Below, one piece after another: positions 1 to 64,000 of a stretch of 64,000 bases of DNA. Below the pieces are notes generated by a model, which was given only the letters and a program-made list of their open reading frames with translations, was not told where the DNA came from and did not search any database. Numbering within the stretch: the stretch's first letter is position 1; the number at the start of each line of letters is the position of its first letter. Origin of the DNA: Hyalella azteca. Its lineage: Eukaryota > Arthropoda > Malacostraca > Amphipoda > Hyalellidae. Location: the NCBI RefSeq assembly GCF_000764305.2, contig NW_025934661.1:65329-129328 (forward strand), written 5' to 3'. The position numbers and the translations under genes are program-made.

Positions 1-3000
1 TTTTTTTTTAAATAAACTGGTCAATGAAAACCGATCAGATGCTGAACCACGTCAAGCCAAATGTTCATCAAGCTCGTTTGAAAAGAGCAAAGAGAAGACG
101 AACATTTTCCAACTGAAAATCACGATTGCCGTATCGCTGGCCTGTAAATGGCCTTCTATGAGCCAGCCATTATCCGCCTGTCAATAGGTTAAAAGCGCAT
201 GTGAGTGACAAGCGTTGGCCGTATCTCTAGAATGTGCTGAAGCGGTGATGGTGCTGGTATCTCGACACCTAATGGACGCGACTGCGAACCCTGTAAATAT
301 GTCCGCGATGTCTCATATCTTCCCTACTTTGATTATCTGGCATCTGTGGAATATTTAAAACTGCGCTGAGAAAGTACATCTTCATGGTAAATTTTGAGCA
401 TGTTTTTGTTGAAATCTCTTAATGGTGAAATTTACTCCGATTTGCATTTAATGTCAAATTTTCGCAATTTGTCTATCACATTCCTAATAGATGAACTATA
501 TTTTCAGTCTTTCTTTGAACGTTTGGAACAGCGAATAATATTTTATGTTATGTTCAGAATCCACCGATGAACCCCACAAAAAAACGTTCTTCCAGTTTGC
601 ATCAAAGTAAGAAGGTAGAGCTTCAGTTCAATTCGTGGTATTTTACTATCAAAGTATTGATATGCTTCTACACCAATGAAATTTATTTCTGGAGTTTTAT
701 GTATGCATGCCGAAAACACTCGAGAAGTCGCTATCAGCTATCCTGACCTTTTTTGCTATATTTTTTTCTTTTATCTTTTTTTTTGCTATCTGCAGCTCGG
801 AAACGAAATTTGGGTCAAGTAGACGCAATATATACCGTGTCGTTTGCATCGCTATCATGAGAACTCGGTAGCGCGAGACGAAAATATTTCACGGTTTTCA
901 AATCAATCTTTGTAAACATCAAGAATCACCTTGAGTATTAATTGAAACCTAAATAGAGATACGAATACCGGGATTCCTTCGCAACATTATATGTAATATT
1001 CAAATACAGTTCAAAAAATGCAGCGTTTCTGCAAAAAATTGATGTCATTATCGGAGCAAATTCAATTTTCGTAGCAAATTTGATGAAGAATTTGTGTTGG
1101 ATTTTGTTAAAATAAAGCTAAAAGCAAGAAAGTCACGCCCCATCGCAGAATAATTAATTCATTTTAAAAATATACCTTGACAAATTTCGATAAATGCTAA
1201 AACATATTTGAACTCACAGCTGAGTATCTATACTTCCACCTCTACAACAAACCCTTCAAATGTATAAAAAGAACTACGAAATAACATACTTTAGATTAAA
1301 ACTGTAGCCTAAATCCTTAAAATGTGGCTAATTTCGAGCCTCGCCGTCCACTTGACCACGTGTGACGGCGTCCGTATAAGAGCGTCGCGAGATGAACGTG
1401 CTACGGCAGCGGCTGGCAGCATTAGAGCAGACAAGCCTCGTCTGAAGCGACTTCGTGGGGCGGGACCCTAATCGCTTGGGGCAGCTGCCGGCATGTCTGA
1501 TACTTTTTCCCTGGCGAAAGTGTCTTCCTTTGGGAAATTGCGAATTTAAGTTTTTGATTATTGAATGACTCTAAAACAATTTGGTATTGAATGCGGACCG
1601 AAAATGGCTTCGCTTTGAAGAAGCTGTTAAATAGTCAATATCTTTCTGCTATTCAAGTTATCTGTACTGCAAAAACTGTATCAGAATTCTCGGCATGACT
1701 TCAATATTGGAACGGAGCTGCATTTCTCCTTCTGAAAAACGAAGGGCTTCAAGCTGACGCTAAACATACGCCCATGAAAACACGACACAAATTGTATGCA
1801 ATTTAAAGTCATGAGCAGAGTTCCGTGCAACTGAACAACACTGTTGGGAATCGACTAGCGATGCCCATACCACAAATGCATAGCCTCAAACCAAGGCTCA
1901 CTGTCTCATGGCTGTTGAGGTCACCAGAACTTTTTGTGTTGGGAAATATTTCTTCATAGTTGCACTAGTGATAATTTTTCATGATGTACGATCGACGGAA
2001 TGGGTATTGAGCATATCACGATTCCATAATATTTTCTTATTCTATCTTCAACGTTGACGTCACTTCGGAATTACGGAATTTTATGGCGTAAGCGACAAAC
2101 CACTTGTTTCCGCCTGCAACGATCGCTTGCGTCACGAGGGGCTGAACAAAACGTTCGCTACCAACCATCCCGGATGGAGGGATATGCATCAAAATATTTT
2201 AATTACACACCTTTTTGGAAAAATATCTGACCTGACAGATGAGGGCAAACTTTAACTGATATTAATGTACGAGTCTTGAATTCCGAACGCAATCCCTTTA
2301 ATAACCGCAATCGGTTAAACGAGCGCTTGCCGTGTAATCGATTAAATAGGGCTGTGCATTTCATACATTGTCCCATACTGAAGCAACTCTGATTATGTGT
2401 GCAGAAAAACGATAATTGCACGTTTGTTTGAAGGGAAGATTGTTGGGGAACCTTGAAGGCATATCGATTTGTGATCCAACCGCCAGAAGTACTACATGCA
2501 ATGCCCATGATATTATCTCATTATTTTTGCTGAGAGTAGGATCCACTAAAACTTAAATAAATAAATTGAAAAATAATTTCGTATCTGAGGTTAGAAGATG
2601 CAATCCTAAAATTTTCTCAACAGTTGATTGATATTTAGATCAATCTATCTTCAGATTTATGCATGAATAGAATCATATTTTTCTCTATGAGAAGAGAAAT
2701 AAAAATAAAATGTTATCTTCCTGTTACTAACCAATAAACATACAACTAATGCCGTCGATAATACGCCGGTGATTGTCTTCATTGCACCGTAAAGGTGTGA
2801 CGTACAAGCAGTTCCGTGGCGCGTGATGATGCAGAGCGCGTTGTTATACCCAAGCCTGCCGTGCGGTCTGCTCGAGGTTGTTTACAAATACCAATTTACA
2901 AGCGCCAGGGGGACTACCCTCGTCGCTGCCCAATACATTGAGGCACGAGATCGTAAAAGAGATTCTCTTAGACAGGCCAAGCCGTTGGTTGCAATTTATG

Positions 3001-4477
3001 TTTATGCAATTTAGTTCACTGGGAGCGCGAATATCGATTCCAGTTCGTCATTTCGGATACAATCGTCGTTACTAACGCGATCAGCTCATAGCTGTTGGGA
3101 AAATTTTCCGTTGGTTCCGTTCATAAATTTTGAGAATTTGCTACGTAATAATGCAATGAATACACAAATTAATACAGATATATAGCTCATGAACTGCCAT
3201 CAATGTTAGTATTATCGAAGCGTGGGTAATTTTGATCAGTTGAAACATATGCAGTGTGAATAGAATAAAACACGTTGTTTCGTCGAATGAGACAACATTA
3301 ATGAAATCTGTCATCATGTTTCGGTGAATACTCTCCTGTCTCTTTATTTTTCGAGCTATGTGTGTAAATCTCGAACGCTAATCCTTGCTTCTCCACGAAA
3401 ACTTTGAACTATTTCATCCATAATGCTGGGTCCAAGCCAAACAGTTCGTGATAGGAGGCCTGCAAAACGGCTATTTGAAATATCTGTATTTCTTTAATCC
3501 CGAACAATTTCGTACATCTGTGCTGGCTGCTGAGCAAACCGACGATTGTAAACGCAATAGGGACCACGGAGCAGCAGACATAACCATTGTTGGTGGCTTG
3601 GAAGAGCACAAATTTATTGGACTCGCTTCCTCCACGCTAAGTGACCCTCAATGACGGCTCAAATCCCGCACACAAGAGCCCATTCATTGTTCAGATCCTA
3701 TTGGCTATGTGAGTCTTGCCTTTGCTAAATGCGTTCATTTCACGTTCATCGACTCTCTCTATTTAAAGTCAGAGGTGGAACCCCACTGCTCGGCAGCAGA
3801 ACATAAACGAGAATAGTTTGTGATTTTGTGATTGTCGAAAATGTATTATTTTGTTCCCACCCAGTTTGAATCGGATGCCTTTTCTCGAGTTCAAAGTAGA
3901 TCTTAAATTTTGTTTCAAAGTTTTATAGCATTGTATTTCATTGGTTTTAACGACGCTCGATTCTCATTGAGATATTCTTACGAATTTTCGTACCTGGGGA
4001 TTGTTTCTTGTGACTTTATAATTCGAGAGTGACGTGAATTTTCACTTCTGCTGCAAAATTCTACTATATGCGAGCTCAGGGCTTAAAATTTCGCGGAAGA
4101 TCTTGATGACTAAATGCAAATACGAAACACATTTTACTACTGCTGCGGAAGATTTATCTTATATTTTGACCTCATCAGAATTCAAAACAGGTTTGCTTGT
4201 AATCAAGTGACTATAAATTTACAGACGAGTTATAACTTTGTTCTTTATCGTTCATGACATTCCAGTGCCAGGCTCCAGCGCACCCGTGGAATATTTAATG
4301 ACATTTGGTTTGGAGAATCTGCACTGAAATGCTAACATCCTACCGCGCTTTGTATTTAGGTACGCTAAGCTTCTGATTGAATTAAAGGTATCGTTATGGT
4401 CCTTGTATTTTAACCTCAATTTTATATTAATATCATTATTTTCATTAATTTCCTCTTTCTTTCATTCCCTATCTCAG
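1..4477. other. No gene recognised upstream of first Pvf exon
   Basis: AT-rich. A GC-richer block at 1320-1510 contains TATAAGAG (1375) and an ATG opening only 17 codons. TATTTAAAG at about 3759 followed by CTGCTCGGCAG (also present after the TATA box at 58.7 kb) is a weak promoter candidate. No signal-peptide exon for Pvf was found. Confidence 0.4.
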
Positions 4478-4539
4478 GATCGTCATCACGAGCATCCCGG
4501 CAACCACCATCGACACAACAATTTTCCGTCAAGGTATAG
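4478..4539 (+). CDS. Pvf: Pvf coding exon a (first one seen)
   Basis: The acceptor is ctatctcag/GAT. The exon encodes a His-rich stretch beginning DRHHEHPGNHHRHNNFPS. The consensus donor GTGAGT starts at 4540. A second donor, GTATAG, starts at 4534 and keeps the same phase, so use of either site would add or remove two residues (Tyr-Arg). The exon enters in phase 0 and leaves in phase 2, joining the next exon as R/DNSVHYSD. It is short and low in complexity, so its membership rests on the phase match and reading continuity. Confidence 0.6.
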
Positions 4540-7500
4540 GTGAGTTGAGAATATATAGTGAATATTCAAATAACTTTAATTTCCATAATAATATAACTTC
4601 TGGTACCAAGAAATTGTCCAATCCATTAAATTAATTAAGGCTATTCACCCAATGCCCACCGATACTAGCAATCAACTGTCAGAAAACCCATCTAGTCAGG
4701 AAGTGTTTTAACAACTAACAGCCACTATCGTTCATTCGGATTGACAGCTTTTAATAGGGAATCAAGAATTAGCTGCAATTTTTCGAAGGAATTACTTACT
4801 CTTGGTCATATTCAATCACTTCCTGCTGCAGAATCACCAAACAAGCAAAATTTTTTTGAATCAAATTTCAAGTTTTTTATGACTAGTGATGCGGGCTGTG
4901 ACCAGACAGATCTGCCAAAAATACATATCTATCCAAACAAAGCAGAATATGAGAGCTAAATTGCTTTTTGCTGTTCGCTATTTCTATACATAAATATTTA
5001 GCGTAAAAATGAATGCTATCACTTGAGGCATCAATCACATCTACATATAATCGTTTAATTTCTAAGGAACGACAAAGTCAATGTCACAATTTCGCTGATG
5101 TCTCTTGTAAACATCGCATGACGGAGCCTATGCAAATAAAATTAGCTGCACTATTATAACTGCACTAACTATTAACTGTTCACTGCAAATCATGTTCACT
5201 GCAAATCATGTTCACTGCAAATCATGTTCACTGCGAATCATGTTCATTGCAAATCATGTTCACTGCAAATCATGTTCACTGCAAATCATGTTCACTGCAA
5301 ATCATGTTCACTGCGAATCATGTTCACTGCGAATCATGTTCCTGTCTCTTATACACATCTAGATNCACTGCGAATCATGTTCATTGCAAATCATGTTCAC
5401 TACAAATCATGTTCACTGCAAATCATGCTCACTGCAAATCACTTCAATAGTTGTTATATTTATTAGGTGCACTTCATCTAACTCGCGCATCGCAATTTTT
5501 ATCATACTTTTCCTTGAATGTTTTGATACAATAGAATATAAATTATGTTTTCAGAACTGTCCTCTACATTGCAAAATGCAGTTAATCATCAAAATGAAAA
5601 GAGTGAAAATTAATGTTCAAGGTGAAACATAGCAAAACTTAACCTCCTACAGACAACCAATTCTGCTGCTAAAATATTAAATAATTTATAAACAGTTTAC
5701 TCAAAATTATTTTTAATATTCGAACTGAAGAACGATGGAACTCGCTCACAGGACATTTTAAGACTATGTACCGAGAAGTTAGTTCCAAACAGCGCAGCCA
5801 AGGATGAACATAAAATTTGCATTTTACGATTTTTCTTGGTCAGAAAAAACATGCGAGTATTCTATTTTTGTATCCTGAGTTTTTATCTGTATAGATTTTT
5901 TCTCTTTCAAACACAGGGACAACAGCGTCCATTATTCTGACCGCGTCCTGCACGCCAGCAGCCGACATGGCGTCCAACGCATCGAAGATTTGCACGACGA
6001 CTCTGAGCGCCTGATCAAGCTTGACCGCGACGTTGCCCAGCTTGAGGCGCTGACACCGAGACTTAGCCAAAGACCAACGTCTCGTAACGGGCTTGATGTC
6101 TCGTCTCGCAACGGGCTCAATGCCTCGTCTCGTAACGGGCTCGATGCCTCGTCTCGTAACGGGCTCGATGCCTCGTCTCGTAACGGGCTCGATGCCTCGT
6201 CTCGTAACGGGCTCGATGTCTCGTCTCGTAACGGGCTCGATGCCTCGTCTCGTAACGGGCTCGTAGCACCCCCTCGTAACAGACAGGACGGCAACGAGCC
6301 CACCGTCCTAGAGACTGACTACCAAGACGAAGACGCTAGTCTCAAGAATCGTAAGACTAGTCATCGCATCCTCCAGCAGAGCCTCGTCAGCAAAGATGGT
6401 CAGTCACTAATGTTAATGCATTTTGCCTGCCATTAATTATTAATCAATTCATAGACATTTTGTGCAGGAAATGACTGTGCCTGAGACGTTTTCTGAGTTC
6501 TTCGGTAAAAACAAAAGAATCACGTAACGTCTTTTCTGGCATGAGTTCACATTGAATCAATTTTTACAAGTTTCCATAATACTATTAGATAAATTTTACG
6601 GAGTTGAATAATGAACTATGGAATATTTGTAGTGTATAACTCCCCATAATAAAGTACCACTATGCAGTGTCATTTCAATTTATACGCAAGGGAAGGAAAA
6701 ACACCTATCGACAATCTTCACTGAATTTAATTGAAATCTTTGACTTATCATTGCAGCGATGTGAGGTAATAGTGATTTGTAGTACTTCTCTGCATACTAT
6801 GATTTAATAATCTTTGTAGGAGCGTATTTCCAATGGGCATGAATGGATTTATTCTAAAAACCGTATAATATATATGCGTATACCGTATGCAGCCACACCG
6901 TATAATATATATTAATGATTGTTGGTCTGGAATATAAAATTTTTACCCGTTGCATGAGTACATCTGTTTAACTAAAATTCACAGATAACACGCCTTTCGA
7001 GCCGTTGTCACCGACTGTTGGAAATTTGTATAAAATGAATTGAACGAGGAGACCCAACCGTTGTTAATGCTTGGTTGCCAATAATTTCCTTTTGTATATG
7101 GTTTATGTCATTCTGATTAATTCTGCAGATAGTCGAGTCCTTATTTTGTATTTATTGAAGTCATGAAGTATCTTAGAAATTGGTAACAGTAATATAACAG
7201 TCAGTAGCACAGTGCGTGAATTTCAGCACATTTTACAACGAAATTGAATAAAAAAATCGAAGTATAGCGTTCAAACGCTCAAATAATAACAACCGCAACT
7301 GTTGCTCGGAAGTAACTTTTTTCCAGCGCTGCAAGCACCAATAAGTTGCGTAATTTCAAGGTCTCAAATATTTTTGGGTGTTAATCACATGTCAGGATTC
7401 ATAAGATTCATAAATAAACACCAATAATCCTTAATATAAAATAATATTAAAATTATATCTTATTTATCCCCGTATCCTTTGATGAGGTATACTCCATGGA

Positions 7501-10500
7501 GGCAGATCTGTTAATATTAAAATTATATCTTATTTATCCCCGTATCCTTTGATGAGGTATACTCCATGGAGGCAGATCTGTTCTGTGCATCTGACTTATG
7601 CGCGTAAATAATAGCGTAAATAATATCATTGAGGAAAGTATTCGAGTGAAGCTTAAATGCCCACACTTTTTTGTCTAATCATCAATTAATAATGAACTAA
7701 TGCATTGTAAGTTATTCCGTCATTAAAGTTTTTTCACATATGAACCATTTCACACCCACGAGGAAAACTTTCTTCATCAACCGGAATACATATACTCCCC
7801 AAATTTATTATCCACACGTGCATTGAAGAGTCAAACAGAAGTGCCAGCTCATTTTGCCCCAATTGGATATCTAATGCAGAACCACGTACACGCCTGGGAG
7901 AGAGACATAAGACGATAGTATAACAGTGTAAATAAACTCTATGTTTATGGGGTCAGCACCGGCATTTGTCAATATAAGACACGTGCATATCCTGAGCTAT
8001 CAGTTACATGTGAGCCTGCAGTGCCCCGCACTAAAATACGACCTCATTTAGATAAGATGTGGTCAGTTCTATGAAGATATTTCACTGCCACCGAGCTATT
8101 TTATCAATCCCTCGAAGTGGTTATTTATTTATGGGTGGACTCAATAAAGAACATCCGTAAACGCTTTCTATTTACTTAGGAAAAATTTTATCAATCCAAT
8201 AGAAGTGGCTATCTGTTTCATGGATTTTTTGCATTCCATCCATATTAAACTGTCTTCCTACTGATTTCTTTGAACTTTAAAGGACACTGTAATTGGCATA
8301 GCGTTTCTTTACAGTCCAGGAAAATATTGAATTAATTATACCTAGTATGTATCTCATTCTTCAGTTGTTATTTCTTTAGTCAGTAGTATTTCTAATATAA
8401 TTTGTCGTGAATGCTTCTATGCTGGTGCTTGATGTTAATAATTTCCAAACAAATGCTGAGTATTTTAATTTCGTGACAGATATCATATAGGACTAATCCT
8501 AAACAATAATGATACAGATTCATTTCAGTAGGATACATGTTAAATGAATCCAATCATACCTTACCCTTCTTATTTCTAATACACACCCTTCTTATCTCTG
8601 AAACCTCACCTTTCTTATTTCTAATACTTCACCCTTCTTATCTCTATTACCTCACACTTCATATTTCTAATTTCTAATAGTTCTGATCTAATTTCTAATA
8701 GTTGTGATCTAATTTCTAACACTTCTTCACGTTTCTAATAATACCTCACTCTTCTTATCTCTGAAACCTCACCCTTCTTAACAACTGTGAAAAATTCCAG
8801 TTCAGCTCGTATTATATCGACTAACTTTTGACCTTTACGAATTGGCATTATTTTACGACCCTCCGCTGTATACGTTCATCACAAATTTGTAACCTTTTTG
8901 GCTCCTGTTGCTCTTCCATCCACAACAAGTGGCTCTCTGTATGCATAGCTCGGCTGTATGTCTTACACTCCTCACCCACAAATATTTCGTATTGAATAAC
9001 TTATTTTGATTACCAAAAGCACAGGCTTATATTAACATGTAAGTGCAATGTTTGCTCGCTGTTGTTGATCAGCAGCCTGGGCGCGCTGGATGATCTCAGT
9101 GTTCTTGTGTTTTGCTCTCAAAAACAATCATGGAATAAATAATGAATTTAAAATCAATGCTGCTTTGACTATAGCAAAAATATCTTTAAATTAAACATTC
9201 TACTGTTTGAAAGAAATTGTAGTGAGTAATCATGGTCAACTAGAGTTCTAGATCCACTAACGCATTCTCATTAATTAGTGTGATGTTTATTTCTTTTTCA
9301 CCGAGTAAACAAAAATAATAAAAAACAAATAAAACCATTCCGTCCAGTGGAAATGTAAATGTTCTTGCACTTAGTTGGTGACCCTCTTTGTATGAGTTAT
9401 CCTGTCATTTTTAGCGCATTTTCTCATTTATGGAAAAAAGGCGCTATTGTGCTCGTCATGTCCGCCCGTGACATTCGTCCGTGACTTCACGTCACGGGCG
9501 GACGAGAAAATGCGCTCTCTGTCACTCACAGCAGTGAGTACTGAGTTATATTTTTACTAATTCATGAAATGAATTTTACATCTTCATGAAATGAATTTTA
9601 CATCTTCATGAAATGAATATTCAATTTTTATGTTCTACCCTAAGGAAATTAGTCACTACCATCACTTACTTTCTTGTGTAAAAATTTTTAATGTGTTTTT
9701 GGGAAGATATAAATTTAAAAAAAAATACGCGCACAAGTTGGAAATTATCACTAAACAGTAAAGAATAAGAAAATTGAATGAAGTGAGCGAATGTTGGCAT
9801 GCTACATGATGATTTTTAACGTTTAAACTTCAGTTTTACGATGACTGTTATTAATACGAGCTGAACTTGAATTAATAACAGAAATTAATTGAAAAAATGC
9901 ATCAATGTCGCATCAGAAATCTGCATCGCAACCAGCGTCTAACTTTTTGTATTTCTGAATTTTTCGGCTAATCGATCGCTTTTATAGATCGAACACTAAT
10001 TAATAAAGATAATGTTAACTTAGCTTTCACAAAACCAAAATTAATTACAGGAACAATTAGAATCGTGAAATTAAGACTTCTCATCATCGCAATCATCACA
10101 GAAATCAGGAGCAGCTTAACTAACAATCAGTACAAAACTAAGAAAAAAATGTTAACTAAAATTATTACTGCGAACTATCAATCAAATTTATTGACTAGTC
10201 TGAATTTGTTCAAATCCATTTGAATTTTATGAACATTCCATGAAGAAAATTTAATTTTTGAAAATACATATATTAATCTTGCGATTCATGACAAGAACAG
10301 CTAGGAAATAGTTGAAGCTAAATCTTACTTTGTACCAAGCTTAGATAAACGCTTTCATAGTGCTAATTTTTTTAATTTTCAATTCACGCACGTTCTCCAT
10401 GCATGAATTACCGAATTACCAATGCGATAAGAAGAAATTTTGTGGAATTTTCTTTGTATATTTACAAGAAATACTCATATAATATATGATCAAAGAGTAT

Positions 10501-13500
10501 AATTTACTAATTTTGCGCTTAAATGCACGTTACGCAATATTAGTTTTAAACTGGAAACTCAATCAAAAATTCGTTCATGATCATTTTATTCATATTTTTA
10601 AATTTTCTTGGAATTGAAAATGAGATTCAAATTGTGAGCGTTGTTTGAGGACCAAGTTATTCCAAGTATCCATGAACTGCACCACGAACTGCATACCATT
10701 TGCATTTTTGGTGCTTGTTTACGCCTAGTTTCTCCTGCATTTATTTTCTTTGGTCAGATCATATATGCAGAACTGATTCATAAAAAAATCAATAAGTCTT
10801 GACCACTTCCTTTGAACGTTTAAAAAAATCACCTAAAACTTGTAATCGTACATTATTCGACATATATTCAGTTTTGAAGACCTAAAGAATCAGTTGTCGA
10901 ATATATTTTCTGAAATTATCGAAGAACGAATTAACACTGTAATGTGATCAGCTTTCAATAAAGTTCCATTTCAATTTGAAAATTTATGAACTGTATTCAT
11001 CTCTATGCTTGAATCCAAAGAAAGAACAATTCATATATTTTTAAAATATTTTCTGCAATATCACCAACTAATATCGTGTATTTCTGTATATTTTGAATCA
11101 AACAAGCTCTTTTCTGACGCTATTCATGCTGTCGTGCGAACCACCGAATGAACGAATGTTTTTAACTCATTGTTTGCATGAGCTGAGTGAGTACTGTACG
11201 TTGTAACTGCACTGGGTGTCTCCTTGCTGCTTGACTTTACGACTTCCTCGATGTTCTTCTTCTATACTGCAGCACAGCGTGCAGCACAGTGTGCTATACT
11301 TTGCGTCAATTTGTTCTCCGGCAGTACAGATTAAAATCTGCCGAGTCATAACCAAGTTCGGTCGAAGGCTTAATTTTATTGGCTGGTAATTCTGCATGCT
11401 GTGGGTATCTGGTACATAGATCGGTTGAGAGCAGTGGCTAGAAGTTAATAAATAATTCGACTCTTCACTGTTATTGAATGAGCGTATCAACTGAAGTTCT
11501 GCACAAGTCTTATACCAAGCTCTCTAATGTCGCAAAAATTGTTTATTTTACACTGATATTTCCTAAGTACGTATTTCTAAATAACTAATTATGCATTCAA
11601 TGAAGTGGCCATATTTATTACACTGCCTGAGTAATGCGTATCATGAATGTCTATGTTGGTTTATAATTGCATCGATCTGCATCACGATATTATTTTTGTA
11701 TGCATCATAGTCATTCATTTTCAATCAGGAACATTTAGTTGAACATATCATTCTTGGTGATGAGAATTACACAATAATTTTAATAGAAGACGATAGTACT
11801 TCAATATCCACCTAACTTCTCTTACTGTAATATCTACTTTTACTGTTTGCCTTATACTTTAAGGCAATTAATAATTCTGATCATAACTTACACAAGTTGT
11901 ACGGTAACGTAACAATGACAGATGTGCCCATGAACTCGTGTTCATGAACGCACAATTCCTGCGGGCAGCTGAAGGTTAAATTAAACTATCGGGATCCTTT
12001 TTTTACCCTTGTAAGACATATTGCATGCAGAGTGCAATTACATCATTACGCCTGCCCAAGTGTGGGAAGCAAACTGCATAGTGACTCAATACCTACGCTT
12101 GGCTTCCCGTTGTGGTCTCTGGGTCTAACTCGGAAATTCTTGCGATGTCTAGAACATGTCTGTCAATAACCGGTCTGAGTTGAAATAACCCTAGAATTTA
12201 AAAAACTTACGAATGTTTTTACGATCATCTTAAGCTTACTATCATGTTGATGAATTTCGTCACTTAATCCGGCTGATAACGAAAATATAATGCGCCGTGT
12301 AGTGAATGGCTTCTACCAATTCATTTCAAAATGTGATGCTACTCAAAACGTGACGTTACAATTTTTCTCCTGGGTTGAGTAACTTTTGATTTCTTTATAC
12401 CTTATGCTTATATATGTTGTTTTGCCCTCAGAATGTGGAAGACTTCTTACGTTATTAAAAATAGCGTAGGTTGATTGTGCTACTATACATCACCGAATGT
12501 TTAATTCAACTCTTGCATTGCAAAGATGTTTCTAGACTATCCACTGGTAACGTTGATCTTCAACTGAAGGTCACCCATGATGCAGCTTTATGGATCCGCA
12601 TATCACGCCCAACGTAAGCTTTAGAGCAAAATTTTATGATCCCTGAGCTGCAATGATGCATCCGTCTGCCCGAGTGACAACCATGAACGTTACTCTAACA
12701 CCAGAGGCGCCTGCAAGAAACTAGCTGTACTTAAGGGGCTGCACGAGTTACTTTTTATCAGCTTATTGGTGATTATCAAAGTTTAACGAATGTTGCACTT
12801 TGTTGTGTCTGTGGGCTCTTACTACGATGAGAAACTACCGGGCTAAAATAGATGAAATAATCAATCAACGTCCGTTATGATGTATTACTGATTCCTTTCG
12901 ATTTATAACTCGGACTAACAAAACCCATGCCCGACTAACAAAAGAAAATTTTGTTTCTTATAGCGTCATAGCCGAACATTGAGCTGTCAGAGATACATTA
13001 GCTGCACTCAAACGATCTCTCATAAGAACGTTCTGCTCTGCACCCCAAGCAACGCTCATCTGGTTTATCCGTAATAAACTTGTATACAACTTGACACTGA
13101 TGATGCCGTAGAGTGAAGTTTATCTCTGGCGCTAGGCTATAATACTGGACGCGAAGACTTGGAACTACTTCATCCATTTACGAACTTCCGCGTGTGTTTG
13201 GATCAAAGAATACGAGTTTCCGCGATTGATACGAAATTGAGATCCACGCTTTATTTTATCTTTATGACAATTCATGCCACCTGTACTACATTTTTATTCC
13301 GTGGAATAAAAGCCTTACGTTGAACGTAAGTACTCGCTTCAGTGATACAACCACTTAGTCAAGGTTAGAGGGCAAGTGGTGTGAATGTTTAGCGACCTAG
13401 GAAGTTATACCTGCATTCTTAATATTGATTGTGAAAAAAATAAGATTCTTAGGACGTTGTAAATTCACTTCAAAATTTTATAGGAATCACATATTTTGAC

Positions 13501-16500
13501 GGCAATTTTGAGCTTTAGAAATTTATTCATTTCAATTTTCATTTTCATTTTTGATATCCTGATATCCTTTCATTTTTTATATCCTGATACTTGAACTTCA
13601 TAATATTCGCCATAACTAAAGCAAATATTCAACTTAATTCGATATCGGGCAGTTAATTTACCATCATTTTAAATATTTGTTGAAAAGTTTCTCTCTCATT
13701 AATGTCACAACGCGCGTGAAAATTTACTTTAATTTGACTTTTTATTTGATTAGAAACGTTTTAATTTCTGTGCTATTTCAAAATTATCTCCACCGTATCT
13801 ATCCCTTAATTGAATGCCGATGAAATGTTATTGATCTTTCTATTATCATAACATTGATGGAAACATTCTTTTATGTCCCAATTAAAAGTGTTCTTTGTTT
13901 ACTGTAATTTCAGCTTAGACGTGCTAACTTAGCTGCACCATACATCTTTAATTAAAGTAATCAAAGTCTTGACATTTTCCCTGGTCCAACTCTACCCTCA
14001 AATTAAACCTGACATGCGTTAATTTAACAGCTAGTTTCCTCGGACGCGTCAATCTTTTTGCATGACAAGGCAAACAAGGATCATGTTCATTGCATGAGTG
14101 CGCCAAACATGTGCATCTGCACCCGGACGATGCGTAATAACGTGTGCAGTTTTTACTATAGTTTTAATGAATGTCGTGACTGCCTTGCAGCCACCATGCT
14201 GAGCGGTCTCTGTATATGACGCCCAGAAATAAATAACAGTATTTGAAACAAGTGTAAGGGCTGCATTGGGTGCCGGTCTGTCGCTATGGCGCCACACCTT
14301 CTCGCGTTTGTGTTTTTCTTTATTTTACGACGAGGGTTGTTTTTACACGTCGCCGGGGCGGAGGAACCAGATGGTTTTCATTCCATTGAGCATCGTTATT
14401 CCTCATTTTCATAAAGCGGTGTGGGTTGATTGTATACAATTGGTAAAATTAACTCGGTAGCTGGTGAATATGATTTCTCTTCTCCCACGCGCATATTTTC
14501 GTCGCAGTTTTCAACCGGTTTAATAATTCATTGAATTATAATGGATTTTTACATGAAATGAGCCAGTTTTTCACGTTTGATGTAATTTTTTGCAAAATGT
14601 TCGAATGAGGTATTCTTATGAGTTTGATCAGTGAAATCTAAAAAACAAGCTTCGCATTATATAATCTTTATTCATTAAACTCTACGGCTTGCAAGTAAAT
14701 TTTCCAGATTTTAATTGTGAGTTGATTTTATGCAAGTACCAGTTCACGTTCAGGGGTAGCGTATGTCAATTACTCCATCCCTTACCTCCACTTTTCTCGA
14801 AGCTACTTTTGAGTTCTTTTGAATTATTCTCCCCGTGACTGGATGTGCTTGGGTCAGAGAATATTCTTTTTCATCATTGTTTACTGTCTGTGCCAGAAGC
14901 TCAAGGTGACCCGCAGCATCGTCGCCCTTTGCAAAGAGTTTCCACGCAACCGATTTGCTCGACCGCGTCTAGAAGAACTCTTCTTCTGACACTCAAGTGC
15001 CAAACCCACTGGGGTGACTTCAAGTTTTCCCGCTCGATTAGCTCACGCTTCAGGTAGGAATAGCGTTAGATTTACGCGGACGCATTTGTCTGCTTGGAAG
15101 CGGAATTGCTAGATTTGTCTGTCGAAAAAGACAATTTTCTTTCTTCAATTTCGTTTTAGTTTCGGCTCATTCTCGAGACTAAGTTTAAGGTGACACATAT
15201 AAATTTTATGAACAACAACTCCGCAGGTTATATGATGCGGATTAATTAGAGATAAGCTGACGATGCTCGACTTGAAACCTTAGTTTCAGCTGAACCTGAA
15301 GCAAACTTAGGATATGTAAAAAGCACCGGTAATGAAAAAATTTCGATTGCTTCTGTATTTCAGAAACTTTGTTTCCAATATAAAATTATCGAGAAATATT
15401 TTACTTGGCGCTCTTTCTATCTGCTATACGGGTAAATTAAGATAAAATAATTCATCGAGAATAACCAGAATTTATTAAATATATGGAAAATTTGGGTGTG
15501 AAAGGTTCAACGATCATCTACAGAAGTTCAGAGGTTCAGGGAACCATTACGTGATGTGCGTTGCTCTCCATAGAAACTGAGTTCTGTCCTCGCCAAATGG
15601 AAATCGAGTTGATTCCCCAGACTGACTTCGAAATTTATTTCCTGAAGAATACAAACAATATTGAATCATCAAAATGTGATTGTAAAACATGTATAAACTG
15701 CCATGAGAATAACAACAGTTTTTAATCATTAGGACTTGTCTTATTTTGTTATATGATGTAATTCATCGACAAGTCCTCACAATTTCAATTTCCTAGTAAA
15801 CTTTTTGCAAGCGCTCAATCACTGGTAGATTTTTTTTAATTACATGAATTTGTGTAATATTATTTCTTTTCATCCATTTTTATTCTTTCCATGTATTGCG
15901 CAGCAAAATTTTCTTGAATATATCATTGTAATGTCAATTTTATTAGCGACACGGCCTGTAAGTATTTGAGTATGATACGATTAAACGGTCGCGGCAAGTT
16001 AGTTTCTTCTTCAATAATATTTACGCCGCCTCCATAACAAAGAGGCTCTTACAGAGATCGGGACGCTCTTTCCTCTCCCGTTCGTTGATGGGTTAGTCTT
16101 CACATTGAAAGGCCAGTGTTTAAGTTCAAACTTCTGTATGATTACTTCATATCCGAACTCAAAATACCTGAATTCGCTATATATGTATGTTATAATCATC
16201 TTGCTTTCTATGTCAACAAAAATTGTTCACCACAAAATTTCAATGTTCATTTCGTTTGACTTTGCATTCGGTTATAATTCAAAATTTTAATCGAAGCACA
16301 ATGAACTGTAAAGTAACTTTGGAAGCCAAATGCATTTTTATTCAATAATAAAATTTCCGATTTGTTTAATCCGGTAGCTTCCACAAAACTAATATACGCT
16401 GTTATGTAAAATTTAATTAATATCCCTGTAGATTTGCAGAAACTCATATTTTACACGTCGGCAATCGACCTTCCTTGTGAGGATCATTTTGCATTCGTGA

Positions 16501-19500
16501 ACATTAAAAATCGCACACGAAACTCAATCTCATCTCGCAAGTTCTACCTGAATTTGGACATTGCTTTAAAAAATAAAATTTTAATGTTTTGGGTTTCAAA
16601 TGCCCACCTCGTGAACGTTTGGGACTATCTTGGTAATCTGATCTGTGCGATTTCGTTCCTCAAAAACTCCACTTTTTTATAAACTGTCACGAAAACTCAC
16701 TATCTTAGCATTCTTATTTTTGCATTTCACGTTAATCATTTAAATATGGGACACCCGGCCGATTGTCCAAGTGAGCCTTATTTCAATTCCAGCATTAAAT
16801 TAAAAGTGACAGCTATAACGGATTAATATAGAACAGCTGTCTTTTTACTATTTAATTTTGTTCCTTACATTTATTTATAAATTTCGGTTCATGTTTCGAT
16901 TAAATTCTTATTTAATTTTCTTATTTTAAATGAACTAGAGAATATAAATAAATAGACTTATTGATAAGCAAATTCTTTTCGATGCATTAATTTCATGGCA
17001 AGGCATCATGGCAATATTCATACATAGCGATTTATAATGAATGAGCGTCGTGTTCACGATTGCACTGGAAAACTCTTTTACTGAAATGAAAAAACCCACG
17101 CACTTTACAACACTTCAAATTCTGGAATGCGAAACAATTACTGAAGACGCAAAGAATAAATGGAAAACAATATGAACAATTCAACTGAATTTAACATTTA
17201 TTTAATGCTATGTGCGCCACTTTCATTTTCAGTGACGACTCATTACCTGAGTCGGCTTGATAGGAGCTGCCTCACCTTATCTTTAATTGCCTGTTTCAGA
17301 CCTGCAACAACAATGGCCACCCAATGGCCGGGTCGGCTTGAATTCCTGATTTTTTCATCTGAGTATCCTTTTTTTCTATTTCTAACGTTTTTACTCTTTT
17401 CTGCGTTTCGGTTCACAAGTCGAGATGTCATGTAGGTTGGCTCGCTCGACCGCGCCTAAAGAAAGAATATCCTTATTAAAAAATAATTGTGGAACGATGG
17501 GAGGGCAAAGTTTGGCCTTTTCTGCTTTTCCATGCTGTGCTCGCGTTCACCTTCGTGAAGCACATGTCTTTCTTGCCTCAATACGAAGGCTCTCCCAAAG
17601 TTCTTTATTTTTAGCTCATTCTCTCATTTATGGAAAAAATGCACTATTATGCTCGCCATGTCCGTCTGTCCGTCCGTCTGTCTGTGCGCTCTCTGTCACT
17701 CACTGCAGTGAGTACTGAGTTATATTTTTTTTATTTATTCCCGAAATTCTGTAATTTTTGTTTATTTATTTCCGGAATTCTTTAATTTAACAGTGATTAC
17801 CTTTCAACGACGGGCGAATGCATACGTCAATGAAATTTCAACGTATCTCAGTCATGATAAATTATATTGTACATTGTATATCGCGAGTGAAGATCGGAAA
17901 TTTATTTACAATGAACATTCTGATCAGAATTATTTTTACTGTACAGCCACGATTGAATTGCCATTCAAACGCTTAGCAAACATTGTTCACAGTCGAAAAG
18001 TGTTCCAGATTCTAAAAAAATATGTTAAGTTGAAAATATGTTGAATAATAAATTCAAATGATGCTTGATGAATATTTTAAAGGAAAGTAAACTTCCGGTT
18101 CAAGCTTCTTGAAGCACTACCATATATAGAGACCATCGCCACGGATATATGACCTAAGTAGTTCAAATTGTGATCGCGCATGAAGAGAACTTTTTTTTGC
18201 TTTAGCATGGCGAATGAAAGACGTTAGTTTGAATGCTCGGCAAAAAAGTCTTCGGGATTTACTTTCAATTTTAGAATTGAAGATATCAAGTAACATAAGC
18301 ATTTCATGTAAGTGAATTCTGTGTTCTGAACAAGATGAAATCTTGTAATATCGTTGCAGTGCTGAGCTAGTACTGGAGAAGTGCATGCAAGTAACACTAC
18401 ATTAATAAAGCCCACATATTAATTAACTGAGCACTCGTGTTATATGTAGGCTTACGCTACGCGGTGTTGATTCCAAATTTGCATTTTAATCATAGGATTT
18501 GCAAGGTTGTCACTATATTTCGCTGTCGGTCGTGCTCATCTTGTAGATAGGATCCAACCTGCCGAGCTATAGTTGGGCTAGCTACACAAAAATTGAGTTA
18601 TCTAACGTTGATCCAGCTATAGTAACACTTCTAGAATTGTCGAAAATTTTACACACGTGATGATCCAAAGGTTACGACGCCATTTTTTAAATTCTCATTA
18701 AGTTACTTATAATTATGAAGTAGCTCTTACTTCCAAATTTTGTTTCTTCCCGCTTTGGGGATATACATATATCTGAATATCTTGATATGTCGATATTTGA
18801 CGTCGCAACTCATATTTAAAGTGAATAATCATGACTAAAAAATTTCAATAGGTGGTTGAATATAAGGAAAAAAACGTAAAATTTGTAAAGCAATACTTTT
18901 TAATGAATTTTGACTGATTATTTTAACATTTTTCAAACCAGCCCTGAATATGTCAAATGATAATTCTATGAAGGCGTGTATGTTTTGTGACGAATTACAT
19001 CAACCGATGCTTTATCTGCATTTAATAATATATTGCGGACTTTGAATGCACGTGTAAAGAATTTTGATTGATTAGAACTACCAAAAATCGAAAACGTAGA
19101 AAGTAGGTTATTAAATGTACATAAATTAAAATAATGGAGTTTCTTCTTACAAACTATAGTTCCGTGTACAAATACAACTTTATGGATGGTACAAACTCTT
19201 CATTTGTGATGTCAATTTTTTTTAAAGTATTGCATAGGCAAGTGAGGAAAAACATGAAATGGGGAACAACTTTTTCCAATGAACTAGCGTGCACAGGATC
19301 GATTTCTTCTACCATTAGCGGAATGTGCAGCTTCCCCGTACCCTTGAATTCCAAGAATTTATTGCAAGAAATGAAGTAAAGTATTATTATAATGCCATTG
19401 AGACATTACAAGTTAAATTTATTCATTTTCGTTCAATCAACTGGCAAACCAACCGAATTTACAGTTCGGTGCCATGCCGACCAGGTTTTGACATCAACTG

Positions 19501-22500
19501 CAATTTTTTTTGTAATTTTCGCCAATATATTGCTGCTTAATGGAATTTTAGTTTATTAATACAGGAATAAATTTCACCTAATTTTTCCTGTGAAGCTTAA
19601 ACCTCTATAGTGAGTGGATTGCTTGATGCTACTTCGATGTTGGAGATACGTTTCGCTGAGCTACTATAATGACTGAGTTTCACGCATTTTGAAACGTCGT
19701 ATTTTTCGCCATGCTACATTGTATTTTAGAACTGGTATAAATGAATGTTTTTACCTCCGCTGATGGCAATACGACGATCTCTTTGAAGGAATTATGGCGC
19801 GCCATTCCAGCCATTCAATCACGAGAACTAACGATAAATCTCAGTTATTGCACGAACACAATGTGAACGATAGTAAGCCACCATTGATCCTCGAATTATT
19901 TCAGTACTGATATTTGATGATCCTTCGCTCGCCTGATTGTCACTTGAAACGCAATACGAGACTCGGCGCGTCTTGAAAGGCCTTAGGGCTATTGGGAAAT
20001 ACTGATTTTTTCGCCAGATGAAATAATAAAAAAAAAGCAGAGCTTCTGGCCCATTGTGTGACCTTCATTTCTTGCGGTGACTGCATTCCTACGAAATGTC
20101 TTTTGAAAATATTTTTTTTAGTTCAGGTTTTTCTATGGACCTCTGGGAAGATGGGTATGGATAGAATATATATTTATATAAAATCGACAACCTCTCGACC
20201 ATGAACGGCTGTGTGTAGAACTGCATAAAATTAATGATAGCTCGTTCGTGAAAGGTGTGTGTGTTGAGACAAACAATGAAGTGATAATTGCATTCGAATA
20301 ATTCAGCTAAATTTAATAAATTAGTTTATATTGTTCTAAATAATTTTCTGACCATTATTGAAACTAATTCTCCGAATGCAATTATCGATGCCGGGTCTGC
20401 TTGTATAAACACAAATCTCATGAGACATCTCATCGATTTTTAATGAATTATATTAAAAGCCGCTCATATAGTCCTGGGGCTGTCGGTTATAGATTTCCTC
20501 TATTCAACTCATTCCTTAAGAGCAGCACGGATAAAAAATAAGTAGTCAATATTTAAGCTCGTTCTTCGTGTGTCATCAACGATCAATAATAATTGTCAGT
20601 AGAGGCACAAATTTTACGGGAGATGTCTTCTCCTATTTAATTGATGCGATACGAAACTAATTGCAGGAAAATTTTTTCGGTCGCTGATTGAAAGATCAAA
20701 AGCAATGATTGAAGACCAGGATTTTCGAGCCATAACTATTAATTGAGAATAAAACTTTTGATGCATTCTAGAATCCAAAAAAGGGAATACATTAAATTTC
20801 AATGTTACACCTTATATTGGAATAAAATTACGCGTTTCAAGGTACATTTTTGTCATGCTGAAGTCAGTGCGACCATTATATAAGATTGAAATGAGGTAAC
20901 AAATCTACACTGCACTTATCTTATTCAGGTTTACTGTCGTAACATGAAAACTTCTCGACGATTTGTCAAGAAATTAAATGATTGAAGAAATAAATTTCAG
21001 ACCTTCTTATTCGCTTATTGTAAATTAATACTTTGAACGTTCATCGTCGTTCAATTTCATTGATTACCTTTCGATTATCAATAATTATTTAATTATAGTT
21101 ATTGATGATCTTTCTTAGCTAGAAAAAATCGCGCACAAAACTTGCAACCGAAGAATTTAAAGTAGCAATTTCATTTGGAAGGCAAAACTAACACTAGAAA
21201 ATAAAAAAAAAGTATTTAGTTAATTTTTACTCACATTTTTCAGTCGATTTTTCTGAATACTTGTCGAGGTGGGGGCAGTGGGCAGCTGAAATAACAATTA
21301 GTTAAATTTTATTAAAAATTTACCTTATTAATTGACACTTCAGAAATAAATCAGCAATTGAAAGAACAGTTGCAGGAAATAATGCAATATCAGACCACAA
21401 TCTGTGGCAATCTTTGATCATATATAATTATTCGTCCTTGAAATTTAATTGATTGGCACATTAAGTGCAAACTGCAGCGCAGACACAGCGCACAAAATGC
21501 ACGTTGGAGTGATGAGCTGTCAGTGCAGGCACGCATCAGTCCGCTGTTAGACAAGCATGGTGGGATAGGTTCTCTGTACTAAAAAGAAATAAGAACTGCA
21601 GTTATTGCTGCTCGATGCCAGTGATTAGCCAATACAGGAAACGCTAAGAGAGATTTCTGAGAAGCAGTTGTCTGCTAGATTCAAATGCCAGTTTGATGCA
21701 TGTAATTTGCCAGTGCTGCAAGCACGGTTAGATATATTTTTAGCGATGCAGCTGGCGTCGCATTGATAATAAGCATTCTAAGATTAGATCGCATGAATAA
21801 ATCAAACCTAAGCTTTCATTTTGCTGAACCAAACCATTGCGAATTGGTACAACTACTAACGATGGTCGCAAAACGTCTGCGAAGTTTTGAATGCAATCTA
21901 TTGTTTATGTTAATATATATCAGAAAAAAATAAATAATAATAACCATGAATAACGTCTGCGACGTTTTGAATGTAATCTATTGTTTATGTTAATATATAT
22001 CAGAAAAAAAATAAATCTCATTCATTGAAGCCGAAGCTCTCGTCAGTGATCGACTATCCTTTTTCACTTCGCGAATTTAATTAGGAAGATTTTCTCCGAG
22101 ACCGTGAACTTGTGTGTGGTCGTCGCCCAGCAACAGCGAACTTTTTAGTCATCCTCCTCGTAGCTCTACTTAAAAGCCCTTTGTGTTCCTTCCTGAGTGT
22201 AGGAACACGTAGCGGCTCCGCTGAAAATTATAAGCGTCACACCTTTGGCCGCTTGATGGCCGATGGGGGGCCGTTTCTGTCCCGGCCAAAATTTCTGGAA
22301 AGTACCTTCCATGAGATGAAACCATCGCCTGTTTGGGTTTTGTTCTTGAAATGAATCATTGTCTAACAAATGAAAGGGTAATGAGGCAGGGCCGTGTGGT
22401 CATGAAGCATAAATAAACGAATGGATGGAACGGCCGGCACTAAGCTTATGAGTATAGAACCTAGGCGGCCGCCATACATGTTCGGGTCATAGAGTTCTCG

Positions 22501-25500
22501 CGAGGTTCGTTGCTCGTCTGCGCTCATTAACTATTAGCAAGATTACCAAGCATCGCACTTCCTGGTTGCAGCTCTGGTTTCTCATCAAATTGTAACCAAC
22601 ATCGGTAATTTTGTTGTTGGTTTAAAATTCAGACTCTGCTTCTATTGCTTCAGAAAATTTACTTCTCTGTATACAACTTTCCTTTTTAGCGCATTTTCTC
22701 ATTTATGGAAAAAATGCACTAATGTGCTCGCCATGTCCGTCTGTCTGTCTGTCCATCCGTCTGTCCGTCCGTCCTTGACCTCAAGTTTTCGTCGACGAGA
22801 AAATGCGCTCTCTGTCACTCACTGCAGTGATTACTGAGTTATATTTTTTTATATTTAATATAAACAATTGACAAACCTCCAGTTAAAAAATACGTGAAGG
22901 ACACATGAATAAACTGCAAAGCAGTGATCAACATTGCGAATAAAGTGCATCTGTCTGTTGCGCATAAAACTGAATGGGCGATATTATCAATTTATTAATG
23001 ATATACTCGTGCAATTTGATTTGCAACTCATGAACTTCTTCAAGGAAAGATCCATTTATAGTTAAAAATTTTTCAACAGCTCGTCATTTTTACTTGCTAT
23101 TCAATTCGCATCCAATCGAGTCCGGTCTAATTTATCCTATTTCACTCACCTATCTATTAATCGGGCAGTAAAAACATGGGATGATTTATTTATAACCTGT
23201 TGCAGCGCAGCCCATCTTTGTATTTATATCAAAACTTATGGAGATGAGTGGGACTTTTTCCAAATAGCGATGCATTTTTCGCCCTCGTGTGCGTCATCCT
23301 GACCCAGTTTGGCTCGGCAAAAGGGTGTATCTGAACTTCTTGTAGAAACTGTGTCTCCATTAAGACACTATGACCTAATCATTTTTCTCGGTGAACAAGA
23401 GGATCAACTACAATCATTAAACCAGTAATCTTTAGTGTCCTGCAACCGATGCGAATTTGTACATAATATAAGTACAATAATATGCGATTAACACATTATT
23501 TAAAACCAAAATAATTCTTCATGTCCGTTAGTAGTGAAAGCAATTAAGTTGTTCCGTGCTCCAAAGATATTCTCATAGTTCACACGACTCGTTTACTTGT
23601 TTCCAGGGAGTTCCTAATTAAATTGATATTCTACTTGACTAAATTTTGTTTACAAAAAGATATTTAATCAGCTTCAGCCGCCCGATTTGACACAATATTA
23701 AGATTTTTACTTATACATTTTAATTTTTTCTCGTGCTGAATATTGCAGAATATTAAAGTATTTCAAAGTTTCAAAAAGAGTTTCAAAGTAGACCTAAAAT
23801 ATTTATTTTCCTTGTCTGCGCAGCGCGGTTGGTGCGTCTGGCATCCGAGAACGTGCGCTTCGTGATGGCGAACGCTCAGTGCGCCACACCCGTGCGCCGC
23901 TGCGTCGACCTCTCCGCCAACCAGACGACCAGCGGCAAAACTTACTGGCCCAGGTGCGTCTTTTGCCTGCAGGCTGGCCCAGGTGCGTCTTTGTCTGCAG
24001 GCTGGCCCAGGTGCGTCTTTTGCCTGCAGGCTGGCCAGGTGCGTCTTTGTCTGCAGGCTGGCCCAGGTGCGTCTTTTGCCTGCAGGCTGGCCCAGGTGCG
24101 TCGTTTGTCTGCAGGCTGGCCCAGGTGCGTCTTTGTCTGCAGGCCCAGGTGCGTCTTTGTACGTCTTTGCCTGCAGGCTGGCCCAGGTGCGTCTTTGTCT
24201 GCAGGCTGGCCCAGGTACGTCTTTGCCTGCAGGCTGGCCCAGGTGCGTCTTATGTCTGCAGGCTGCCCAGGTGCGTCTTTTGTCTGCAGGCTGCCCAGGT
24301 GCGTCTTTTCCCTGCAGGCACAGGTGCGTCTTTTGCCTGCAGGCTGGCCCAGGTGCGTCTTTGTCTGCAGGCTGGCCCAGGTACGTCTTTGCCTGCAGGC
24401 TGGCCCAGGTGCGTCTTTTGTCTGCAGGCTGCCCAGATGCGTCTTTTGTCTGCAGGCTGCCCAGGTGCGTCTTTTCCCTGCAGGCACAGGTGCGTATTTT
24501 GCCTGCAGGTTGCCCAGGTGCGTCTTTGCCTGCAGGCTGGCCCAGGAGCGTCTTTGCCTGCAGGCTGGCCCAGGTGCGTCTTTGCCTTCAGGCTGGCCCA
24601 GGTGCGTCTTTTGCCTGCAGGCTGGCCCAGGTGCGTCTTTTGTCTGCAGGCAGCCCAGGTGCGTCTTTTGCCTGCAGGCTGGCACCGGTGCGTCTTTTGC
24701 CTGCAGGCTGTCTCTTATACACATCTAGATGTGTATAAGAGACAGCCTGCAGGCTGAGCCCAGGTGCGTCTTTTGCCTGCAGGCTGGCCCAGGTGCGTCT
24801 TTTGTCTGCAGGCTGCCCAGGTGCGTTTTTGCCTGCAGGCTGGCCCAGGTGCGTCTTTGCCTTCAGGCTGGCCCAGGTGCGTCTTTTGCCTGCAGGCTGC
24901 CCAGGTGCGTCTTTGCCTGCAGGCTGGCCCAGGTGTGTCTTTGCCTGCAGGCTGCCCAGGTACGTCTTTGCCTGCAGGCTGGCCCAGGTGCGTCTTTTGT
25001 CTGCCCAGGTGCGTCTTTGCCTGCAGGCTGGCCCAGGTGTGTCTTTGCCTGCAGGCTGCCCAGGTGCGTCTTTGCCTGCAGGCGGGCCCAGGTGCGTCTT
25101 TGCCTGCAGGCTGGCCCAGGTGCGTCTTTTGCCTTCAGATAGGCCCGAATTGTCATGTGTCTTCAACCTAAGTCTTAGTCTTCAGAGGCTCTAAGGGTTA
25201 TGTTTGTCATTGACCAACATCGGTGACTATAACATTTAATTTTTGCAACAAAATCAGCTGAATGTTTTAAATGAAATTACGGTGAAGTTTTTGGGTAGAA
25301 AAGTAGAAATAGATCAATAATTACTAACAAAATAACCTATACACGAACCTAAATAACCTATATCTAAAATATGAAATCAGTTATTTACACGATCTGTTCA
25401 CATCATTATTTACATACCTACATCGGATCCTATTCTCACACATACCTCCGCTCAGGCTTTCCACAGCACAATAACCATTTCACCCTAACATTCCGCACCT

Positions 25501-28500
25501 TTCCTCCGGTTCACTCTAAACTAAAATGACAATTTAATATTTCGACAAATAAACAATATTACCTTAAATTTACTATCCCTTACAATGTTTCACACTTAGG
25601 ACAGAATGAGAATCGTATTTGTCTTCGATGATTTGTAAGGAGTACAAAATTATAATTTGTAAAACCTTTACGTATCGTTTTTATGCAATCAATGTCATTT
25701 CGTTTTTCTTTCCACATTCGATTGGGGGAAGGAAGGATGAATGAACTGTCACATTATACTTGGTGTATTTCTAAAGCAAACGTAACTGAGACATAAATAA
25801 CCTAAATAAAAAAACATAACGCTCAATAATTTGCCCTGCCAAGCAGAACCTAACATAACCTGAAACAGCCAAGGAGCATTAAACAAATCCTAACACAGAT
25901 TAGCACTGCTCCACATAAACCAAAGGTGCTTTGTCTAACGTTGAAACCACGTTTAAGATGTTTAAACAACGTTTACGACGTTGAGACAACTTTTACGACG
26001 TCGAAACAACGTTTACGACGTTGAAAAAACTTTGATTACTAGTTGATTTTATTAGAAACAACGTCGAATCAATGTTATTTCATCGTCATATGCCTAGTGG
26101 GACACAACTCTACTGCATCTGATTAAAAATATAATTAAAAGTATATTTTAATTAAATTAATTAAATATATTCTGCTGCGCAGATGTGCGATCGTGTACCG
26201 CTGTGGAGAGGATGCTGGATGTTGCTACTCCCCTGAACACGTCTGCTCTGTTAAAGAATCTCACGACATCGACCTCCACTTCTTCTACATGGTAAGTCAG
26301 TGATTACTTGAATGGCGGGGCTACTGCTTATACCTCGGTAACTTTGTTTTCTTTTGAGCTGTCATTTATTTCTTCGAAGTTGTGAAGTTATACTTATCGA
26401 TCTGCTATAATTGGGCGTCAACTTATGCTTCCAGGTTAAGTTAAACTTTATACGGTCTGATTTCCTACATTTGCTAGCTTAAATAAGATGGGATCTTTTT
26501 CTGCTTCTATTTCTAAGGGTGGAATCCCCTTATAAAATTTTCAAGATTATATTCTATTCAAAAACAATAGTCTATTAATTTTAGAAAATCTGCGGCTCAT
26601 TTATCAAACGCGAATGGGCCAGGTTTGTCCATTTTTTTTTAAGAATTTAGCACAGAAACGATATTAGGATCCTTCAGAATTTACTTCTCAATCAAGTTTA
26701 AGTATTCGATCAATCTCAAAATTCGATCTTCAGTTCAGAGATTTTAAAACAAGAGTACTTAATTGTGTGGAAATGGCTTTACTGGAAACTTTGAAATAAC
26801 TCACTTCTATGTTATTACGTATTGTCAAGCTAAGTTCTTAAATTCCCTGTTTTTTCGCAGCAATTGAAACGATCAATCCTTGAATCAATGAGAAATAAAA
26901 TTTAAACATTTGATACATAGTTATCCATTCAAATTTCTTCATGTATAGACTAGGAATAGTAAATAAACAAGAAATTTTTTTATTAAATCGCGTTACACGC
27001 AGATTTTAAACGCTTCAATAACATTATGTGATTTGAAATATATACCTTTTCAAATACGTAAAAACTCATCCTATTTTCCAGACGTTCGGTACTGAAAAAA
27101 CAGGCGTTGACAAACTCACTTTTGAGAACCACACGTCATGTGAATGCCGCCCTCGATTTGCCTTCGTAAATGGGTATGAATATCCTTTGCACACCGAGTC
27201 TCGCATCAACATACGACCACCTCATATGAACCAAGAGCAGCAAACTTCTGCTCCCTTCATGGGAAACCATTTTACCCAACAGCACCAAAGACCTGCTCAT
27301 CACTCGGGTGATACTCTCTACCAGCCTTTAGCATCCTCTCATCAAACGCGTAATCGCTTGACACCAGTACATCACTCCGGGACTCATCACAGCACTCTGG
27401 AAGAAGATATACGGTTCACAAACTTTTCCTTGCCAGTTTCAACCTCCTCAGATCTGCCGTCAACGAATTATTATTCACCCAGCACCTTGGATGGTACTTA
27501 CACAAGTCCAGTTACTCAAGATATGCTATACAACCTCGTTAGTGGCGAAACAAACCTACATTCTAGACTTTCAAGTACCGCGGCAGACGAGAATTTCTTA
27601 CAGACCAGTTCCACTGGTCGCTCGGTCTCGTCAACGGCAATGCAGAGCGGTACTACCAGATCTTCGACGGCAGCAACGACTTCGCGGACCAATGCCATGA
27701 GACCATCAAACGCGGTGACAGCTGCGTATACCAGCGTAATAGGCTCCCCAGTATCAGAAACCATCAGCACTGAACGCTCCTACAGACAATATAACGATGC
27801 TATCATAGGCAATAGTTTGCAATTAGATGACGATCTGAGCCAAGTAGAAAGCGCACCTTCGATCGGTGAGTTCCGGAGACACCCCGTAGTGCCGGCGCTT
27901 GTTGAAAACGTGCTTGAGAAGGACGAACCTCAAGTTAGAATCGTTGAGCAGCCTGAAATGTCGCAAGAGTCTCAGAGATGGACGAATGAGCAACAAGGAA
28001 GGACGCGCCAACAAATCAAGCTCTCACAACCTGCAGACTTGCTCGCTCAGACCTACTTGAAAAACGCGCCTCTCACAGCAAAAGATAGAAACGAAAGAAC
28101 TACTGCAGCTGTTCAAAAAGACCTTGCAGCTAAAAAAGAGTAAGTAGATGTTCAAAACAAAGTAAAGTCATATAAAGGCATAACGAAATAAATAATTACA
28201 GAAGGAAAGCTCTGCCTCTCCATTTTATTTCAAATTTCGTTTGTACTATCAATTCAATGGTTTGATAGTCATGATCAAATGCAGACAATAATTTGAGGTT
28301 AGCAAACCAACTCTTTTATTTTCCGCCTCGAATTCGTGTCCTTTATTCACAACTTTTTTCGATTCATTGTTGAACTAACACCTGGTCGACTACCGCCGAA
28401 TTTGTCTGAAGCTTCTAAGAGATTTCATAGACACCGTTGTCTGATCTGCTTATCTGAATAGAGACAACTTACAACTAATTCATACACGACGCATTCCAAT

Positions 28501-29388
28501 GTGTCATGCATTATTCATCCATTAACGAGTACTTTTTTATACATATTGAAAGATCTTTTGTCATTCTTCGTCCCTACTTTCACAAATTACATCGACAGTT
28601 CTCACACATTCATCTTTAATTTTTCACGAATTCTTCGGAGAGTAATTTTGCTTCGTCATTGCAACTCTTCGCCAGTAGTATAATATTTCATGTTTTCAAC
28701 CTCTGATGTAAGAGATGTTGACCTGATGCTCAAGAATTAATGTCTTCTATTAACTCCGTTATCCTACAATTGTTTTGCAAAGTTGATATTTAACTGACAA
28801 TATATTTGGAGACGAGTGTGTTGGACGTCCAAGTCTTGAATAATTCCAAGTAGTGAATGATCAAGAAGTTTTGGAAGACATTATCTTTGATGTTGTTTCA
28901 GTCATGCGCACAGAACTGCATTCTGCCTCTTGTGTTCAGGTGCCGGTGCCCCGAACTCTTCGTGACGAAAGCAAATCCACTGCAGGCAGGCGCCTGCGAG
29001 TGTGTGTGTGATGCCGACCGTGGCAACTGCCGGCGTCTCATGAAGGGACAGCGTTACTTCAAACCTAAAGATGAGAGGTGAGTGTTGTCTGTGTCATTAA
29101 CGAAACGTGACAAACGTTACGCCAGACTTTAAAATATATCTATTTTGGTTCAAAATATATCTATATCTAGTTTGCTATTTTTGATACGGAAGTTTAATTT
29201 TCAACTATTTATTTATATACCATAACGTCTGTATAAAATTTCATGCCGTTTCTTTTTGCATCAGATGCATCATGTCAGGAGAATGTGGACTGCCGGCATG
29301 CAAGTTCGGCAACTTCATCACGGAGTACAAGAGATGTCCGCGCAAGCGGGAGATGAAAAAGCGCCGCAACCGAACCTCCGGAACTTGA
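4478..29388 (+). CDS. Pvf: PDGF/VEGF-related factor (Pvf-like), 3' seven coding exons; N-terminus not found
   Basis: Secreted growth-factor ligand of the PDGF/VEGF family, expected to bind a Pvr-type receptor tyrosine kinase (family knowledge). Joined exons: 4478-4539, 5917-6398, 23824-23953, 26183-26291, 27082-28139, 28940-29077, 29265-29388. All junctions are GT-AG with matching phases (2,1,2,0,2,2) and give 700 residues plus TGA. Visible order, numbered from the first residue seen: His-rich start; eight 8-residue repeats (76-139); cystine knot with C201, C226, C232, C238, C239, C246, C281, C283, whose spacing matches VEGF-A except for 3 extra residues inside RCG-EDA-GCC; sequons NQT (214) and NHT (277); Ser/Thr/Gln-rich linker (about 287-613); tail with CxCxC (633-637) and six further cysteines; Lys/Arg-rich end. 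The tail resembles the VEGF-C/Balbiani-ring type. The signal peptide must lie in an upstream exon, probably outside the window. Confidence 0.9.
5178..5442 (+). repeat. 16-bp tandem repeat in Pvf intron
   Basis: Unit ATCATGTTCACTGCAA, about 15 copies with single-base variants (TGCGAA, CATTGC), broken by adapter at 5342-5365. Confidence 0.93.
5342..5365. other. Partial Tn5/Nextera adapter plus one N (assembly artefact)
   Basis: CTGTCTCTTATACACATCT then AGAT and a single undetermined base, inside a 16-bp tandem array. It is adapter read-through in a repeat gap. Confidence 0.95.
5917..6398 (+). CDS. Pvf: Pvf coding exon b, with 8-residue repeats
   Basis: The acceptor is tttcaaacacag/G and the donor ATG/GTCAGT. 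The exon is open for 482 nt in phase 2 to phase 1. It starts DNSVHYSDRVLHASSRHG, continues with an acidic/basic, probably helical stretch, then eight tandem SRNGLDAS-like units. It ends with a polar stretch closing in SLVSKD. The exon lies upstream of the cystine knot and looks like a propeptide or spacer region. Confidence 0.75.
6080..6271 (+). repeat. Pvf: 24-bp coding tandem repeat in Pvf exon b
   Basis: Eight units of 24 bp encode SRNGLDAS with D/N and A/V changes; the last is SRNGLVAP. Unit length is a multiple of three, so copy-number change keeps the frame. Confidence 0.95.
7442..7581. repeat. Perfect 70-bp direct duplication
   Basis: Bases 7442-7511 and 7512-7581 are identical by eye (TAATATTAAAATTATATC... 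to ...GGCAGATCTGT). The duplication is either very recent or an assembly error. Confidence 0.9.
8558..8781. repeat. Degenerate tandem repeat
   Basis: Repeats of CCTCACCCTTCTTATTTCTA-like units about 25 bases long, with decayed copies in the middle (TTTCTAATAGTTSTGATCTAA). Confidence 0.8.
9411..9556 (+). mobile_element. MITE-like dispersed element, copy A
   Basis: Starts TTAGCGCATTTTCTCATTTA, carries inverted copies GCGCATTTTCTC (9414-9425) and GAGAAAATGCGC (about 9504-9515), then CTCTCTGTCACTCAC and a GCAGTGAGTACTGAGTTATAT tail shared with three other copies. The core between the inverted parts is GTCC/CGTCC-like. Confidence 0.75.
9561..9620. repeat. 22-bp tandem repeat, about 2.7 copies
   Basis: Units of TTCATGAAATGAATTTTACA TC start at 9561, 9583 and 9605, directly after a MITE-like element. 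Confidence 0.9.
14897..15053 (+). other. Possible cryptic or alternative exon in the long Pvf intron
   Basis: Acceptor-like ttactgtctgtgccag and donor CTTCAG/GTAGGA bound a GC-richer 157-nt stretch. It is open when entered in the phase left by exon b (starts EAQGDPQHRR), but its length would shift the frame of exon c. Another frame reads KLKVTRSIVALCKEFPRNRF and stops at 14989. There is no homology I recognise. Confidence 0.2.
17611..17731 (+). mobile_element. MITE-like dispersed element, copy B
   Basis: Same ends as copy A, with a (GTCC/GTCT)n core at about 17659-17684. It lacks the GACGAGAAAA part of the second inverted arm, so it is internally deleted. Confidence 0.75.
21872..22016. repeat. 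80-bp direct repeat, two copies
   Basis: AACGTCTGCGAAGTTTTGAATG... at 21872 and AACGTCTGCGACGTTTTGAATG... at 21952 run in parallel to the shared end TATATATCAGAAAAAAA. Confidence 0.85.
22685..22850 (+). mobile_element. MITE-like dispersed element, copy C
   Basis: Most complete copy: GCGCATTTTCTC, GGAAAAAATGCACTAATGTG, a (GTCT/GTCC)n run, CGTCGACGAGAAAATGCGC, CTCTCTGTCACTCACTGCAG and the TTATATTTTTTT tail. Confidence 0.8.
23824..23953 (+). CDS. Pvf: Pvf coding exon c, start of PDGF/VEGF domain
   Basis: The acceptor is cttgtctgcgcag/CG and the donor CCCAG/GTGCGT. Read in phase 1, it gives the first knot cysteine (C201), an extra cysteine (C208), the NQT sequon and the run KTYWPR just before the second knot cysteine. 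The spacing of C201 to the second knot cysteine is 25 residues, as in VEGF-A. The donor of this exon is the first unit of the minisatellite that follows it. Confidence 0.88.
23945..25142 (+). repeat. Minisatellite of duplicated splice-site units in Pvf intron
   Basis: About 41 units of 26-31 bp, consensus CTGGCCCAGGTGCGTCTTTT then GCCTGCAGG. The first unit is the real exon c donor. Nearly every unit repeats the exon end plus GTGCGT and also ends in a 3' splice-site-like TTTTGCCTGCAG/G. The array is interrupted by adapter sequence at 24708-24745, so its true length is unknown. Confidence 0.95.
24708..24745. other. Uncut Nextera mate-pair junction adapter (assembly artefact)
   Basis: CTGTCTCTTATACACATCT is followed directly by AGATGTGTATAAGAGACAG: two Tn5 mosaic ends head to head, as in the mate-pair circularisation junction. 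This is not biological. The two sides of the array need not be adjacent in the genome. Confidence 0.97.
25935..26105. repeat. CAACGTTG-rich palindromic repeat
   Basis: Several copies of AACAACGTTTACGACGTTGA, partly self-complementary, ending ATGCCTAGTGGGAC. Looks like the end of a MITE-type element. It lies about 80 bases before Pvf exon d. Confidence 0.55.
26183..26291 (+). CDS. Pvf: Pvf coding exon d, core of cystine knot
   Basis: The acceptor is tctgctgcgcag/A and the donor ATG/GTAAGT. It encodes CAIVYRCGEDAGCC followed by YSPEHVCSV. This is the family signature (C-x-x-V-x-R-C-G-...-G-C-C) with three residues between RCG and GCC. Cysteines 226, 232, 238, 239 and 246 are in this exon. It ends in phase 0 after FFYM. 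Confidence 0.93.
27082..28139 (+). CDS. Pvf: Pvf coding exon e, end of knot plus long linker
   Basis: The acceptor is ctattttccag/ACG and the donor AAAAAAGA/GTAAGT. The first 25 residues complete the cystine knot, ending LTFENHTSCECRPR, very close to the VEGF C-terminal knot. The remaining about 330 codons form one open stretch rich in Ser, Thr, Gln, His and Asn with no recognised domain. It was chosen over the TAA just after the donor because the phase-2 join to the next exon restores the Cys-rich tail. Confidence 0.88.
28940..29077 (+). CDS. Pvf: Pvf coding exon f, Cys-rich tail
   Basis: The acceptor is cttgtgttcag/G and the donor GAGAG/GTGAGT. The exon encodes ECRCPELFV, then CECVCDADRGNC and a basic stretch with Tyr-Phe. 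The C-x(n)-CxCxC arrangement is typical of VEGF-C/Balbiani-ring-like C-terminal repeats. Phase 2 is kept on both sides. Confidence 0.88.
29265..29388 (+). CDS. Pvf: Pvf last coding exon g
   Basis: The acceptor is ctttttgcatcag/A. The exon encodes CIMSGECGLPACKFGNF, a further cysteine (684) and a Lys/Arg-rich terminus ending NRTSGT, then TGA at 29386. The basic end could bind heparan sulphate or matrix, by analogy with VEGF isoforms (inference). ATTAAA at 29433-29438 is a possible poly(A) signal. Confidence 0.87.
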
Positions 29389-29432
29389 ACACGAAAATTT
29401 CTGCTGTGCAGATAAGGACACGGTTAACTGTT

Positions 29433-29438
29433 ATTAAA
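29433..29438 (+). terminator. Pvf: Possible Pvf poly(A) signal ATTAAA
   Basis: A variant signal 45 bases after the stop codon. The next canonical AATAAA is at about 29912, beyond MITE copy D. Confidence 0.3.
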
Positions 29439-29560
29439 GCGAAGGCGAAAAAATTGAATTTATTTTCGGTTCTTTTGGCGACAAAATTATTCAAGAAGTT
29501 ACATCTTATACAACTTTTATCGTGTAGGTATGTTTTTGTGAATACTTCGAGGAAACTATC

Positions 29561-29716
29561 GAAAAAATATAACTCAATACTCACTGCAGTGAGTGACAGA
29601 GAGCGCATTTTCTCGTCGACGAAAACGCGGTCACTGACGGACGGACGGACAGACAGACGGACGGACATGACGAGCACAACAGCGCCTTTTTTCCATAAAT
29701 GAGAAAATGCGCTAAA
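29561..29716 (-). mobile_element. MITE-like dispersed element, copy D, in Pvf 3' flank
   Basis: Reverse orientation of copy C, with GGACGGACAGACAGACGG as the core. It lies about 170 bases after the Pvf stop codon and may be inside the 3' UTR. Confidence 0.8.
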
Positions 29717-32700
29717 AAGAGATGAATGCTGTATTGTAATGATCTTAACCCATTATAATGCAATTTTTCAGTCTAAAGCATACAAATGGTAATAATTCTA
29801 GTATAATCCGCTGAGTTAGCTACTAATCATATTTAAAATTTGGAACAGGGCGACATAATTGACCTGGTGCTTTAATTGATATAGACTCGTGGCTATTAAT
29901 GATCCTAGAACAATAAACCCAACGAAACACTGTATAAATTCATAGATTAATTTTACTATAATGTCGACTGGAATGCTGTATAAAAACGTCTCAAATAAAA
30001 CACTGTATAAATTTCTTATAACAGTCGTTATGCAAAACAAAGGCTTACACTCGATAAATAATCACACAATTTTTGTGTGAAAATGACGCACGATAGCCCG
30101 TCATTAATTCGACTAGCAGTGAATGTGTTAACTTCAAACAAACTCGACAAGTGAAAGAAAAACATTTTGTTGATTTATTTAATGTTTGACAATAATACAG
30201 TACAAAGTGCTTTGAAAATCCATCCTTCTTATATTGGGCAATATAAAAGGGATTTACTGTTGAATAAATTTATTCCAATTAATGCAAGTGACGTGGCAGG
30301 GAACCTATAAATTTCGGAGCATTTTTCAAAATTATTAAATTTTAAAGAATGGACGATGTGCGAAATTGTGCATTAGGTTTTGTGCAACTGAGTGTGAAAA
30401 GTTGCTCAATGTATTTCTTCATTTACCAATGATTGGATAATGATATTAGAAACTAAGTCGTTAATTGTAACTTAGTGATTGTAAACATTATCGTCAGGAA
30501 TTATTTATTTAACTTTAAGCCGCATCGTGTGGCAAAACTAATTATATGTTTGAAATCTTACCAAATCGAATATTCGAAGCGAATTTGCTCTTAGTTTGCC
30601 TTCAGTTGTTACGCCTTAGTTTGCTTTTAGTTTTATCTTGTTACATCTGCTGTACACTATTTTCTGCAACATTATTTACGAAATTGTAGATAGTTGCCGA
30701 GGATGTAAGCATCTACAGTATATTCCTTAACAAAAAAGTTTGCTTCTCCATCTTACATAAAATTCCAGGACTTTCAGCCATATAAGGCCCGGTAAAAAAG
30801 GAGTTTCTTTCTTAAAAGTTTTTCATATACCGAAGAATATTTATTTTACAAACTAGAATGCATTGAGCGGCAGCACATGTATTTCACAATTTCGAAAAAC
30901 TCTGTTTTTTTACCAGCCGTTCGCTTCGTGAGAGACTTGTCCACAGTTGTTTGTTATAATCATGCACTACAGGAATGCATGTATAATAGAAATGAATACG
31001 CTGCTTTTAATATACTACCTGTAAACCCTGCAAAGGACTAAAAAATTTCCTTGTTGAGAAATGCCCCGTCTTTTTATGGTAGATTACAGATTCAAATCTA
31101 TAGATCAAATCTTTCTGTAACCTAACCCTTAAACGGAAAAAAACGAAAATTCTTTTCGGTTAAGTTTAATTAGTATCATCTAAATCTAAATTCCTTTTAC
31201 TTCCCTTAAAAAATATCCCTTTCTGCTCACTCTTTAAAAACTTGAATAAAGGTGTAACTCGGCACATTTTTGTATATAAAATCTTCACGTAAATTCATTT
31301 GAATGCATTTATCTTTTATATTCTTATAAAAGGTCGAGACTTATACATTTCATTTGATTTTATGTTCGAGGCGCATCACCATGTTCGATGTTTATGTTCT
31401 TCATAATTTTACTTTAATCTATTTCATTATGTAAATTTAAAGAATCTGCTAATTGTTTTGATCATAAATCGACCAATTAATCAAGCGTGGAGAAAATTAC
31501 AAGAAAATTTTCCATTTCATCATAGAAAGCGCCTTCGTTTCCAACTTTCTTGAAAACATTCACAAAATGAAATTGTGAAATATCTGAAAAATTTATTATG
31601 TAGATTTTATGTAAAGTTTCTCTACCTATGCCCTCTAACGATATTAGTTTTGGTAATGAGATTCTTTTATGTGTGAAAGCATAACTATGACTAATATCAT
31701 GATAGGTAAGTTAGCAAAGGCCACCTTTATCGTGTTTGAATATGTAATCGACCATTAATGTGCGATATAGAGCGAAACCACCAAATAACTTACGATTATA
31801 GACTAGAACCCGTATACCTCGAGTAGGATTATTAGAAGATCGCTTCTATATATTTATACCTCACGCATTTCTAACAAGTGCCTCTGATCGTCGTCCTGTA
31901 TTTATTGTAGCCGAACAATTGTAAATAAATAACTATTTCTCTCGTGTGTGCTTTTCTTTTTAATCATTATTTAACATATCTGACAGCGCGTTATTTTTAT
32001 GATACAATAAGGCACATTAGTCGCGTATTAGATGGTCAGGAACGAATGGAGGACAACAAATCAATAACGTTGCGGTGACGAGAGTAAGATTTAATTATTG
32101 AAATTTATTTTTATTTAGTGATGTTACTCTTGGAACTTAAGCTGCGTGAATTTCGTAGAGTTTTCTCAGAATTTTATTCAATTTGCTCTACGATTGATCA
32201 TCCTTTGACTAGCAGTTAATTTTTCTACAAATAAAATTTTGTTTAGGATGTCAGTGGATTGTACCAAATATTATTCATCTGAGCAGCGACAGCGCACTGC
32301 AGTTTCACGTTGGGTTGCTCACATGACACTATAGCGAATCCCTTAATATTCGCTTAGAACATTTGTTCATATATCTATTATTTATCAACTTAATATTACA
32401 CATTTTGGACGATGCAAGTAAATGAAATATTTAGAGACAATTTATTTACCGGAATTTCCGGGTATTAGATTCAAATTATTGACTTTAAATGAATTCGCTT
32501 TCTTCCTGACACACATGCAAACTATATATAACCGGAGTTGTTATGAAAAAGGTGTCATAAATCCAAATTCACTGACTATTAGCTGAGCTAAATGAATCTT
32601 CAATTTAAACAGGTTTTCTAATACGACAGCTTCAGCATTTGCATGCACCCCCTCCCCGACCCCAGACGCGGGCCAGCACCTTCCATGAAATATGAAATAC

Positions 32701-35618
32701 GTCGAGCCGGCAAACTGGTTTGTTGTATGGAATAATTTTGCATTTTAATCTGGTCTAAAACTCACACCAATAGAAGCCAAATTCATTGAGCTGTATTTTC
32801 CTTAAAAGGGGTTTAACCCAAAAGCAAAAACTTCGAAATCTTCTTCCTTTTCGAGATATTTGCATTTAAAGTTTTCAGTCAGCAGGGTTCTCAAGCTCCA
32901 GCGCACAAGCTGCGCGTAAAAAACTGGACGTTGGGTGAACGTATCATCTCAGATGTATCTAAAAAGTTTTATTAAATTTAATCATTGATTGGAAATATTT
33001 AAATTTAAACGTGAACTATTAATTAAGTAAACCATTTTCCAAGCTAAAATTTCGTAACAGTATGGAAGATTGAGTAAAGAAATGACTTCAGCCGCTTGAA
33101 TGCGCACTTCTCTATTCTTTTACCGATATCAAGGAACCACATTTGATTTGAGATTTCCAATTTTACTGCATATCTCTTAGGCATACGAATAATCTTTCTG
33201 CCCAGCTCTAAATTTACTATATTTTTATAATAAAAAAAATTCATTTAATTATTTATTTATATCGTGAGATTGCTCAATTTTGTAAATTTCTATCTGAAGT
33301 AATTCAAATATGTGATAGAACGATGCCCATACGGAAGCTATCATTTTCATTTGTGTTACACTTCAGATCTAATTTTGTCGGAGACAGAAATTTTTTGATT
33401 AAGATCTGCGAATATATCCACAGGACGCCACGATTCAATCTCTCTTGAATATCCCCAAGTCTAGATCTTCAGGAAACCCATTCCAGGCAATTTTTTTCAA
33501 GCAACCTTGCTTTGGTGCAAATATATCTTAGAAAAAAGTTTACCTTTTTCTGTGTAATTCAAATATAAATAAAGTTTATCAACAAGGTACATTTTTTTAG
33601 CGATTATTCTTACCTAATAAGCAAATTAATTATTTTTACACCCACATAAATTTTTCCTACGACAAAAGCATCAGACTAAATACACATGTTCAATTTTTGA
33701 CATATGCACGTATAGATATAAAATTTTTCCATTGTTTTTAAATTATGTATCCTTTTCTTACCTAAAACAATGTATTGGAATTAATTATTTTACTTTAGCA
33801 CTCAGTAGCTATGCGATGTCGGTAATTAAGAGAGCGAATAAAACTTCCAAGCGACAGCACAATTTAATAAATATTGACAAACACTGAACATTAGACATAC
33901 AACTACATCTGAGGTTCGTTCATCTCCTATTGGAAGCAATATTATCATTAATATGAGTAATTTCGGCCGATAAATTATGAAGGCACAGAAACGACATCCA
34001 AGCAAGAGGCAGCAATCGATGTCTCAGAGGATACCCATAAGAGAACTTTACCTTAGTCAAAGTTTCTCTGCGGCTAAAAAATTAACCCTAGATGTACCTT
34101 GAGACGGGTTATATGTTAGGGTTAACCTTGATGAGGGATAATATCAGGAGGAGAAATGTCATGACGAGGAAATATCTCATTATGCCTGGCAAACATAATC
34201 TTGTTTAAGCCTAGCAATTGTGCAAAACCAAACATCTTCATTTATCCAAAAAATGAAGAATTGTTGGTCCTAGACAATTGCAGCAGAAGAAGAGATCATA
34301 CCAATCAACCAAGTCAAAACTGTCAACACGTATTACTAAATCGCAAAATACTAAAATTAATTAAAAAAATTACCTGGAATGCTGGCATAGCTGTCACTTA
34401 TGTCGTACTTGATAACAATCGTTGGTTCAAACCAATGTGATTTTCACATCACAGCCACTGCGTTCCTATCGCTATCCTTAATCACAAGCAAAAAATCTCA
34501 ATTGGCTGCAATTGCCAATTACATTTATACATTTACCTTTAAGCTCCTTTGTTAAGACATTTGATTAATAATTATAGTTTCTTCTCCAGAAGGTTCACCA
34601 TCAAATTCCTCGCCAGTGGTTGGTGAGGCTAGATTGAAAGCCGACAGTGATTAGCTGACGGAGTTGCGAATTATTACCTATTTTTGATAGTGTAACCCAA
34701 CAGATATTTTTGAAGCAAAATGCGACTAAAATTATCTTTTGTTGATGTTTCATAATTACTTCGGACCTGCTGGCCAGTGAGATCTCTTAACGCACAACCA
34801 TGATGTAATAATTCACGTGTGACTGAGCAACTTAAGATTAAACTTCAAACTTTAATAGACGTTGTCGTAGAAATAAATTGTACAAAAGGGTTTACGCCTA
34901 CGAAACAGTTCCTGCAAAAATTATCACAAGTTATCATGTCATGGATATTTTAGAAAATTGAAGCCTATATATGCGCTCGTATATAGTAGTTCAGAGATTC
35001 TCCTTGCACGACTCCTCATGTAACATTAATGTTTCAGCTTCATAACACCTCATGCAGTCTCAGCGGTGTCTTTCTCAGCTCAGTTCCAGCATTGTTCACA
35101 ACAACAGGATTCGTGTTTTCCCTTCAAATTCAATGACACGAAAAGTTATTTTGTATTTTCAACTTAACTCACGCAGAGCTTAACAGAAGCAAAGTATCTG
35201 GTTGTAGGGCATCTGATCTTCAATAGCCCCATGGCTACAGATGTGTCGTCAGACACCGCTTAGTAAAGGATTAACATCTTTGTTTATCCTCTATCCTCTG
35301 CATTGAAACTCCAGTTGTAACGTTTTCTGTAGCAAAGTTCAATCGCAGCGTCAGCGCGCGTACGCCTCTGTACGCACCAACGCTTTTAGACTGTCTGTAC
35401 CTTTACGCTGTCTCTACAGCAGCTTTCCTTCCGCTGTATATCCTTCATTACAGCTCATGCAGCAACGTAGCTACAGGAGTATCTTTACAGCAAAATAGTT
35501 CATGGTGTGTATACTGAAGCATATATGCTGATTCTACTGCACACAGTATATGCTGCGTCTACAGCATACAGTATATGCTGCGTCTACAGTGGCATGTCTT
35601 CGGTAGCATATCTCAGCA
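29717..35618. other. Intergenic space between convergent Pvf and SLC7
   Basis: AT-rich, no coding signal recognised. Contains the likely 3' UTR repeats of SLC7 at its right end. Confidence 0.5.
35330..35600. repeat. Degenerate CTACAG/GCTGT-rich repeat near SLC7 last exon
   Basis: Loose repeats, the clearest being ACAGTATATGCTGCGTCTAC at 35543 and 35570. Lies just downstream of the SLC7 stop codon, so probably in the 3' UTR. Confidence 0.6.
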
Positions 35619-35707
35619 TCACTGCTCCAGCAGCCGTAAGGAATCCTCTGTAGGATTTTCAGGACGCACCACCGTCAGGATCTTCTGCAGCAGCACCGAC
35701 GCGTCAT
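35619..35707 (-). CDS. SLC7 transporter exon 8 (last)
   Basis: The acceptor is tatttttcttatgcaag/AT. The phase-1 join gives [19 protein letters not shown], then a short acidic end and TGA at 35621-35619. The [10 protein letters not shown] run resembles the QKM-VVVYPE helix in the C-terminus of human LAT1, which supports the exon although it is short. Confidence 0.75.
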
Positions 35708-38700
35708 CTTGCATAAGAAAAATATTTTGCTAGGAAAAGTGGAACAAATGACGAGGCGATTGAGAATTTAATTATTTGGAAACAATTTATTAAAATTAAA
35801 TCGCAAGTTATATGGAAAAATATAGTAATTAGCTACTAATAACTAGATTCTTTTACTGTGTCATGAACAAAACGAGTGACAGTATCAAATGAAAACACTG
35901 GTAAGAACACTGAACATCCAGAATATAGGTGATCTTTTCATGAAAATTGACTCATACAAAACGGATACCTACCAATAAAAAAATTATTCAATCAATAAAT
36001 GCCACAGAACACGATTGTAATGATAAAATATAATAACTTACAACTGAAGCGCTGTGCATTTTTGTTGTTCTTGCAAGCTTTGCCTAAATAGTAGACCGGC
36101 AGGGCAGACAGGGTGAACAGCATGCCGAGGCCTGTGATGAGGAACATACTAAGATACCAAGACCAGTTTCAGAAGCACATATAATCTATTAAACAAAATT
36201 AGTAGGGAATTATAAGAAGCAATGCTCGTAAATGTACAAAAATTGTTATAAATAAAAATATTAATTGGATGGGGTGAAGCGATTCAGCGATTCAATCATT
36301 GGGAATCCACAACACTGTTGTTTAAATTTACGCTAAAAATTCAATAAACAGTAAAATATTCCAGGAAACATCAGTTTATGAAATTAGAAAAGGTCTAGAA
36401 CAGGTATTTCAATAAGAAATTAACTATTAACGAAACTGAATTGTCTCAAATAATCAATAATATATTGTACACACAAACAAGTGAAGCTAATAATATATTT
36501 TAGATATTAATAAAACGTGCCAAAAATTTTCGAAACAAAATCGATTACACATCAAGAAACTATGAATACACAATAATGTAAATTACTTATTCGTGATTTA
36601 TCCAGTAAATTATTTTTTTTAATCGAAATGCCATCATGACTTCAAAGTTCATACCGAGTTAGTTTGTAACCTGTACTTGTAGGGTCCGTGATGAGCGGGA
36701 CAATAACGAGGTAAGCACAGCACGCCAGGAACACAAGTGGCAATACAATAGGCACTTTAATAGGCCTGTGTAGGAGCGGGTGTGTGTATCTCAGCCTCAG
36801 CAAAGCGGCCGTCGCCGCGCCGATGCTCAGCCACAGAGCGAAAGACAGGCAGTTGATGAGCGCCATGATGTCTAACCCTAACAAAGCCAGGGATATTAAG
36901 AATGAGGTGATCAAAGCTGGCTTCGGGGTTCTTGCTTTGATGTCGATGAAGGACAAGACAGCGGGCATGTGGCCTTCTCTGGCCGCCGCGAGGAACAATC
37001 GGCCGGAGGTGAAGAGGATACCGTTGAGGCTGCCGAAGGTGGACAGCGCTACGAAGACCGGCACGACGAAGCGAAGTGGACCCAGCACGCGCGACCCGAA
37101 CTCCTGACGAAAGAGTAAAACATTTGATAATTCCAGCTAAAATTTATAAGCTAATTAATATTTTTCTTTATGCTGATAATTTGTCAGTAAAACTTATAAT
37201 ATTTATCATCATGAAGTTTTTTCTGAAGATTTATTCATTATGTTTGTTTCAATATTATGACAGTTGTACTTTTTAAATTTTTTGCCTCGCGGTTCACTTA
37301 TCTGGTCTAATTCATTTCAATTGATGTTTTGTCACTGTCCAAGTTACTTTGAATCGACGTTACGCTGTTGACCAAATACGTAACGTTGCTAAATTGTAAC
37401 CGATGTTATACTTTTTTATACATTTTCCGTTTAGTAATTGTTAATAATTTTCGTGCAATGATCGCCCGTGTATTTTAGCATCCAATTGTGTCGGTTATTA
37501 TCGACACAAGTGGAAAAAAATCACAGTCGAGAAATCTGATGCTGAATATAATGAAAATTTTAGCATATAAATATGATGGTAAAATTATTTAGTGTACCGT
37601 ATGTTAAGAAAGCTTAACTTTGTTTCAGACAATTTCTCAAACTCATTGGACGAATCTTAAACTTTTCAAGTTCCAATAAAATATTTCGAAACTTTATTTT
37701 GCCGCTATACGTAAGGATCAGCATAGTTTGAAGGCTAATGTATATTATAATTCATTCATATCTTCATCCAACAGAACACAGGAATATCCTGTGACATGTA
37801 CACGTTTCACACAAAATCCACTCATAAATTATTACAACAAACAAAAGTAGCATGTTACATTTCAGGAATAACACATTTTTCTTGCTGTATTAGCATATCA
37901 TTTTTAAATTTTTACAATAAAACATCTCATTGGGAAGAATTTTAACTCACGACGGCGACTGCCGACGACGAAATGAGCACGTCAGCTGGCAGGACGACGA
38001 GGTAGGCAACGTTGACGCAGACGTACACCATCGTCACCATCGGCAGCCCCACCCATATGGCCAACGGCAAGTTCCTGACCACCGAAATTCATTAATAATC
38101 ACGAGTGTTCAATACGGTAAATAATATGATCAAGACTGTGATACGACCTTTGATGGCATTGATGATAAGAAACATAACTGGAACATCGTAATGGAATAAA
38201 AAGCTCTGTTCAGCCTCCCTGATTACATCGTTGACGCTCCGAGTATAAACGCGTTCAAGAACAGACTAAATAAAGCAATGGAGAAATATATGTTCAGACT
38301 TGAAATGCCCAGCACCATATCAAACCCAGGGGAAGTCTAGTAGCTACTTCAAACTATCGTCAGTCATGAAAAGATCCGGTCAAAGGACCTGTTTTTAGAT
38401 CTCCTGTGAAAAAGTCACGAAAAGTACAGCTGTACAAGAATCGGCGACAGGCCACATCAGCCCTACTCTTCACCGTCGACATCACTGTGTTATGTTACGT
38501 TAAAACTTAATACATTGATTATAAAATTCCTATACGCATGCAAAGTATTGAGCAAAATGACCCTTCAATGTTTGATGTTATTTTTCGGACAAAAGAACAC
38601 GAATACTATTTTGTATTGATATTGTTTTCCTATTGTGTGCATGCAGCGCTCACATCTCATCAGTTGCATGCAAGGAGACATGGCCTCCATTTTAACCGGT

Positions 38701-41700
38701 TACTTGCATCAACAAAATATGGGATATTCCGGTAAGAAATGATCATACACCTCATCGTTATTGGTATTCTAGCCCAATGAGCCGTAGCTACAAATATTCT
38801 CATTATTATGGGCCAGGTTTTCCAGCCAAGCTCGAGGAACAAATATTTGTGAATACTCAGCGGGCGATAAATCGATTTTTATCGATGATCATCACATCAC
38901 CATCATCGAACTCGGGTAATACGGAGCAATGATTCTTGATGAGGTGATGTCACGCATTGCCGTTTCATGGAATGAATGAATTGGATAGCGCATAATATCT
39001 TCAAGCGAGAGACAATAAATTGTCAATTTATTGACTTGAAAAGGCATTTATTTATTTCAATTTATTTATCAATTTATTGTCAATTTATTGACTTGAAAAT
39101 TTTAAAAAGCGCTAGAAAATATTAATGAATAGACGAATTTGGAGACGATTTCAAGATAAGCCATCAGTAGTTAGAAAAATGTTACTTTATGATTTTATTA
39201 TTAATTCTATGCACTGCCTGTACTTCAAAACAACTAAAACTTCGTAAAAACACAGCAAATAAAGCTGAGGCCATCAGAGATTTTCCAAAGAAAAAAGAGA
39301 AGAAACGTAAGTGGCTTCGTTGTGTCTACGAAGCCAGCCGTGACCCGGCGCTTCTTACTAGACGTTTATTTTCGTCTTCTCGAAGAAAACTTGAGCAAAT
39401 AAAACTTATAATTTGAAAATCTTTTACATGCCCTCAATTCTATTGTAATTTAAGTTGCTAGGATTTTGTAATGTGAGTGTTGTGTTGAGTTAAGCGGGAA
39501 AATATCATACTTGTGTATTCTTCAACGAAAATAAATATTGGAAACTTTCAATGACCACAGAAAAAGAAGTGTTATAAAAGATAATTAATGATAAACTATT
39601 TTCTCGGAATATTTTTTTATATGTTATGACTGCAATGGCGAGCGAAATATAAAATGCACGAAAAACTTTTTTATGCACGCGCAAGCACCTGTAGCAAAGT
39701 CACCAATTTTAAATACAAATTTAGAATTTATGCCATGTGCACATCAGGATTTGTAGCAGACGGTATGTGAGACTGTAATCTTGAAAGTCTAAATTTAGTT
39801 CCTTGAACTAAGTAAAAAAATTGCTTTTGGCTTATTTATATGAGAAAATGGCTTATGAGAGGCGTTAGTATTCGCGTGTGGGAGACTAACCGTCATATTT
39901 TATATAGTCATCAATAATACAATGTATTCGTCAATTAACCAGTTGCGATGAAGAAATCACTATAGCATAGTCATAGTATAGTTTGGTAAAATAGTAACTA
40001 GTTAGATTCTGAGGTGCCATATTCAAAGTAATCAAAGTCAGATTCAATTTCAAGTACAAAAAAGTTATATATCTGTAAGTTTTCTCGCGTGGACAATAAA
40101 TCGGTGGCTTTAGATTCGAAACGCTCTCACGAGAAAGATATTCTAGCGTTAGCCTTTCGTCGTCGTAAAAAAATTCATTGGAATGTTCCAATATTGGTGG
40201 AATAAAAAAAAATTTTAGGTCTGTAATGTTAGGTCTTGTTTAGGTTTTATGTCTGTCTTAGAATTTTGATAAGATAATATGATTTTATTCATTTTTAGCT
40301 TTTCGAACTGATGATGGACCTGGACTCCGAAACGTTTTCAATATCGATATGGTGAATTTGCTTGGTGTTTTTTTTTTGCTTTTAAATTCCTTGTGAACTT
40401 GCGATATAAGCAGACTGATAATATAAGTCCTTGGTGAAATAAAATAATAAAGCTGGACTAAATAAAAGATAACATTGGAAACTGAAGAGATAATTTACCT
40501 ATGCGGATCTTTGAGTTCCTCGGTGACAAAGTTCAAGTAGTTCCAGCCGCCGTACGCAAAGAGCCCCGCGTAGAACGCGATGGCCAGTCCCTGCCAGTCT
40601 GCCTCAGGTTGAGCGGTGACGCTCGTGTCCCGCAGGTGTCCACCTCTCTCTGCCCGTCGAAAATTTACTAATTAATTGAAAAAGTACAATTTTACGTCAT
40701 AAAAATTATTTTGAACATTGAATGATTCAATATAATTTAACGAAAATTTTATCGAATTTCCATTAATAATGAATTTACAAGTATAGACAAAGCAACGCTT
40801 TGCTTGAAACTTTTTTGGAATTTTTATTGTGCATTTGTTACTTTTAAATTATAAGGTGATATGCTATCCAGCAATTATATAAATGGTGGAATAAGTCAAA
40901 TCGAAAAATGCCCCAATACTTAAATAATTGTTACGTTGCAAAACAAAGTTATGTATAGGAGACGAGTGAAAGAATCAGCCTTAAAACGAATCGTAATAAA
41001 ATATATTTGCCGTACAAGTAATTAATTTTCATTTTTAATACCCATCCGTAATACAATTTATATTTTGAATCTTCAATGTTCTTATATAGCATTTACGGAT
41101 AATGATCATTTAAAAGCTTCATCCATTCAATGCTACCGGATTATTGCTCGCACAATCATTGATGCTCGTATAGGAATTTTGACTGGAACAGCAATTTTTC
41201 TGTCACGAGCAACGATGTAGTAAAGTTTTCTAGAGAATCCATGAATTGTCAATAATGCGCTTTGTGGCTAGGGTAGATATTCTGTGTAGATATTCTTACG
41301 TTTAAGCTTGTAAGATAAGTTTCAAGATTGCTTACCTTCCAGATTATTTGCATATTCCTCTAATCTCATCTCCACACAAGAACTTTAAACAATTAGAGAA
41401 CTCTAAACAAATAATCTTGTTTACAATTGTAAACTAGATTGAAAGTCGATTAACAAATTTACCCTGGGCAAAAAAATGAAATACTTTGTATCCATTCATT
41501 TCTGCCCACTATTCAATCAGCACCACTATTCCTTCTTTACATTCTGAGTTTTGCATCTACCAGAGTGCGTATAATGTACACATACTGTATACTGTACATA
41601 TACTCAACGCATTTGTGTATACTGTACGTATACTGTACGCATGTTGCATTAGTGGCTTGGTGCGTATACTGTCAGAGATGGTGGTTGTAACTACTCTTTT

Positions 41701-44700
41701 GATATTAAACGGGTTTGTATGGAGACAGTCGGAAGGGAAAATTATTTTTTTCTCATTTCAAGGTAAATTCAATCAAAATCATAAAATAAAATTACATTCA
41801 TAACTAATAACATAACTAATAAAATTACATTCAGCTTTGCATGCCAGTGCAACAAAATCCCTTCGTTATCGTTTGATTTGATTGATTATAATTGCATGGA
41901 TTAATTGCATCAGCGGGAAAATCAATAAATTCAGCTGGACAGACAATCAATGGATTGCGCTGCCAACCAATCCATCAAGCGTCGGTAACGAGGAAGTATC
42001 CTTATTTGGCCGACGCCGAAAAAAGCAGCGCGAAATCAAAAATTATTTTTCAATTGTAAAATATTCACGCAACATTTGTTGATACTCCTACAATTAATGT
42101 TCACACGTACCATATACAGTAAACATAGGAGATATTTATTAAACGAATGAACAGTTATACTTAGTTATACTTAGATTAGTCAGAGACTTGACTGAAGACC
42201 AGCCACGGCTTGATGGTTTAGTTCTGTTCTGGAAAATATTGATTCATTTTACCCTTGAAAATTGCATTTAATCGAAGAGGAATACACCTTGGTTTAGAAA
42301 ATGAAATACCGTCTGGATTCAGTAACATGTCAGCAAGTAGAATTTTAGCAAGTTGATAATAACCTGATTTATAGGCAAGGAAATGATATAAAAAAACTAT
42401 TATGTGTGCTAATAAAATTATTCACTTATCTATTTGATGATGATTATCTTCGATATCTTGCATATGCCATCTTTTCAAAATTAATTTCTTGAAAATATAT
42501 GATATTAAACCACGTTTTAGGGTGTAAAAATTCGGCGGTGACAACTGACGGAATGGAAGCTAACATTTTTTTAATTCCATTTAAAAACGAAAGAATATTT
42601 TAATGAACAGAGAAACCAGGCAGATAAATTTTCTCGACGACTCCGACTCAAAGAATTCGAGAGCTAGCCACGCGACAGACAAAGTTTCAAGGTAGAACGG
42701 CAACGAGAAATTCAGGGTTTAAGCACTCACTCAAAACCTCAAGTTCACTTTTGTCATGTTATAATATAGAATGTGTGTTGTGTTATTTTAATACGTGACT
42801 ATAATACTTGCTTATTTAACGAATATTTGTTCTTGCACTTGCTTATACGTAGTACCTATGCAGATATATATATTTTTATATTTTACGCTTCCGGCGGCAT
42901 TGGTGCGAATTAAAACTCTCCGCATTTATGGTTCCAATGTGGTTTAAAAAATAATTTGGAATTTCGCCTTATTTTTTAACATTTTAAATCATAAATTTTT
43001 TAACATTGTAAATCATAAATTATTTCTCACATTACATCAGTTATATGAGCATTCAACTATTGCCTTACCAAGCCAAAGAATTTTCATCAAGTCATTAATT
43101 ACTACAGTTTCTCAATTATCCAATTATCTAGACCCTCGTTTTTCTACTATATTTTCTCAATTCTTTTGTTTATTCATGGAAAAGACTCCAGATTAATATG
43201 TTTCGAGAACAAAATGATTTAGTGGTCGATTTTTGAGGCTTCTAAGGCGTTTTTCCAACTCCGTTATTGCTCAAGGACTATCCGGAAATCTGCATAAAAA
43301 TAAACGTTTACAAGCCCTACCCGCAACGAGGATTTGTCCTAGGCGTCCTAGTCACACAATGACATATTTGGAGAGTCATTGTAATAGAGTGCACAAAAAT
43401 ATTTTATTAAAGCACCTTACACACTTAATTGCGATACTCATTGAGTTTAGGCTTTTATGTTTAATTCTATTGATGTGTGGATCTGAAAATAATGCATAGA
43501 CCAATTGTTACAAAGATCCGTTAAATTTTCATCTTATAATCCGTAGAGTTTTTACCGATTCTTCTTCGGAGAAACTCAATTTGATGCTAAACTATAGCAA
43601 AATCCGCAATGACCCAAATCTTGTTACTTCATCTTGCAATACACCATTAAATGCTGCCATAATTTCTCGCCTTACATTAGTATCGTGTAGTTAAGCAGGA
43701 ACTTTAGTGCTACACTTTTAGATGTAGAATGCATTAAAAAATTACCACCGCATCAGTTAAATGATTCAGTTACTAAGTTAATAAAACCGGACGTTGGTTG
43801 ATTTGAATGTTGGATTTAAACATCAAGTGCGGCTGAAAACATCATAAAGTATTTGTACTGAGATTAATTCACCGTGAAGTTAATGAAACAGGCTGGAATA
43901 AGAAGAATATGAAAAGTTAAGACGAAAGTAGGAAGAAAGAGTGTGGGCAGTGTTTAGAAGTGCGAGGGTGCTACCTTACAGTCCGACAACATTTCTTCAC
44001 GCTTCGAATCACCGACATATGGAACAGCCACATTTTAATTACATCGTTGGCGCTCCAAGTATGAACGCGTTCAAGAACAGACTAGATAAAGCTATGGAAA
44101 AATATATGTTCAGACTTGAAATGCCTAGCACCATATCCAACCCGGTGTAAGTCTAGTAGTTAGTTCAAACTATCGCCAGTCATGAAAAGATCCGGTCAAA
44201 CGACACGATTTTAGATCTTCTGTGAACAAGTCACGAAAAGTAAAACAATCGGCGACAGGCAACATCAGGCCTACTCTTTAGCGCCGACATCACTATGTTA
44301 TGTTATGTTAAAAAATGAATGAATAATTAATGTGCGTGGGAGTTGACGAACGCGCAAGTCAGACACATCTTCATTCGTGTCATGAGTATATAAAACATAA
44401 TTAATATTCACAATTATTATCTTCATTCGTTTCATGAGTATATTAAACGTAATTCATATTCACAATTATTATCTTCATTTGTGTCATGAGTAGTACGTAT
44501 ATTAAACATAATTAATATTCACAATTATTATCTTCATTCGTGTCATGAGTATTTTGAACATTAATAATATTCACAATTATTATCTTCATTCGTGTCATGA
44601 GTAAATTAAACATTATTAATAATTAAAATTATAATCCTCATTCGTGTCAGGAATATATTAATATAAACATTAATATTTACAATTATTAGACTGTTGAAAG

Positions 44701-47700
44701 TAGAACTGACCTGTTACGAGCACGTAGAAGCCCATGATTGTGATGATGAAGAGTGCAAGTAACTTTGCTGCAGTGAAGATCATCTGTACACGCATGGCCC
44801 ACTGCACACTGTGGCAGTTGACTGCCGTCAGCACACCTGCGTGAGAAGACGTCATATGGATAAAAAAATAGTTTACAGGCTAAAAAATACATTATCAACA
44901 ATATATTAATTGAAAAATTACAATAACATACATTAATAATTGCATTATTACCGGAATAAAGGAAGGGTATTTTGAATTTTCCACTACCAGTAGCGCACAC
45001 TTGAGGTTAACTGAAATAATGTGTATATAGGTACTTCACCGGAAACGTTGAAAAGAGCCACGAGTTTTGATGAGCTTGAAATTATTAATGAATAAGTTTT
45101 TTCGTCATTTTGCCAATTATTGCTTGTCTTATATGTTGCTTGTCCCTATTTTAATCGAAATTTAGTTGTAATATCGAATCCTGACTTTGGCTAACTAATG
45201 GCGCTGATCTCCAAAACGTTCTCTCCATGGAGCTGCTGATAGTGTCATGAGTACTACCTTACCTCTACGTGCTGCGGCAAGAGTTGTACACTTCGTCAAC
45301 ATGTAATGGCTAGTGTACTTTTATCTCATCTCTCTACATGAGTAGCAGAAGTAAATTTTTAACTCTACTCAACCTGGAAACCTTAACTCTACTCCTTTCT
45401 GACAGGAATTTATTATGTCAACCTGCTGCACGTGGCAGGAATATTAATATCTGTCTACACGTGAGGCAGTACTTCTTACTGTCTATATTCTAAAGAAGTC
45501 TAGAGCTAATCTGTCAGCAGGCAGCCCCGCAACTGCTCAGAGACGGGATCTGCTGTCATCATCTAAGCTCGTCAATATCTGTGCGACGAACAGCGTTAAC
45601 TAGACAGTTGAAGTCCAAAAAATGGCTTAATTTCTGCAAAAAGAGTTGAACAATTCGAAATAACATGTTTTCTTAATTGAGTTTCATTAATTTAGTCGTG
45701 ATCTCTAAAAATTTATTTACAATTTTTTCTCGTTTAATTAATACGGCAATTTTTTGGGAAATTGATTGATTATAGTTTGCATGCGAGATGTAAGCTACTG
45801 ATTTCTGTTCCAAATTAGAAATACTTAATTCAACTTACCGAAACACAGGAATTTAAACTATTTTAATCACCCAATCTGTAATTAAAATATCAAGACAAGA
45901 ATAGAATTTTAAAGCTGGTAAATTTTTTCCATTAGTATAAAAACCTTCTTGTTTGAACGAGTTTACCATGAATTAGATGTCAATCAAAATCTGGAGGAGA
46001 TTAATTATCGCTTCCCCACTGCCAACATAGGACAATCCTCTGATTTTTACCCAGATAAAAATTCAGGTCAGACAAAGGCAGCAGAGTCGACATCAACGGC
46101 CAGTCGCTGAAGATTCATCAATTGTTTTCAACCGAGAAGAAAACTGACGCCATCAAAGCTTTCAAAAAGTCTGATTCCTCGAAATCTAATTTGGCAGCAC
46201 TTAGCTCCTCATATCTAGCTTACTGCACCTCAAGTTTCTAATGCGGCACAGAAATCTTAGTTGTCACAATGCACTAATGAGTTAAAAAACCGTACCAAGC
46301 TATAATCATCACATGATATTGAACTTTCAATCACTAAATTCCACAACTGTTCGCATAATACTGAAGGGATATCTCATATATGCAAATTAACAAAAATCTT
46401 ACATTACATTGAGCTAATTTTAAGCATGAAGCTATACTTCGAATCAACCAAACGAAGAAGATTTTAGTTTTTGAGCGCCTGCTCCCTCTGTAGAGAAGCC
46501 GTAGAAAGTCCCGAACAAGAAAGTAGCTAAGCTCCCTAGTCAGAATTAAACCGTGCAGACGACACAGCAGACATTAGTACAGAGAAGTGCAAGGCTAGAC
46601 AATTGCCACGAGTAGCGAAGCCATGAAAAAAATCATGGAGCGCCTAAAAATGGTGACGAAAGTCTAAAAAAATTAAATGACAGCATTACAAACTTGGCAG
46701 GAGTCATAAAGAATTGAAATACTTGCATATCTCAAGCAAAATTTTGAATGAACAGCACAAATAAGTCTCGCAAAAGGCACTCGATATGAGCGGTAAAACG
46801 TCCCAGGCATTTATTTTCCTTAAGCACATACGTTGAGTTTCGAATCAGTTATAAAGATCCGAAAAATTCAGCATGTTCGAGTAAAAACAGATTTCGTTTG
46901 AAAATCAAAGTATTTAGAAAAAAACTTACCTAGAACGAGGGCAGCAAGCAGCGCAACGGCGAGACGCGGCGGCGGGCAATGAGGGAAAGCGAGGGCGAGG
47001 GAATATTCGGCGCAGGCGAGGGCGACAACACACTGCGCTGCTGGCCGCACCAGCACCACATTCACCCAGAGCGTCGTGAACGCCGGCAGGTCACCGAACG
47101 CGTGCAGCACATACGTGTACTCGCCGCCTGATGCAGGCAAGATGGTGCCCAGCTCGCTGTAGGGCAATCGAAAAAATTTTACATAGTTAGAGAAAATTTT
47201 ACATCGAGAAAATTTTACACAAGATCCAGGGGCGTCGCAAACGTTGGCTAGATGGTTATTTAACTTTTATTAAATTGTTTTGAAAATCCACCGGCGTCGT
47301 AAACGATGACTATATATTAAACTGTTTTGAAGATCCAGCGGCGTCGTAGACATTGCCTAGATGCTTGCATAATTATTAGTATTTTTTTGAGGATCCAGCG
47401 CAGTCGTAAACGTTGGCTAGAGGGTTGCAAACCTATTATTAAATTGTTTTCAAGATCCAGCGGCGTCGTAAACGTAGCCTAGATGGTGCTCAGCTCGCTA
47501 GGGGGAATGACGAATATTTTACACAAATTTTTTAATTAGTTTACAAGACACAGCAACGTAGTAAACGCTGGCAGGATTGTTCCTTGCACGCATTTAATAA
47601 ATTAAAAAAATTTTATAGATTGTTATTAAATTGTGTCAAGGAGCAATATTGTTTCGACGTAACAAACACTGGCATGATGGCGCCCAGCTCGCTATGGGGG

Positions 47701-49775
47701 AGTGAAGAAAAATTTACATTGAAACAGTTTATTACATAAACTGTAATTTACATTACAGTTTATATTGAAACTTTTTAATGATCTAACAGCGTCATAAATG
47801 CTTGTTGATTGTAATAAATTGTTGTAAGGAGCCATCAGCGCCGTGAACTCAGCAAAGATGAAGCCCGGCTCTCTAAAGAAGGATGAGGAACATAACTTCA
47901 ACTTGATTGTCTTTCTAACAAACAAGTAGATTCAGGCATGATGCAGGCATAATAATCAGTAAATTCTAGTAAATAATCAACGGAATAGTGAATGACAGTG
48001 AACGTTGGCGTTATAGTTTACATTATAAGTCGGGGAGTTACAGAACGCGCGATGCACCCTTCCGCTGGATATCATTTAGATCAATCAAGAAAAATCATGT
48101 GAAATAAAATTTTTATAAAGTGAAAATAAAAAATAAAATTCGTCTACGACGCCTTCTAATAAATAACACAATTGGTTAAACGGCAAGCTTCACAGTGGTG
48201 AGTGGCAGCATTGTATTGCCTCAGGTATTGTATTAATGGCAACAAAACATAGAGCTTTTTTAATGCTGCACCAGCACAACTGAACATTTAAAATGCATAG
48301 CAATATATAGATATATAGTATAAATGTTTTTTGAAGTTAACTTCACAATGGCTTTCTTTTCACTCTAATTAACACGCATCCGACAATAGCAATTCAAAGT
48401 CATTTGAACACTATTAGACAACTCCTAGTCTCGCCATGTCGTATCCAGTCTCTTCGCCAATGAAAAGGTCTCACTGACATTGAAATAAGAATATCGAATT
48501 GACAAGACCTGACGGAGAAATAGTTCATTTCGATTCGTCAATTTCAATAATCAAACAACTGCTAATATGATAAAAAATTCAACACGTTTTACCTACTGTT
48601 ATATCATGTTTTTTTATATCAACTCTCATTATACCATTTGTTTGATATTCAAGCTAATTTTCTTTCCTGTGATAAAACAAGGCTTTGTTAACCTTGAACC
48701 CAAACACAAACTGAAAAGAGCGCTGACGTTAATAATTGTTTCTTTTTCACCACCAATTCCGTCACCGACAAGTAACGTTTGTCCCAAAACTCTTGATTAG
48801 ATAAGATAACGTGTCTATGCAGGAAATACGTACTCCGGAAGAAGCAATGTGGCTTTTGATTCTACGTTGTAATACATATGCAACGACGCAGTTGTTATTA
48901 ATTAATTTTATTTGACTTCGCTATTTTGCTGAACAATTACTGCGCCTCTGTGCACAAGATACAGTTGCAGCCCAGTCAAGTTTTGGGAAGAAAATAGAGA
49001 ATCTACAGTTTACATATCGATCACCGAAATGTAAAGGAAATCATTTAACACCACGTCTGCATTCATTCCGACTGATGGGACTCAACACAAACAAAGCATT
49101 CATCATAAATGCTCTCGTGAAACTGAATGCACGGCGATTTAAAATCACTCCTGATGTCTGTATGAACCTGAAACTGAACACACAAACATTAATCGTCTTA
49201 CGTCTCTACATTTGCCAAATGCAGAAACATAGCATACTGATCTAAATAATACGCCTGACGTCTGTATTTAACTACTGTGCACACTGATAGAGCACACTGA
49301 TGTAAATAATTTAGATCAGTATTTAGAGCAAACTGATCTAAATAATATGCCTGACGTCTGTATTTAGGTTCCTAAAACAGAATGTATAAACATAGCAAAT
49401 TGAATTCAATATTATGCATGACGCTGCATTTATCTAAAACCGAATGTATAAACAGAGCACATTGACGTAAATAATACGAACGCCGTCTTTAATTTAACTA
49501 TAAACAGATTGGAGATACCGAGCACACTGACATAAATAACACGTCAGCACTCACCTGAAACAGAGTGCGCCGACTGTACACAAGACGCCAGACACAGTCC
49601 AGACGACGATAGCAGCCCAGGGCGATCCAGCGTATTGTAATACTCCTCCCGGAGATACGAACACCCCGGAGCCGATGATGCTGCCCACTATAATTGAGAT
49701 GCCATTCAAGAGCGTAATGCTTCTCTTGAGCACGATCGGGCCTTCGTGTTGTTGTTTAGTTGGACGATCTTGCAT
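35619..49775 (-). CDS. SLC7-family (LAT-type) light-chain amino-acid transporter, complete, 8 coding exons
   Basis: Plasma-membrane amino-acid exchanger of the APC superfamily, 12 transmembrane segments expected. Exons in transcript order: 49775-49555, 47156-46930, 44836-44711, 40649-40499, 38074-37951, 37103-36671, 36131-36042, 35707-35619. Phases match throughout and give 486 residues plus TGA, close to the usual 470-540. Visible motifs: TM1 [19 protein letters not shown] with the unwound GSG (35-37); [21 protein letters not shown] with Cys134, at the position of the human LAT1 cysteine that bonds the SLC3A2 heavy chain; [10 protein letters not shown]6 [18 protein letters not shown] (220-237); [19 protein letters not shown]-terminal [12 protein letters not shown]. 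In-frame stops lie upstream of the ATG. Closest by eye to SLC7A5/7A8-type (LAT); y+LAT types are not excluded, and substrates cannot be read from the sequence. Convergent with Pvf. Confidence 0.92.
36042..36131 (-). CDS. SLC7 transporter exon 7
   Basis: The acceptor is ttcctcatcacag/GC and the donor CAGTT/GTAAGT. It encodes [17 protein letters not shown] (TM12) and a basic cytoplasmic stretch [13 protein letters not shown]. Reading through the donor would meet TGA at 35994-35992 after 18 further codons, which could give an alternative C-terminus. Confidence 0.85.
36671..37103 (-). CDS. SLC7 transporter exon 6
   Basis: The acceptor is tctttcgtcag/GAG. The largest exon, 433 nt, encodes [40 protein letters not shown], then TM9-TM11 with [14 protein letters not shown]. 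The donor ACAG/GTTACA is weak but is the only site that keeps the phase and joins correctly to [17 protein letters not shown]. Confidence 0.9.
37951..38074 (-). CDS. SLC7 transporter exon 5
   Basis: The acceptor is tttcggtggtcag/G and the donor GCCGTC/GTGAGT. It encodes [20 protein letters not shown], then [20 protein letters not shown], the TM7 and following loop of the family. It is phase 2 in and phase 0 out. Confidence 0.92.
38211..38507 (+). mobile_element. 3' end of a non-LTR retrotransposon, copy 1 (5'-truncated)
   Basis: Encodes [20 protein letters not shown] then [14 protein letters not shown], the usual C-terminus of Jockey/CR1-like reverse transcriptase ORF2 (APS-N-FKNRLDK). A 3' UTR shared with the copy at 44 kb follows, ending ATCACTGTGTTATGTTACGT TAAAA. 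It lies in SLC7 intron 4, antisense to the gene. Confidence 0.7.
40499..40649 (-). CDS. SLC7 transporter exon 4
   Basis: The acceptor is ttcgacgggcag/AG and the donor CATAG/GTAAAT. It starts with a polar loop ([20 protein letters not shown]), then TM6 with the conserved FAYGGWN and the loop [12 protein letters not shown]. Phe222 aligns with the LAT1 gating phenylalanine. It is phase 1 in and phase 2 out. Confidence 0.9.
41572..41645. repeat. TATACTGTAC short tandem repeat
   Basis: Repeated ATACTGTA(CG)TATACTGTAC units in SLC7 intron 3. Confidence 0.7.
44015..44313 (+). mobile_element. 3' end of a non-LTR retrotransposon, copy 2 (5'-truncated)
   Basis: Encodes [20 protein letters not shown] and the same tail as copy 1, stopping after NPV. 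The shared 3' UTR ends in repeated TATGT then A's. It lies in SLC7 intron 3, antisense to the gene. Confidence 0.7.
44369..44688. repeat. About 52-bp tandem array next to SLC7 exon 3 donor
   Basis: Six units beginning CTTCATTCGTGTCATGAGTA and ending ATTCACAATTATTAT. The array stops 17 bases before the exon 3 donor motif. Confidence 0.9.
44711..44836 (-). CDS. SLC7 transporter exon 3
   Basis: The acceptor is gtcttctcacgcag/GT and the donor TAACAG/GTCAGT. It encodes [18 protein letters not shown] and [17 protein letters not shown], the TM4-TM5 region of LAT transporters. It is phase 1 in and phase 1 out. Confidence 0.92.
46930..47156 (-). CDS. SLC7 transporter exon 2
   Basis: The acceptor is attgccctacag/C and the donor CTAG/GTAAGT. 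It encodes [18 protein letters not shown], then [18 protein letters not shown], and FPHCPPP with Cys134, the likely heavy-chain disulphide. GC content is much higher than in the flanking introns. It is phase 2 in and phase 1 out. Confidence 0.92.
47144..47900. repeat. Degenerate array derived from SLC7 exon 2 acceptor region
   Basis: Repeats of GATCCAGCGGCGTCGTAAAC units (about 60-70 bp), plus copies of the exon 2 edge: GATGGTGCTCAGCTCGCTAG at about 47485 and GATGGCGCCCAGCTCGCTAT at about 47673, compared with GATGGTGCCCAGCTCGCTGT at the real junction. Confidence 0.75.
49060..49556. repeat. Degenerate array next to SLC7 exon 1 donor
   Basis: Repeats anchored on CCTGAAACTGAACACACAAA, CCTAAAACAGAATGTATAAA and CTAAAACCGAATGTATAAAC, each resembling the exon 1 end CCTGAAACAGAGTGC. 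They are separated by ACTGATNTAAATAAT and GACGTCTGTATTTA blocks. Confidence 0.55.
49555..49775 (-). CDS. SLC7 transporter exon 1
   Basis: The start codon is at 49775-49773 in the context gccattATGC. The exon encodes a short polar N-terminus (about 20 residues), then TM1 with the substrate-binding GSG turn and TM2, ending VGALCF. The donor is TTTCAG/GTGAGT, phase 2. TAA codons lie in frame about 50 bases upstream of the ATG, so the start cannot move far. Confidence 0.9.
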
Positions 49776-50175
49776 AATGGCGGCAATATTATCCGTACTT
49801 CGAGCAGTTTTTATATATAATTTATATTATTATTTGATTTCGAATGGTTTTCAATATTTTCACGGTGATTTATTAGGTCGAATTAAGCAAATTAGTAATT
49901 GATGTAACGTTAGAAGCAAATTAGTAGCGGTTTCCATCGCCGGCGCGAAGTCTCAAACGCAACAGGTTGAAGCTGTCGCCGACATGCGACTCTACTGAAA
50001 TTCCCGAGTCTAGCGGAAATGACCGCAGTGGCCGTGAGAGGAAACACTGCTCTTTTCCTCGTCAAAGCTCGGACTGATTGCAGTTCAACACAGATCTCCT
50101 TCACTGCTGTAGTAGGCGGGATCGTCGGCAGCGAGAAATTTGAACTGGGCGGCGAGACTGACGCAAGACTCACCG
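49776..50175 (-). promoter_or_regulatory. Possible SLC7 promoter / 5' leader
   Basis: A TATA-like TATATAAAA (- strand, about 49808-49819) lies about 40 bases above the ATG. A GC-richer block (49920-50170) lies beyond, with an initiator-like ATCAGTCC around 50075. The start site cannot be decided from sequence. Confidence 0.35.
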
Positions 50176-52396
50176 GAATGACAAAATATTTGATTTAAAT
50201 AACACCTCCTTGAATAGATTAGTTTACGTTCATTTTCTTCAAGAGGAGTTTAGCGAAATATAATGACCAATCGTACCGAGCTTGATATAAGCTACAATAA
50301 GATTGTTGAATATAAATAAGCTTTATCCACTTACGAAAATGTAATGTAGAATAATATTTGTTCCATTGACGGTATCCGGGAATCTTGTTTCCTGGTGTAC
50401 AAATTTGTCCCAAATTAATTTTCAGGGGAGCACGTTTATTTCTTCCCTCCTGTATTTGCAAGCGGGCCGATTCGCTATGACGGGCGACTATGCCGACAAT
50501 GTGAGGAAAAAAACAGTAAACAGTCGATAAAGTTGTTGGTTGCGTTGTTTGTCTATTTATGAGCCTAAAGTTGAGGACTATTCATACGATTCGTTAAGAA
50601 TAAAAATCGGAGGGTAAAATTTTCGTAAGAGATTAGAGCTGATTATTCATTTCGGTCGGTCTATTCTGAACTAATGAAGCCAAGGCTATTGTAGGATAAA
50701 TAGAGGCGAAAGTGTCCTCGAAGTAGGTAGGCTTATTCCAATGGATTCGACCTTTGGAACCAACGGCAGGATCGTGAAACTTTCCAAGTTTGGGAATCCC
50801 GGCGGACGCGTCACGCACAGATCAGAGTCTTGTATCAGTTCCACTTGTGCTAGGAATTGGTTACTTTTGTTTGAAGAAAAATTAGATCCGATAACAATAT
50901 AGCATTTTCATCCATGCTGTTTTCATGAAAACATAGACAGTGAGATTAATATTTTCTGATCACTCACAAAATCATCGTAAAGCATAGACGAACAAATTTT
51001 ACATCAAATGTTAGCTCCTTAGTTATTCCGCTCTCATCAACATTCAATTTCAGCTGTAATTACGCTCAATAGTAAAGTCAGCTTTCACAGAGACTCCTCC
51101 ATCATTCACATTTACCAGACCTTGCTGAGCACATGGCTAGAGCTAGACTGAACTGACGTACCGGGGCGCCGGCAGTTGCGTGCTTCTGAATGCAGTGGCC
51201 ACACGTACGTCTGGCTTCCTGTGAGCAATGTTCAGTCGATACAGTGGGCGGTGACATGTTGTCGTACGTCTCTAATGAGAATCGATCCTTTAAGTTCACT
51301 ATGCCCTCACCGTGGGTGACATCAAAGACAATACAATGACCTCATAGGCTTTCCTGGGCCTTCTTGATCTTATCTTGGACACAGAATATGGAGATTGAAA
51401 GAGGTTAGGATCAGTTCAAAGAGATCGGTAGCATTACGCGAGCGCCTTCGTATGTTGCGTCAGCTTCCGTGAGCTAATTTTTGCCTTAGGAATGTTAATA
51501 AAAGATTAAGCCTTGAAATCTATGCACCGTCGGTAGTTTTTTTTTATAATTTTGGAAAATTTTCAATTGATAAACTTCATTATTCAAAACATGAGTCACT
51601 CACAATATTTAATCATTCTTTTGGTAGTGAGTTGTAATTGCAATGATATTTAAATTGATCTATATTTTATGATGAGTTTCGTGTTATGAATATAAGAATG
51701 GGTGACGATACGTTATTTAATTTATTGATACTAAAAAAATCTTTGTGATTATATGGGTTACTTAAGTTATGATTTATGTGAATATATTTAACTTTTTATA
51801 CGATTTCGCTCGACACAATATCAAAAGTGAAACCAACTGTATGTTAAAAGCTATACAGTGGCAATAAACGACTATCAATCTAATTATGAGATTTGAAGAG
51901 GTACAGCTTTTCGATATGGCCTAATATTTATTGCATGTCACTTCAAAACACTTACGCCACAAACACATTTCTAAATAATGATATGCCATGATTTTTTGCG
52001 CAACATGACCCAAAAATGTTAACGATACATCTTAATATCTCACATCCTGATCATCAATTTATTTCTCAAAATATTTTCTGAACTATATGCACTCCCATGC
52101 ATTTACTTCGATATGTCATAAATTAAATAAATAAAAGAATATATTGTTAACTTGTATGAATGACGGCTTAACTTGACAATTACGTGATTTTAACATTAGA
52201 CCGCAAGACTTCATGTAGAAAATAATTCAATTTCTTCTAATTTTATCACCTATATTTCAACTTCTAAATTTGGAACTGACGACTTCTTTTCAAATTGAAA
52301 TCGAATTATGAGTTCAAAATGTTGACAGGTTTTAAAAAAATGATTTAAAAAAATAACTGCAGATGGGCGGGGTGGTCCAGAGGTCAAAGTTCAGAG

Positions 52397-52479
52397 GGTA
52401 TTATTGCAGATTAACTACATCCAAAAAAAAGGGAAAAAAAACACCCTTTTTTTGGATGTAGTTAATCTGCAATAATACC
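52397..52479. repeat. Long near-perfect hairpin
   Basis: Arms of about 36 bases (52397-52433 and 52444-52479; GGTATTATTGCAGATTAACT at the start of the left arm), separated by a 10-base A-rich loop. One A/T is unpaired. Just upstream is GGGCGGGGTGGTCCAGAGGT, which resembles a tRNA A-box, so it may be tied to a SINE remnant. Confidence 0.85.
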
Positions 52480-53633
52480 GAAGTATCAACGACAGGCCTT
52501 TAAGGCCCATTTAATGCTCAAACCGCAATAGTTGAAAACAAACCATTGGCAAAACTTTAAACTTTTCGCATAATGACATTAATTCAGTACTAGTGAACGT
52601 TTATTAGCAGTTTATATTATTTTTATTGTGTTTATTATTGTCGCAATACACAAGAAATTATGAATTTAATTTAATATTTTATGATCCTGCTTGCAAGTTG
52701 TAAATACCGGTAATTTATTTAATTTTTCTTTACGTCTGAATGAACTAATTGATAACATCTTAGTTCGGGACTAATTTGTCAATAATATATGCAGTATGAG
52801 CACTGTAATTATTTCGAATATATTTTTGACTATTATTAGTACCATATAATTTGTTGCTTCGTATTCACCATTCACTTGTTGAGCTTCGTACGATAGAAAA
52901 CTTCTATACCATCGTCTGTAGCGCACCATCGCAACATTTTCTTCTAACAAAGAATGAGGAATAGAGAAAACTGTTTATGGTAGTACCAAAGAAATTTATA
53001 GAATATAACGAATTTGTGCTCCTAAAAATCACATTGAAGCTCCCGCACTCCAACAGGTTAATTCGAAACATAATTTTATGTTCCTTATATTAAATTATCA
53101 TCATTTGACCAAGCAGCTTAAAATAAACGCTTTATTTCATGCCTGGTTCCACGGTTGAACATCACTAATAACTTTAATGCAGCAGTTATTACGACTCGAA
53201 TATAAGGAAATTAAGGAACGGCATCAATATAAACATCAATCATTCAAGCGTAAGACATTAATGACACAATGTGCAGAGAAATCTTAGGTGATGATGAATA
53301 GGGCATAGAGCTGAACGATTTTAGTTTTACGCAATGTTTATCATTGTAATCCTTCAGATCTGTTAAACATGGAAATGCATTAGAAATTGAATAAAAATAA
53401 TCTAAAAATTGTGAGAAGCGTGTGGTAATAACTCAATTTATATAATCATTATTACAGATGAAAGAACCGTAACTTTTTTATTTCAAAATTCCCAAGCCTA
53501 AAAATTCAATCACTTCACAATGGCAAACACTTTGTACGAATTATTTATGTGTGTTCATAGTATAGTATATGTATGTTCAGTGTACGAGTGTATGTTCAGA
53601 ATTTGTATAAATAACTTTTAAATTTCAACGTTC

Positions 53634-56230
53634 AACATTATTGGCGTAGATGTCAGAGCGGCCGTTCAAAAATTAGGTTCGCCAATTCAAATAAGAAACA
53701 GTTCAGCCGTTTAAAATTGCATTTTCGCTCATAACTTTCATAATTCAACAACATTTAAATGTTTAAGTGCTGTTCAAATAAATAACTTGAAATTTATTCA
53801 GTTATTAACGGCAAAAATATTGTTCAAATTTCACGAGTTCCAGGTAAGTAGTTTCTGAAATACAATTAGTATAAGTAACTTTGTAACTTCAACTTCAGAC
53901 GTTTCCGTTCTGGTTCAGTCGTTTCTTTCAGGTGTTTTCCGTTTGCAACAAAAATTATTCAACACCAAATAATACCGTACTCAATGATTTCATTTACTTA
54001 TCAAGTTATCAACTGTGCAGTTGCTGCATGAGTTTCATAGATATGTTAGTGGACTCATTCAAAATATGTTTCCCGGTATGATGCCCACAACGATTCAAGA
54101 CCGGATATCCCCTTAATCGAAGAATTCATTCACTTTCTAACTGTGTAGTGGCAACTTTAATGACATAGATGTCAGTGTGGTCATTCTAAAATTATAATCG
54201 CCAATTTCAATAGAAGTCCGTTTAGTCGTTTCAAAATTGCATTTTCGGTTATAACTTCTATGATTCCAAAAGGTTTATTCTCAAAGGCTTTTGATATAAA
54301 TAACTTTTCAGATTTAACTTGGAAATTCTCCCAGTCCTAGGAATTTATTCACTTTAAAATGACAAAAATGCTGTTCAAATTTCGAAAGTATCAGTTCAGC
54401 CGTTTTTAAAATAGAATTAGTGTCGATCCCTTTTTGAATTCAACTCGCAAGTTCTCTCAAAGCTAGAAATTGATTCACTTTAAAGTTGCGAATACGCTGT
54501 TATAATTTCGTCGGTGTCAGTTCAGTCGTTTCTAAAATAGAATTGGTATTCATAACTTTTTAAATTCAGCTCGAAAGTTCTCCCAAACCTAAAATTTTAT
54601 TCACTTTGGAGCGGCCAAAAATTATCTATTAAAATTTTACCAGTATCAGTTCAGCCGTTTATAAAATAGAATTAGTATTCATAACTTTTTAAATTGAAAA
54701 CTCGAAACTTCTCTCACACCTATAAATTTATTCACTTTATAGAGGGAAAAAGTCTGTTATATTTACACGTGTATCAGTTCAGCCGTTTCTAAAATATAAT
54801 TAATATTCAGAACTTTTTAATTACATTTCGAAAGCACTCCCGAAACTGAAAATTTATTCACTTCAAACCGGCGAAAAGTCAGTTATAATTTCATGAATAT
54901 CAGTTCAACAGTTTCTAATTTAGAAATAGTATTCATGCATTTTTAAATTCAACTCAAAAATTCTCCCAAGTATCCCAAAAATTCTCCCAAACCTAAAATT
55001 TTAAATACTCAAAAACATAAATGCTGTTCAAATTCCAGGAATTTTAGTTCAGCCGTTTCTGAAATAAAATTAGCATAGATAACTGTTTAAATTAAACTTG
55101 ACAATTTTCCTAAGTCTAAAACTTGAGTCACGCCGGAAAGACCGCCGAAATTTCAACGAAAATCAGCTCAGAAAATCCGTTACTGAAATAAAATTAGCAC
55201 GAATAAATTTCTATATGAAACTTGAAATTTTACTAAAATTAGAAATTATATAATACTTTAAAAAGGCAAAAATGCTGTTCAATTTCCACGAGTTATAGTT
55301 CAGATGTTTTTGAAATAGAATAACTATCAATAACTGTTTGAACTTAACTCGAAACTTCTCCCAAATCTACAAATCTATTCATTTCAAAACCGGTAAAATA
55401 CTTCAAATTTCGCAAGAATCAGTTAAACCATTTCCTAAACATTACTCTAAATTATTGTTATTATATACAACTTAATAATTCTCCTAAACCAACGAATTTA
55501 TTCACTTTAAAACTGCGCAATAATGCTGTTCAAATTTCGCGACTTCAGTTCAACTGTTTATGAAATTTAATTTTTATAAATAACTTTTTAAATTTATCGA
55601 GTAAATTCCCCATAACAAAAAATTGAATTAATTTAAGTGTCATTAATGCTGATCAATTATCGTTTCTGAAATAAAATTAGCATAAATAATTTTTTAACTG
55701 TAGCATCAGCTGTTTCCATTCAGTGGTTTCCTAAGTTTCCGTTCAAAACTTGAATGATTTAACTCAAAATATCACTTCACTGGAGGATTTCATCCGCTTT
55801 TGAACTGTACAGTGGCTGCATAAATATATACATGGATGAACATTTTAGAATTAGTGTTCTGATGAATCATCTCTACGATGATTCGACACCGAATATCCCC
55901 TAACTCGAGGACTTCATTCACTTCCTAATTGCACAGCGGCTACATTAATGGCCTAGATATCAGTGCAGCTGCTCCATTTACTTCAATTATAATGGGAGGC
56001 AGTTAAGCCGTTTCAAAATTTCATTTATGGTTATAACTTTCATGGTTCGATGACAGTTGTATTTTAAAATGATTTTTAGATTAATAACGTCTCAGATTGA
56101 ACTTGAATAGTCTCCCAAAGTTAGAAATTTATTCACTTTTAAACGGCAAAAATGCTGTTCAAATTTCACGGCGGTCAGTTCGCCCGTTTCTAAGTAGAAT
56201 TAGTATAGATAATTTTTCAGGAAGTCTTAA
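53634..56230. repeat. Degenerate satellite, period about 125 bp, with longer-range repeats
   Basis: Recurring CAGTTCAGCCGTTTCTAAAA, TAGAATTAGTATTCATAACT and AAATTTATTCACTTTAAAA blocks at 54.4, 54.52, 54.65, 54.78, 54.9, 55.05, 55.17, 55.3, 55.42 and 55.55 kb. A second block (GTAGATGTCAG... to ...CATTTTCGGTTATAACTT) recurs at 53.63, 54.16 and 55.95 kb. Confidence 0.85.
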
Positions 56231-58684
56231 CGGTGTGATTATTTTCTAATTCAGTAGTTGCTCCAAATTTTCTTTGGAAATTTAAAACACTTAAAACTTT
56301 AAATAAGTTCTAGATTAAACTCTCGCCAGAAGATAACAGCGAATATCATGTATCAAAAGAATGCAAAAGATAATTTGTAAATAGAAAATATGATTAAAAC
56401 TTACTGTAGCTAAGCCTGTCACAAAATATTCATTGATTCACTGTATTTCTTCAATGACTCACAATTCACAATTAAAGACAATCATTCGCCGGTTCCAGTA
56501 TTAAGTAGGCTTGATTTGACCTCCATATATTATAACAGTTTCTCGCGGGATTAAAAATTGTAAAAAAGATAGACGCGATGACTTAGGTAAAACACAATAA
56601 GATAAATATATTAACAAGAGCCTATTACTATATCTACCCACTTCTACTTTTTTGGAGATGATGTAGGATTGTACGTAGATAGCCGCGCTCTGAACGCTTG
56701 TAAACATTCGGTGCGTTTTACTAAAATGTTTACACTAAAGACCGTAGATTTTTTAGATGATATTGAATGTGTTTTCATTTCCTGGTTGATCGAACGGCAA
56801 GCTATGGAAGCGTCCTGCTATAACCAGTTTGCGGTGGTTGATAACTTAATCGCTGGTCCTATAATCTTCTTGTGGTGAGTCTCGCAAATGTGAAATTGTC
56901 ATGGCCTTTCAGAGCTGTTTAAGCTAAGGGTTTAATGTGAGACAATGACAGTTTGAAAGGACTCTGCAAAAATATGTTGTGTTGCACGTAGATATATTCT
57001 TATTATGCCTCTTTCAATTCTCAAAAATTTCCCGGTAAACTGAATGGTAAAATAATATCGGATAAACGTACGTCTTATTAAAAGCTCTTTATGTTACATA
57101 CATATGATGTTTTATACGACATTAACTATTTACTTATACGAAAAACTCCTCGAGCTTTCATGAATTGTATTGATACCAGATGTAATAATCAAATCAAAAC
57201 TAATAACACCCAATTGGAATTTTTTCTTCTGGCGTAATTTTTTTTGTTTCTACTATTATTAAATGAATTAAAATTTTCAATGATAATAATTGATTACTGA
57301 ATGGTTTATAGTTTAGATATATCAAAAAAATTGTCAACTGAATTTCATGAGAATTTTTCATGCTCAAATTTTAAGATGCAGTATTATGTCTTTAACGTGT
57401 CTTTAAATTATAGGCATGATACTGAAGATATCCTGCCTACTCTTCCTACTTTTCTTTGCTTCCTCTATACTTTTTCTTGACAAGAGATAATGTTTAAACT
57501 GAAATACGTTAATATTATAAAATATAGTGCCAATTCACATTTAAGTCAGTAAAAACATATTAGCACAGAGTTGATCAACGCGCAAAAAAGCATGCATTTT
57601 CAGCGTTGTTTCCAAATTAGAGCGAAAAACATTTCCTAGCAGTAAATTCCACCAATGCAAATATCATCAGTTGTATTAGAACAATAAACATTGAAATAAC
57701 ATTTCTAGGACAGCGACTAGATTTGTGATCTTCAGCGAGGTTTGACGTTACGTTTCTCAATGACCCTTGGAAGACGTTGCTATATTCAGTTCGACGTTGC
57801 ATCAGTATTGCTGGTCTCCCTAGGTTCACCAGCCGTACTAGCAACTGATCCAACGTCGCGCTTTGAACGTCGCAGGCGTTAGGAGCCTTTTGTGTCTACC
57901 ACAGATCTTCTCCTGAAATTATTAGAGTAAAATAAGATAAAAATTTTTATTCATTCATACAAATTCAGCAATTACAGTATTTAATACGGTATTTGAGATG
58001 TTGGTATATTTTTTCTGCCCCTTTGTGAAGAGGTTTAAGATCAATGGTAAAAAGTTAGTGAATACAACAACCTTTGGATATTGATACACGTTTCAATACT
58101 TACTTTCATTTCATCCTAAACCTGCTTCTTCTTTAAAAAATTCTAAGAAACGAACAGAATTTTCGTTTTCCGTCTGTTTCATCATATTCATCTTGCAAAA
58201 ATAAAGTTTTCACTGAATGTTCTTGGGTTCCTAATTTATTTCGAAAACTAATTAATTTTTTAATTGCTTCTTCAATACTTATAACGAACCAATCATTTTT
58301 AAGACATTTCTAAGTTAATTTACCTATTTCTTTTGACATAAATAATTATATTTTATTTCAGTCCCCGATGAACTTTAGGCAGAGAGTGTATGCATGTCAA
58401 CAGTAGCATGGCATATTACCTGCCTGAAATAAATTATTTATTCTTCATCACTTAAAAATATTCCATGTCAGATCCGTGCAATATATAATATGGCACGATG
58501 AATGAGAGGATATTTTTTATAGCGAACGCGTTTATTTTGCACAAGTAGGTTTTGAATTTGGTCAGCGTAATGAATTCATGTATTACGTATCTGTGCATCT
58601 CAGTCCCACCCATTTTTTATGCTCAAACTTCAACTCCTCAACCCTATGCACCGCACCCTGCCACCCCCCCCCAGGGACCGTCAA

Positions 58685-58720
58685 TATAAAGGCGAGTGAC
58701 AGAGGCACTCTCAACAGTTC
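58685..58720 (+). promoter_or_regulatory. mlpt: TATA core promoter of the small-peptide gene
   Basis: TATAAA is at 58685-58690 in a locally GC-rich stretch. An initiator-like CTCAACAG lies 26-31 bases downstream (about 58710-58717), the usual spacing. The next 250 bases contain no ATG before the first small ORF, which fits a leader starting here. Confidence 0.6.
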
Positions 58721-58973
58721 TGCTCGGCAGTCCCTGTAAGAGCCACGCAGGCCATCGCGCTCCCATATCCACTCGGCTGCAGTGCCTCGACTTTGTTACG
58801 CCGCATTCAGTCGACAGTGCCTCTAGAGCTGCCACGCTAGTGTCTCAAACTACTATCAATAGTGATTATTAAAGCGATCTTTAATACCATTGAAGGTCTG
58901 AATCCAATCGAGCTGTATTAATTCAGAATTGTTCTCCAGTCGTCGTAAGCTGTGTTATTTCCAGCTTTTAAAA

Positions 58974-59021
58974 ATGGCTTTTTCATTCTTCAGCTTCCTG
59001 GACCCCACTGAGAAGTATTGA
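58974..59021 (+). CDS. mlpt: Pri/Tal-type small peptide 1 (15 aa)
   Basis: The peptide is MAFSFFSFLDPTEKY followed by TGA. This is the first ATG after the predicted start site, in the context AAAAATGG (A at -3, G at +4). The aromatic N-terminal half and C-terminal LDPT-x-x-Y match the pattern of insect Pri peptides, which act as cytosolic or mobile regulators of Svb/Ovo processing. It has no signal peptide features. It lies 105 bases upstream of the second peptide ORF. Confidence 0.78.
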   Translation: MAFSFFSFLDPTEKY

Positions 59022-59126
59022 AACCCTACTTCTATGCTCCCACAATAATTCTTATTTATTATCTAACATTCTCCAGCTGCCAACGCCGCAAGATTGCCGT
59101 CGATTTCGGCTTCATTAACAAAAACG

Positions 59127-59174
59127 ATGGTTTACTTCATCATGCAATACCTGGACCCAACGGAGAAATATTGA
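59127..59174 (+). CDS. mlpt: Pri/Tal-type small peptide 2 (15 aa)
   Basis: The peptide is MVYFIMQYLDPTEKY followed by TGA, with the same length and last seven residues as peptide 1. The N-terminal half has diverged but stays aromatic/hydrophobic. The shared motif is encoded with different synonymous third positions (CCC/CCA, ACT/ACG, AAG/AAA), so the peptide rather than the DNA has been conserved. A four-codon ORF (ATG at 59034) lies between the two. Confidence 0.78.
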   Translation: MVYFIMQYLDPTEKY

Positions 59175-59257
59175 ATTCCTTGGTGTCGTGATAATTGACA
59201 CCACGAATTCAATAAGTCATTGGTCCCCGATTGCCGGTGCGACTGCGACATTAGACG

Positions 59258-59341
59258 ATGAGCTTCTTGGTAAATTTTGGTGTTTCCATCCAACTTGATG
59301 TCAACTTCCAGCAATGGGACCCAACCCGAAGAAGACCGTGA
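59258..59341 (+). CDS. Possible 27-aa ORF with degenerate DPT motif, overlapping the next ORF
   Basis: ATG AGC TTC to TGA, 27 residues, ending in QWDPTRRRP. The DPT sits in a DNA block (GGACCCAAC) shared with the LDPTEKY block of peptide 2, so this may be a decayed third copy. Its frame differs from that of the 51-residue ORF, which starts inside it at 59314. It may equally be an unused upstream ORF. Confidence 0.35.
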   Translation: MSFLVNFGVSIQLDVNFQQWDPTRRRP

Positions 59342-59469
59342 AACATTACCATAGTGCCTTTTTTCCAAACCATGTCACCACCAAGAAGAAGATGAAGTCA
59401 AAGAAGCAGGAAGTGTTGGCGGGGTCGGCCACTAGACTAAAGGCTGTCGTGCCTTGCGCCGGACGTTGA
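59314..59469 (+). CDS. 51-aa basic small ORF downstream of the LDPTEKY ORFs
   Basis: Starts MGPNPKKTVKHYHSAFF and ends VVPCAGR, then TGA at 59467. It is Lys-rich (about 12 Lys in 51 residues), with no signal peptide or membrane segment. More than half the codons end in G or C by my count, unlike the AT-rich flanks, which suggests coding. Insect tal/mlpt transcripts also carry one downstream ORF without the LDPT motif; by position this could be its counterpart, but I do not recognise sequence similarity. Translation would need leaky scanning past ATGs at 59258 and 59298, or reinitiation. Confidence 0.5.
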   Translation: MGPNPKKTVKHYHSAFFPNHVTTKKKMKSKKQEVLAGSATRLKAVVPCAGR

Positions 59470-59501
59470 ACTCTGTCTGCAGCAGCACTCCTCTTTCCTT
59501 G

Positions 59502-59932
59502 GTGAGTTTTATGAATATCAGTTCTGGGGTTTAAGGTTTAATAATTGGGTATTTTCATCGATTACTTTTATCTGTCATCGATTACTTTTATCTGTCACAG
59601 ATTACTTCCATCTGCTCTGTCTTTTCGGATGGCAAAGTTTGATATTATTACAGTGTGTATGACGTAGAACATTTAGTGAATTCACGAATAGTAGAACTAG
59701 TGTTATATCCTATTGTTCTCTTTCTTATGTTGCTGTTAGACTATACCGCAAGCAATCGTGTGAAAATCCGACCAATGTTTGAGGTTTTTTGTTTATTAGA
59801 ATATGCAGAAGAAGTTATACACATATATGTACAAATATTATTTTATAATATGTTTCCCCTATTATATAAGACGTAGCAATAAACACATTCAACTGAAATT
59901 TTAATGGAAATATTTTTCTTCCATTTATTCAG
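59502..59932 (+). other. mlpt: Predicted intron of the small-peptide gene with internal poly(A) signal
   Basis: The donor GTGAGT is at 59502 and the acceptor, with a T-rich tract, ends at 59932. The intron contains a 20-bp direct repeat (about 59556-59615, three units around ATCGATTACTTTTATCTGTC) and AATAAA at about 59877-59882, which could end a shorter unspliced transcript. Confidence 0.5.
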
Positions 59933-60034
59933 GTGCTCGCTGACAGACACGTGATGGCATCCGAAGCGCCGGGATGAGGAGCGTCTGATGGTTGACTCAG
60001 ATATCTTCTTGGCCACTCGAAGATTCTGTAGCCA

Positions 60035-60335
60035 CCTCAGACATCTTTGTGGCCACCTCTGACATCTCTTTCGGCTACTGCGAACGTTTGTCTAGCCACC
60101 TCTGCCATCCTCTGGGCTACTTCGAACGTTTGTTTGGCCACCTCTGCCATCTTTGTGGCTACTGCGAACGTTTGTGTGGCCGCCTCTGACACCTTTGTGG
60201 CTAAATCAAACGTTTGTGTGACCATCTCTGCCATCTCTGGATTTACCGCGAAGGTTTGTGTGGCCACTTCTGAAATTTTGTGGCTACTTCGAACGTTTGT
60301 GTGGCCACCTCTGCCATCTCTGGAACTATTTCGAA
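60035..60335 (+). repeat. 42-bp tandem repeat in predicted 3' exon
   Basis: About seven imperfect units around CGAACGTTTGTGTGGCCACC followed by TCTGCCATCTTTGTGGCTAC. Because 42 is a multiple of 3, frames stay open on both strands and make long but probably unreal ORFs (60047-60349 on +, 60453-60037 on -). Confidence 0.75.
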
Positions 60336-60386
60336 AGTCGTGTGGCTGAAAGTTTCTCGGTCGAACCCTACTTAGAAATATGCCAC

Positions 60387-60392
60387 AATAAA
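60387..60392 (+). terminator. mlpt: Poly(A) signal AATAAA, small-peptide gene
   Basis: AATAAA is followed within 30 bases by a T-rich stretch. It lies just after the 42-bp array and is the first canonical signal in the predicted 3' exon. Confidence 0.45.
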
Positions 60393-60409
60393 ACGCGAGG
60401 ACTTTCAAT

Positions 60410-63400
60410 GTTGAATTATCTTTATTATTTTCACTCATATATATGAACATCAAGCCTACTTACATCGATGTAGGTTATTTCATATCTAGGCGAATATTAA
60501 ACTTGAATATCGTCTGAAAATTTGATTCGAAAATATGTTTGGATAAATGATTTTAAATCAATTTGTTATTAAATTCGAGTAAGTATGCGTGGTCGCAAAT
60601 CTAAAGTATATGTTGGGTCTTTATATAGTTGCATTGGTTTTCTGGGTATATTAGTGAAGGTTATGTCTTCAATAGGCCAAGTTTACTAACATGCTTGTTA
60701 TTTCTCCTGGACAAAAAGGGTTTATCTTACTAAGTTCTTGGTAAAAGTTGTACCTTACTATGTTCTTTGTAATTAAGAATGATTACATTAGTATTGGTTA
60801 ATAGCTTCACACGCGTCAAATTTCGAGAGCTCGACATCCGGGTTTCCACTCGTCCATTTATGGTACAAATACCGAGTCATTTACAAAGCTGTCGCAGCAG
60901 ATGTTTGATTGCTTAAGTACGAAGTTATCATAAGCTTGGTTTGAATCACAACCAATTAATATAGTTAAAGAATTTTCGAGATAAAATTAATAATGCCATG
61001 TCAACTGACACAAACAAGTTTGATCGGATAAACGAAAATATGTTATTTACCGCCCAGCTGTTGGACGCTCGGTACAAGAGGACAGTAATGTTCATCAAGA
61101 TCAATTTAATGTCTCTTTGAGTGCTATTTAGTACAAGTCACAATTATACATTTAGTCTTCTACCATAACTCTTGTCGATTCTCGTGCCTGTACGCTTTAC
61201 TTGTTAATGTTGTTTATCATGTTTTGTTGATTTGTGAAAGAATTTGATCTTTGTTTATCGGCATTACTAGTGATAACTTCCCACAATAGAAGCAATTTTT
61301 ATTTGCAGAAAAATACATTTTTCATTTTGGAACTCGCTCGCCTTTGTGGTGCACTAACCAATGTCGCTTATTATTCAAAATATCTAATGGTTTCGGTTTG
61401 AATTTCATTTTTTAGTTTCTGTATTTTCAACAGTATCTGTGATATAAAGGGTTTTACAAGTTATTTATGATATAAATATCTATATATACGAGATTTTTTG
61501 TTCATAGACGAAGTATAAAGATATTTTTGTTTTTATTTGTGTTTTTGTGCTGTTATCAAGTTGAACAGATGTTGCGTCGTTTTGGAATTCTTCAGTTCTC
61601 GATCAACTCGTTCTCTGTTCAACAAACTGCCAGGATCTAGTGATGATTTCTTGTTGAATGCTGTACATGCAGATTTTTATTATATTAACATATTTTTCTA
61701 TAATAGATGAATTTAAATGTAATAAATATCATCCAATCAACCGAATATTTTTATTTCAATTTGACCTATGATAGAAAACTACAATCTATAGGATGAGAAT
61801 TGGACTTAACGATGAGCAATGATTAATACTCACTCCTACTTAGGGGAATTTTCATAAAATTTCATCACAATCTCCTGGTTTCCCGAAGAATGTGATGAAC
61901 TCCTAGAAGTGATGATTCACAACGAATAATATTAAAGCGGGCCAATGCATCGGCCGTGGGAAGTGTTAAGATAGATCTACTTCCGCCAAACAACTCCACT
62001 CACTACTTACTAACAAGACATTATAGCCTCATACAACAATGAACATTGGACATTTGCACTCAACATTCAATGTTGACATTCGCACTCAATATAAACTCAC
62101 ACAATATTAAATTTTACTATAATTCACAAGGATCGGTCACCGAGTCTGCGGAAATTAGAATTTTCAACAATTGATGGCTCTTGAGACTTCGAATCAACTG
62201 CTGCTTGTCAACAACCAGAGTAAATTCTAATTAAATTTAATTTTTGATTCAAAATTACGCGTATTTTCTTAATGCTCAAATCAAATGGTCTATAAAGAGA
62301 AATTTTCCAGCGAAAATTTTGGTTAGATGGAATGCAAAGGATCGAAGCGATCACGAAATAAAGTGAACATTATTATATTACGCTGCGGGATGTTGATAGA
62401 ATTTAGGAACTTGGGAAAAAACAGTAAAGTATTTGAAAAATGTTGTGTAGATCGATTTCGTATGCTAAAAACGTCTATCAATAAGAAAACAATTTCTACC
62501 CGAATTCTAAAAGTTATTTCATTTCATTTGAAAGATTGAAGCACTTTGAGGGTGTCTTACACATTTTTACGAACAAAATTGTTTCTATCTCTTCAAACTG
62601 CTTACAAAACATTATAAAATATTTCTAAAATTGAGGTGATCTGCCAATTTATTCAACCAGTTTTCAAACTAAAAAATCTTTATTTTATAAAATACAAAAT
62701 TTACGATAAAAGTCTCTGAAGCCAACCATTTGATATAAACTATGGTACCGATACAATCACAATGGTTAAAACATTGGTGTGAAATTAATATTTAAGATAA
62801 TTCATCAGAAAATAACAAGGGAAAACATTTCCAATTCGAATCTAATTTCTTAAGTGAAAACGAGCGACACACGCATGGACAATTAAACTCATAAGTTGGG
62901 GAGAATCAAAGTCATATTAAAAGAATAGGTGTGTGTTTTTTAAAAGCCAGATCTAAAATAATGTATGTGATGAACATATTTCCATTGAATCGCTTTAATA
63001 CAAAATTCACAGAAATTGGTCATATAACAAAATCGGTTATTCAACGACTTCATAAGCTTAACTTTGGTAAGAATGTCATTCAGAATTTTGCCTCAAAGTT
63101 ACTGAATATATTTTACTGATATTTTCGTTAACTTAAATTATGATACATTGATGTACAGATGATGAAAACATCATTTTTCAATGTGTGGAAAGAAAAAGAA
63201 AAAAGAAAGAAAGTTAAAAAAAATTAAAAGCACGTTAAAAGAAAAGGAATTTGCCCGACGTGGCGCATGACAATCTTGCGTAACTCTACGAAGATGTGGC
63301 GAGCTATTTTTGGCGTCTGCATCCGAACGACCATGGAAAGTTCATTGAATCGCGGATACGAACTTCGCGCGGCCGCTTACACCTTTTGTCGGCGCAGACA

Positions 63401-64000
63401 TGTGAGGCTTGTCCGGTAGTATGAAATAACTGCCCGTGTAAAAACTCTAATTCCGCATATTCTTCACTGCGGTAAATTGCACGCTACGTTGTCTAGAAAT
63501 AGGTATGGTTTTAGTAATATGCTGACGTTACTGCGGTCATGCACTTAACTTGGTGAAAACTGTTTCTAGTTTTTGGCAATTATGTACTTAGATGTCCTTT
63601 TGTTTATTCATGCTTATATCACTTGTCCAATTTAACATCCTATTCTCGAGCAGTAGAAAGAATTCGATTGGTTTTGTATGGAACTAAAGACATAACTTAA
63701 CTGGCTTCTAATATATCAACTAAAAATATTAGTTCTATACTTTTTTGAACAAGAATTTCCGTTTACCTTCAGATGAGATAGACATTAATGCCTTTACATG
63801 AACGTGAATGTTCTTAAATAAAATCCCACATTGGTATTTTACAAAATGTATATAAAATGATAATTCACAAAATAAATGGTAATTCTATTCTCCAGTACGA
63901 AATATATTGACTATCTATGCAAGCTGCTTTGAAGTGCAATTACTTGTTAGTTTCAACTTTGTTTTGCTTGTGTTTAGAAAGTTTTCAGGATTTTCCGCCC
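60410..64000. other. No gene recognised at right end
   Basis: AT-rich. A GC-richer block at 63260-63430 has a short open stretch (DVASYFWRLHPNDHGKFIES...) closed by TGA near 63426, not recognised. Confidence 0.4.

Follow-up and report, generated by a model that had tools for sequence, protein, structure and literature searches.

A candidate mille-pattes/tarsal-less/polished rice gene with two LDPTEKY open reading frames in the amphipod Hyalella azteca

mille-pattes (mlpt), known in Drosophila as tarsal-less (tal) or polished rice (pri), is the textbook example of an essential gene made of micropeptides alone. Here we ask whether a locus in a 64,000-nucleotide stretch of Hyalella azteca DNA (contig NW_025934661.1; hereafter the window) is a member of this family, as an original prediction made from the letters of the stretch had proposed. 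In the excerpts of the literature consulted, tal genes are described as encoding several N-terminal LDPTGXY peptides followed by one C-terminal GREETSSCRRRR peptide (PMC6124123), LDPTGxY is given as the exact consensus (PMC6124123, PMC3136413), and the motif is reported from crustaceans (PMC11475943). The same kind of excerpt describes how, in Drosophila, the peptides bind and activate Ubr3, upon which the N-terminus of Svb is bound and ubiquitinated and the protein undergoes partial processing by the proteasome (PMC6428570).

Two short open reading frames with a common C-terminus

Two successive 15-codon ORFs with the same last seven residues formed the core of the prediction, and both are present: smORF1 and smORF2 each end in LDPTEKY followed by TGA (Table 1). 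Both carry A at -3 and G at +4, and they are separated by 105 nt that contain a 4-codon ORF at 59034. An in-frame ATG inside smORF2, at 59142, would yield the 10-mer MQYLDPTEKY, near in size to the 11-mers of the fly. Three of the 21 bases that encode LDPTEKY vary between the two copies, each at a third-codon position and without effect on the residue, a synonymous-only pattern with a probability of 0.006–0.02 for kappa values from 1 to 4, given three changes. The eight codons ahead of LDPTEKY diverge, and the resemblance between the two ORFs is confined to their last 24–25 bases. A six-frame search of the window for [LIVMF]DPTxx[YF] returned the smORF1 and smORF2 stretches only. The locus thus has the family feature of at least two short ORFs on the same strand that share a C-terminal LDPTxxY.

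Table 1. Features of the candidate locus and of the upstream region (positions in the window)
Feature	Position	Strand	Sequence or product	Remarks
40-aa ORF	57760–57882	+	MTLGRRCYIQFDVASVLLVSLGSPAVLATDPTSRFERRRR, ending ...TDPTSRFERRRR	GC-rich stretch, ~0.9 kb upstream of TATA box
TATA box	58685–58690	+	TATAAA	consensus match only
Predicted ATG-free 5' leader	58713–58973	+		GC 0.48 (58691–58973), window 0.36
smORF1	58974–59021	+	15 aa, MAFSFFSFLDPTEKY	TGA stop; start context AAAAATGG
smORF2	59127–59174	+	15 aa, MVYFIMQYLDPTEKY	TGA stop; start context AACGATGG
27-aa ORF	59258–59341	+	MSFLVNFGVSIQLDVNFQQWDPTRRRP	first ATG after smORF2; contains WDPT
51-aa ORF	59314–59469	+	Lys-rich	overlaps 27-aa ORF in another frame; putative coding
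Predicted intron	59502–59932	+	GTGAGT ... TTTATTCAG	GC 0.30
Predicted 3' exon	59933–60405	+		GC 0.505; AATAAA at 60387

Short ORFs are abundant, and two random ones might be taken for a pair. We therefore consider how often chance produces such pairs, using 131.8 Mb of simulated order-2 Markov DNA of window composition (one strand) and counting ORFs of 8–40 codons on the same strand, at most 500 bp apart, with common last residues. The simulated sequence contained 65 pairs sharing the last four residues and 4 sharing five; no pair in the 131.8 Mb (one strand) shared six or seven. In the real window, seven shared residues were found in one pair on the plus strand, smORF1/smORF2, and in 20 pairs on the minus strand, of which the few examples examined resemble copies of a tandem repeat. 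Repeats are the main source of false positives for ORF pairs with a shared C-terminus. The smORF pair is not a repeat of this kind, because its likeness is limited to the terminal bases described above, because three third-codon differences separate the copies and because the locus is single copy: a DNA search placed the 1821-bp locus region once in the 519-Mb assembly, the completeness of which is unknown. The letters shared by the two ORFs are, moreover, the known mlpt motif bar one fixed residue. Because of this motif and the simulation, a chance pairing of two random short ORFs is very unlikely.

We also searched the genome for competing mlpt candidates, using exact patterns in the same assembly and a reversed control. 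The pattern LDPTEKY/FDPTEKY gave three matches in 519 Mb and none in the control. Two of these are smORF1 and smORF2; the third (L001, FDPTEKY) lies inside a 91-codon open stretch and was rejected as chance. The wider pattern, [LF]DPTxxY followed by TRR, matched 25 times, against 18 in the reversed control, and inspection of all 25 contexts showed that 22 end in a stop codon and 3 in TGG. Four of the 25 belong to ORFs that start with ATG and have no internal stop, namely smORF1, smORF2 and two single ORFs outside the window, MEGNLIELKLDPTHNY and MHFFFLSKARSHGRRALDPTRSY, which were set aside as each is unpaired. The other 21 of the 23 matches outside the window have no uninterrupted ATG-started ORF, and three matches on contig C3220 appear to be a short repeat. 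For the canonical [LF]DPTGxY there were five matches (seven in the control), without any ATG-started ORF bearing the motif at its C-terminus and without any pair. The window locus is the sole mlpt candidate found by exact pattern in this assembly of unknown completeness, and neither these patterns nor the one DNA search yielded a better or second one.

The predicted transcript

Several features place the two ORFs in a predicted gene. The TATA box of the original prediction exists, with an Initiator-like CTCAACA at 58710–58716, ~28 bp 3' of it; since TATAAA occurs 65 times on the plus strand of the window, the site is weak evidence alone. The predicted leader is likewise free of ATG, none occurring throughout 58686–58973, such that the earliest ATG (58974) is the start of smORF1. 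Under a dinucleotide model, an ATG-free stretch such as 58715–58973 has a probability of ~0.007. In the window, 14 of the 1187 gaps between ATGs reach at least 270 bases, and the leader is therefore mild evidence. GC content is 0.46 in the ORF stretch, close to that of the leader, and falls to 0.27–0.34 in the 200-bp windows directly upstream of the gene model (57901–58600). Because GC reaches at least 0.48 in 53 of the 638 200-bp windows across the whole window, and because another GC-rich rise lies upstream of the gene model at 57.7–57.9 kb, the GC rise of the exons is support rather than proof.

Downstream of the pair, the proposed 3' intron has good splice sites and is GC-poor in comparison with its flanks (0.46–0.51), and the proposed poly(A) signal was found in the 3' exon. 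No ORF crosses the splice junction of the predicted spliced transcript, in which the longest ORF is of 51 aa. Rfam returned no match at gathering scores, and there was no tRNA. A 42-bp tandem repeat of about seven copies (60027–60346, or 60048–60346 on a narrower delimitation) fills most of the predicted 3' exon; it is covered on the minus strand by a 137-aa ORF with a 14-residue repeat (MAEVATQTFAVATK-like) and no Pfam match. Taken together, the best explanation of 58713–60405, which as a whole we regard as strongly favoured, is a predicted gene for a spliced polycistronic mRNA whose main products would be two 15-residue peptides ending in LDPTEKY.

The longer small ORF that was said to follow the pair, of 51 codons, does exist, but its length is within chance (P ~0.06) and the ATG at 59258 precedes it. 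In a large protein set, suspected to hold few arthropods, no protein shared three words with its product, a weak negative. The 27-aa ORF that starts at the earlier ATG contains WDPTRRRP and could conceivably encode a diverged third mlpt peptide; DPT occurs in 0.3% of simulated 26-codon stretches and was noticed post hoc. The state of these ORFs, together with the small number of motif copies, bears on a further reading, that the locus is a decaying or untranslated copy in which only remnants of ORFs are left and any RNA produced is noncoding. WDPT looks like a broken motif, and the 51-aa ORF is no longer than chance permits. Against decay, the changes within the heptapeptide are synonymous only, both smORFs have intact starts and stops in good start contexts, and no second copy of the locus was found. 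We regard decay as very improbable and retain the reading of a gene with two main peptide products.

A peptide of the GREETSSCRRRR type is absent from the 27-aa ORF, the 51-aa ORF and all other ORFs of the predicted transcript. A loose regular expression for this C-terminal peptide matched 18 times in the whole window and twice within 57.0–62.5 kb; at 18 matches per window, one or two are expected by chance in 5.5 kb. The match CRRFR at 59095 is an out-of-frame stretch. The other match is the upstream 40-aa ORF, which lies outside the gene model, has both DPT and a terminal RRRR, and faintly resembles the insect mlpt C-terminal peptide; the likeness is within chance expectation, making this ORF a weak lead against the predicted 5' end of the gene. 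A 92-codon open frame on the minus strand overlaps it. LDPT- and GREE-type expressions, applied to the 10 kb before and the 20 kb after the window, returned a single unrelated SCRRR.

Relationship to known mlpt genes and possible function

The predicted gene resembles mille-pattes of Tribolium and tarsal-less/polished rice of Drosophila in combining multiple short ORFs in a single predicted mRNA with a shared C-terminal LDPTxxY, in the similar size of the peptides and in the lack of any long ORF from that predicted mRNA. It departs from them at the fifth position of the motif, where both ORFs have Glu for Gly (LDPTEKY, compared with the LDPTGQY and LDPTGTY listed in the insect excerpts), so that neither matches the exact LDPTGxY consensus; LDPTEKY itself was not encountered in the literature searched. 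As far as the excerpt consulted describes it, fly pri/tal is a single exon for three 11-aa peptides and one 32-aa peptide (PMC3136413), whereas here there are two 15-aa peptides and a predicted 3' intron. The insect GREETSSCRRRR peptide has no counterpart in the predicted transcript.

The layout can also be set beside that of other insects. In the partial account available, tal of Clogmia albipunctata encodes LDPTGXY peptides of 10–29 aa, spaced 111–334 nt apart and followed by a longer last peptide (PMC6124123). The spacing of the Hyalella pair is similar, and a possible last ORF starts 83 nt (27-aa ORF) or 139 nt (51-aa ORF) after smORF2. By the same account, Clogmia has four LDPTGXY peptides and, 348 nt further, a recognisable C-terminal peptide of 39 aa (PMC6124123), in contrast to two motif peptides and no recognisable C-terminal peptide here. 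Excerpts on hemipteran mlpt mRNAs describe an extra, lineage-specific ORF, smHemiptera (PMC11475943, PMC7606980), which indicates that additional ORFs of this nature occur in the family; the hemipteran ORF is of ~80 residues, compared with 27 and 51 here, a comparison by size rather than sequence.

The assignment of the locus to mlpt/tal/pri therefore holds for the paired LDPTxxY C-termini, the predicted layout and the lack of a competitor, and fails for the exact LDPTGxY motif and the GREETSSCRRRR peptide. By a strict motif definition, membership is incomplete. Judged by layout and the lack of a competitor, the locus is very probably an orthologue of mlpt or its functional equivalent. It shares with the insect form the residues L, D, P, T and Y, a free C-terminus and, as predicted, the polycistronic arrangement. 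Support comes from the ORF pair, the synonymous-only divergence of its heptapeptide, the single-copy state, the splice sites around an AT-rich intron and the lack of a canonical competitor; Glu at motif position 5, the missing GREETSSCRRRR-type peptide and the presence of two motif peptides rather than the four of flies count against it. On balance, the sequence argues with good probability for a divergent form of mlpt/tal/pri, or for a gene that works alike. The family itself is already known, including from crustaceans according to the excerpt consulted (PMC11475943), and what is new here is the divergent form with Glu for Gly.

A smORF peptide gene that does not share its ancestry with mlpt would account for the same differences. 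Its LDPTxxY would be convergent, its ORFs would have arisen by local duplication and its function would not involve Ubr3 or Svb. Such an origin would fit both a fifth position that differs from the LDPTGQY, LDPTGTY and LDPTGXY of the insect excerpts and a predicted transcript that lacks the insect-type C-terminal peptide. However, of the six residues fixed in LDPTGxY only the Gly has changed; L, D, P, T and Y remain in place at the C-terminus, within a predicted polycistronic layout, and the exact-pattern genome searches found no other mlpt candidate. We consider convergence unlikely and prefer a divergent mlpt gene.

For this preferred reading, we infer transcription, translation and Ubr3/Svb action by analogy with the family. 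Ribosomes scanning through the leader, which lacks ATG, would first translate smORF1 and would then reach smORF2 by reinitiation or leakage. The resulting peptides, with their free C-terminal LDPTxxY, would bind the E3 ligase Ubr3, which would then take Ovo/Shavenbaby into partial proteasomal processing and so convert it from repressor to activator. As in insects, this would take place during segmentation and the patterning of appendages and cuticle. Patterns for an Ovo/Svb N-terminus of the insect type gave no convincing match in the genome, a point against this reading, although such patterns may miss a divergent or intron-split form and do not show that the gene is missing. One search produced six one-mismatch matches. 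A wider Ovo N-terminal pattern matched exactly twice, in neither case followed by an Ovo-like frame, for which divergence or an intron is a possible reason. A C2H2 finger regular expression, the sole means of this search, found none in ~40 kb around one of these matches and in 10 kb at the other.

A more specific proposal can be offered tentatively. In this lineage, all copies of LDPTGxY may have become LDPTEKY. A charged Glu-Lys pair in place of Gly would alter the chemistry of the Ubr3-activating signature, and Ubr3 would presumably have changed to match or given way to another E3 partner; the result would be a minimal two-peptide mlpt gene in which the insect C-terminal peptide was lost or rebuilt. 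We think this combination possible but doubtful. Such a change of a core residue in a crustacean would separate the positions that are conserved (L, D, P, T and Y, along with a free C-terminus) from the one that is not (Gly), and LDPTEKY would be a natural variant for testing how the peptides switch on Ubr3. A search for the LDPTG motif would overlook this gene, and the excerpts consulted mention rather than show a non-insect form of mlpt.

Other features of the window and assembly

Sequencing adapter, a 19-base transposase end which we take to be Nextera, occurs in the window at 24708–24745, where it forms a head-to-head junction within a tandem repeat, and at 5342–5360, as a single copy; both stretches are probably assembly artefacts. 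A long array of short tandem repeats at 23757–25181 is open in several frames on both strands. At 27037–28143 there is a Ser/Thr-rich open frame of 368 residues; it matched nothing in Pfam, and the protein set suspected to hold few arthropods gave no homologue, again a weak negative. Open stretches on the minus strand at 36642–37136 and 46868–47266 match an amino-acid permease (AA_permease_2) and are probably exons of one minus-strand gene.

Elsewhere in the assembly, a contig of 15,991 bp (C4890; L049, L050) contains COX1 with in-frame TGA, open under the invertebrate mitochondrial code. The gene order, read by eye from translations and ARAGORN tRNAs over 14 of 16 kb, is the arthropod-like COX1-COX2-K-D-ATP6-COX3-ND3...E-F(-)-ND5(-)-H(-)-ND4(-)-ND4L(-)-P(-). 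COX1 and COX2 lie too close together to accommodate trnL2, and trnL1-ND1 shares the strand of COX1; this arrangement is derived and could identify the lineage. A nuclear arginine kinase (L051) scored 613–629 bits against six single-domain PDB sequences, one of which is named 'Pro c 2.0101'; the next score was 578, and 1m15 scored 561. The six are shrimp, crab and crayfish enzymes, and 1m15 is from horseshoe crab. A crustacean source, perhaps a malacostracan, is thus likely from the assembly itself. Against two two-domain chains, the same kinase gave sums of 691 and 640, or 317–349 per domain.
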